A program made the position numbers and the translations under genes. Below, one piece after another: positions 1 through 43,619 of a stretch of 43,619 nucleotides of DNA. The notes beneath the pieces are model-generated. The model was not told the origin of the DNA. It saw only the letters and a list, made by a program, of their open reading frames with translations, and made no database searches. Positions within the stretch are counted from its first letter, which is position 1; every line of letters starts with the position of its first letter. The DNA is from an uncultured Campylobacterales bacterium (GTDB lineage Bacteria > Campylobacterota > Campylobacteria > Campylobacterales > Sulfurimonadaceae): the NCBI GenBank assembly GCA_903892995.1, contig CAITKP010000084.1, forward strand, positions 1 to 43,619, written 5' to 3'.

Positions 1-171
1 CAATTCTGTACACATACTTTCATCTGGAAGAGTGGATTCTAAAGATTTTATAACTTCATTTTCACTATTTTCAAAGGAGTCATAACAGGTTCTAGCTGCC
101 GCTTCTGCAACACCAATACCTGTATCTTGCAAAAGAACTACTTCGGGCTTTGAGTAATCGATTCCATACAT
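1..171 (-). CDS. thyX: ThyX-like flavin-dependent thymidylate synthase, N-terminal part (partial)
   Basis: The gene runs off the left edge, leaving 57 codons from the ATG at 171. The peptide begins MYGIDYSKPEVVLLQ and contains a conserved-looking block, GIGVAEAAARTCYDSF, near residues 19-34. That block resembles the N-terminal A-[IA]-R-T-C region of ThyX enzymes, which methylate dUMP to dTMP using methylenetetrahydrofolate and FAD. The ThyX motif RHRxxSxNExSxRY would lie outside the window, so the family call rests on this short segment only. A second ATG at 167 is in another frame and gives only a short shadow ORF. A purine-rich AAAGAG stretch precedes the chosen start. Confidence 0.55.
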   Translation of the reverse strand, partial: MYGIDYSKPEVVLLQDTGIGVAEAAARTCYDSFENSENEVIKSLESTLPDESMCTEL

Positions 172-276
172 ACTACACTCTTTTTTATTCTTATTATATC
201 CAAACCTAAGAAAATTAATCTTTGCCACATGTTAGCTGTGCTACTCTTTTTCATATCAGATTTAAAGGAGATACAG

Positions 277-726
277 ATGAGAAACCTCAATACAAAGCTT
301 GAAGAGTATGTAAAAAGATGTGATGAAGCATTTCTTTCAGAGCACCTCAAAGCGCTTCTTGATGAAGCCAATGCAAATATCGTTACTATCGAAGTTGAAG
401 AGCTTTATGATATCGCAAAAGCGGTTGTGCTTGTGGATGTAAGAGAACCCGAAGAGTTCGCTTCTGGCTACATAGATGCGCACACTGTCGTGACAATGCC
501 TAGAGGAAAACTAGAGTTTATGGCTATTGATAAACTCGCAAAACAGTTTGGGCAAGATATTGAAATCGTGACCTATTGTCTCAAAGGTCCACGCGGAGCT
601 TTAGCGGCTTACCAACTCAAAAAGCTTGGATTTACTAATGTAAAAAACCTTAAAGGTGGCATTTTAGAGTGGCTTGCAAAAGGCAATACAATTCACAGCT
701 ATTTGGGTGAACTCGCTCTGGTTTAA
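277..726 (+). CDS. Rhodanese-domain protein
   Basis: A 149-aa single-domain rhodanese (sulfurtransferase fold). An N-terminal helical segment of about 40 residues precedes the domain. DVREPEEF at 54-61 is the usual CH2A motif. Cys101 sits in the active-site loop CLKGPRG, and the closing GGILEWLAKG lies at 127-136. The loop differs from the common CRxGxR form, so the substrate (persulfide, thiosulfate or another) cannot be stated. The start is placed at 277 because AAGGAG lies 7 bases upstream; the earlier in-frame ATG at 229 would add a hydrophobic leader with no ribosome site. The stop overlaps the convergent pcm stop by 4 bases. Confidence 0.85.
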   Translation: MRNLNTKLEEYVKRCDEAFLSEHLKALLDEANANIVTIEVEELYDIAKAVVLVDVREPEEFASGYIDAHTVVTMPRGKLEFMAIDKLAKQFGQDIEIVTYCLKGPRGALAAYQLKKLGFTNVKNLKGGILEWLAKGNTIHSYLGELALV

Positions 727-1364
727 AACTTCTGTATTCCATCTAAGATAGGAACGAACTCGCAATCTTCGAGTTCCTCCTCTTTGATATTAAACCCTTT
801 TTTTGTAAATCTTACAATCACTTGCTTGTTTCCTTTTTGAAGAGGAGCGACCAAAATCCCGCCATCACTGAGCTGATCGAAAAGTTTTTTTGGAATCTCT
901 TTTGCAGTAGCAGAGAAAAGTATTCGCTCAAAGGGTGCATACCTCTCCCAGCCATTTTGCCCATCATCAACTCTTGTATGAATATTGTGGATGCCAAGCT
1001 GTTTAAATCTCTCTTTTGCTTCAAGCATTAAAGACTCTATTCTCTCAATCGTAAAAACACCACGAAAAAGGTGAGAAAGTACCGCGGCTTGATAACCGCT
1101 TCCACATCCAACTTCTAAGACTCTATCGGCTCCATGAGGAAGAAGGTACTCTGTCATCTTGGCAACCGTCAAAGGTGAGCTGATCCACTGATAGGATCCC
1201 ATCGGCAAAGCATCAAGTTTATATGCATTATGTGTAAATCCTCGAGGCACAAACGCCTCTCGATTTGTATTTGCTAAAGCAGCGTGTACCTCTTTAGAAA
1301 GTGGAAATCTTTTTTCCACCTCTTGAGCCAAACGGGCTGTTTTCATTGCTGTTATCTTATCCAA
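723..1364 (-). CDS. pcm: Protein-L-isoaspartate O-methyltransferase
   Basis: A 213-aa SAM-dependent methyltransferase that recognises damaged L-isoaspartyl residues and starts their repair. The family motifs are present: QWISSP near residue 59 (substrate side) and the SAM-binding block VLEVGCGSGYQAA at 82-94. A helical N-terminus and the C-terminal GGILVAPLQKG strand also match. Length is normal for Pcm. It is the last gene of a leftward run nrdB-TPR-nitrilase-pcm and overlaps the nitrilase stop by 8 bases, which suggests translational coupling. Confidence 0.92.
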   Translation of the reverse strand: MDKITAMKTARLAQEVEKRFPLSKEVHAALANTNREAFVPRGFTHNAYKLDALPMGSYQWISSPLTVAKMTEYLLPHGADRVLEVGCGSGYQAAVLSHLFRGVFTIERIESLMLEAKERFKQLGIHNIHTRVDDGQNGWERYAPFERILFSATAKEIPKKLFDQLSDGGILVAPLQKGNKQVIVRFTKKGFNIKEEELEDCEFVPILDGIQKF

Positions 1365-2079
1365 TCCCTACATCCAAATACCGGCGCATCTTCTGCACCT
1401 CTTTTTTATCATAATCCACTTGTAAGCAAGCTCTATTCTCATTTCTCTCTTCAACACCAAAAGGCGTGATTATACCACTTAGTTTTGTGCACTCTTCGTT
1501 TGCGCTGTCACTTGCGATTACATAACACTGATTTATTATCGCCAAACTTTGTGTGAGCAGTTTAAAATGCTCTTTTCTCAAAACTCCCCACCATGAAGGG
1601 ATTGCGATGATGTCTGCACCCTCTAACTTCTGCCATAACAACTTAAAACGGAGTTCAAAACAGATCAAAACACCGAGTTTGAATCCAGCGACCTCAATAA
1701 GCTCTACTCTTTCACTGCTCTCTTGGAAGAAATAGTTATTTTCTCCTCCAAAACGAAAAAGACGCGCTTTACCTCTTTGATGTATGATAGCTCCATCATG
1801 AAAAATCTTTGCCATGTTATAGATTTTACCATCTATTTTTTCTATAACAGTGAGTATAACAATCCGTTTTTGAACAGCATTTTTAATTGCCTCTGTTGCC
1901 CTAGATGCGAAGCTCAAAACCTCATCAAAACGTTCATAATCAAAACCTGTAAGACAAACTTCTGGTGCTACTACGACGCTCTTTTGAGGTGTATCTTGTA
2001 GAAGTTTAAGCAGTGCTTGCAGATTAAGATCATAATCCTGCGTTGTTGTAAACTGTAAAGAACACAACTTATACTTCAT
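1357..2079 (-). CDS. Carbon-nitrogen hydrolase (nitrilase superfamily)
   Basis: A 240-aa protein with the complete nitrilase catalytic triad: Glu40 in VVVAPEVCLTGF, Lys104 in RGKARLFRFG and Cys140 in VLICFELRF. Superfamily members hydrolyse amides or nitriles (omega-amidase, carbamoylputrescine amidase and others). The substrate cannot be read from the motifs. It lies between a TPR protein gene and pcm with overlaps on both sides (11 bases upstream, 8 downstream), so all are probably one transcript. Confidence 0.85.
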   Translation of the reverse strand: MKYKLCSLQFTTTQDYDLNLQALLKLLQDTPQKSVVVAPEVCLTGFDYERFDEVLSFASRATEAIKNAVQKRIVILTVIEKIDGKIYNMAKIFHDGAIIHQRGKARLFRFGGENNYFFQESSERVELIEVAGFKLGVLICFELRFKLLWQKLEGADIIAIPSWWGVLRKEHFKLLTQSLAIINQCYVIASDSANEECTKLSGIITPFGVEERNENRACLQVDYDKKEVQKMRRYLDVGIG

Positions 2080-3526
2080 TCTTCACATCCTCTTTTAGCA
2101 TTTTTAAAACACTATCCCAATCTGATATTTTTTCTTGTCTATATATTTTTACAGAAGTGTACCAATTTGTCTCCGTCTCATCAAGTCCCCATCTCCAATC
2201 AGGCACAAATGGGAGCATTAAAAAAGATTTTTTTCCCATTGCTCCACTTAGATGGATTAAAGAGCTGTCAATACTGACAATGGCATCCATACACGCCACC
2301 ATAACTGCGGTATCATAAAAATCTGTAATCAAACTTCCTAAATCTTTAACATTATACTCATCAAGAACTATTTTTTCCTCTTTACTGATTCCATACTGCA
2401 GAGAATAAAATTTAATCTCACCAAAAAGTTCACACAACCCTTCTAGGAAGGTTTTTAATTCGATCGATCTATTTTTATCGTTTTGATGTAAAGGACTCCC
2501 TTGATATGCAAAACCAACTTTTTTCTTTTTGCCTACATTCAAGTGCTTTTGTGCAAATCTTATCGCATCATTTGCATCTACATGTAAATACCTCTTCGAG
2601 AGAGGAATATTCTCATATTTGAGTCCCACATGATAACCCATATCAAGCATAGGTAGGTAGTATAAAAACTCTTGGATCTCTTGAGTAACCATAAAGGATC
2701 TGTTTGGAAAATTGTATGTAAACAGTTTCAACAATGGCTGGGAAATATAATAGACATATTTCATATTTAACGATGCAAGTTGTGAATCAAAACGAATAAA
2801 CTGTATGGCATCCCCAAAACCTTGCTCAAAGCAGATTAATACCTCATGACTCCCTGCATCTGCAAGATTTTGAATCAAGATTTTCTCTTTTAAAAGCTCT
2901 GTATTTATATAGAGATCATATTTGTGATAACGATATCTATAAAGTTCAAAACCCTTTTCATACTCCTTTTGCAATAAAAAAAGCAAAGCAAGATTCAAAA
3001 CTGTTTCGAAACTTTTTGGTTCAATCTCTAGTGCTTTTGTGTAATATTCTAAAGCTTTTACAAGATCTTTTTTTTCCTTATAAATCACTCCAAGATTATT
3101 ATATGCATCTGCATTATTTGTATCGATTTTTAAAACTTTAGTAGCGTACTTCTGTGCTTTTTGATGATCATTTTCTAACTTATAAATAACGCTTAAATTG
3201 TTCAATGCAGCGATATCTTTTTCATCAAGATCAGCTATCTGATGGTAGTATTTTTTTGCGCTTTGAAGATCACCCTCTATCTTATATAATGAAGCAATAT
3301 TTTTAAGAGTATCTATGTAATTTGGATTACATGTAAGCGCTTTTTCATAAAATAATTTAGCTCTTTGCAAATCACCTTGTATTTGATATATGACACCGAG
3401 ATTATTGTTGACTTGTGGTTGTTCTGGATTGAGAGTTAAAAATTTTTTGTAGTATTTTTTTGCATTTTGGAAGTCGTTTTGCATATGGTATTCATATGCA
3501 ATTCTGCCAACTTCATCTTCACTCAA
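2069..3526 (-). CDS. TPR protein with C-terminal glycosyltransferase-like domain
   Basis: A 485-aa protein. Residues 1 to about 205 form six TPR units of about 34 residues with the NNLGVIY and A..YY.KAL consensus. Residues from about 220 onward form a globular domain ending in SIDSSLIHLSGAMGKKSFL and PDWRWG. This resembles the glycosyltransferase-family-9-like ends of many bacterial TPR proteins, but no reaction can be assigned. The apparent start is TTG at 3526, and no ATG in frame gives a full first repeat. It begins 12 bases after the nrdB stop. It carries one exact TTACATGTAA (encoding LTCN) and one near copy (encoding LHVD). Confidence 0.75.
   Translation of the reverse strand: MSEDEVGRIAYEYHMQNDFQNAKKYYKKFLTLNPEQPQVNNNLGVIYQIQGDLQRAKLFYEKALTCNPNYIDTLKNIASLYKIEGDLQSAKKYYHQIADLDEKDIAALNNLSVIYKLENDHQKAQKYATKVLKIDTNNADAYNNLGVIYKEKKDLVKALEYYTKALEIEPKSFETVLNLALLFLLQKEYEKGFELYRYRYHKYDLYINTELLKEKILIQNLADAGSHEVLICFEQGFGDAIQFIRFDSQLASLNMKYVYYISQPLLKLFTYNFPNRSFMVTQEIQEFLYYLPMLDMGYHVGLKYENIPLSKRYLHVDANDAIRFAQKHLNVGKKKKVGFAYQGSPLHQNDKNRSIELKTFLEGLCELFGEIKFYSLQYGISKEEKIVLDEYNVKDLGSLITDFYDTAVMVACMDAIVSIDSSLIHLSGAMGKKSFLMLPFVPDWRWGLDETETNWYTSVKIYRQEKISDWDSVLKMLKEDVKNEV
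3327..3336. repeat. TTACATGTAA copy
   Basis: Exact copy in the TPR gene, reading L-T-C-N; right flank G only. Confidence 0.9.
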
Positions 3527-3538
3527 GAAAGATTCATC

Positions 3539-4564
3539 TTAAAAATCATCAAAATTCAAACTTCCTTTTGAGTAGTTTGTCACTGTTCCCTCAAAGAAAT
3601 TTGTTTTTTGATCATTAAATTTTGCAAAATCTTCAACCCATTTGATCGGATTGCTGACATTATAAAGCTTCTCAAACCCTACAGAACTCAAACGATCATC
3701 AGCTAAATATTGTATATACTGCTCAACTATATCGTTTGTTAGTCCTAATATTTGCCCTTGAGTAATATATTTTCCCCAATTACTTTCAAGCTCAACTGCC
3801 TTTTTAAACATCTCAATAACTTCAGCTTTGAGTGTTTCGGTAAAAAGATAGGGCTTATCGCGACGAAGGGTATTGATAAGATTTTTAAACAAAACAAGGT
3901 GTGTTACCTCATCTCTTTGAATAAATCGAATCATCTGTGCAGAGCCTAGCATTTTACCTGAACGCGCTAAAGTATAGATATAAGCAAATCCACTGTAAAA
4001 GTAGATCCCCTCTAGTATCTGATTGGCAAAACAAGCTTTAAGAAAGTTAGTCTCGCTTGGCTCTTTAGAGAGCTGTTCATACACAGCTGCAATTGCGTCA
4101 TTTTTATGTTTTAGCATCATATCTTTACGCCAAAGATCATAAATCTCAGCAGAGTTTTGGCTGATAGAATCAACCATAACAGCATAGCTTTGTGAATGAA
4201 GCGCTTCTTCAAAAGATTGGCGTACTAAAATGAGGTTCACTTCAGGTGCTGTCACGTATGGATTTATATTGTCTATGATGTTATTTGTTTGGAGTGAATC
4301 CATAAAGATGAGTTGTGAGAGGGCTTTATCATACGCAGTTTTCTCAGCATCTGTGAGGTTTTTATAATCATTTGCATCACGTGTGAGATCAACCTCTTTT
4401 GGAAACCAAGTGTTATTGAGCATAACTTCCCAAAGATTATATGCCCACTGGTATTTGATATTGTTTAACTCAAAAATACCAGTTGGATTTCCACCGAAAA
4501 TTTGACGGTCATTCACATGTTCTTGCGATTCTGGATTATAAATCTTTTTTCTGTTAATCATCAT
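3539..4564 (-). CDS. nrdB: Ribonucleoside-diphosphate reductase, beta subunit
   Basis: A 341-aa class I ribonucleotide reductase small subunit that houses the di-iron/tyrosyl radical cofactor used by NrdA to make dNTPs. The ligand set is visible: Asp89 in FMDSLQ, Glu120 and His123 in [10 protein letters not shown] with candidate radical Tyr127, then Glu185 in ILEGIYF and Glu219/His222 in RDEVTHL. The C-terminal tail, which docks on NrdA, ends LNFDDF. Unusually, nrdA is not adjacent but about 15 kb away at 19.8-22.2 kb. This gene appears to head the operon with the TPR, nitrilase and pcm genes. Confidence 0.95.
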
Positions 4565-4638
4565 ACACCTCTTTATAAGTCCGTGATTATAGTCCTAAAC
4601 TCTTTAAGAACTGTTTACAGGTTTGATGTATTAAAAAC

Positions 4639-5052
4639 TTATTTTGTTAGCTTCCATTTATGATCAATCAGTTTAAGTTTTGTCGGTTTTCCATCGATCA
4701 TAGCGACTTTAGTCTCTTTATCAGCACCATCTTGAATACTTATTTTTGTACAGTTGATCTCAGACATTTTTTGTTTTACCATGCCCATTTGTGCATCAAA
4801 AACTTTCTGAATTCCATCACGCTGCTCTTTTGGAAGGGCTGCAATTTGAGTTTTTGCTTCTTCTAATTTTTTTTGTCCAGCTGTTATCTCTTTTGTTGAT
4901 TCTTCATCTGTATATTTTTTTAATTCATTAAAATCCATACCTTGAAGCGCTTTACAAACTTGAGTTGCTGTCTCTTTTGGATCTTCATCTCGAGAGCATC
5001 CACTCATCAATAAAACTGTTGCGCTAAGCGCTAATACAACATATTTTTTCAT
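4639..5052 (-). CDS. Small secreted lipoprotein, unknown function
   Basis: A 137-aa protein with a clear lipoprotein signal. A positively charged start (MKK) and a hydrophobic stretch are followed by the lipobox LMSGC with the acylated cysteine at residue 19. The mature part is charged and helical (coiled character around residues 40-95), with the segment CKALQGMDFNELKKYT resembling small lipoproteins of the DUF4878 type. That family assignment is tentative. It is transcribed leftward between typA and nrdB with its own spacer on both sides. Confidence 0.8.
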   Translation of the reverse strand: MKKYVVLALSATVLLMSGCSRDEDPKETATQVCKALQGMDFNELKKYTDEESTKEITAGQKKLEEAKTQIAALPKEQRDGIQKVFDAQMGMVKQKMSEINCTKISIQDGADKETKVAMIDGKPTKLKLIDHKWKLTK

Positions 5053-5097
5053 ATTAAGAACCTTGTTTTGTATATTATAAAAAGAAAGATAGAGGTC

Positions 5098-5107
5098 TTA
5101 CATGTAA
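5098..5107. repeat. TTACATGTAA copy
   Basis: Exact 12-bp form, first of the pair after typA. Confidence 0.95.
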
Positions 5108-5114
5108 GGCTTGC

Positions 5115-5124
5115 TTACATGTAA
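5115..5124. repeat. TTACATGTAA copy
   Basis: Exact 12-bp form, second of the pair after typA. Confidence 0.95.
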
Positions 5125-5129
5125 GTGTT

Positions 5130-6935
5130 TTATGATTTACGAGTATGGCGTTTACGTTCACTTTCGCTTAGGTAACGTTTACGAATACGGATGTTTAAAG
5201 GAGTGATCTCTAGAAGTTCATCATCTTCGATCCACTCTAATGCACGTTCCAAACTCATATCACGAGGTGGAACAAGTTTGATCGCTTCATCAGCACCTGA
5301 TGAACGAACATTTGATTGTGCTTTTCCTTTAATCGCATTTACAACAAGGTCATTATTACGAGCGTGTTCACCAACGATCATACCCTCATAAACTTTCTCT
5401 TGAGGACCAACGAAAAGTACACCACGGTCTTGAAGGTTGAAAAGTGAATATGCAAGTGTCACACCATTTTCCATAGAGATAAGTGCTCCATATTGACGAG
5501 ACTCAACGCCACCGCTATATGGACGGAACTCTAAAAATGAGTGGTTCATAATCCCCTCACCTTTTGTGTCTGTTAAGAACTGACCACGGAATCCGATCAA
5601 TGAACGAGCAGGAATTTCAAACTCGATACGTTGGAAGCCTTGACCCATTGGAATCATCGATTTCATCTCTGCTTTACGACGACCTAAACGCTCGATAACA
5701 GAACCACCAAACTCTTCAGGAACATCGATTACAAGGTGCTCAAATGGTTCACATTTTACGCCTTCGATCTCACGAACGATAACTTCTGGACGAGAAATAC
5801 CAAACTCAAAACCTTCACGACGCATATTTTCAGCAAGAATCGTAATTTGAAGCTCGCCACGTCCTGATACTTTAAATTTACCCTCACCAACAACTTCACA
5901 TTTCATTGCAACGTTTGTTTGCATCTCAGACTCTAAACGGTCTTTGATTTTGTTTGAAGTAACGTGTTTACCCTCAGTTCCAGCAAGTGGAGAATCATTT
6001 ACAGAAAATACAACGCTTAGAGTTGGCTCTTCAATGTGCATTGGATCAAGTGGCATTGGATTAGCTGGATCACAAACAGTATCTCCAACATCAACAGTTT
6101 CTAGACCCGCGAATGCAACGATATCTCCTGCTTCAGCTTCTTCAATCTCCATACGGTTAAGACCATGAAAACCGATAAGTTTTGTAATACGACCTTTAAC
6201 CATTTCACCATCTGCTTTTGCAAGAAGGATGTTGCTTCCTTTACGAATAACACCATTGAAAATACGAGAAATACCGATTTTTCCAACATAGTTATCATAA
6301 TCAAGTGTAAATACTTGTGCTTGAACTGGATTTTCTTTATCGCCAACTGGCTCTGGAATTTGACTCAAAATTGTCTCGAAAATACATTCGAAGTTTCCAT
6401 CTGGATCTGCCATATCAAGTTTTGCGATACCATCACGAGCAGCAGCATAAATGATTGGGAAATCTAGTTGATCTTCAGTTGCGTCCATTGCAGCAAAAAG
6501 GTCAAACATCTCATCAACAACGCGCTCTGGCTCTGCTGAAGGTTTGTCAATTTTGTTAATAACAACGATTGGTTTTTTACCAAGTGCTAGCATCTTTTTA
6601 ACAACAAATTTTGTTTGAGGCATAACACCCTCATACGCATCAACAAGAACTAAAACACCATCAACCATTTTTAAAACACGTTCAACTTCCCCACCAAAAT
6701 CGGCGTGGCCCGGAGTGTCAATAATATTGATTTTATAATCTTTGTAACGAATTGCAGTATTTTTAGAAAGAATCGTGATCCCTCTCTCTTTTTCTAAAGC
6801 ATTGCTATCCATTGCTCTTTCATCGTGTTGCTCATGAGCTCCATATGTTCCTGATTGCTCTAACAAACCATCAACTAGTGTAGTTTTACCGTGGTCAACG
6901 TGCGCGATAACGGCGATATTTCTAATCTTTTGCAA
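5130..6935 (-). CDS. typA: Ribosome-associated translational GTPase TypA/BipA
   Basis: A 601-aa translational GTPase related to EF-G that binds the 70S ribosome and helps 50S assembly and stress growth. The N-terminal G domain shows AHVDHGKT at 10-17, the GITI switch, DTPGHADF and NKIDKP. EF-Tu domain 2, EF-G-like domains and the BipA-specific C-terminal domain follow, with [20 protein letters not shown] characteristic of TypA. The start is TTG at 6935, supported by GAGGAAAACACC just upstream. A minus-strand TATAAT lies at 6982-6987. Confidence 0.96.
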
Positions 6936-6981
6936 GGTGTTTTCCTCGTAGTTCTCTATTATTTAGAGATAAATTTTCGGG

Positions 6982-6987
6982 ATTATA
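6982..6987 (-). promoter_or_regulatory. Candidate -10 element for typA
   Basis: The plus-strand ATTATA reads TATAAT on the minus strand, 47 bases upstream of the TTG start. No consensus -35 is found at the usual spacing. This is common for Campylobacterota promoters, which rely on an AT-rich periodic upstream region. Confidence 0.5.
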
Positions 6988-7050
6988 TCTAAAATATGCT
7001 GTTATTTTTGTTACAACAACTAATATTAGTATTTAAAGCACCTTAATGAT

Positions 7051-7067
7051 GTAACCTCTAAGTAACC
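7051..7067 (+). promoter_or_regulatory. Direct repeat GTAACC, 11-bp period, upstream of response regulator
   Basis: GTAACC occurs at 7051-7056 and again at 7062-7067, one helical turn apart. Tandem half-sites at 11-bp spacing are typical of OmpR/PhoB-family regulators, and the gene starting at 7106 encodes one. An autoregulatory operator is inferred, not shown. Confidence 0.35.
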
Positions 7068-7105
7068 ATATTTTTGATATCATAAACAAAAAGTGGTCAA
7101 AAAAT

Positions 7106-7780
7106 ATGAGTAATTTAATTGTAATCGTCGAAGATGAAGAGGATATTTTAGAGCTGATCGAATACTCTTTAAATAAAGAAGGGTTTGAAACTATCGGCTT
7201 TTTAAACACAAAAAATGTTAAAAATCTTCTTGAAGAGGAAAAGGTTGACCTCATCATCATGGATAGAAATCTCCCCGGAGTCGAGGGAAGTGAGTTTGTT
7301 GCAAAGCTTAGAAATGAGGGAATAAGCACACCTGTTATCTATCTCAGCGCAAAAAATAGTGAAGCAAATATCGAAGAGGGCTTTTTAAGTGGCGGAGATG
7401 ATTACATCACAAAACCATTTAATATGAAAGAGCTCATTTTTAGGATCAAAGCGATTTTAAAAAGAACAAATCCGCTCTCAAACCTAAAAGAACTTGTTTA
7501 TAAAGATATCGTTTTGGGTCTTGAAGCAAGAACAGTGACAATCAATAATGAAAAAATAGATCTTACTAAACTCGAATTTGATCTCCTACTCACACTTGTT
7601 CAAAATCAAAATATTGTCCTTGATCGGGATTATCTTCTTGAACATGTTTGGGGAAATGATGAAGTGTATCAAGACCGCACTGTCAATGTCGCTATCAATC
7701 GTCTCAAAGAAAAAATCGATCCAACAAAAGAGAAAGACTATATCAAAAGTGTGCGTGGCGTTGGCTACACTATCTCTTAA
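7106..7780 (+). CDS. OmpR/PhoB-family response regulator
   Basis: A 224-aa two-domain regulator. The receiver domain has an acidic pocket (EDEED at 9-13), phospho-acceptor Asp53 in IIMDRNLPG and the conserved Lys in DDYITKPF. The winged-helix output domain ends with VWGNDEVYQDRTVNVAINRL and VRGVGYTIS, as in PhoB. The kinase gene follows after 12 bases, so this is a cognate pair. PhoB/PhosR (phosphate response) is the closest-looking family, but the signal is not determinable from sequence. An 11-bp-spaced direct repeat upstream may be its own binding site. Confidence 0.88.
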   Translation: MSNLIVIVEDEEDILELIEYSLNKEGFETIGFLNTKNVKNLLEEEKVDLIIMDRNLPGVEGSEFVAKLRNEGISTPVIYLSAKNSEANIEEGFLSGGDDYITKPFNMKELIFRIKAILKRTNPLSNLKELVYKDIVLGLEARTVTINNEKIDLTKLEFDLLLTLVQNQNIVLDRDYLLEHVWGNDEVYQDRTVNVAINRLKEKIDPTKEKDYIKSVRGVGYTIS

Positions 7781-7792
7781 AAAGGAACAATA

Positions 7793-9175
7793 TTGCTAAA
7801 ACTTCATAGATATTTTTTATACAATTTTTTAGGTCTCTATATTGCTACACTTCTTATATCTTCAGCTGTGAGCTATTTTGCACTTAAAACGATTATTTTA
7901 GAAAACTCCAAAAAAGAGCTTATCGATATTATCAATATCATAGATCTCAATTTAGCACATGTAGATAATCTCAATAAATTTCTAACAAATGTACACACTG
8001 TTTCTGATAAACGTATAACCATCATTGATGAAAATGGACGAGTGCTGGCAGAAACCAATTTTAATAAAGAAAAGATGGAAAATCACCTCTTAAGAGTTGA
8101 GATAATACAGGCAAAAAACTCCACTTATGGATCTTCCATGCGCCATTCAGCAACGCTTAACAGTCAATTTTTATATGTTGCCAAATACACAAGTACAAAA
8201 AAGTATATTCGCGTCGCTCAAAATTTGAGTTCAGTAGAAAAAGAGTTTTACACTATCTATTTTAGAATTATCATCGTCTATGCTATTTTTATTTTGATCG
8301 CTTTTATGATCACAAGTAAAATAAGTAAAAGAGTCAATTATGATATATTTCAGATCTCAAACTACCTCAATGAGATCTCAAATAAAAATTATAAGGCAAT
8401 AATCAAAACAAAATATTTCAGTGAATTTTTGCAAATATCGCTTTTACTTAAAAATTTAGTCAAAAAACTTAGCAATCGTGATAAGAAAAAACGCAAACAT
8501 GAAGCAAAACTTAGACTTATCAATAAACAAAGAAATGATATCCTCTCAGCAATCTCTCATGAGTTTAAAAACCCCGTTGCAGCGATCATGGGATATACAG
8601 AAACGATTCGTGAAGATGAGCATATCAACATCGCAATCCGTAACAAATTTTTAGACAAAATCCTCTCAAATGCAAACAAAATCTCATCTATGATAGATAG
8701 ACTCGCTCTTTCAGTAAAACTTGAAAACAATGACCTCTCCATTACCTATTCTGAGTTTGATATCTATAATCTTTGTGTCGATACAGCAAACAATCTCAAA
8801 GCAAAATACAAAGAGAGAGAAATTATTCTCAATCTTGAACACCTAAATATTCACGCTGATAAAACGATGATAGAGCTAGTTCTCATCAATCTTGCCGACA
8901 ACGCGCTCAAATATTCTGAAGATAGCATCGAGATCAAGATTTTGGATGGTTTTTTATATGTCAATGACAAAGGTATCGGTTTTAATGAATCTGAGATTGA
9001 AAAGATCACTTCAAAATTTTATAGAATCAGAACCAATAGCTGGGATAACTCTATGGGGCTTGGATTGGCGATCGTCTCTTTTATCCTTAAATTGCACCAC
9101 ACAAAGCTTCTGATTTCAAGTAAGCCAAATGAGGGTTCTTCGTTTGGCTTTGATCTTAAACCACTGACAAAATGA
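7793..9175 (+). CDS. Membrane sensor histidine kinase (PhoR-like)
   Basis: A 460-aa sensor kinase. A transmembrane helix lies near residues 10-30, a periplasmic sensing segment of about 130 residues follows, and a second helix lies around 160-180. A HAMP-like linker leads to HisKA with His256 in AISHEFKNPVAAIMGY. The HATPase domain has DNALKYS (N box), NDKGIGF (G1) and MGLGLAIV (G2). The start is TTG at 7793 with AAAGGA upstream. The stop overlaps the cca ATG (ATGA, 9172-9175). It should phosphorylate the regulator encoded just upstream. Confidence 0.9.
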   Translation: MLKLHRYFLYNFLGLYIATLLISSAVSYFALKTIILENSKKELIDIINIIDLNLAHVDNLNKFLTNVHTVSDKRITIIDENGRVLAETNFNKEKMENHLLRVEIIQAKNSTYGSSMRHSATLNSQFLYVAKYTSTKKYIRVAQNLSSVEKEFYTIYFRIIIVYAIFILIAFMITSKISKRVNYDIFQISNYLNEISNKNYKAIIKTKYFSEFLQISLLLKNLVKKLSNRDKKKRKHEAKLRLINKQRNDILSAISHEFKNPVAAIMGYTETIREDEHINIAIRNKFLDKILSNANKISSMIDRLALSVKLENNDLSITYSEFDIYNLCVDTANNLKAKYKEREIILNLEHLNIHADKTMIELVLINLADNALKYSEDSIEIKILDGFLYVNDKGIGFNESEIEKITSKFYRIRTNSWDNSMGLGLAIVSFILKLHHTKLLISSKPNEGSSFGFDLKPLTK

Positions 9176-10404
9176 TAGAAATACCAAAATTTTTAGCACC
9201 TTTATTGAACGCTTTGCAAGAAAAGGGTGCATCTGCTGTTTTAGTCGGCGGTTTTGTTCGGGATTCACTCCTTGGTGAAGCGCTTAAAGATATAGATATC
9301 GAAGTCTATAATATTGACGATTTTGAGACGATGGCTGAGATATTAAAACCTTTTGGAGCTCTTAATTTTGTGGGAAAAAGTTTTGGTATTTTAAAACTCT
9401 CAACAAAAGAGTTTGAGATAGATTTTTCTCTTCCTCGTTTGGAAAAAAAGATAGCTTCTGGACACAAAGGATTTGAGATTTTACTCGATCCAAAACTCTC
9501 TTTTCAAGAAGCTGCACAAAGACGCGACTTTACGATCAATGCGATGGGTTATGATGTAAATAGTGACACTTTTTTAGATCCCTTCTGCGGATATAAAGAT
9601 CTAAAAAATAAAAGATTGACCTATGTAAATAAAAAAAGTTTTGTAGAAGATCCGCTAAGAGTGCTGCGAGCGGTACAGTTTTGTGCAAGATTTGAGCTTA
9701 CATGTAGCGATGAATTGATTGAATTATCTCGCTCTCTTTGTGAGAATGGAGCTATAAAAGAGTTGCCAAAAGAGCGTATATTTGAAGAACTTTGCAAGTT
9801 ATTGCTCAAATCTAAAAAACCTTCACGCGGTTTGACTTTATTTGAAACTCTCCATCTTACAAGATATTTTCCTGAGATTTTAGATAAAAATGGTATGTTT
9901 GCCTCTCTTGATAGCTTTGTAAATTTAAAAACTAATGATGATAAAAGAGATCTGATTTTAATGTTTGGACTCATTAGCTTCCATTTTAAAAACGCCCAAG
10001 AGGTTGATGAATTTATAAATAAGTTTTCAAATGAGATAGAACTAAAAAAAGAGGTTCAAAAGCTTTACATGTACAGATATAGCTTCGCTGATATGAAAAT
10101 TTTAAGTGATTATGATATTTTGCTCTTAAGTACAAAGATAAAAATTCAGGATCTTCTTTTGATCTATGAAGCACAAGGAGTTGATATTTCAAAAATTAAA
10201 GCAAGAGCAAGTGAACTTGGAGTGCTTACATGTAAACCAAAAGCCCTCTTGTATGGACGTGATCTCATCGCGCTAGGGCTTACACCATCCAAACAATTTT
10301 CAGAGATTTTAGAGAGTGCTTATGATGCGCAACTTCAACAGCTATTTCAAAGCGCAGACGAAGCTAAAATCTGGCTTGAAAACCACTTAAAAACTATCTG
10401 TTAA
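9172..10404 (+). CDS. cca: tRNA nucleotidyltransferase / poly(A) polymerase family
   Basis: A 410-aa class II nucleotidyltransferase that should add or repair the 3' CCA end of tRNAs. The catalytic domain has LVGGFVRDSLLG (GG at 26-27) with metal-binding Asp40 and Asp42 in DIDIEVYN, then RRDFTINAMGYD and the DPLRVLRAVQFCARF head/neck motif. It is translationally coupled to the kinase gene (ATGA overlap) and converges with a hypothetical gene, overlapping it by 11 bases. It contains one exact TTACATGTAA (LTCK) and two one-mismatch copies. Poly(A) polymerase activity cannot be excluded from sequence alone. Confidence 0.9.
   Translation: MIEIPKFLAPLLNALQEKGASAVLVGGFVRDSLLGEALKDIDIEVYNIDDFETMAEILKPFGALNFVGKSFGILKLSTKEFEIDFSLPRLEKKIASGHKGFEILLDPKLSFQEAAQRRDFTINAMGYDVNSDTFLDPFCGYKDLKNKRLTYVNKKSFVEDPLRVLRAVQFCARFELTCSDELIELSRSLCENGAIKELPKERIFEELCKLLLKSKKPSRGLTLFETLHLTRYFPEILDKNGMFASLDSFVNLKTNDDKRDLILMFGLISFHFKNAQEVDEFINKFSNEIELKKEVQKLYMYRYSFADMKILSDYDILLLSTKIKIQDLLLIYEAQGVDISKIKARASELGVLTCKPKALLYGRDLIALGLTPSKQFSEILESAYDAQLQQLFQSADEAKIWLENHLKTIC
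10226..10235. repeat. TTACATGTAA copy
   Basis: In cca, reading L-T-C-K; left flank C. Confidence 0.95.
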
Positions 10405-10858
10405 TCACAGCCATTTTATTTGCATAGGCTGTAATTTGTGCAACAATCTCTAAAGAGCCCTCTATCGCTTTTGTCAATTTATGCATATAGATTTGCTTAT
10501 TTCTTTTATCAAATTCTTCTATGATATCTTTATACATCTGTATAAATTTTTGAATCAGCTCAATGGCTTCAATCGTTATTTTTTTATGATTCGCAGCTGT
10601 AATAACAGTATCAAAAGCTTTTTTTAGCTTTATATCATTATCACTGCTTTCTAAAAATTTTTTTTCTGTTTTTGCATCTTCATGAGTCATTTTTTTAAGT
10701 ATCTCTACTATCATAACTTCATCAACAGGAAATTTTTCGACCTGTCCTAACAAAAGAGATCTAATTTCTGAAACTCCTATTTTTGAAAGATATTCCTGTA
10801 ACTCTTTTGTATTGTCCTTGGTTTTTTTTTCTTTTTTTCCCAATAATTTATTAAGCAT
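10394..10858 (-). CDS. Hypothetical helical protein, last gene of the dnaA-gyrB-queF run
   Basis: A 154-aa protein I do not recognise. It is highly charged and predicted largely helical, with a lysine-rich N-terminus (LLGKKEKKTKDN). There is no signal peptide, membrane segment or cysteine. It follows queF by 27 bases on the same strand and overlaps the convergent cca end by 11 bases. Length and codon use look like those of its neighbours, so it is probably a real gene. Confidence 0.65.
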   Translation of the reverse strand: MLNKLLGKKEKKTKDNTKELQEYLSKIGVSEIRSLLLGQVEKFPVDEVMIVEILKKMTHEDAKTEKKFLESSDNDIKLKKAFDTVITAANHKKITIEAIELIQKFIQMYKDIIEEFDKRNKQIYMHKLTKAIEGSLEIVAQITAYANKMAVINR

Positions 10859-10885
10859 CAGATACTCTCCTGTTTTTACTATCGC

Positions 10886-11269
10886 TTAACGCTCTACTTT
10901 TGAACTCTCAATTTCTATTAAAGTATGAACATTTCCTCGAGGATTATAATCTGCTACGACTTTAAGATATTTTGGTTTTAATTTTGTCTCTAAAAGAGTA
11001 TATATCTCGTTTGCGCCATTTTCATGAGAAATATATCTATTTCGAAAAGAGTTTATATACAATTTAATCGCTTTTAACTCCATTACCCATTCATTTGGAG
11101 TATATTCAATATATATCGTTGCATAATCTGGATAACCACTTCTCGGACACAAACAACTAAACTCAGGCAGTGTCAGCTTAATGAGATAATCACGTTTATG
11201 TTCATTTGGCCATATTTCTATATCTTTATCAATATCAAACTCTTCTACTATTTTTTCACCATATTTCAA
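10886..11269 (-). CDS. queF: 7-cyano-7-deazaguanine (preQ0) reductase, type I
   Basis: A 127-aa short-form QueF that reduces preQ0 to preQ1 with NADPH in queuosine tRNA modification. The catalytic cysteine is probably Cys41 in EFSCLCPRSGYPDY, with Asp48 as proton donor. NSFRNRYISHENGANEI is the conserved T-fold segment holding the substrate. Length matches the unimodular (B. subtilis-like) class. It overlaps the upstream GGDEF/EAL gene by 4 bases, indicating coupling. Confidence 0.93.
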   Translation of the reverse strand: MKYGEKIVEEFDIDKDIEIWPNEHKRDYLIKLTLPEFSCLCPRSGYPDYATIYIEYTPNEWVMELKAIKLYINSFRNRYISHENGANEIYTLLETKLKPKYLKVVADYNPRGNVHTLIEIESSKVER

Positions 11270-12672
11270 TTTATTTCTCCTGTAAAATTTTTGTTGTCAA
11301 GATATTTCCCCTGCATCAAATCTATACCGATTTCGCAGGCTGTATTATACATATTTTCATCTTCTATCATTTTCATCCATGAGATAGAATCTAAAGTATT
11401 AATGCTTACATGTAAGCCTTTGAGAATATCCTTATATCGATTTGATGCAAGACCTTTTGTATATCTTGAATCAAACCGAACCATATCCACTTCAATCTCT
11501 CTAAAATATAAAAGACTTGAATGATACTCACCAAATCTGTCTATGGCAATAAGTATTCCCATAGCTCTTAAATTTTGAATAATTTGGTTATATCGAAAAA
11601 TATTATTATAGTAATCGATTTCTGAAATCAAAAGCACAATTTTATTTTGTATTGAACTATAAGTATCTAATAAATTTTTTACATTTAAGACAAAATTGGG
11701 TTCCCGTAAAGTTGTAGGCGAGATAATAACAGAGCACTTTTTATCATTTTCTGAAGCTATTTTAGCGACTTTGTCTAACACATAAAGATCAAACTCCTTT
11801 GTGAGCCCTAGCCTATTAATAATTGGCATAAATCTATTTTGATGAATTATTTTATTATCTATCTCCAATTTTATAGAAAGATCTTCTAAAAAAATATTTT
11901 CATTTTTATCATAAATATTCTGGCTAAAAATTTTAAAATTACTATTTTTAATCGCATCTATAATAGATATCTCTAAGTAATTTGGATCGATGCTATTTTC
12001 CTCTTTTAACACAGTTTTTGATGATCTATTAAGCACTTGCTGTTCAAAGAGATTATCTATGAGATAGTCTAAATTTTTTGAAAAATTATTATCTATAATA
12101 GATCCTAATATCTGTATTTCTATTCCATTTAAGTTACATGGAGAAAATTTTAAACACATTAGATCTAAGACAGAAATATATTCATCTTTTGTCCCATTAA
12201 GCCCTATAATAAAATCTCCGCCTTTAATGTGTCCAAGAGGGAAATTATTTATACCTTTTGAAACAAAAAAATTGGATATCTCATGTACGATTTTATAAAG
12301 AATCGTATCTCCATTTTTAATTCCATAAACCTCATTGATAATATGAAGGTTATCTACACTTATAAGGAGTATAGAATAACTGCCTTTTTGTATCTCTTTT
12401 TTTAAAAGTTTATAGAGATATTCACGAGTAAAAGTGTGTGTTATTGGATCAGTTATACGCTCATCAAATCCTTTATAAATCATATATAAAAAGAAATAGA
12501 TCATAATAGCAAGTATAAGAGTAGCACCAATATAAAATGAGGATGGAATGCGTTCCATAGGCTGATTTATAAAAGAAAAGATGGATAAAAGACCTAAAAA
12601 AAAGATAGGTAAACCCATGCGAAGTGCAAGTTTAAACCTATTTTCTCTCTCTTTTTTTTCAGGTAGTAACAT
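11266..12672 (-). CDS. Membrane protein with degenerate GGDEF and EAL domains
   Basis: A 468-aa protein. Two hydrophobic helices lie near residues 19-35 and 45-66, followed by a GGDEF-like domain whose signature is GGDF at 151-154 (Glu/Phe positions altered). An EAL-like domain contains FLEDLSIKLEI in place of a clean EAL and AIDRFGEYHSSLLYF as the later motif. Loss of key residues suggests a c-di-GMP sensor or structural protein rather than an active cyclase or phosphodiesterase (inference). It starts 5 bases after the gyrB stop and overlaps queF. It carries one exact TTACATGTAA (LHV). Confidence 0.8.
   Translation of the reverse strand: MLLPEKKERENRFKLALRMGLPIFFLGLLSIFSFINQPMERIPSSFYIGATLILAIMIYFFLYMIYKGFDERITDPITHTFTREYLYKLLKKEIQKGSYSILLISVDNLHIINEVYGIKNGDTILYKIVHEISNFFVSKGINNFPLGHIKGGDFIIGLNGTKDEYISVLDLMCLKFSPCNLNGIEIQILGSIIDNNFSKNLDYLIDNLFEQQVLNRSSKTVLKEENSIDPNYLEISIIDAIKNSNFKIFSQNIYDKNENIFLEDLSIKLEIDNKIIHQNRFMPIINRLGLTKEFDLYVLDKVAKIASENDKKCSVIISPTTLREPNFVLNVKNLLDTYSSIQNKIVLLISEIDYYNNIFRYNQIIQNLRAMGILIAIDRFGEYHSSLLYFREIEVDMVRFDSRYTKGLASNRYKDILKGLHVSINTLDSISWMKMIEDENMYNTACEIGIDLMQGKYLDNKNFTGEIN
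11406..11415. repeat. TTACATGTAA copy
   Basis: 12-bp form in the GGDEF/EAL gene, reading L-H-V. Confidence 0.95.
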
Positions 12673-12677
12673 AAAAA

Positions 12678-15041
<2,364 letters not shown>

Positions 15042-15088
15042 TTAGCTAAAAATTGATAAGAGAAAGATTTTTTATGACAAGTTGTAAG

Positions 15089-15113
15089 AAAAGAGCCTTT
15101 TTTAGACTCTTTT
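15089..15113 (-). terminator. Possible terminator between dnaN and gyrB
   Basis: AAAAGAG (15089-15095) pairs with CTCTTTT (15107-15113) around an 11-base A/T-rich loop, 9 bases after the dnaN stop. On the minus strand the stem ends in TTTTCTT. It may reduce read-through into gyrB. The stem is short, so the call is moderate. Confidence 0.45.
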
Positions 15114-15121
15114 TATAGAAT

Positions 15122-16189
15122 TTAGATAACGATAGGCATAACTATTGTTTTGAAATTATTATCTAAAAGAGTGAAAGGGAGGTTTGAATTGTTTAGACCT
15201 ATTGTAAACTCTTGAGAATCAATTTGAGATAGAAAATCTAAAATATATCTGCTATTTACTGCAATTATAAAAGGTTCATCAAAAGTTGTTTGATGTGTTA
15301 TTTCAGTTTTTGCTTCGATATTATCATTGCTTAAACTTTCAAATGTGATAGTTTCTTTGAAAAGTGTAATTTTCATATCATTTGAAATTGTAGTTATTTG
15401 CTTTATAGAATCGATAATAATAGTTTTTGGAAGAACAATAGTTTTTGCTATCTCTTTAGGAATTATTCTTGAGTAATCAGGAAATTTACCATTGATTAGT
15501 TTTGTAAAAAATGTGTATTGATTTGAATGGATAATGAGGTAGGTATTGTCATAATATATTTCAATATTGTCAAAAAAGAGTTTTTGAATCTCTATGATCG
15601 CTTTTTTAGGGATAATAAGAGAAAGTTCATTCTCTGTTGAGTTTTCAATTGTTACTAAAGCTAAGCGTCTTGTATCTGTAGAAACAAAAGAGATACTTTC
15701 ATTTTTTATATCTATGAGAGCACCATTTAATTCAAATTTTGGATTGTTTGAATCAATTGCAGGTGTTATTTTTTTTAGAGATTCAATTAAAGTATGAGAA
15801 TCGATAGATATTTTTGGTTTTCCCTCATAATTTGGGAACACTGGGAATTCATTTGATAAAAATGTAGGAAGTTTAAATTTAGAGTTTGCTTGAGAGATAT
15901 GAAGAGTATCGTTTTTAGTTTCTAAAGTAACCTCTTTATCTTTTAATATTCGAATAATGTCTAAAAGCTTTTTACCATTAGCTGTAACTTCTCCATCTTC
16001 TGATGCATGGATTTGATCTATCTTTACATGTAAGCCTATTTCATAATCAGTAGCTTTAAGGGTTAAAACAGAGTTTTCAACTTTTATATAAACATGAGAA
16101 GTTATTTGTGAAGTATCTTTTTTTTCTAAAAAGGGTTGAGAAGATAAAAGTATGTTTTCAAGAATAGATTTAGCTATTGTAATTTTCAT
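15122..16189 (-). CDS. dnaN: DNA polymerase III beta sliding clamp
   Basis: A 355-aa ring-forming clamp that tethers Pol III to DNA. The three-domain beta-clamp pattern is visible: the N-terminal start MKITIAKSILENIL, VSTDTRRLALV in the middle, NGKFPDYSRIIP, and the C-terminal end VMPIVI. Overall length is close to the family norm. It lies downstream of dnaA on the same strand, separated by a 189-bp spacer that looks like part of the origin. It carries one exact TTACATGTAA (LHV). Confidence 0.96.
   Translation of the reverse strand: MKITIAKSILENILLSSQPFLEKKDTSQITSHVYIKVENSVLTLKATDYEIGLHVKIDQIHASEDGEVTANGKKLLDIIRILKDKEVTLETKNDTLHISQANSKFKLPTFLSNEFPVFPNYEGKPKISIDSHTLIESLKKITPAIDSNNPKFELNGALIDIKNESISFVSTDTRRLALVTIENSTENELSLIIPKKAIIEIQKLFFDNIEIYYDNTYLIIHSNQYTFFTKLINGKFPDYSRIIPKEIAKTIVLPKTIIIDSIKQITTISNDMKITLFKETITFESLSNDNIEAKTEITHQTTFDEPFIIAVNSRYILDFLSQIDSQEFTIGLNNSNLPFTLLDNNFKTIVMPIVI
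16024..16033. repeat. TTACATGTAA copy
   Basis: In dnaN, reading L-H-V. Confidence 0.95.
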
Positions 16190-16378
16190 TATATTTCCTA
16201 TTTATTTTTTAAAATTTTAGTACGTAGTAGTAGGGGGTTGTGAGTATGTGAAAAACCCAATTTTCATTCGCCCTACAGCTATACACTTACGTGAACTTAC
16301 ATACAAGTAACTTTCACATCTTTTCACTTAGCAAATTATATCTTTTTTTTAATGGCCTTACATGTAAATCTTTTTTCA
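16190..16378. other. oriC candidate: unwinding element between dnaA and dnaN
   Basis: In order: an AT-only-like stretch (16195-16219), a TAG-repeat TAGTACGTAGTAGTAG (16219-16234), a G-rich step (16232-16237), then TTGTGAG and TGTGAAAAA (16247-16255). Further TTCAC-core boxes follow at 16291-16295 (GTGAA), 16313-16317 and 16323-16327. The order AT-rich / DnaA-trio / GC-rich / DnaA box is that of the bacterial basal unwinding system. Placement downstream of dnaA matches the duplex-unwinding half (oriC2) of the Helicobacter pylori bipartite origin. An exact TTACATGTAA lies at 16358. Confidence 0.65.
16358..16367. repeat. TTACATGTAA copy
   Basis: In the dnaA-dnaN spacer, 12 bases from the dnaA stop. 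Confidence 0.95.
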
Positions 16379-17695
16379 TTAAGAAGAGGATTTAATTTTA
16401 TTGTTTAACTCTTCTATTTTTGTTCTAAAGTCTTCATCATCTTTTATGAGTTCGTTGATTTTTTTCATAGTATGTGAAATAGCTGTGTGATCTTTCATTC
16501 CAAAGTATTGGGCAAGTTGAGGCATAGAGTTTGTAGTGAGATCACGACATAAAAAGATAGCGATTCGTCTTGCATAGACAATATTTTTTGATCTGCTTTT
16601 TGATTTTATTTCGCTTGGTTTTACATTGAGCTCTTTTGCTACGATATCCATAATAAGATCGATTGTTATATTTGCTCTATTTTCACGTTGTTGCTCTTTT
16701 AAAACATTTTTTGCAAACTCTATATTGATATCAATATTCATAAGTTTTGCGTATGCATGGAGTTTTGAGAGAATTCCCTCAATCTCACGAGCATTATTTT
16801 CGATGATTGTTGCGATATAGTTAATGACATCATTATTGAGTTTGATACGGTTTATTTCGCATTTTTTCTTGATAATATTGATTTTTGTTTCAAGTTCTGG
16901 TGGCTGGATATCTGCAATAAGACCCCACTCAAAACGGCTTTTTAAGCGTTCTTCAAGTCCGCCTATCTGTTTTGGATGTTTGTCTGAGGTGATAATAATC
17001 TGCTTTTTCTCATTTTTTAATGCTTCAAAAGTGTGAAAGAACTCCTCTTGCAGTGAATCTTTGTTACTAAGAAATTGGATATCATCGATAAGTAAGACAT
17101 CACATTTTCTGTATTTATCTTTGAATCTATCCATATTTCCATTTCTAAGATGACGAAGAAAATCGTTTAAAAACTGCTCTACTGAGGTATAAATAACATT
17201 TTTACCTTGGTTTTGCAGTACATTTCCTACAGCTTGCATAAGGTGAGTTTTTCCAATCCCCACGCCGCCATAGATAAAAAGAGGATTATAGATGCCTCCT
17301 GGTTTTTCGCTGACACTTTTTGCAGCTGCATAGGCAAACTGGTTTGAACCACCAACGACAAAGTTATCAAAAGTGTGTGAAGGGTTGAGCATAGAGTGTT
17401 TTATCTTCTCTTTGTCAATGATATTTTTTATCTCTTTAGTTTGAGATTCTAATTTTGAGGGTAAAGTTATAACTACATGTACTCTATTGGAGCTGTAAAC
17501 TTCAAAGAGATGTGAGATTTTTTCTGCAAATTTTGTTTTTATGTAGTTTGCTACGAGTGTGTTTGGTGCATAAAAAATAGCATTATCACTGCTAGAGTTT
17601 TGATCATCGAATGTAAGTTGTTTGATATAGCGTTTATACTCTATATCTGGAATCTCCTCTTTGAGTTTAAGAAGGATTTTTTCGCCAATATTCAT
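16379..17695 (-). CDS. dnaA: Chromosomal replication initiator protein
   Basis: A 438-aa AAA+ initiator that binds DnaA boxes and opens the origin. Domain I is at the N-terminus and a short linker follows. The AAA+ domain has Walker A GGVGIGKT at 143-150 and Walker B LLIDDIQF. Domain IV carries the DNA-binding signature IAIFLCRDLTTNSMPQLAQYFGMKDHTAISHTM in which Arg and the H-T-A-I-S-H core contact the box. Spacers on both sides contain box clusters, so it probably autoregulates. ruvC is divergent upstream. Confidence 0.98.
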   Translation of the reverse strand: MNIGEKILLKLKEEIPDIEYKRYIKQLTFDDQNSSSDNAIFYAPNTLVANYIKTKFAEKISHLFEVYSSNRVHVVITLPSKLESQTKEIKNIIDKEKIKHSMLNPSHTFDNFVVGGSNQFAYAAAKSVSEKPGGIYNPLFIYGGVGIGKTHLMQAVGNVLQNQGKNVIYTSVEQFLNDFLRHLRNGNMDRFKDKYRKCDVLLIDDIQFLSNKDSLQEEFFHTFEALKNEKKQIIITSDKHPKQIGGLEERLKSRFEWGLIADIQPPELETKINIIKKKCEINRIKLNNDVINYIATIIENNAREIEGILSKLHAYAKLMNIDINIEFAKNVLKEQQRENRANITIDLIMDIVAKELNVKPSEIKSKSRSKNIVYARRIAIFLCRDLTTNSMPQLAQYFGMKDHTAISHTMKKINELIKDDEDFRTKIEELNNKIKSSS

Positions 17696-17707
17696 AAAGT
17701 GCCTTAA

Positions 17708-17826
17708 GTGAATGATATGTGAATAAATGATGTGAATAATATCATTAACTTAAGTAAAATTACATTAAATAGGCAAAAATAGAGATGTGAATAAAAAAAT
17801 ATTATATATGTGAAAAGTGTGAATAG
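17708..17826 (+). promoter_or_regulatory. Array of DnaA boxes upstream of dnaA (oriC1-like)
   Basis: Six GTGAA-core sites share one orientation: 17708-17712 (core only), TGTGAATAA at 17718-17726, 17731-17739 and 17786-17794, TGTGAAAAG at 17809-17817, and directly abutting it TGTGAATAG at 17818-17826. TTATTCACA/TTTTCACA is the recognised Campylobacterota box type. The array overlaps the presumed dnaA promoter, so it could serve both replication and dnaA autoregulation. Confidence 0.75.
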
Positions 17827-17937
17827 AAGTAAAATACTAGTTCTATTTTTTTTATTATAAAATTGCTTTTTGTCATATTATTACATGTAAAATGATTTTA
17901 TATATATAATGATTTAATAAAAAGAGAGTGGAGTGGA
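17827..17937. other. AT-rich spacer next to upstream DnaA boxes
   Basis: This is almost entirely A/T, including a T-run near 17845-17855 and an alternating TATATATAAT at 17900-17909. It could be a secondary unwinding region or simply the ruvC promoter. It contains an exact TTACATGTAA at 17881-17890. Confidence 0.45.
17881..17890. repeat. TTACATGTAA copy
   Basis: In the AT-rich ruvC-dnaA spacer; the only exact copy lacking C or G on both flanks. Confidence 0.95.
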
Positions 17938-18423
17938 ATGATGAATATTTTAGGAATTGATCCTGGTACTAGAAATATGGGATATGCAATCATCTCTTTA
18001 GAAAGAGGCAAAATCTCTTTAGTTGAAGCGGGACTTGTAAAGATGAAAGCAGAAGATCTGCAATTTCAAATTCCTCAAATGGCTGAAGCCTTAGAACAGC
18101 TTTTTAAATCTTTTAAGATAGACGAGGTTGCTGTTGAGAGTATGTTTTACGCACACAATCCTAAAACAGTCATAAAGCTTGCACAATTTCGTGGGGCTTT
18201 GATGATGAAGCTTTTACAAGAGTTTGGACAATTTAGCGAATACACTCCTCTTCAAATAAAAAAGGCACTCACAGGAAAAGCAAAGGCAGGAAAAGAGCAG
18301 GTCTCCTTTATGGTGAAAAATCTTTTAAATATAAAAAAAGAGATCAAACCACTCGATATTACCGACGCGATGGCTGTTGCAATTACACATTCACAGCGGG
18401 TAAGGTTAGCGGCGCAAAATTAA
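17938..18423 (+). CDS. ruvC: Holliday junction resolvase RuvC
   Basis: A 161-aa endonuclease that cuts Holliday junctions within the RuvABC complex. Catalytic acidic residues are visible: Asp8 in [10 protein letters not shown], Glu in [14 protein letters not shown] (about 68), and the C-terminal [12 protein letters not shown] pair. Two ATGs are in tandem (17938 and 17941); the AGAGTGGAG upstream fits either, and the second may be the true start. The gene is divergent from dnaA, an arrangement reported for Sulfurimonas and Arcobacter relatives. Confidence 0.95.
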
Positions 18424-18476
18424 CTTTTAATCCCAATGAGTGTAAAATTGCACAAAAATTATAAAAGGATATTTTT

Positions 18477-19028
18477 ATGAGTATAGAAAAAGAGTTGATA
18501 GAACGTAGTGGAAATAGATGTGAACTTTGTGGGAGCGAAGAGAATTTATCAGTTTTAGAAGTAACACCATCAGATGCAAGCGCAGAACAATCTATCTTAG
18601 TTTGCTCTACATGTAAGACTCAAATTGAATCAGATGAGCTTGACGAAAACCATTTTAATTGTTTGAATGACTCTATGTGGAGCGAAGTGAGTGCTGTTAA
18701 AGTTATGGCATACAGACTTTTAAGCAAGCTTGGACGTCAAGATCTTTTAGAGATGATCTATTTAGAAGATGAGGAAAAATCATGGGCAGAAGCAGCAATG
18801 GCAAGTGCAAGTAGTGTTGAAGTAAGAGATGCAAACGGAGTTGTTTTAAAACATGGCGATAGTGTTGTGATCTTAAAAGACCTTGACGTTAAGGGCGCTG
18901 GATTTACTGCAAAACGCGGAACGACTGTTAGAAATATTACTATTCCTCAAGATGTAGAGGGACATATTGAAGGTCGTGTGAATGGCGCAAAAATCTATCT
19001 TAAAACAGAGTTTTTGAAAAAAGCGTAA
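18477..19028 (+). CDS. PhnA/YjdM-family zinc-ribbon protein
   Basis: A 183-aa protein with an N-terminal zinc ribbon (Cys15-x2-Cys18 and Cys43-x2-Cys46) and a C-terminal PhnA beta domain (GDSVVILKDLDVKGAGFTAK, then RVNGAKIYLKTEFLKK). Despite the old name for alkylphosphonate uptake, the cellular role of this family is not established. It follows ruvC by 53 bases and precedes a phosphatase gene by 6 bases, so it is probably cotranscribed. A one-mismatch copy of the palindrome encodes the STCK of the ribbon. Confidence 0.88.
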   Translation: MSIEKELIERSGNRCELCGSEENLSVLEVTPSDASAEQSILVCSTCKTQIESDELDENHFNCLNDSMWSEVSAVKVMAYRLLSKLGRQDLLEMIYLEDEEKSWAEAAMASASSVEVRDANGVVLKHGDSVVILKDLDVKGAGFTAKRGTTVRNITIPQDVEGHIEGRVNGAKIYLKTEFLKKA

Positions 19029-19034
19029 GAGCTT

Positions 19035-19475
19035 ATGAACTCTGTTATTTTTGTTTGTCTTGGAAATATCTGTCGCTCGCCTATTGCAGAGGGAATTGCA
19101 AAACAGATTGTTATGCAAAGAGGCTTACATGTAAAAGTTTTTTCTGCTGGAACTGGCAATTGGCATGCGGGTGAGCCACCTTGTAAAAACTCTATTGAAG
19201 TTGCACATAAAAATGGAGTTGATATCTCTCATTTAAGAGCATCTCAAATAACAAAAAAAGAGCTCAAAGAGTTTGATGTTGTTATAGCTTTGGATCAAAG
19301 TAACTATAATGATCTTAAAAATCTTGGAGCAAAAAATCTTTATAAATTAGGCTCTTTTGGGCACTATAATCAAGATGTCCCTGACCCCTATTTTTTTAAT
19401 GGCTTTGAGGGATTTGATAAAGTTTATGAAATGATTGATAGTTGTGTAACGCAGATGTTTGAAGAGTTAGCCTGA
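19035..19475 (+). CDS. Low-molecular-weight protein-tyrosine phosphatase
   Basis: A 146-aa cytoplasmic phosphatase. The P-loop CLGNICRS has nucleophile Cys8 and Arg14, and the general acid lies in DVPDPYFF near residue 118. Length matches the family (about 150). Substrates may be phosphotyrosine proteins or small phosphoesters. It lies 6 bases after the PhnA-like gene and overlaps the convergent hypothetical gene by 9 bases. One exact TTACATGTAA encodes LHV near residues 31-33. Confidence 0.92.
   Translation: MNSVIFVCLGNICRSPIAEGIAKQIVMQRGLHVKVFSAGTGNWHAGEPPCKNSIEVAHKNGVDISHLRASQITKKELKEFDVVIALDQSNYNDLKNLGAKNLYKLGSFGHYNQDVPDPYFFNGFEGFDKVYEMIDSCVTQMFEELA
19125..19134. repeat. TTACATGTAA copy
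   Basis: In the tyrosine phosphatase gene, reading L-H-V. Confidence 0.95.
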
Positions 19476-19853
19476 AAAAGGCAACTCTTCAAATTTTAAA
19501 CTTTGAGCAATGATATAAAAACTTGAATCTTTAGCAGTTGCTAGAGAACTATAACTCCCATAACAAAACGCGAAAAGATTCTCTTCAAATAGAATGCTCA
19601 AACCCTCATTCATATCCAAATAAGCTAGTTTTGAATTTTCAAGAATCCTTGCGTCATTTACACTTGAGAGTTCAAAATTGAGATCAATCCAGTCAAACTC
19701 TAACGCACTATCTTGCACACTCAATCTTATCTCTATAACAGTTGGTGATTTGAGTGTTATCTCTTTTATCTCGCTTGCTGTAAAATTTTCAAAGCGAGAG
19801 AGAAGAGAAGATAGTTCTCTTACATGTAAGGGCTTCACTGACAGCCCACACAT
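19467..19853 (-). CDS. Hypothetical protein overlapping the nrdA 3' end
   Basis: A 128-aa protein I do not recognise. It is mixed alpha/beta in appearance, rich in Leu, Ser and Glu, and has no signal or membrane segment. The start ATG lies inside the last 19 bases of nrdA, so translation is probably coupled to it. The region FYIIAQSLKFEELPFSG closes the protein. A role linked to ribonucleotide reduction is only a positional guess. It carries one exact TTACATGTAA (LHV). Confidence 0.6.
   Translation of the reverse strand: MCGLSVKPLHVRELSSLLSRFENFTASEIKEITLKSPTVIEIRLSVQDSALEFDWIDLNFELSSVNDARILENSKLAYLDMNEGLSILFEENLFAFCYGSYSSLATAKDSSFYIIAQSLKFEELPFSG
19820..19829. repeat. TTACATGTAA copy
   Basis: 12-bp form in the hypothetical gene after nrdA, reading L-H-V. 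Confidence 0.95.
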
Positions 19854-22201
19854 TCCATAGAACGATCTTCTACATCACTTGCAGTTTCTGGCGACTGAGA
19901 GCGTAGGTAGTAAGTAGATTTAAGCCCAAGCTTCCAAGCTAGCATATAGATATCATTGAGATATTTAGCACTTGCTTTATCGAGTGTTATAAAGATGTTA
20001 AGACTTTGACCTTGATCTATCCATTTTTGGCGGATAGCAGCTGCTTTAATAAGGATACGCTGGTCAAGTTCATAAGCTGATGTGTAATAGCTCCATGTCT
20101 CAGGAGAGAGCTTTGGAACAACCACTGGAATAAGTCCACTTAGGTTTTCTTCAAACCATTTGCGTTTAAACACAGGCTCTATCGCTTGAGTAGTTCCAGT
20201 GAGAATTGAAATAGAACTCGTTGGTGCAACGGCCATCAAATAACCGTTTCTAATTCCCTGCTCTTTTACTTTTTTACGAAGCTCATTCCACTCATATGTC
20301 GGTGCAAAAAGTCCGCCACGATCAACAAGATTTAGCACATCTGCATTTGCGTGGTCATGAGGCATAATTCCTTGACTCCATTTTGAACCAGCAAATTCTG
20401 GATATTTTCCTTTTTCAAGTGCTAAATCAGATGATGCAGAGATCGCATTGAAACTCACAGCTTCCATAATTTCATCTATCTTGTCAAAATGTTCTTGGCT
20501 TCCCCAGATAATTTTTTGCTCTGCTAACATTTGTGCTTCACCCATAACACCAAGACCGATTGAACGGCTTTTCATGTTTGTGCGTTTTACTTTTTCCATT
20601 GGATAGAAGTTAAGATCAATAACATTATCGAGTGCGCGAACAGCGATAGGAACAATTCTATCAATCTCCTCTTTTGTATTTATACGAGAGAGATTAACAG
20701 ATGCAAGATTACAAACGGCAGTCGCACCATTCACTTTTTCCTTCTCTACGATGTAGATCTTTTGTCCGCCAAGAGAATCAAGTGCTGTGACTTTGTTTGC
20801 AGGTTTTTCAATACCGCTATCAACTTTTACTAACTCATCTTCCTCATATGTTAAAAACTGGCCATCTTCAAATATGATTTTGATGAGATAATGGTTTGGC
20901 TCAGTATTTTGAAATATCTCAGTACAAAGATTTGAACTTCTGATAATTCCATAGTGATTGTTTGGATTTGCTCGGTTTGCATTATCTTTGAAACATAAAA
21001 ATGGTGAACCTGATTCAAAATAACTGAGTAGGATTTTTTTCCAAAGATCTTTTGCTTTTACTTTTTCTTTGATAATCGACTCATCTTGCTCTAACTCTAA
21101 ATAACGTTTTTCAAACTCATCTCCATACATGTTAGTAAGTTCTTTACAATCATAAGGGTCAAATAGAGTCCAGATTCCATCTTGTTCAACGCGCTTCATA
21201 TAAAGGTCATTGATCCAAAGTGCTGGAAAAAGATCATGTGCGCGACGACGCTCTTCACCTGAGTTTTTCTTTAGATCTAAGAAGTCATTTACATCGATAT
21301 GCCAAGGTTCTAAATAAACAGCAATAGCACCTTTTCTTGTTCCCAATTGATCAACTGCAATTGCAATATCATTTGTGATTTTTAGAAATGGTACAGTTCC
21401 ACCAGCGGCATTTTTATGTCCATCGATTGATGAACCCATTGAACGAACTTGTGTCCAATCCCAACCGATACCTCCACCAAATTTTGAAAGCATTGCCATC
21501 TCTTTATAAGAGTCAAATATCCCTTCGATATTATCTGGTGATGAACCAATATAACAAGAGCTTAGTTGGTGTCTTGTTGTACGAGCATTTGAAAGTGTTG
21601 GTGTTGCAAGCATAACTTGAAATTGTGAGATCATATCATAAAACTTGATTGCCCACTCATGCTTATCTTGCTCATTTTGTGCCAAAAACATAGATATTGC
21701 CATAAACATATGTTGTGGCAATTCAATAGGATCGTTTTTTCTATCTTTGATAAGATATCTGTCATAAAGAGTTTTTATTCCAAGATAGTTGAACTCTAAA
21801 TCGCGTTCAGGTACAAGATGTTTTTCTAATCTTTCTAGGTCATACATATCTTTGAGACCTTTTAAAATGCGCCCCTCATCTTCGCCACGTTCTAAATATT
21901 TTGCTAGTGATCCATATCCTGTAAACCCGTTTACTTGGTGGTATAGGTTAAATAAAAAAAGACGTGCTGCAACAAATGTCCAATTTGGTGCATCGATGTC
22001 GATCTTATCTACAGCTGTTTTGATAAGAGTTTTTTGTATCTCTTGTGAACTAATACCATCTCGAAATTGGATTTGCGCATCTACTTCAAGTTCACTTTGA
22101 GATACATTGTCTAAGCCTTTGACGGCAGCTGATGTATATTTTTGAATTTTTGTTATATCTAATGGTTCTGTTCTACCATTTCTTTTAATAACCGTAATCA
22201 T
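19835..22201 (-). CDS. nrdA: Ribonucleoside-diphosphate reductase, alpha subunit
   Basis: A 788-aa catalytic subunit that reduces NDPs to dNDPs with NrdB. An N-terminal ATP cone (VIKRNGRTEPLDITKIQKY) is followed by the catalytic barrel with SSCYIGS, the NLCTEIF region and CNLASVNLSRI, and YLMAVAPTSSIS. The redox tail ends MECVGCQ (CxxC). A segment of about 60 residues between SSNLCTEIF and CNLASVNL is longer than in E. coli, but similar inserts occur in relatives, so it is not an intein. It lies downstream of purB. Confidence 0.96.
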   Translation of the reverse strand: MITVIKRNGRTEPLDITKIQKYTSAAVKGLDNVSQSELEVDAQIQFRDGISSQEIQKTLIKTAVDKIDIDAPNWTFVAARLFLFNLYHQVNGFTGYGSLAKYLERGEDEGRILKGLKDMYDLERLEKHLVPERDLEFNYLGIKTLYDRYLIKDRKNDPIELPQHMFMAISMFLAQNEQDKHEWAIKFYDMISQFQVMLATPTLSNARTTRHQLSSCYIGSSPDNIEGIFDSYKEMAMLSKFGGGIGWDWTQVRSMGSSIDGHKNAAGGTVPFLKITNDIAIAVDQLGTRKGAIAVYLEPWHIDVNDFLDLKKNSGEERRRAHDLFPALWINDLYMKRVEQDGIWTLFDPYDCKELTNMYGDEFEKRYLELEQDESIIKEKVKAKDLWKKILLSYFESGSPFLCFKDNANRANPNNHYGIIRSSNLCTEIFQNTEPNHYLIKIIFEDGQFLTYEEDELVKVDSGIEKPANKVTALDSLGGQKIYIVEKEKVNGATAVCNLASVNLSRINTKEEIDRIVPIAVRALDNVIDLNFYPMEKVKRTNMKSRSIGLGVMGEAQMLAEQKIIWGSQEHFDKIDEIMEAVSFNAISASSDLALEKGKYPEFAGSKWSQGIMPHDHANADVLNLVDRGGLFAPTYEWNELRKKVKEQGIRNGYLMAVAPTSSISILTGTTQAIEPVFKRKWFEENLSGLIPVVVPKLSPETWSYYTSAYELDQRILIKAAAIRQKWIDQGQSLNIFITLDKASAKYLNDIYMLAWKLGLKSTYYLRSQSPETASDVEDRSMECVGCQ

Positions 22202-22231
22202 AAATTATCCTAACTTTATAAATTTTTATTG

Positions 22232-23563
22232 TTAATCTTTGAAAACTCTGGTAAATATTTTATCTACGTTTTTTGTATAGTAAGAGTAGTCAAAACACTC
22301 TCTTATTTGTTCGGCACTTAAAGAGTTACCCAACTCTTCATCTGCTAAAAGATGGTTTAGATACAAGCTTTCACCCGCTTCATTTGTAGTAGGTTTGCCT
22401 TGTTGAATCTCTTCCCAAACTTTCATAGCGTTGCGTTGAACTATTTTGTATGCATCTTCGCGAGATACACCTTTGAGTGGTAGTTCAAGAAGAACTCGCT
22501 GAGAAAAGACAAGTCCACCAGTAAGATTGAGATTTTTCATCATATTTTCTGGATAGACAGTTAGATTTGCTATAACACTGTTCATACGGTGAAGCATAAA
22601 ATCAGAAGTTATAAATGAATCTGGAAGCCAAAAACGCTCAGTCGATGAGTGAGAAATATCACGCTCATGCCATAACGCAACGTTTTCCATCGCAGGCATA
22701 GCATATGCACGGATCATACGCGCTAGTCCTGTTATATTTTCTGTTAGGATAGGGTTGCGTTTATGTGGCATTGCAGATGAGCCTTTTTGCCCTTTTGCAA
22801 AATACTCTTCACACTCATAAACCTCTGTACGTTGCCAGTGACGTACCTGTACTGCAAACTTCTCAATAGAACTAGCCATAAGTGCTAGCGATGTTGCAAG
22901 ACGAGCATATCTATCACGTTGAATAACTTGGTTAGATGCAGGTGCAGGTTTAAGCCCTAACTCTTTACATGTAAGTTCTTCAAGTTCTAAGGGAGCGTGA
23001 GCAAAGTTACCCATCGCACCGCTTACTTGACCGACACTTATAACATCAAGTGTTTGTTGCAGGTTTTCTAAATGGCGTGCCATCTCATCATACCAAACTG
23101 CTAACACAAGACCAAATGTTATAGGCTCGCCATGGATTCCATGAGAGCGTCCGACCATTAAAGTCATCTTATGTTCCATCGCTCTTTTTTTGATAGATTC
23201 CATAAGCATTTTAACATCTTCGATGATCAGTTCTAAAGAGGATTTCATTTGAAGTGCGACTGCAGTATCTACTGTATCGGAGCTTGTCATTCCATAATGG
23301 AACCATCTGCTCTCTTCTCCAAGAGTTTCAGAAACACTTGTTGTAAATGCTATTAAGTCATGTCTAGTAATGGCTTCGATCTCATCAATTCTTTGAATAT
23401 CAAAGCCTGCATTTTTTACTATTTTGTCTGCATCTTCTTGTGGAATCTTTCCAAGTTTAGCCCAAGCTTTTACGGCTGCTTTTTCTACATCTAGCCATGC
23501 TTGATATTTTGCTTGCATTGTCCATTTGGAACTCATCTCTTCTCGTGCGTATCGCTCTACCAT
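22232..23563 (-). CDS. purB: Adenylosuccinate lyase
   Basis: A 443-aa fumarase/aspartase-superfamily enzyme that cleaves SAICAR and adenylosuccinate in purine synthesis. The signature loop GSSAMPHKRNPI is present, along with MTSSDTVDTA and GRSHGIHGEPITFG with the catalytic His. The start is taken as the ATG at 23563 because AAGGTGGG lies 7 bases upstream; the in-frame GTG at 23572 is inside that ribosome site. It probably leads the operon purB-nrdA-hypothetical, linking two nucleotide pathways. It carries one exact TTACATGTAA (LTCK). Confidence 0.95.
   Translation of the reverse strand: MVERYAREEMSSKWTMQAKYQAWLDVEKAAVKAWAKLGKIPQEDADKIVKNAGFDIQRIDEIEAITRHDLIAFTTSVSETLGEESRWFHYGMTSSDTVDTAVALQMKSSLELIIEDVKMLMESIKKRAMEHKMTLMVGRSHGIHGEPITFGLVLAVWYDEMARHLENLQQTLDVISVGQVSGAMGNFAHAPLELEELTCKELGLKPAPASNQVIQRDRYARLATSLALMASSIEKFAVQVRHWQRTEVYECEEYFAKGQKGSSAMPHKRNPILTENITGLARMIRAYAMPAMENVALWHERDISHSSTERFWLPDSFITSDFMLHRMNSVIANLTVYPENMMKNLNLTGGLVFSQRVLLELPLKGVSREDAYKIVQRNAMKVWEEIQQGKPTTNEAGESLYLNHLLADEELGNSLSAEQIRECFDYSYYTKNVDKIFTRVFKD
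22965..22974. repeat. TTACATGTAA copy
   Basis: In purB, reading L-T-C-K. Confidence 0.95.
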
Positions 23564-23645
23564 GTAACCCACCTTATTTATGTTAAAATCTCGAAAATTA
23601 TAAGTTATTTATGTTACCCGACATTGACTTTTAAAGGGATTAATT

Positions 23646-24575
23646 TTGCCATTTGTCATAAAAAAATTTCATCTTCAAGAGAAAAAAAAAGCATTTTTAT
23701 TTTTGATGAGAGAGCTAGGGCTTTCTCAAAGTGAAGCACAAAAATTTATAGCGAGAAAAAGAGTTTTTGCAAATGGAGAGCTTGTTGAGAAAGATAAAGA
23801 TGAGATAAGTGGGGATATAGAGTTTATTACATTTGAACCAATTACAAGAGGATTAAAGCCTACTTTTGAGACAGAGGAATTTGTTCTTTTTGATAAACCA
23901 ACAGGCGTTCTCATCCATCCTCAAAATCGTTATACTCCATACTCACTTATTGATGAAGTGAAATATCAATTCGGTATGAATGCAAATATTACTCACCGTA
24001 TTGATATGGAAACAAGCGGGCTTGTGTTATGTGCAAAAAATAAAGAGAGTGAACGAGATATAAAAATGATGTTTCAAGAAAGAGATATGCAAAAAAAATA
24101 TCTCGCTTTAGTTCGCGGTGAGTTTAAAAATGAACTTACATGTAAGGACCCTTTGAAAGTCAATAAAGATGAGAACTCAGGGGTACTTCGTTCTATTGTT
24201 AGAGTAGATCAAATGGGTAAACATTCTGAGACATTCTTTATGCCTCTTGAGTATTTTAGTGATCTTGATATGACACTAGTTGCGTGTTACCCACATACTG
24301 GAAGACAGCATCAAATTAGAGTACATTTGCTTCACGTGAAACATCCTATCGTGGGTGATCCACTTTATGGTGTTGATGAATGGGTTACTACAAAATATTT
24401 GGATAGACAACTTTCAATGGAAGAGCGTTTAAAACATACAGGAGCATCAAGATTACTTTTGCATGCGGATGAACTTGTTTTTGAGTATAAAAATATAGAG
24501 TATCGAGTAAAAAGCAGTATGAATTTTTTAGATGAGATATTGCAATCCGTTTCACGTGAAACAGATCAAGTGTGA
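23646..24575 (+). CDS. RluA-family rRNA/tRNA pseudouridine synthase
   Basis: A 309-aa pseudouridine synthase. An S4-like RNA-binding part (residues about 15-65, LSQSEAQKFIARKRV) is followed by the catalytic domain with the nucleophile Asp120 in HRIDMETSGL. ALVRGEF and PHTGRQHQIRVHLLHVKHPIVGDPLYG are typical of RluA/C/D. Which uridines it modifies is unknown. The start is TTG at 23646 after AAAGGG. The coding sequence carries two parS-like sites, one inside the conserved LLHVKHP segment and one in the last nine codons. Confidence 0.9.
   Translation: MPFVIKKFHLQEKKKAFLFLMRELGLSQSEAQKFIARKRVFANGELVEKDKDEISGDIEFITFEPITRGLKPTFETEEFVLFDKPTGVLIHPQNRYTPYSLIDEVKYQFGMNANITHRIDMETSGLVLCAKNKESERDIKMMFQERDMQKKYLALVRGEFKNELTCKDPLKVNKDENSGVLRSIVRVDQMGKHSETFFMPLEYFSDLDMTLVACYPHTGRQHQIRVHLLHVKHPIVGDPLYGVDEWVTTKYLDRQLSMEERLKHTGASRLLLHADELVFEYKNIEYRVKSSMNFLDEILQSVSRETDQV
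24136..24145. repeat. TTACATGTAA copy
   Basis: 12-bp form in the pseudouridine synthase gene, reading L-T-C-K. Confidence 0.95.
24328..24343. promoter_or_regulatory. parS centromere-like site 1 (ParB binding)
   Basis: TGCTTCACGTGAAACA matches the universal bacterial parS TGTTTCACGTGAAACA at 15 of 16 positions. It lies inside the pseudouridine synthase gene, about 6.6 kb from dnaA. ParB (Spo0J) would bind and spread from here. Confidence 0.8.
24548..24563. promoter_or_regulatory. parS centromere-like site 2 (ParB binding)
   Basis: CGTTTCACGTGAAACA matches parS at 15 of 16 positions with a perfect 14-bp palindromic core. It overlaps the codons for S-V-S-R-E-T at the C-terminus of the pseudouridine synthase. 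It is 220 bp from site 1. Confidence 0.85.
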
Positions 24576-24684
24576 ATAAAAGAGTAGAAAAAAGCCGTTA
24601 TTTCGAAATTATATTTATAATGAATGTGAATAACTTTTTTTATCATAATTCACACTCTCTATTTTTGAGAAAAAGATGAAAAAT

Positions 24685-24699
24685 TCCCTATTTTAGGGA
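24685..24699 (+). terminator. Weak hairpin downstream of the pseudouridine synthase
   Basis: TCCCTA and TAGGGA are separated by TTT and followed by TGTTATTGTTTG. The stem is 6 bp. It may act as a terminator for the rightward gene. The U-tract is broken. Confidence 0.35.
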
Positions 24700-24754
24700 T
24701 GTTATTGTTTGTGAGTCAAACGAGTATTAAGAGTAAATTTATATAAAATTAACC

Positions 24755-24764
24755 TTACATGTAA
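24755..24764. repeat. TTACATGTAA copy
   Basis: In the third DnaA-box spacer. Confidence 0.95.
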
Positions 24765-24936
24765 AAGATTCTTAGTATTTTTATACGATTTTATTCACCA
24801 TTTAGAACACAGTGTGAAATCTACACGTTTGCATGAAAAAAAGGTGCTTTTTCAAAAATTAAATTTTTTTAAGTGTGAAATGAGGGAGTAAACTATTTTT
24901 GTTTTCTATAAGAATTGTATGCTACTATTACGAGCA

Positions 24937-24967
24937 TAAACGGTCTCCCTGGAGTGTTGACCGTTTA
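24937..24967 (-). terminator. Strong hairpin after the small membrane protein gene
   Basis: TAAACGGTC (24937-24945) pairs perfectly with GACCGTTTA (24959-24967) around a 13-base loop that itself contains CTCC...GGAG. It begins 4 bases after the small ORF stop on the minus strand. No U-run follows, so it could be an RNA-stabilising or protein-binding hairpin instead. Confidence 0.5.
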
Positions 24968-24971
24968 CCTT

Positions 24972-25085
24972 TTACTTGTCGTTTTTAAGGGCGACATAGA
25001 TGAAACTACCTACACCGATACCAACTACTAATACTATAAATATTACTTGTACAATATCTGCTGATGTTAATCCGACTTCTTGCAT
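24972..25085 (-). CDS. Small single-pass membrane protein (37 aa)
   Basis: This is a short ORF of 37 residues with start ATG at 25085 preceded by AAAGGATAAAGT, a good ribosome site. The sequence begins MQEVGLTSADIVQ. A hydrophobic stretch of about 20 residues rich in Val/Ile/Gly follows, and the protein ends with a short basic tail (ALKNDK), so it should span the inner membrane with the C-terminus in the cytoplasm. It lies 30 bases downstream of rlmN and is followed by a perfect 9-bp hairpin. I do not recognise the family; small subunits of membrane complexes look like this. Confidence 0.6.
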   Translation of the reverse strand: MQEVGLTSADIVQVIFIVLVVGIGVGSFIYVALKNDK

Positions 25086-25115
25086 ACTTTATCCTTTATA
25101 ATAAAGAGTGACCCT

Positions 25116-26192
25116 TTATTTGAGTTGGTTGAGTTCTTTCTCTTTAAGTTGTCCGCATGCAGCACTTATATCGATCCCTTTTGAATCTCGGATTGTACAT
25201 AAAAGTCCATGATTTACAAGATGTTCTTGAAATTTCACCATACTTTCACGTGTTGGTCGTTCATATGAACTTTCCTCATAAGGATTAAAATAGATGAGAT
25301 TTACCTTCGCTTTTATGCCACTGAGCAGTTTTACCAACTTCTTGGCGGAAACTATATCATCATTTTTATTTGCTATTACGAGATACTCAAACATAACACG
25401 TTTTCGAGTATCAATTGGAAATCTTTTGACTGCTTCTATAATAGAGTTTATGTTATGTGCTTTATTCATTGGAATAAGTTCTGTTCTTAGCTCATCATCA
25501 ACAGCATGCAAAGAGATAGCAATATGAACACCCAAATCCATCTTTCCAAGTTTGTCAATTTTGTTGCTAAGTCCACTCGTAGAAACTGTTTGACGCTTTC
25601 CAGAGATAGCTAAGCCCTCTTCATCTTGAAATATCTTAATTGCTTTTGTTAGATTATCAAGATTATCAAGTGGCTCACCCATTCCCATATAAACTATATT
25701 TACTCTGCGATTATGAGCATGGTTATTATCTTTTTTGACCGCTAAAACTTGGGCGACGATTTCACCAGCTGTTAAATCTCTTGTAAAGCCACCTTTTGCT
25801 GTAAGACAAAAACTACATCCTACTTTACATCCAACCTGACTTGAAACACAGATTGTGTATTTTGCTTCTTGAACAAGTTTTCCATCTTCAAAAATATCAT
25901 CTTTCATTTTTAGCCAGACTGTTTCCATAGTCTTTCCATCTTGAAGCTCAAAAAGATATTTTATCGTTCCGTCTGTTGAGATCTCTTTTCTAGCTATTTT
26001 GAGTGGATTGATAATGTAGTTTTGTGACAACTCTTCACGTAAGGCTTTTGGGATATTTTGCATCTCATCAAAGCCATCAACATAATTATGATAAATCCAT
26101 CCAAAGATCTGTTTTGCGCGGAAAGAGGGCTTGATCTTTTGTGAGAGTTCCTCTTTTGTGAAATCAAGAAGTGAGGGTTTTAATAGATTCAT
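25116..26192 (-). CDS. rlmN: Dual-specificity RNA methyltransferase RlmN
   Basis: A 358-aa radical-SAM enzyme that methylates C2 of A2503 in 23S rRNA and A37 of some tRNAs. The CxxxCxxC cluster is at Cys122, Cys126 and Cys129 ([12 protein letters not shown]). [12 protein letters not shown] is the SAM-binding segment, and the methyl-carrying cysteine is expected in ISAACGQL near the C-terminus. Length is normal. The start overlaps the upstream phosphorylase stop by 4 bases, so it is coupled in the hisF operon. Confidence 0.96.
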
Positions 26193-26731
26193 TTTTTCGT
26201 TAGTTCCTCTACTCTTTTCTTTACATGTAAGGCTAAAAGCTCTTTTGCTTTTTCATGGTTTTTTATAAAATCTTCGTGAGCGTTTTTGTTAGTATAGTTA
26301 GTGATACAAAACACCCCGCCAGCTGGTATATTGAACTCTTGTGCAACTTTTAAAACTGCAAAAAACTCCATATTTTCTATGCCTATTCCTAGTTTTAAGA
26401 ACTTTTTTGCCAACTCTTCATTTGTGGTGATATAGTTGGAAGAGTTGATTATCATCTCTTGTTTGTTATCGGTGTTAGTTGAGATTACATTGTCTAAAGG
26501 AGTGTAAGCGTCATCGTTTAAAAAAGCTAACTCTATGTTTGCAGCTGTTTTAGATTCTACAATATCAAAAATATTTTTTTCTCCATAACTTCCAGCCGTT
26601 CCAACGAAAAGCAGAAATTCTGGTTTATCAAAAAGACAAAGTCTTGTAAGATTGATACTGCACTCGATCAATCCAACTCCCATAGGTGTTGCAAAGTCAA
26701 AAGTTTCATTGTTTCCAGCACAAATAATCAT
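26189..26731 (-). CDS. Purine-nucleoside-phosphorylase-like protein (short)
   Basis: A 180-aa member of the PNP/MTA-nucleosidase-like superfamily. FVGTAGSYG is the phosphate/ribose loop and [15 protein letters not shown] the Met-Glu ribose-binding motif (ENMEFFA). It is shorter than the usual 230-240 residues, mainly at the N-terminus, where the usual G-x-G phosphate loop is replaced by MGVGLIE. Substrate and activity are uncertain. It overlaps hisF and rlmN by 4 bases each (ATGA). It carries one exact TTACATGTAA (LHV). Confidence 0.75.
26221..26230. repeat. TTACATGTAA copy
   Basis: In the phosphorylase-like gene, reading L-H-V. Confidence 0.95.
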
Positions 26732-27486
26732 AAACGTACCGGAATATTATTTGCATAAAGATAGTGTTTTAAATCCATGATATCTATCTCTTTGTAGTGA
26801 AAAATACTCGCAGCAAGTGCCGCATCAGCGCCGTGTTCAAATGCCTCTTTGATATGCTCCATCGTTCCAGCACCACCACTGGCAATAACTGGAACATTGA
26901 CAGCTTTACTGATCTGTTCTGTAATAGAGAGTTCGAAGCCAGCTTTTGTGCCATCTGTATCCATAGAAGTTAAAAGTATCTCTCCTGAACCTCTATCAAC
27001 GACCTCTTTTGCCCATTCAACAGCGTCTTTTTTAGTATCTACACGCCCACCGTTTAAGAATACATGATATTTTTGACCTATCTTTTTCACATCAATCGCT
27101 GTGACGATGCATTGCGCACCAAATCTTTTTGCACCTTCATCGATAAGCTCTGGGCGTTGTACAGCTGCTGAATTTACACTGACTTTATCACATCCTACAT
27201 TTAAAAGTTTGTAGATATCATCGAGTTTGCGAATCCCGCCACCAACTGTTAGGGGAATAAATATTTCACGGGCGACTTGCGCTACGATATCGACGATAGT
27301 GTCACGATTGTCGCTAGAGGCGGTAATGTCCAAAAATGTGAGTTCGTCTGCACCCTCTTCGTTATAGCGACGAGCTACTTCCACAGGGTCTCCAGCGTCT
27401 TTTAAACCAACGAAGTTTACGCCTTTAACGACGCGTCCATTTTTAACATCAAGACAAGGGATGATACGTTTTGCGAAGTAGTCCAT
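26728..27486 (-). CDS. hisF: Imidazole glycerol phosphate synthase, cyclase subunit
   Basis: A 252-aa TIM-barrel enzyme that, with HisH, makes imidazole glycerol phosphate and AICAR in histidine synthesis. Catalytic Asp13 lies in [15 protein letters not shown] and the second Asp in IVTAIDVKK (about 132). Phosphate-binding GGGIR and IASGGAG are present. It is first in the leftward operon hisF-phosphorylase-rlmN. HisH is not in this window. Confidence 0.97.
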
Positions 27487-27632
27487 AGAAGTTTTCTCTC
27501 TTTTATAAGTGCGGTATTTTAGCCATATTAATCTTATGAGCAGATATAAATAGATAGATTGTAGAGCTAGCTTAAAACATAAGAAAGGTTTTATTATCTC
27601 TTTATAAGACTAATTAATGTAAACTACCCGCC

Positions 27633-28406
27633 ATGAATAACGAACGTGTAGAAGCCAAGAAAAAATATGGTCAGAACTTTTTAAAAGATGAGAGCGTTCT
27701 AAGAAAAATCGTCGAAGCGATGCCCAAGAGTGACAATAAAATTGTCGAGATTGGACCTGGCTTAGGTGATTTAACTAAATTTTTAGTTAAGGTCAAAAGT
27801 GTAGAAGCTTTTGAGGTCGATACCGATTTATGTAAGAGACTCAATATCACATTTAAAGATGAGATCGCTACCAAGCGACTCCACATCCACTGTGGAGATG
27901 TTTTAGAAGCTTGGCAGAGTACGCTTGTTGATGAGCCTTATGATTTAGTGGCGAATCTGCCCTATTATATTGCTACAAACATCATATTAAAAGCACTCGC
28001 AGATCCTATGTGTAAGTCTCTTTTAGTTATGGTTCAGCTTGAAGTCGCACAAAAATTTGCGGCTGAAACTGGAGATAAAGTTTTTAGTGGTTTAAGCGTT
28101 ATAACGCAGAGTGTTGGGACTGCTTCCATCGTCATTGATGTTCCTCCAACTGCGTTTGATCCTATGCCAAAAGTGGATTCTGCTGTTATGCTTATACAAA
28201 AACATAGCGATAGAAGCGATAAAGCGTTTGAAGATATGTTAAAAGTTGCCTTTGCGCAGCCAAGAAAAACACTACTTAAAAACCTTTCATCACACTATGA
28301 CAAGACAAAACTTTTAGAGATTTTTGAACAATTAGATCTCTCTTTAACTATTCGGCCTCATCAACTTCACACTACGGACTATCACCAACTCTATAAAAAA
28401 ATATAA
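27633..28406 (+). CDS. rsmA: 16S rRNA dimethyladenosine transferase RsmA (KsgA)
   Basis: A 257-aa methyltransferase that dimethylates A1518 and A1519 of 16S rRNA late in 30S assembly. GQNFLKD near the N-terminus, the SAM motif VEIGPGLGDLT and the adenosine motif NLPYYIATNI are present. The C-terminal RNA-binding part contains PRKTLLKNL. It leads the compact rightward operon rsmA-rnj-folE-fliI. Confidence 0.96.
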   Translation: MNNERVEAKKKYGQNFLKDESVLRKIVEAMPKSDNKIVEIGPGLGDLTKFLVKVKSVEAFEVDTDLCKRLNITFKDEIATKRLHIHCGDVLEAWQSTLVDEPYDLVANLPYYIATNIILKALADPMCKSLLVMVQLEVAQKFAAETGDKVFSGLSVITQSVGTASIVIDVPPTAFDPMPKVDSAVMLIQKHSDRSDKAFEDMLKVAFAQPRKTLLKNLSSHYDKTKLLEIFEQLDLSLTIRPHQLHTTDYHQLYKKI

Positions 28407-28415
28407 GGAGTTTGG

Positions 28416-30413
28416 ATGAGTGAAACTACAGATATTGCACAGGGCAACCCAGAGCAAAATGAAAAAAGACCAAACAATAATCAGAACAAAAGACCATATA
28501 ATAATAATCGTAACAGAAATGCTAAAAGCAACCCAAATAACCCTGCTCAAGCAACTCGTCCCGCTCAAGCTAGCAACCCAAATGCAGCTCCAGTAAATAA
28601 TCAAAATAGTAATAACAATACTAACGCAAGCAATAACAAAAACCGCCGTCGTAACGCGCCAGCGCCAATTGATACTGTTTTAAAAGAGTTTGTCGTAAAA
28701 AATCAAGAGGTTCACAAACAACGTCTGAACCCTCACTACAAACTTAATCTCAATAGTATGGATAAAGTACGCATCACTCCACTTGGTGGACTTGGTGAAA
28801 TCGGTGGAAATATCACTGTTTTTGAAACAGAAAAAGAGGCAATTCTTATAGATGTGGGAATGAGTTTTCCAGATGAAGATATGCATGGTGTTGATATTCT
28901 CGTTCCAGATTTTTCTTATTTAAGAGAGATTAAAAATAAGATCGTAGCTGTTATTATTACTCACGCACACGAAGATCATATTGGTGCTGTTCCATACCTT
29001 TATAAAGAGATGCAATTTCCTATTTATGGAACTCCTCTTCCTTTAGCGATGATCGGCAATAAATTTGATGAGCACCACCTTAAAGAGTTCAGAAAATATT
29101 TTAATCCTATCGAAAAACGTAAGGCTTATAAAATAGGAAATGATTTTGAAGTAGAGTGGATGCATATGACACACTCTATTATTGATTCATCATCTTTGGC
29201 AATTACGACCAGTGCTGGAACGATCATTCATACAGGTGACTTTAAGATAGACCATACTCCAGTTGATGGCTATACAGCGGATTTACACCGTTTAGCTTCA
29301 TATGGTGAGAAGGGTGTTTTATGTTTATTAAGCGATTCGACAAACTCTTATAACACAACGCCTACTCCAAGTGAGCTTACTGTTGCTCCTGGATTTGACC
29401 GTATATTTGCAAAAGCTGAGGGACGTATTATTATGTCAACATTTAGCTCAAATATCCACCGTGTTTATCAAGCGATCCAGTATGGTGTAAAACATGGACG
29501 TAAAGTGTGTGTTATTGGGCGTTCTATGGAGAGAAACTTGGAAGTGTGTATGCAATACGATTACATCAAACTTCCAAAAAATATCTTTGTTGATGCAGAT
29601 GAAGCAACACGCATGAATGATAAAGATGTGTTAATTGTAACAACTGGTTCTCAAGGTGAGCCAAGCAGTGCACTTTTTAGAATGTCTATAGGTGAACACA
29701 GACACATCAAAATCAAACCTACAGACCTTGTTGTGCTTTCAGCTCGTGCGATTCCAGGAAATGAGGGTTCTATATCTGCAATGTTAAATCATCTCCAACG
29801 AGCAGGGGCTAAAGTATCAAACGATAGAGATATCCACGTATCAGGCCATGCTGGAATAGATGAGCAAAAACTGATGCTTCGTCTTGTAAATCCGAAGTTT
29901 TTCTTGCCAGTTCACGGTGAGTACAACCATATCTTAAAGCATAAAGAGACTGCGATGATGTGTGGTGTTCCTGAGAGAAATATCCTTCTTATGAGTGATG
30001 GTGATTGTATCGAGGTTGGACCAAAGTTTATGCGTAAAGCAAAAACGGTTAAAACAGGAAAAACATATATCGATAACCAAAATAACCATCAAATCGAAGA
30101 TGATATCGTTATGGATCGTCAAAAATTAGCTCAAGAGGGAATCGTTATGATCGTCGCTCAAGTGAATGAAAGTAACTCAAGAATGATCGCAAAACCTCGT
30201 GTCACTTCGTTTGGTCTTGTTTCAGACAAACAGGATAAAGCGTTTGCAACGGAGATGGAGGATGTTTTAGAACACTTTTTGATGAATATGAAAGAGGGAC
30301 TTATCCAAAATCCAAGAGCACTTGAAAACGACTTGCGCCAAGTGGTGAGAAAACATATTTACCGTAAAATGAAAAAATATCCACTGATTGTTCCAACAGT
30401 TTTTATAATGTAA
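28416..30413 (+). CDS. rnj: Ribonuclease J
   Basis: A 665-aa metallo-beta-lactamase/beta-CASP RNase with 5'-3' exo- and endonuclease activity; in H. pylori it is the main mRNA-decay enzyme with helicase RhpA. The zinc motif HAHEDH is at 183-188, and later motifs are HTGDFKID and the beta-CASP SGHAG and PVHGEY. The first ~85 residues are low-complexity and rich in Asn, Pro and Ala, an extension also reported in H. pylori RNase J. It lies 9 bases after rsmA. Confidence 0.95.
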
Positions 30414-30423
30414 GGTTAAAAAG

Positions 30424-30996
30424 ATGGCAAATGAATTTGAAGAAGCTGTAAAAGTAATGATTAAAAGCGTTGGGGAAAACCCTGAACGCGAGGGACTTTT
30501 AAAAACGCCAGAACGTGTAAAAAAAGCGTATGATTTTATGTTTGGCGGGTATAGAGATTCAGCAGAAGATATTCTCTCATCTGCACTTTTTACGAGCTCA
30601 AATGATGAGATGGTTGTTATCAAAGATATCGAGCTTTACTCTACATGTGAGCATCATCTTCTTCCAATCATTGGCCGTGCTCATGTGGCGTATATTCCAG
30701 ATGGAAAAGTCGTTGGACTCTCTAAAATTCCTCGTGTTGTGAATGTTTTCGCACGTCGTATGCAGATTCAAGAACAGCTCACTGAACAGATCGCAGATGC
30801 TATCATGAAGACTATCAAGCCAAAAGGTGTTGCAGTTGTTATCCAAGCGCGTCATATGTGTATGGAGATGCGAGGAGTTGAAAAGATAAACTCAACGACC
30901 ACTTCAAGTGCACTTCGTGGGCTCTTTAAAAGTGATGAAAAAACTCGTGCTGAGTTTTTCTCGCTTATCAATGCGCCGATTGGAACTCGCTATTAA
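30424..30996 (+). CDS. folE: GTP cyclohydrolase I
   Basis: A 190-aa enzyme that opens folate synthesis by converting GTP to dihydroneopterin triphosphate. The zinc ligands appear in STCEHH and [24 protein letters not shown] and [12 protein letters not shown] are standard. It sits 10 bases after rnj and 12 before fliI. A near (two-mismatch) copy of the palindrome overlaps the STCEHH codons. Confidence 0.97.
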
Positions 30997-31008
30997 AAGT
31001 GGTGACAG

Positions 31009-32313
31009 ATGCCCTTTAAATCCCTAAAATCAAAACTCTCCTCCAAAAACTACTCCACCTCTTTTGGGGAGATTATCAAAATAAATGCCAATGTCATCAC
31101 CGCAAGTGGCATACAAGTAAGTATCGGCGATATGGTTCGCATCGTCTCAAACAACTCTGAATTAGAGACGACAGGTATGGTCACAGAGATCGATGGTCAT
31201 ATCTTTTTTATAACACCTTTTAGTTTTGTAGAGGGTTTTTGTTCAAAAGATAAGGTTTTTCAAGACTCAAATGGGATGAATATCCCCGTTGGTGATGCAC
31301 TTTTAGGGCGCGTTGTTGATCCTTTTATGAATCCAATCGATGGAAAAGGTTATATCCGTTCTGAGAAACTAAATCCAATCATAAAAGCACCCATAGAAGC
31401 GATGAAGCGTGGAATGATCGATGAAGTTTTTAGCGTAGGTGTAAAGACGATAGATGGTTTTTTGACATGCGGAAAAGGGCAGAAACTTGGAATTTTTGCA
31501 GGAAGTGGGGTTGGAAAATCAACGCTTATGGGAATGATCGTGCGCGGTGCGCAAGCTCCGATCAAAGTGGTCGCACTCATCGGTGAGCGTGGACGTGAGG
31601 TTCCTGAGTTTATCGAAAAAAATCTTGGCGGAAATCTTGAAAATACAGTGATTGTCGTAGCAACTTCGGACGATTCGCCTCTTATGCGTAAATATGGAGC
31701 GTTTTCTGCGATGAGTGTTGCGGAGTATTTTAAAGAAAAGGGCCTAGATGTGCTTTTTATCATGGACTCTGTTACCCGCTTTGCGATGGCACAGCGTGAG
31801 ATAGGTCTAGCCCTTGGCGAACCACCAACTTCAAAAGGGTATCCGCCCTCTTCTCTTACCCTGCTTCCTCAACTTATGGAGCGTGCTGGAAAAGAGGAAG
31901 GTAAAGGTTCTATCACCGCATTTTTCACTGTTTTAATCGAGGGTGATGATATGAGTGATCCAATCGCCGATCAGTCACGCTCTATCTTAGATGGGCATAT
32001 CGTGCTCTCACGTGAACTTACAGATTTTGGGATCTATCCGCCGATCAACATCTTAAACTCCGCATCAAGGGTTATGAATGACATTATCAGCGAAGAGCAT
32101 TTTAGGGCTGCGATGCGTTTTCGCAGGCTTTATACCCTACTTCGTGAAAATGAAACGCTTATTCGAATTGGTGCATATACAAAAGGAACCGATAGAGAGT
32201 TAGATGAAGCGATCAACAAAAAAGAGGCGATGGAACAGTTTATGAGTCAAAAAGCGACTCTTCAAACTGATTTTACACAAACGGTTGAGGAGCTTATCAA
32301 CCTGATGAAGTAA
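31009..32313 (+). CDS. fliI: Flagellar export ATPase FliI
   Basis: A 434-aa F1-beta-like ATPase that powers the flagellar type III export apparatus. Walker A GSGVGKST, the DSVTRFAMAQREIGLALGEPP block and GSITAFFTVLIEGDDMSDP are diagnostic of FliI/SctN. It occurs in a housekeeping operon rather than a flagellar cluster, and the organism is presumably motile. The stop lies 1 base from the convergent recJ stop. Confidence 0.96.
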   Translation: MPFKSLKSKLSSKNYSTSFGEIIKINANVITASGIQVSIGDMVRIVSNNSELETTGMVTEIDGHIFFITPFSFVEGFCSKDKVFQDSNGMNIPVGDALLGRVVDPFMNPIDGKGYIRSEKLNPIIKAPIEAMKRGMIDEVFSVGVKTIDGFLTCGKGQKLGIFAGSGVGKSTLMGMIVRGAQAPIKVVALIGERGREVPEFIEKNLGGNLENTVIVVATSDDSPLMRKYGAFSAMSVAEYFKEKGLDVLFIMDSVTRFAMAQREIGLALGEPPTSKGYPPSSLTLLPQLMERAGKEEGKGSITAFFTVLIEGDDMSDPIADQSRSILDGHIVLSRELTDFGIYPPINILNSASRVMNDIISEEHFRAAMRFRRLYTLLRENETLIRIGAYTKGTDRELDEAINKKEAMEQFMSQKATLQTDFTQTVEELINLMK

Positions 32314-32314
32314 C

Positions 32315-33913
32315 TCAGGCGTAGATATTATCAAGCATCAGCTGGATCGATGTTTTTCCATTGAAAACATTTTTACTCACAGTATAGCTACATGTAATCT
32401 TTTTATCCTCAGGAACCTCTAAAACTTGCCTAAAAGCTACAATCTCTACCGTTTGTCTATCATAGGGTTTGAGGCGAATTCCTAAGCGGCTGTGTGATTT
32501 GTCCGCTCCAAAAAGCTTTACATGTAAGAGTTCTGCATCTTTTATAAGAAATCTTGGACGTGGATTTCCCTCGCCATAAGGTTCAAACTTTTCTAAAATA
32601 TCGAGTAGTTCAAAGTTTATAGCATCACTTTGGAGTTCTCCTAAAATATCCTCTTTAGGGATAAAATCTTTAGGATCTATTTTTAGGGCTTCTTGGTTGA
32701 TAGATGCTTTAAAAGCTTCTAAATTGCTTACATGTAAGCTAAGTCCAGCTGCCATTTTGTGTCCGCCAAACTTCTCTAAAAGAGGTTTTTGGGTGTTTAT
32801 GAGTGAAAAAATATCGACATCTCCAATACTTCTCGCACTTCCTTTTGCAACACTTTCGTGGATATTAAAAACGATTGCAGGTTTTTTGTAGCGGTTTACT
32901 AAACGTGAGGCAACAATTCCCACAACACCCTCGTGCCAATTCTCTCCAGCAACGACGATAACCTTGTCATTTTCGCTTACATGTAAGATCGCATCTTCGG
33001 TCGTATCCGCTTCTGTGGCTTTTCGGATATTGTTAAGATCACCCAAAATCTCAAAAAGTTTTGCTGCTTGATCAATACTTGAAGCTGTTAAAAACTCTAA
33101 AGCGATAGAAGCATCTTCAAGTCTTCCAGCTGAATTGATGCGAGGAGCGATTGTAAAAGCAATATCTTCTGATGAGATAGATTGTTTGTTTAAAAACTCT
33201 CTGATGATGATCGAAGATGGACGCAAAGAACTCATCATTTTTTTAAGTCCCACTTGCACAATAGAGCGATTGACGTCATAAAGAGGCATCACATCAGCGA
33301 TGACTGCAAGCGCTACAAGATCAAGATATTGCGCCATATCGATGTTTAGTTCAAGCTCTTTTTTGAGAACTCCCAAAAGAAGCCAAGCTACTTGCGCTCC
33401 ACAAATCTCTTTGAATGGATAGCTGCATTCATCTAACTTAGGATTAACAATTGCGTAAGCCTCTGGGAGTATTTTAGAGGGTGTATGATGGTCTGTGATA
33501 ATGAGATCGATGCCTCTTTCTTTACAGATTTGAGCCGCTTCAATGGCTGTAATCCCATTATCAACAGTTAAAACAAGATCGGCATCAACTCTTTTGAGTA
33601 CATTTGCATTGATCCCATATCCATCATTAAATCTATTTGGGATGATGGCAGTTAGCGGATAGTTGATCTCTCTAAAAAAAAGAACCATAATGGATGTAGA
33701 AGTGACTCCATCAACATCATAATCACCGATAAGCGTGATTTTTTCTCTGTTTTTTATCGCTTTGGCTATGCGCTGAGCAGCTTTTTGGGAATCTTTTAAA
33801 AGGGTTGGAGAGGGGATATCTTTGAGTTTTTTATAGCCATTACTAAAACGGCTTGCTAGGAGCTGATAAAGGGTATCAGCTCTTAGGAGCGGAGTATTAG
33901 GAAATGTGCTCAA
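32315..33913 (-). CDS. recJ: Single-stranded-DNA exonuclease RecJ
   Basis: A 532-aa DHH-family 5'-3' exonuclease used in recombination and repair. Motifs include [27 protein letters not shown] and IADVMPL, and the DHHA1 part [11 protein letters not shown]. The start TTG at 33913 lies inside the pyrG 3' end (17-base overlap) and is uncertain. It is the densest carrier of TTACATGTAA: three exact copies (32518, 32728, 32977, all LHV) plus a one-mismatch copy at 32388. Confidence 0.93.
32518..32527. repeat. TTACATGTAA copy
   Basis: In recJ, reading L-H-V. Confidence 0.95.
32728..32737. repeat. TTACATGTAA copy
   Basis: 12-bp form in recJ, reading L-H-V. Confidence 0.95.
32977..32986. repeat. TTACATGTAA copy
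   Basis: 12-bp form in recJ, reading L-H-V. Confidence 0.95.
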
Positions 33914-35519
33914 GAGTTGCTTTTACAAACGCTAAAATCGTTGGATTTGGAGTTTGAAGACGTGATGTGAACTCTGGGTGAAACTGAACGCCTAAGAACC
34001 ACGGATGCCCTTGGATCTCTACTGTTTCTATAAGTCCGTTTGACTCACCAGTGACGATCATACCGGCATCTTCAAGCGCTTTTCTATATGTCGGATTTGC
34101 TTCATAACGGTGACGATGACGCTCATAAATGATTGTTTCGCCATTGTATGCGTTGCGTAAAATAGAGCCCTCTTTTGTTTCACATGGATACTCTCCAAGA
34201 CGAAGTGTTCCGCCCATTGGTGAAATGTGAGTACGGAGCTGTTTATTTCCGCTTTGATCGAGGAAATTATCGATAAGATAGATCATTGGGTATGGCGTAT
34301 TTTCATCAAACTCAGTTGAGTTTGCACCCTCATATCCAAGGACATTTCTTGCATACTCTACAAGAGTGAGCTGCATTCCAAGACAGATCCCAAGGTAAGG
34401 GATCTTATTGACACGAGCATACTCGATCGCTTTGATTTTTCCTTCAACGCCACGGCTTCCAAAGCCACCAGCAACCAAAATAGAATCGCAATCGCTAAGT
34501 AGCTCCTGCGCACCCTTCTCTTCGATCTCTTCACTATCAACCCATAAAATCTCAACACGAGTGTCAAGATGTGCGCCTGCATGGATAAGTGACTCAGTCA
34601 GTGATTTGTATGATTCTTTGAGTTGAAGATATTTCCCAACAAAACCAAGAACAATACGTTTTTTTGGTTGGACGATTTTTTTAACAAGATCATCCCATTT
34701 TTCCATATCTGGACTCAGTTCGCCGAGTTCAAGTTTTTTTGCAATCGGAACAAGGATATTTTGGCGTAAAAATGACATCGGTACATCATAAATAGATGCC
34801 GCATCAAGCGCTTCGATAACACTGTCTGTATGAACATCACAACCCATTGCAAGCTTTTTCTTAAATGTTTTAGGCAAAGCATTTTCACTTCTTGCGATAA
34901 TCATATGTGGTGTGATACCAATACGGCGAAGCTCTTGAACTGAGTGTTGTGTTGGTTTACTTTTGAGTTCACCTGCGGCTTTTATGAAAGGGATGAGTGC
35001 AACGTGAACAAAGAAAGTTCCCTCTACTTCATCATCATGTTTCATCTGGCGGATCGCTTCCATAAATGGTAAGCCCTCGATATCGCCGACAGTTCCACCA
35101 AGCTCAACGATAAGGACATCACGCCCCTCACCTGCTTTTTTGATACGGCTTACGATTTCACCGACGATGTGTGGAACAACTTGGATAGTTTGTCCAAGAT
35201 ATCCGCCACTTCTCTCACGCTCAATAACTGAAAGATAGACTTGACCCGTTGTAAAGTTACTTGATTTTAAAAATGAAGTATCTAAAAATCTCTCATAATT
35301 TCCAATATCAAGGTCAGTCTCCGCTCCATCTTTTGTAACGAAAACTTCGCCATGCTCCAAAGGACTCATTGTTCCTGGATCGACGTTGATATAAGGGTCT
35401 ATTTTTAACATTCCTACATTGATGTTACAGTGTTTTAGGAGAGTTCCAATACTAGCAGCTGTAATACCTTTTCCAAGGGAACTCAAAACCCCTCCAGTTA
35501 CAAAAATGTATTTTGTCAT
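33897..35519 (-). CDS. pyrG: CTP synthase
   Basis: A 540-aa amidotransferase that converts UTP to CTP. The synthetase domain opens with [17 protein letters not shown], followed by [15 protein letters not shown] and [11 protein letters not shown]. The class I glutaminase domain has the nucleophile Cys in GICLGMQ and the His-Glu pair in GVQFHPEF. Length is standard. It is first of the two-gene pyrG-recJ unit, divergent from the antiporter gene. Confidence 0.98.
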
Positions 35520-35637
35520 TGCTCAAACCTCGCTTTATAGATAAGTGCGATTATAGTAAAAAATCTCTTAAAACTCTCTATAGAAGCGCTCTTAATAATT
35601 TTATACTGATATAATAAGAAATCAAATTGGAGGCAAA

Positions 35638-37278
35638 ATGCAAAACGCTATTCTTTATATTTCTATCGCTTTAGGTCTTTCAACCCTGATAAATCTTTTA
35701 CTAAAACACTATGGAATATCCCAAATAATCGGTTATATTTTTACAGGAACTCTTATTGGTTATGTGTTTGGTTTTAGCGGGCAAGTACACAATCCTATCC
35801 TTGATCAAATTGGTGAATTTGGTATTGTATTTTTAATGTTTACTATAGGATTGGAGATCTCTTTGGCGAAGATGAACTCCATGCGTCAACTCATTTTTGG
35901 CAATGGATTTTTACAAGTTGGGCTTACCTCTTTGGCGATCTATGGAATCTCCTTTTATCTTTTAAATTTAGAGTTTTTGACATCGATTATTATCGCTTTT
36001 TCATTCTCTATGTCCTCAACAGCAGTGGTTTTAACCTACTTAAAAAACTCAAAAGATATTCATACTTCGTATGGGCAAAGAGCAACTGGGATTTTGATCT
36101 TTCAAGATATCGCCGTCATTCCAATACTTATCTTAATTGGTATTTTGACGCGCGAGGGCGGTGAACCTATCACAACGATTTTATTGCATGTTTTTATTAG
36201 TGCAGTGATAGTTTTGTTTTTACTCTTTGTTGTTGGAAAGCCTGTGATCTCATGGCTTTTACAGTTTTCTGCAACAGCGGAGCTGGATGAGCTTTTTATG
36301 AGTTCTGTTTTGTTTGTTGTCATCGGTGCATCTGCAATCGCCCACTATATGGGCTTTACCTATTCTCTTGGCGCATTTGTTGTTGGGATGGTAATCGCTG
36401 AGACAAAGTTTCACTATAAGGTTGAAGCCGATATTGCTCCTTTTAAAGATATTTTGCTTGGAACTTTTTTTATTGTTGTGGGTATGAAGATCAATATCGC
36501 CTTTTTTCTTGAGAATTTTTGGCTTATTTTTGCTATCTTTGCGGCGGTTTTACTCTTAAAAACTTTAGTGACTTTTTTAGCTGTGAGATTTAGCTCTACG
36601 AGTTCTATCTCTTTTAAAACAGCACTTTCCCTCTCTCAAGTTGGAGAGTTCTCCTTTGTTATTTTTGCCATTGCTTCTATGGGTGGGATCATCAAAGATG
36701 AGATGGCGCAGCTTTTGGTCTTAATCGTTATTTTATCGATGATGTTGACACCTTTTTTCATCTCAAAAGTCAGAAAAATTTCTAAGATATTTTTTAAGGA
36801 GAATATGTCAGTTCCAGAGGTTACAAATCTCTCAAATAGAAAAAATCATGTGATTGTTTGTGGTTATAGCTCTGTTGGAAAATCTGTCGCTCAGCATCTT
36901 GAGTATTATGGTTCAGACTATATCTTCGTCGATAACAATCCAAAGCATGTAAGAGCAGCGCTCAAAGATGGCGTAGAGGCTTATCTTGGCGATATGTCAA
37001 AACGCTCTATCTTAGAAGCCTTACATGTAAAGGATTCTGCGATTATTATTATCACACTTGATAATGTCGATAAAAAGCTGCTTATTTGTGAAGCCCTTGC
37101 AGAGCAAAACAAAGTTTCAAATGTGATAGTTAAAGTTGTTTCTGTTGAAGAGCGAGCAAAATTCGAAGCTTTAGAAGTAGATATGATTGTTGACTCAAAA
37201 GTTGAAGTAGCAAGAGTGTTGGTCGAGCGAGGGATGAGCTGTAGCTTAAAAAAAGTGACAGGTTACAGAGGAGTTTAA
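35638..37278 (+). CDS. Kef-type cation:proton antiporter with RCK domain
   Basis: A 546-aa CPA2 transporter. About twelve hydrophobic segments fill residues 5-385, with the characteristic [20 protein letters not shown] and [14 protein letters not shown]. Residues about 400-540 form a TrkA-N/RCK domain ([18 protein letters not shown]) binding NAD(H) or a related ligand. K+ or Na+ export and pH control are likely, but the ion cannot be read. It overlaps the convergent pyrE stop by 4 bases. One exact TTACATGTAA (LHV) lies in the RCK part. Confidence 0.88.
37021..37030. repeat. TTACATGTAA copy
   Basis: In the antiporter RCK domain, reading L-H-V. Confidence 0.95.
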
Positions 37279-37883
37279 TTTCCTCTTGAACCTGGTTTGA
37301 TAGCTTCACTTCCTGTTTTACACATAGGACAATTTTCTGGCTCATACATAGCAAAGATAAAATCTGCAAGCGCAAAAAATGGAATATCTTGAGGTAGTTT
37401 ACAGTTTGGTTTTGTTACTACATCGCTATGCTCACGTTTACAAAATCCACGGTTTGCTAAAGCTGCAACACCTACGATCTTTCCGCCAAGAGACTCTACA
37501 ACTGCTGCTGCTTCCATAGCAGATCCACCAGTTGTGATGATATCTTCACACATAAGGATTCTCTCACCCTCTTTGACTTCAAATCCACGACGAATACTCA
37601 TTTCACCATTGACACGCTCAGCAAAAATATAGCGACAGTCAAGGGCTTGAGCAAGAGCATAGCCAGCGATAAGTCCGCCAAGTGCAGGAGCACAAACGGT
37701 ATCTACATGTAAGCCGCTTTTTTTGATCTGCTCAGCTAAAGCAGTTGCTAGTTTATTGGCAGTTTTTGGATCTTCAAGTACTTTCGCAGATTGAAGATAA
37801 TACTCAGAGTGGTTTCCAGAGCTGAGTTTAAAATGCCCTTCTAAAAGAGCATTGGCATCCATATATATTTTTTTGACGTCCAT
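37275..37883 (-). CDS. pyrE: Orotate phosphoribosyltransferase
   Basis: A 202-aa enzyme that joins orotate to PRPP in pyrimidine synthesis. The PRPP-binding motif is [16 protein letters not shown], and [16 protein letters not shown]-like residues at the N-terminus ([17 protein letters not shown]) match this subfamily. The C-terminus carries a CPMC pair and extends further, a feature of the longer PyrE class. It is 2 bases from frr on the same strand. A one-mismatch palindrome copy encodes LHVD. Confidence 0.95.
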
Positions 37884-37885
37884 TG

Positions 37886-38443
37886 TTAAACCTTTAAAAT
37901 TTCAACTTCTTTATTTTTGAGGATGTTATCTATCTCTACAATATATTTGTCTGTGAGTTTTTGGATATTTTCTTGTGCTGCTTTTGATTCATCAGCAGTT
38001 ACTTCTTTATCTTTTTCATGTTTTTTGACTTTATCGTTTGCATTACGTCTGTCGTTTCTTACAGCAACTTTTGCATTTTCGCCGAAAACTTTCATCTGTT
38101 TAACGCTCTCTTGACGTTGTTCAATCGTCATCGGAGGGAAAAATAGTTTGATAACGCTTCCATCATTATTTGGGTTTACGCCGATGTTTGCTTTTGCAAT
38201 CGCACTATCGATGATATTTAAAAGATTTTTTTCCCAAGGATTGATTGTGATAGTTGTTGCATCAGTCGCTAAAACTGAACCAACTTGATCAAGTGGAGTC
38301 ATAGTTCCATAATAATCGATTTTAATATGATCTAAGACCTGAGTTGTTACTTTTCCCGTACGAAGCTGTTTAAAATCATGCATCAAATGGTCGATGCTTT
38401 TTTTCATTTTAGTTTCACATTCACTAAATATTGCGTTTAACAT
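37886..38443 (-). CDS. frr: Ribosome recycling factor
   Basis: A 185-aa factor that splits post-termination ribosomes with EF-G. The family opening [20 protein letters not shown] is present, followed by [16 protein letters not shown] and the conserved [18 protein letters not shown] hinge region. Length is exactly standard. It lies in the order secG-frr-pyrE, with a terminator-like hairpin between secG and frr. Confidence 0.97.
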
Positions 38444-38517
38444 TGTTGTCCTTTAAGAAGATAATTGACTATGAAGCCTGATGGATAAAATTGTAGCAGA
38501 ATTGGTTTTAAAGAAAA

Positions 38518-38538
38518 GTGAGGGAGAGACTCCCACAC
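38518..38538 (-). terminator. Terminator downstream of secG
   Basis: GTGAGGGAG pairs with CTCCCACAC (one mismatch) around the loop AGA, starting 1 base beyond the secG stop. On the minus strand it is followed by TTTTCTTT. This is a convincing intrinsic terminator. Confidence 0.75.
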
Positions 38539-38539
38539 A

Positions 38540-38881
38540 TTATTTTGAACTATTGTTCTCTTGTGTTGTAGGGTGAGTTTGTGGCATTGCTGGAGCTTTT
38601 GGCGCTGCAACCACATTGCTTGGTGTTAAGTTGTCAACAACTGATTCACTTTTTGCTTTTGAATAAACATAACCAAGAGCGATTGTGTTTATAAGAAAAA
38701 GAGCACCTATGATAAATGTTGCTTTTGCCAAGAAACTTCCTGGTCCTTTAGCACCAAAAACAGACTCATTTGAGCCACTATACGCGCCAAGTCCAATACT
38801 TGAACTCTTTTGTAAAAGTACTACGATTACGATTGCAATCACAAGTACAATTTGAACAATAAGCAAAAAGCTTGTAGTCAT
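38540..38881 (-). CDS. secG: Protein-export membrane protein SecG
   Basis: A 113-aa SecYEG subunit. The first membrane helix is at residues 4-24 (LLIVQIVLVIAIVIVVLL). The conserved SSSIGLGAYSGS and FGAKGPGSFLAK follow, then a second helix, and the C-terminus is a Pro/Ala-rich tail. The start is taken at the ATG at 38881, preceded by AGAGGA. An upstream in-frame extension (to 38926) has no ribosome site and contains the iterated palindrome. It is divergent from znuA. Confidence 0.9.
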   Translation of the reverse strand: MTTSFLLIVQIVLVIAIVIVVLLQKSSSIGLGAYSGSNESVFGAKGPGSFLAKATFIIGALFLINTIALGYVYSKAKSESVVDNLTPSNVVAAPKAPAMPQTHPTTQENNSSK

Positions 38882-38910
38882 GTAGAAATCCTCTGCTATT
38901 TTTGGCATGC

Positions 38911-38920
38911 TTACATGTAA
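38911..38920. repeat. TTACATGTAA copy
   Basis: 12-bp form in the secG 5' leader. Confidence 0.95.
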
Positions 38921-38948
38921 GGCCAAAATAGAATATAAAAAGTTGCGA

Positions 38949-38954
38949 ATTATA
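38949..38954 (-). promoter_or_regulatory. -10 element of secG promoter
   Basis: ATTATA on the plus strand reads TATAAT leftward. It would give a 5' leader of about 60 bases that contains an exact TTACATGTAA at 38911-38920. Confidence 0.5.
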
Positions 38955-38983
38955 TCTAAATAACTCCTAAAGTTACAATAGGA

Positions 38984-38989
38984 TATAAT
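38984..38989 (+). promoter_or_regulatory. -10 element of znuA promoter
   Basis: A perfect TATAAT lies 29 bases upstream of the znuA ATG, giving a leader of about 20 bases. It forms a mirror pair with the secG -10 about 30 bases away, and a zinc-responsive repressor between them is possible but not identified. Confidence 0.55.
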
Positions 38990-39018
38990 CTGCCCTATTT
39001 TATTATGAAAGAGTATGT

Positions 39019-39957
39019 ATGAAAAGTATCAAAACTGTATCGATTTTGTTGGTATTGATTTTAGGGGCTTTTGTATATTACAACCTTCAAAAAACCCCAA
39101 CACAGAAGCCAGTTGAGCATAATAGTTCAAAACCTTTGATCGCTTTGAGTAGTTATGCTTTATATGATATTGCTAAAAATATTGCGGGTGAGAGCATGAA
39201 TATCTTTTGCATGCTTCCTTATGGTGTTGATGTGCATAGTTTTGAACCGACTCCTAAGATTATGGCAAGCATTAATGATGCAAAACTTGTCGTCTATAGC
39301 GGTGCGGGATTGCAACCGTGGACACATAGTTTTGAGGATCAAAAAAATGGCTTGGATATGAGCCGCTATGTGAAACTTCTTGATGCATCTATAGAGGAAG
39401 AGGAGGATGGACATCACCATCATGAATCAGATTTTGATCCTCACTATTGGCTTGATATTGACAATATGATTATCGCTACAAATATTCTCAAAGAGAAATT
39501 TATTAAGATTTCGCCTGAAAATCAAGATATGTATGAAGAGAATGCAAGAGAGTATATTATCAAACTTCAACAAATTGATCGGATTTACAAAGAAAAACTC
39601 TCTACATGTAAGCTCGATACAATCGTAGTAGAACATAATGCTTTTTCCTATTTAGCAAATAAATATTATTTTAATGTAAGTTCAATCAGCGGACTCTCGC
39701 CAGATGCCCAGCCAAGTGCTCAAGTGATGGAAAATATCATGAAAATTGTTAAAGAGAAAAATATCAATACAATCTTTTTTGAGTCTTTTGCAAGTGATAA
39801 AGTTGTTAAAACAATAGCAAGTGATGCGAAGGTAGAGGTTGATATGTTACAACCTTTGGAAAATATTACGCAAGAGGAAGCCAAAAAAGGTGCTACTTAT
39901 GAGAGCTTAATGCTTGATAACCTGAGTAAAATCGCTAAAAGTAGAGAGTGTCAATGA
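39019..39957 (+). CDS. znuA: Zinc/manganese ABC transporter substrate-binding protein
   Basis: A 312-aa cluster A-I solute-binding protein. An N-terminal signal or anchor segment (residues 7-24) precedes the domain. Metal ligands are suggested by GVDVHSFEPTP, the acidic/His-rich loop EEEEDGHHHHESD before DPHYWLD, VVEHNAFSYL and FFESFASDK. The His-rich loop is typical of zinc-specific ZnuA. The stop overlaps the znuC ATG (ATGA). Confidence 0.9.
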   Translation: MKSIKTVSILLVLILGAFVYYNLQKTPTQKPVEHNSSKPLIALSSYALYDIAKNIAGESMNIFCMLPYGVDVHSFEPTPKIMASINDAKLVVYSGAGLQPWTHSFEDQKNGLDMSRYVKLLDASIEEEEDGHHHHESDFDPHYWLDIDNMIIATNILKEKFIKISPENQDMYEENAREYIIKLQQIDRIYKEKLSTCKLDTIVVEHNAFSYLANKYYFNVSSISGLSPDAQPSAQVMENIMKIVKEKNINTIFFESFASDKVVKTIASDAKVEVDMLQPLENITQEEAKKGATYESLMLDNLSKIAKSRECQ

Positions 39958-40718
39958 AATTTGCCCTGCCCATCTTTGATGTTTCCTCTTTGAATTTAGA
40001 GATAAATTCACAAAAGATATTGGATTCTCTTTCATTAAAGATTTTTGCAGGGGAATATGATGCGATCATTGGTCCAAATGGTGGTGGTAAAACAACGCTT
40101 ATCCGTTTACTTTTAGGGCTTGAACAGCCAAGCAGCGGGACGATAAAAATCTTTGGAAAAAGTATCTCCGATTTTAAAGAATGGCATAAAATAGGCTATG
40201 TTCCTCAGCGTGCTTCTCATGTAGATGCTGCATTTCCAGCGACTGTTTTAGATGTTGTGAAAATGGGCAGAACAGCAAAAAGAGGTTTTTTTGCAAGATA
40301 TTCTGCGCAAGATGCTTTGTGTGTTGAAGATGCGATGCGAAAAATGGATGTTTTGGATATCAAAGATAAGATGATAGGAACGCTCTCAGGCGGACAAAGA
40401 CAAAGAGTGATGATCGCACGCGCTCTTGCTTCAAAGCCTGAAGTGATTATTTTGGATGAACCAAATACAGGCGTTGATGTTGCATCGCAACAGAGGTTTT
40501 ATGAGCTTTTGCGCAAACTCAATCGTGATGAAAAACTTACTATTATTTTCATAACACATGATATTGGGGTGATTGCAGATGATATTAAAAGGCTCTTTAC
40601 CGTTAACCGCAAATTGCTTACATGTAACAATCCAAAAGAAGCGATCAGTTGTGAAGATATGAGCAGACTTTATGGCGTGGATGCACATCTTCTTAGCAAC
40701 CATCACCACCATCATTAA
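39954..40718 (+). CDS. znuC: Zinc ABC transporter ATP-binding protein with His tail
   Basis: A 254-aa ABC ATPase. Walker A is GPNGGGKTTL, signature LSGGQRQRV, Walker B VIILDEPNTGVD, and the H-loop is IFITHD. The start is taken at ATG 39954, which overlaps the znuA stop; an in-frame GTG at 39948 is the alternative. The last residues are NHHHHH, an unusual natural His run that could bind zinc and sense cytoplasmic metal (inference). It carries one exact TTACATGTAA (LTCN). Confidence 0.92.
   Translation: MKFALPIFDVSSLNLEINSQKILDSLSLKIFAGEYDAIIGPNGGGKTTLIRLLLGLEQPSSGTIKIFGKSISDFKEWHKIGYVPQRASHVDAAFPATVLDVVKMGRTAKRGFFARYSAQDALCVEDAMRKMDVLDIKDKMIGTLSGGQRQRVMIARALASKPEVIILDEPNTGVDVASQQRFYELLRKLNRDEKLTIIFITHDIGVIADDIKRLFTVNRKLLTCNNPKEAISCEDMSRLYGVDAHLLSNHHHHH
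40618..40627. repeat. TTACATGTAA copy
   Basis: In znuC, reading L-T-C-N. Confidence 0.95.
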
Positions 40719-40728
40719 GGGAGTTGTG

Positions 40729-41517
40729 ATGTTTGAATATGATTTTATGCAAAGAGCTTTTTTGGCTGGATTTATTATTGCAACACTTGCATCGATTAGT
40801 GGCTCTTTTGTTGTCTTAAAACGCTACTCTATGATGACTGAGACTTTGGCACATTCTGCTCTTGTTGGTGTTGCTGTGGGACTTTTTGCTGGGCTCTCTC
40901 CACTTTGGATGGCTGTTGTGATGGCAATCTTTAGTGCATGGCTTATAGAATATCTGCGAAGTACGTTTCATCTTTATTCTGATGCGATTCTTGCCATTTT
41001 TCTCTCAGGTGCTTTAGCTCTTGCCATCATCATCGTCTCGCTTGGTGGCGCTTTTAATAACTCCCTATTTAGTTATCTTTTTGGTTCCATTCTTGCTGTT
41101 AATGATGAAGACCTTTTGACAATGGGTGTTTTTGGTGGGATTTCACTTATTTTACTTTTGGGATTTTCAAAAGAGCTGTTTTTTATCGCGTATGATGAAG
41201 AGGTGGCACAAACAAGTGGGATCAAGGTCAAGATGCTCAATTACTTGCTTGTCACTATTGTAGCTGTGATAATCGCTCTCTCCATTAGAGTTGTTGGGAC
41301 TTTGCTTATTGGTGCACTTATGGTTATCCCAAGTATCGCAGCACTTCAATACAGACTGGGATTTATAAAAACTGTTTTGCTCTCACTTCTCTTTGCACTC
41401 TCTTCAGTCGCTGCTGGGATGACACTTTCATACTATTATTCACTTCCATCGGGTGCAACGATAGTGATGTGTGTCATCGCTTTATTTATCACATCATTGG
41501 TTGTCAATAAAAGATGA
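40729..41517 (+). CDS. znuB: Zinc ABC transporter permease
   Basis: A 262-aa membrane permease with about eight helices. MQRAFLAGFIIATLASISGSFVVLKRYSMM and ETLAHSALVGVAVG are the ABC-3 family motifs, and VGTLLIGALMVIPSIAAL is the later conserved segment. The start is taken at ATG 40729 rather than an upstream ATG inside the znuC 3' end, because GGGAG lies just before it. It overlaps bioC by 4 bases (ATGA). Confidence 0.93.
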   Translation: MFEYDFMQRAFLAGFIIATLASISGSFVVLKRYSMMTETLAHSALVGVAVGLFAGLSPLWMAVVMAIFSAWLIEYLRSTFHLYSDAILAIFLSGALALAIIIVSLGGAFNNSLFSYLFGSILAVNDEDLLTMGVFGGISLILLLGFSKELFFIAYDEEVAQTSGIKVKMLNYLLVTIVAVIIALSIRVVGTLLIGALMVIPSIAALQYRLGFIKTVLLSLLFALSSVAAGMTLSYYYSLPSGATIVMCVIALFITSLVVNKR

Positions 41518-42230
41518 AGATCAATAAAGAGTTTTCAAAATATGCGCACAAGTATCAGCAGCTTAACCAGATTCAAACTGAGGTTGCTAAAAAACTTGTA
41601 GATAGTTTGAATAGATCCCTTATGGAGAAGCCTCAAAAGATATTGGACCTTGGTTGTGGAACTGGAGCGATCTATAAACTTATAGATTGGGAATTAGAAA
41701 AGTTTGTCGGTGTGGATTTTTCGCCTTCTATGCTCGCTCTGCATCCACAAGGCGAGAGGCTTACATGTAAGCTTGGTGATTTCAATGATGCTAATCTTTT
41801 TAGGGACTTGGAAAAAGAGGATTTTGATTTTATTATCTCGGCTTCTGCTTTGCAATGGGCGGATGATTTAGAGAGTGTTTTTACTCATATCGCAAAATTT
41901 GAGCTTCCGTTTTCTTTGGCGATCTTCACATCAGGAACATTTGCGACACTAAACAAAACAGCTGGCATTGATTCTGTGATTCCAGCATACGAGAAGATCA
42001 AACAACTTTCTCAAAAATGCTTACATGTAAGAGAAACAAATGTTGAAAAAGTTGTTTATACATTAGAGTTTGAAAATACAAGAGAGATGTTTCGCTATAT
42101 CAAAAAAAGTGGAGTAAGTGGAAATCGCAATCTGCTTACATATAAGCAGACAAAAAAGTTGATGCAAGAGTATCCGCTAAACTATTTGGAGTTTGAGGTT
42201 GTTTATATAAACTCTTTTTCCAAAGCGTAA
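41514..42230 (+). CDS. bioC: BioC-like methyltransferase
   Basis: A 238-aa SAM methyltransferase resembling BioC, which methylates malonyl-ACP to start biotin synthesis. The SAM motif ILDLGCGTGAIYK and the BioC-type FSKYAHKYQQLNQIQ opening are present, along with ASALQWADDLESVF. Other class I methyltransferases are not excluded. It overlaps znuB by 4 bases and its 3' end overlaps the convergent ThiD2-like gene by 28 bases. It carries exact palindromes at 41761 (LTCK) and 42021 (LHV) plus a variant at 42136. Confidence 0.8.
   Translation: MKINKEFSKYAHKYQQLNQIQTEVAKKLVDSLNRSLMEKPQKILDLGCGTGAIYKLIDWELEKFVGVDFSPSMLALHPQGERLTCKLGDFNDANLFRDLEKEDFDFIISASALQWADDLESVFTHIAKFELPFSLAIFTSGTFATLNKTAGIDSVIPAYEKIKQLSQKCLHVRETNVEKVVYTLEFENTREMFRYIKKSGVSGNRNLLTYKQTKKLMQEYPLNYLEFEVVYINSFSKA
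41761..41770. repeat. TTACATGTAA copy
   Basis: 12-bp form in bioC, reading L-T-C-K. Confidence 0.95.
42021..42030. repeat. TTACATGTAA copy
   Basis: 12-bp form in bioC, reading L-H-V. Confidence 0.95.
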
Positions 42231-42598
42231 AGAGAATAGCGTATATATTTAAAGTTTTCAGAAAGTTCTGGATCTACGAGTTTGTAAAGTTCTTCTAAGA
42301 CACGAGAGGATTCTTGTGCTCTTTTAAAGTTTGCGGTAATAATACTTGCTAAACTCTCTCTTTTCATTTCAGAAGTGGTTGATTGTCGTAAAACATCATT
42401 GATACTATCTCTATTTTGTAAAAAAGGTTTCATATCATCCACCTGTGCTAAGTGGCGTAGTTCTTTGAGTTTTAGGGATAGAGTTTTGTTATCGTCTTTG
42501 TATCTTGCAATATCTTCGACAACGCGTACCCCCTCTTTTAGGCGGTTGAGGTTAGCATCACACACCCGAAGAAGCTCGGGTGCCAATGTATTAGTCAT
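42203..42598 (-). CDS. ThiD2/ThiE-N-like helical protein
   Basis: A 131-aa, almost all-helical protein (LRVCDANLNRLKEGVRVVEDIARY, ESSRVLEELYKL). It resembles the domain found N-terminal to some ThiE proteins and annotated ThiD2 or thiamine-phosphate pyrophosphorylase-like; the helix with EGVRVVEDIAR and ESSRVLEEL is the signature. A role in hydroxymethylpyrimidine metabolism is proposed for the family and is not certain. The start is set at ATG 42598, overlapping the stop of the BI-1 gene. Confidence 0.6.
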   Translation of the reverse strand: MTNTLAPELLRVCDANLNRLKEGVRVVEDIARYKDDNKTLSLKLKELRHLAQVDDMKPFLQNRDSINDVLRQSTTSEMKRESLASIITANFKRAQESSRVLEELYKLVDPELSENFKYIRYSLYALEKEFI

Positions 42599-43298
42599 CA
42601 CTTGAACCAAAGATTCCAAAGAGTTGAAGCAAAGTTATAAATAGATTGAAAAAATCTAAGTATAAAGCGATCGCTCCATCCATCGGTGTTTCATATGCTC
42701 CATTGATAACGTTTTGTGTATCAAAAATTACCATTACACTGATAATAAGCAAAAATGCTGCTTGAATAATCAAAAACATCATTGGACTGTGCAAGAAAAA
42801 TGCATTTATCAATGAAAATCCAAGTATTACAAAAAAAGCAATCATCAATGGCTTTGTAAAAGTAGTAAAGTCAGTTGTTGTTTTTATCGCAAAAAAGCTC
42901 AATGCTCCAAAAAGAGCAGAAGTCATTAAAAATGCATTCGCAACTAAAGCACCTCCGCCATTCATTCCAAGAATATGGCTCAATAGCGGAGTAATAATAA
43001 CACCACTTGCAAATGTAAAAGCAAAAAGTGCGATCATATTTACACCAGGTTTATTTTTAACCATATTTAAACCAAACATTCCAAAAAGCATCCAAGGTAT
43101 TGCAATAAACCAATAGTTAGCTGCAACAACTCCAGCAAATGGAATCCCAACATATGCACCAGCCGCAGCTGCAAGCATAGAAGCCGCAAAAAGTTTATAA
43201 GTCTCTTTTACAAAAGAAACAGTCTGTGCTTCAGTGCGACGAGCTGTTTCAAAACCAAATGAAGTAGATCTTGCATAATCTCTATCATATAAACCCAT
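42591..43298 (-). CDS. BI-1/YccA-family membrane protein
   Basis: A 235-aa protein with a cytoplasmic N-terminus (about 45 residues) and seven hydrophobic segments, the Bax-inhibitor-1 topology. The typical MTSALFGALSFFAIKTTTDFTTF and ILYL-like C-terminal ALYLDFFNLFITLLQLFG are present. Bacterial members include YccA (an FtsH modulator) and calcium-leak YetJ. Which role applies is unknown. It is preceded by AGGAG near the ATG (TAGGAGATTAAT). Confidence 0.92.
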   Translation of the reverse strand: MGLYDRDYARSTSFGFETARRTEAQTVSFVKETYKLFAASMLAAAAGAYVGIPFAGVVAANYWFIAIPWMLFGMFGLNMVKNKPGVNMIALFAFTFASGVIITPLLSHILGMNGGGALVANAFLMTSALFGALSFFAIKTTTDFTTFTKPLMIAFFVILGFSLINAFFLHSPMMFLIIQAAFLLIISVMVIFDTQNVINGAYETPMDGAIALYLDFFNLFITLLQLFGIFGSSDD

Positions 43299-43494
43299 AT
43301 TAATCTCCTACCGATTCTACACTATAGTATATAGTTTGTTTTGTGCAGATCGTTTGTAAACATTAATTTAATGTATATTGGTGAATGAATAGTTAACAAC
43401 ATATAAATATGATCTTATAGTAATAGTAAAGATGGACAAAATTGGTAAAAATGAAATTTTTTACAAAGAATTTACAAATTCTTTCAAAAACCCC
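43299..43494. other. AT-rich region upstream of the rRNA promoter
   Basis: No ORF is seen. It holds the presumed leftward promoter of the BI-1 gene, a palindrome ACATTAATTTAATGT (43360-43374) of unknown use, and A/T tracts directly before the rRNA -35 that could be an UP element. Confidence 0.5.
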
Positions 43495-43523
43495 TTGACA
43501 TTGATTTCTGATTTGTCTATAAT
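43495..43523 (+). promoter_or_regulatory. Consensus rRNA operon promoter
   Basis: TTGACA (43495-43500) and TATAAT (43518-43523) are separated by 17 bases, a perfect sigma-70-type promoter and the only one in the window this good. An AT-rich stretch precedes it and a leader resembling 16S rRNA leaders follows. Confidence 0.85.
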
Positions 43524-43619
43524 TCCCGTCCACAAACGATGAGACCTTAAGTTAAGGCCTTGAGAGACGACGTCTTTCTAGTTTGAGATCATTGAAAACT
43601 AAGCAAGTAGATAACAAGA
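43524..43619 (+). other. rRNA operon leader (16S expected just beyond)
   Basis: The leader contains CCTTAAGTTAAGG and AGACGACGTCT inverted repeats, followed by GATCATTGAAAACTAAGCAAG. This kind of pre-16S leader is common in Campylobacterota. The mature 16S is not reached before the window ends. Confidence 0.7.

Follow-up and report, generated by a model that had tools for sequence, protein, structure and literature searches.

Introduction

To our knowledge, uptake sequences are established in two bacterial families only, the Neisseriaceae (DUS) and the Pasteurellaceae (USS), and we know of no palindromic form of either; the USS is asymmetric, with AT tracts on one side. Why uptake sequences pair up as terminators is debated. 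Rho-independent terminators of Neisseria contain DUS in inverted pairs (PMC2397512 and references therein). For HIP1, a palindrome of cyanobacteria, an origin through a methyltransferase and associated repair was proposed, and its deviants are found at the end positions (PMC4390886).

The window discussed here is a whole stretch of 43,619 nucleotides from a member of the Sulfurimonadaceae (Campylobacterota). According to the original prediction, two copies of a palindrome are paired as a hairpin just past the stop codon of typA, and the repeat they belong to has an uptake-sequence-like life history. This stem-loop is made of two copies of a palindrome found genome-wide and probably marks where the typA transcription unit ends. 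The results of this work make it quite conceivable, if just short of probable, that the palindrome spread as an uptake-like sequence and that its pairs were then retained as terminators. No account of the motif was found in the literature, where subscription papers are thinly covered and absence is therefore weak evidence.

Results and Discussion

The two copies of CTTACATGTAAG past typA are 100% complementary and 5 nt apart (Table 1), so that the perfect stem with a 5-base loop, placed by the original prediction 4 nt past the stop codon, is indeed there. In principle, any two neighbouring copies of a perfect palindrome make a perfect stem, and the stem is therefore uninformative beyond the close spacing of its arms. 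In RNA of the typA strand the hairpin has a computed folding energy of -14.4 kcal/mol (z = -5.1). The pyrimidine tail expected below it was recovered in part: the typA-strand tail, ACCTCTATCTTTCTTTTT, is rich in pyrimidines but has no canonical U-tract, and a terminator scan called the hairpin on the plus strand only, with the tail TGTTTTATGA. The interval between hairpin and next gene would, as its sequence reads, fit a boundary between two transcription units.

Table 1. Features of the window mentioned in the text.
Feature	Position	Strand	Remarks
Single TTACATGTAA copy	3327..3336		
Small protein gene, next 3' of typA	4639..5052	-	DUF5339 weak, below cut-off
Pyrimidine-rich tail, then TATAAT-like -10 box, both before the next gene	5053..5096	-	Sequence reading
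Palindrome copy 1, hairpin arm	5097..5108		CTTACATGTAAG
Hairpin loop, 5 nt	5109..5113		GCTTG on plus strand
Palindrome copy 2, opposite hairpin arm	5114..5125		CTTACATGTAAG
typA/bipA, stop codon 4 nt from hairpin	5130..6935	-	ORF; Pfam GTP_EFTU, BipA_C
Single TTACATGTAA copy	10226..10235		
TTACATGTAA copy	32728..32737		Next closest set, with 32518-32527 and 32977-32986; spacing about 200 nt

An exact pair is found just past typA in G000 (the genome of the window) and in four further species of its genus, G016, G030, G046 and G052, with loops that differ in sequence and length. At the same gene end, G058 has one copy intact and one broken, and G038 has a single copy inside a longer palindrome. 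Among motif-poor relatives, several form ordinary hairpins there whose sequences are unrelated to the repeat. Such a mixture of pairs with varied loops and unrelated hairpins suggests that the place of the hairpin at typA is old, and that its sequence seems to have been taken over by the repeat.

The repeat itself, TTACATGTAA, has 23 copies in the window, where chance would give 0.08. The 2.43-Mb genome holds 756, with about 1.8 expected (scaled up from 0.6 per 826 kb), and one copy of the reversed control. In 826 kb of this genome sequence, TACATGTAA is the most frequent 9-mer. Words that deviate from the core by one base are about as frequent as chance predicts, and the outermost base alone varies (CTACATGTAA, 95 copies; GTACATGTAA, 30). 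The flanks carry further symmetric signal on both sides, A-rich from -8 to -4 and followed by n, S and Y, giving the consensus A-rich-nSY-TTACATGTAA-RSn-T-rich; i.e., a sharp core of 8-10 bp within a wider, AT-flanked footprint of 26 bp, seen in coding copies as well as intergenic ones. Such a shape may mark where a sequence-specific protein binds. One copy, at 42020, is accompanied about 100 nt on by a form with one mismatch, CTTACATATAAG, at 42135 (window positions 42020-42146).

As had been claimed, the typA pair is the only closely spaced one in the window, where no other two TTACATGTAA copies come within about 200 nt of each other, and the excess of pairs 3-12 nt apart that was proposed as a genome-wide check is present, with 29 such pairs observed and 2.4 expected. 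Spacing of the copies is Poisson at every scale except for this excess and a lesser one that extends to 30 nt; islands or deserts of the motif were not found in the genome, whose largest gaps fit the same distribution. The expected position just 3' of stop codons was found too: by simple ORF calls, and for this genus only, 25 of 28 inspected pairs are intergenic and all 25 lie past a stop codon, 24 of them within 38 nt. Thirteen of the 25 are in convergent and 12 in tandem regions, with none in divergent ones. Counted by copies, 22 paired intergenic copies fall in convergent regions against 6.1 expected, and, under a looser definition of pairing, two fall in divergent regions against 11.8. Single intergenic copies, on the other hand, track the lengths of the region types (in convergent regions, nine vs 9.8 expected).

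The hairpin of a pair would, in RNA, end or stabilise transcripts. Sequences 3' of pairs are richer in T than those around coding copies (P = 0.002), and not richer (0.48) than those past single intergenic copies (0.44). This equality, together with the lack of a canonical U-tract on the typA strand, is what would be expected if the typA hairpin were no terminator but a stabiliser of the 3' end, or were simply read through, and if the pair excess reflected some other function at 3' ends, such as protein binding. Such a view has to face the strong bias of pairs towards convergent gene ends, their absence from divergent regions and the -10-like box of the next gene directly 3' of the hairpin, and we think it unlikely. 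The reading of pairs as terminator-like, with 3' ends probably forming at them, is well supported by their position and conservation. If so, the pair rule would offer a ready way to call transcript ends in motif-rich genomes.

Comparison of orthologous sites tells how copies arise and persist. In alignments of G000 with G016, which are about 76% identical, 22 of 52 ungapped motif sites (42%) are intact; of the remaining 10-mers, 11.8% are (P = 3e-8). The sites lost are chiefly altered by gapless substitutions. Since non-conserved sites in coding regions are mostly gapless substitutions, copies are not insertions. Residues encoded by the motif show lower conservation (72%) than other residues (82%); the DNA word is kept in coding sequence although the protein positions are permissive. 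An origin by insertion, REP- or MITE-like, was rejected on the ground of the gapless alignments. Insertion of a short mobile or REP-like element behind genes, where it would act as a terminator, would account for the enrichment between genes and for the hairpin pairs, but 69% of copies are inside ORFs (in the sampled sequence), orthologue alignments are mostly gapless and no longer flanks are shared, which makes this explanation very improbable.

G030 has 48 copies yet three pairs, the one at typA included, and of the seven motif sites in 100 kb of its sequence, six are common to G016. In this genome the drive seems to have stopped, with mainly the pairs still under selection. G030 and G223 (49 copies) both seem to have lost most copies, whilst their pairs exceed expectation more than 100 times; the two may be natural examples of how the repeat decays once its drive has ceased.

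In the family of the window, at least 100 copies are found in 19 of 151 genomes, belonging to five genera, and most genomes hold 0-10. Elsewhere in the order, none of 242 genomes sampled from other families holds more than nine copies, and one more family, probably the Sulfurospirillaceae, holds 107-1,496 in 22 of 28 genomes (f20). Among the genomes sampled, the motif is confined to these two families of the order. Excess of close pairs accompanies it throughout the 31 motif-rich genomes that were tested, with 614 pairs against 150 expected, and is individually significant (P < 0.05) in 26 of them. Among 2.9 million viral contigs the pair was seen in 22 stretches, nearly all without the flanking pattern.

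A search for other dialects in motif-poor G072, G086, G078 and G010 gave none as strong. In motif-poor G088 (C1:1-100000, L211-L215), TAGATGCAA occurs 32 times against five expected, along with related AGATGC words, and is possibly a different repeated word; in G025 (C1:1-100000, L226-L230) about 16 copies of overlapping CACCATTCACCATTCACC words are probably a tandem repeat. Motif-rich G053 (2,153,198 bp; locus L295), which we take to be possibly Sulfurimonas autotrophica DSM 16294, a cultivated strain, carries 340 copies.

Could the copies be sites of an abundant DNA-binding protein (a nucleoid-associated or chromosome-maintenance protein or a global regulator), and owe their persistence to selection for binding all over the chromosome? 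A sharp symmetric core with its AT-flanked footprint in both coding and intergenic copies, conservation of positions above the control, and pairs scattered all round the closed chromosome of G016 are what such a protein would leave behind. Hundreds to 1,500 copies in Poisson spacing and with no preference for promoters are harder to reconcile with it, as is the near absence of the motif from close relatives; moreover, copy numbers as far apart as 48 and 756 among members of a single genus demand a very labile function. We regard this possibility as rather improbable.

A further rival is a HIP-like palindrome that a DNA methyltransferase, with associated repair, would create and maintain, with no role in uptake and with pairs that became terminators secondarily; methylation at TACATGTA would suit it. 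The motif is palindromic and patchy between genera, its copies arise by substitution, and its single-base deviants lie at the first or last base with core variants near chance, as in HIP1. Methyltransferase sites, however, are usually shorter than this motif, whose core spans 10 bp and whose footprint spans 26 bp. Also against this explanation, PF02086 and PF01555 are both absent from motif-rich G053, G116 and G137, and motif-poor genomes often do carry methyltransferases of one or the other family. On balance, we hold a HIP-like origin to be unlikely. As drivers of the motif, the PF02086 and PF01555 methyltransferases were rejected since neither co-varies with it. Many motif-rich genomes, from several genera, encode a DNA methyltransferase of the D12 type, about 335-350 aa long (G000 C25:6213-7109); it occurs in motif-poor genomes as well, and is absent from G053, G116 and G137.

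The favoured interpretation is that of an uptake sequence. The palindrome, which has spread throughout the genome by base substitution, would be recognised by a sequence-specific protein; the spreading force would be that DNA bearing the motif is preferentially taken up and recombined (i.e., molecular drive), and pairs would then be retained as terminators, as with the Neisseria DUS. Such a drive would explain the origin of copies by substitution, their Poisson spacing, the conservation of the core within genes, the patchiness between genomes and the use as terminators, a picture close to the one published for the Neisseria DUS (PMC2397512).

The search for a receptor brought little. None of the 151 family genomes has a match to ComP (PF16732) over the cut-off. 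ComEC is present in 144 of the 151 and type IV pilins in 16 of 16 genomes, but these competence genes are present in motif-poor genomes too and do not discriminate. The comEC locus, pilins included, looks the same whether a genome is rich or poor in the motif, so that it reveals no co-varying receptor and yields no candidate. A third pilin at this locus, suggested as receptor by pilin counts, was rejected: motif-rich G000, G053 and G052 have two, according to gene calls. The uptake-like life history postulated for the repeat is supported in part by the excess of pairs past stop codons and by conservation of the typA pair, and weakened by the lack of ComP, the lack of a co-varying receptor and the palindromic form. 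Taken together, this analysis leaves such a history plausible, close to probable without reaching it. More tentatively, and with somewhat less assurance, the motif may represent a third, independent uptake-sequence system, in the Campylobacterota (Sulfurimonadaceae and probably Sulfurospirillaceae), palindromic, read by a putative receptor, and with pairs recruited as terminators.

A motif with the genomic habits of uptake sequences and a palindromic form would provide an independent case in which to test uptake drive against methylation and against a chromosomal protein as the maker of such repeats. Hosts of the motif are free-living and partly cultivable, and, should G053 be S. autotrophica, its type strain may allow such a test.

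Comparison with known systems

With HIP1 the motif shares its palindromic form, very high copy number, patchiness between genomes and deviants at end positions. It differs in its unrelated sequence (that of HIP1, GCGATCGC, has just eight copies in 826 kb), in showing no co-varying methyltransferase in the two families tested and in its strong excess of pairs at gene ends. The Pasteurellaceae USS resembles it in having a short core with AT-rich flanks, many copies, and hosts with competence and type IV pilin genes, whereas the core sequences are unrelated, occurring seven and nine times in 826 kb.

The Neisseria DUS differs from the motif in sequence, in form and in phylum: the motif is palindromic, unrelated to the DUS core (GCCGTCTGAA, with no copy in 826 kb), and found without ComP. 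In spite of this, the two have much in common. Both are 10-12-mers of hundreds to about 1,500 copies, enriched between genes and common to related species; both have their coding copies at less conserved positions; and both occur as close pairs, within about 21 nt, that lie past stop codons and can form hairpins.
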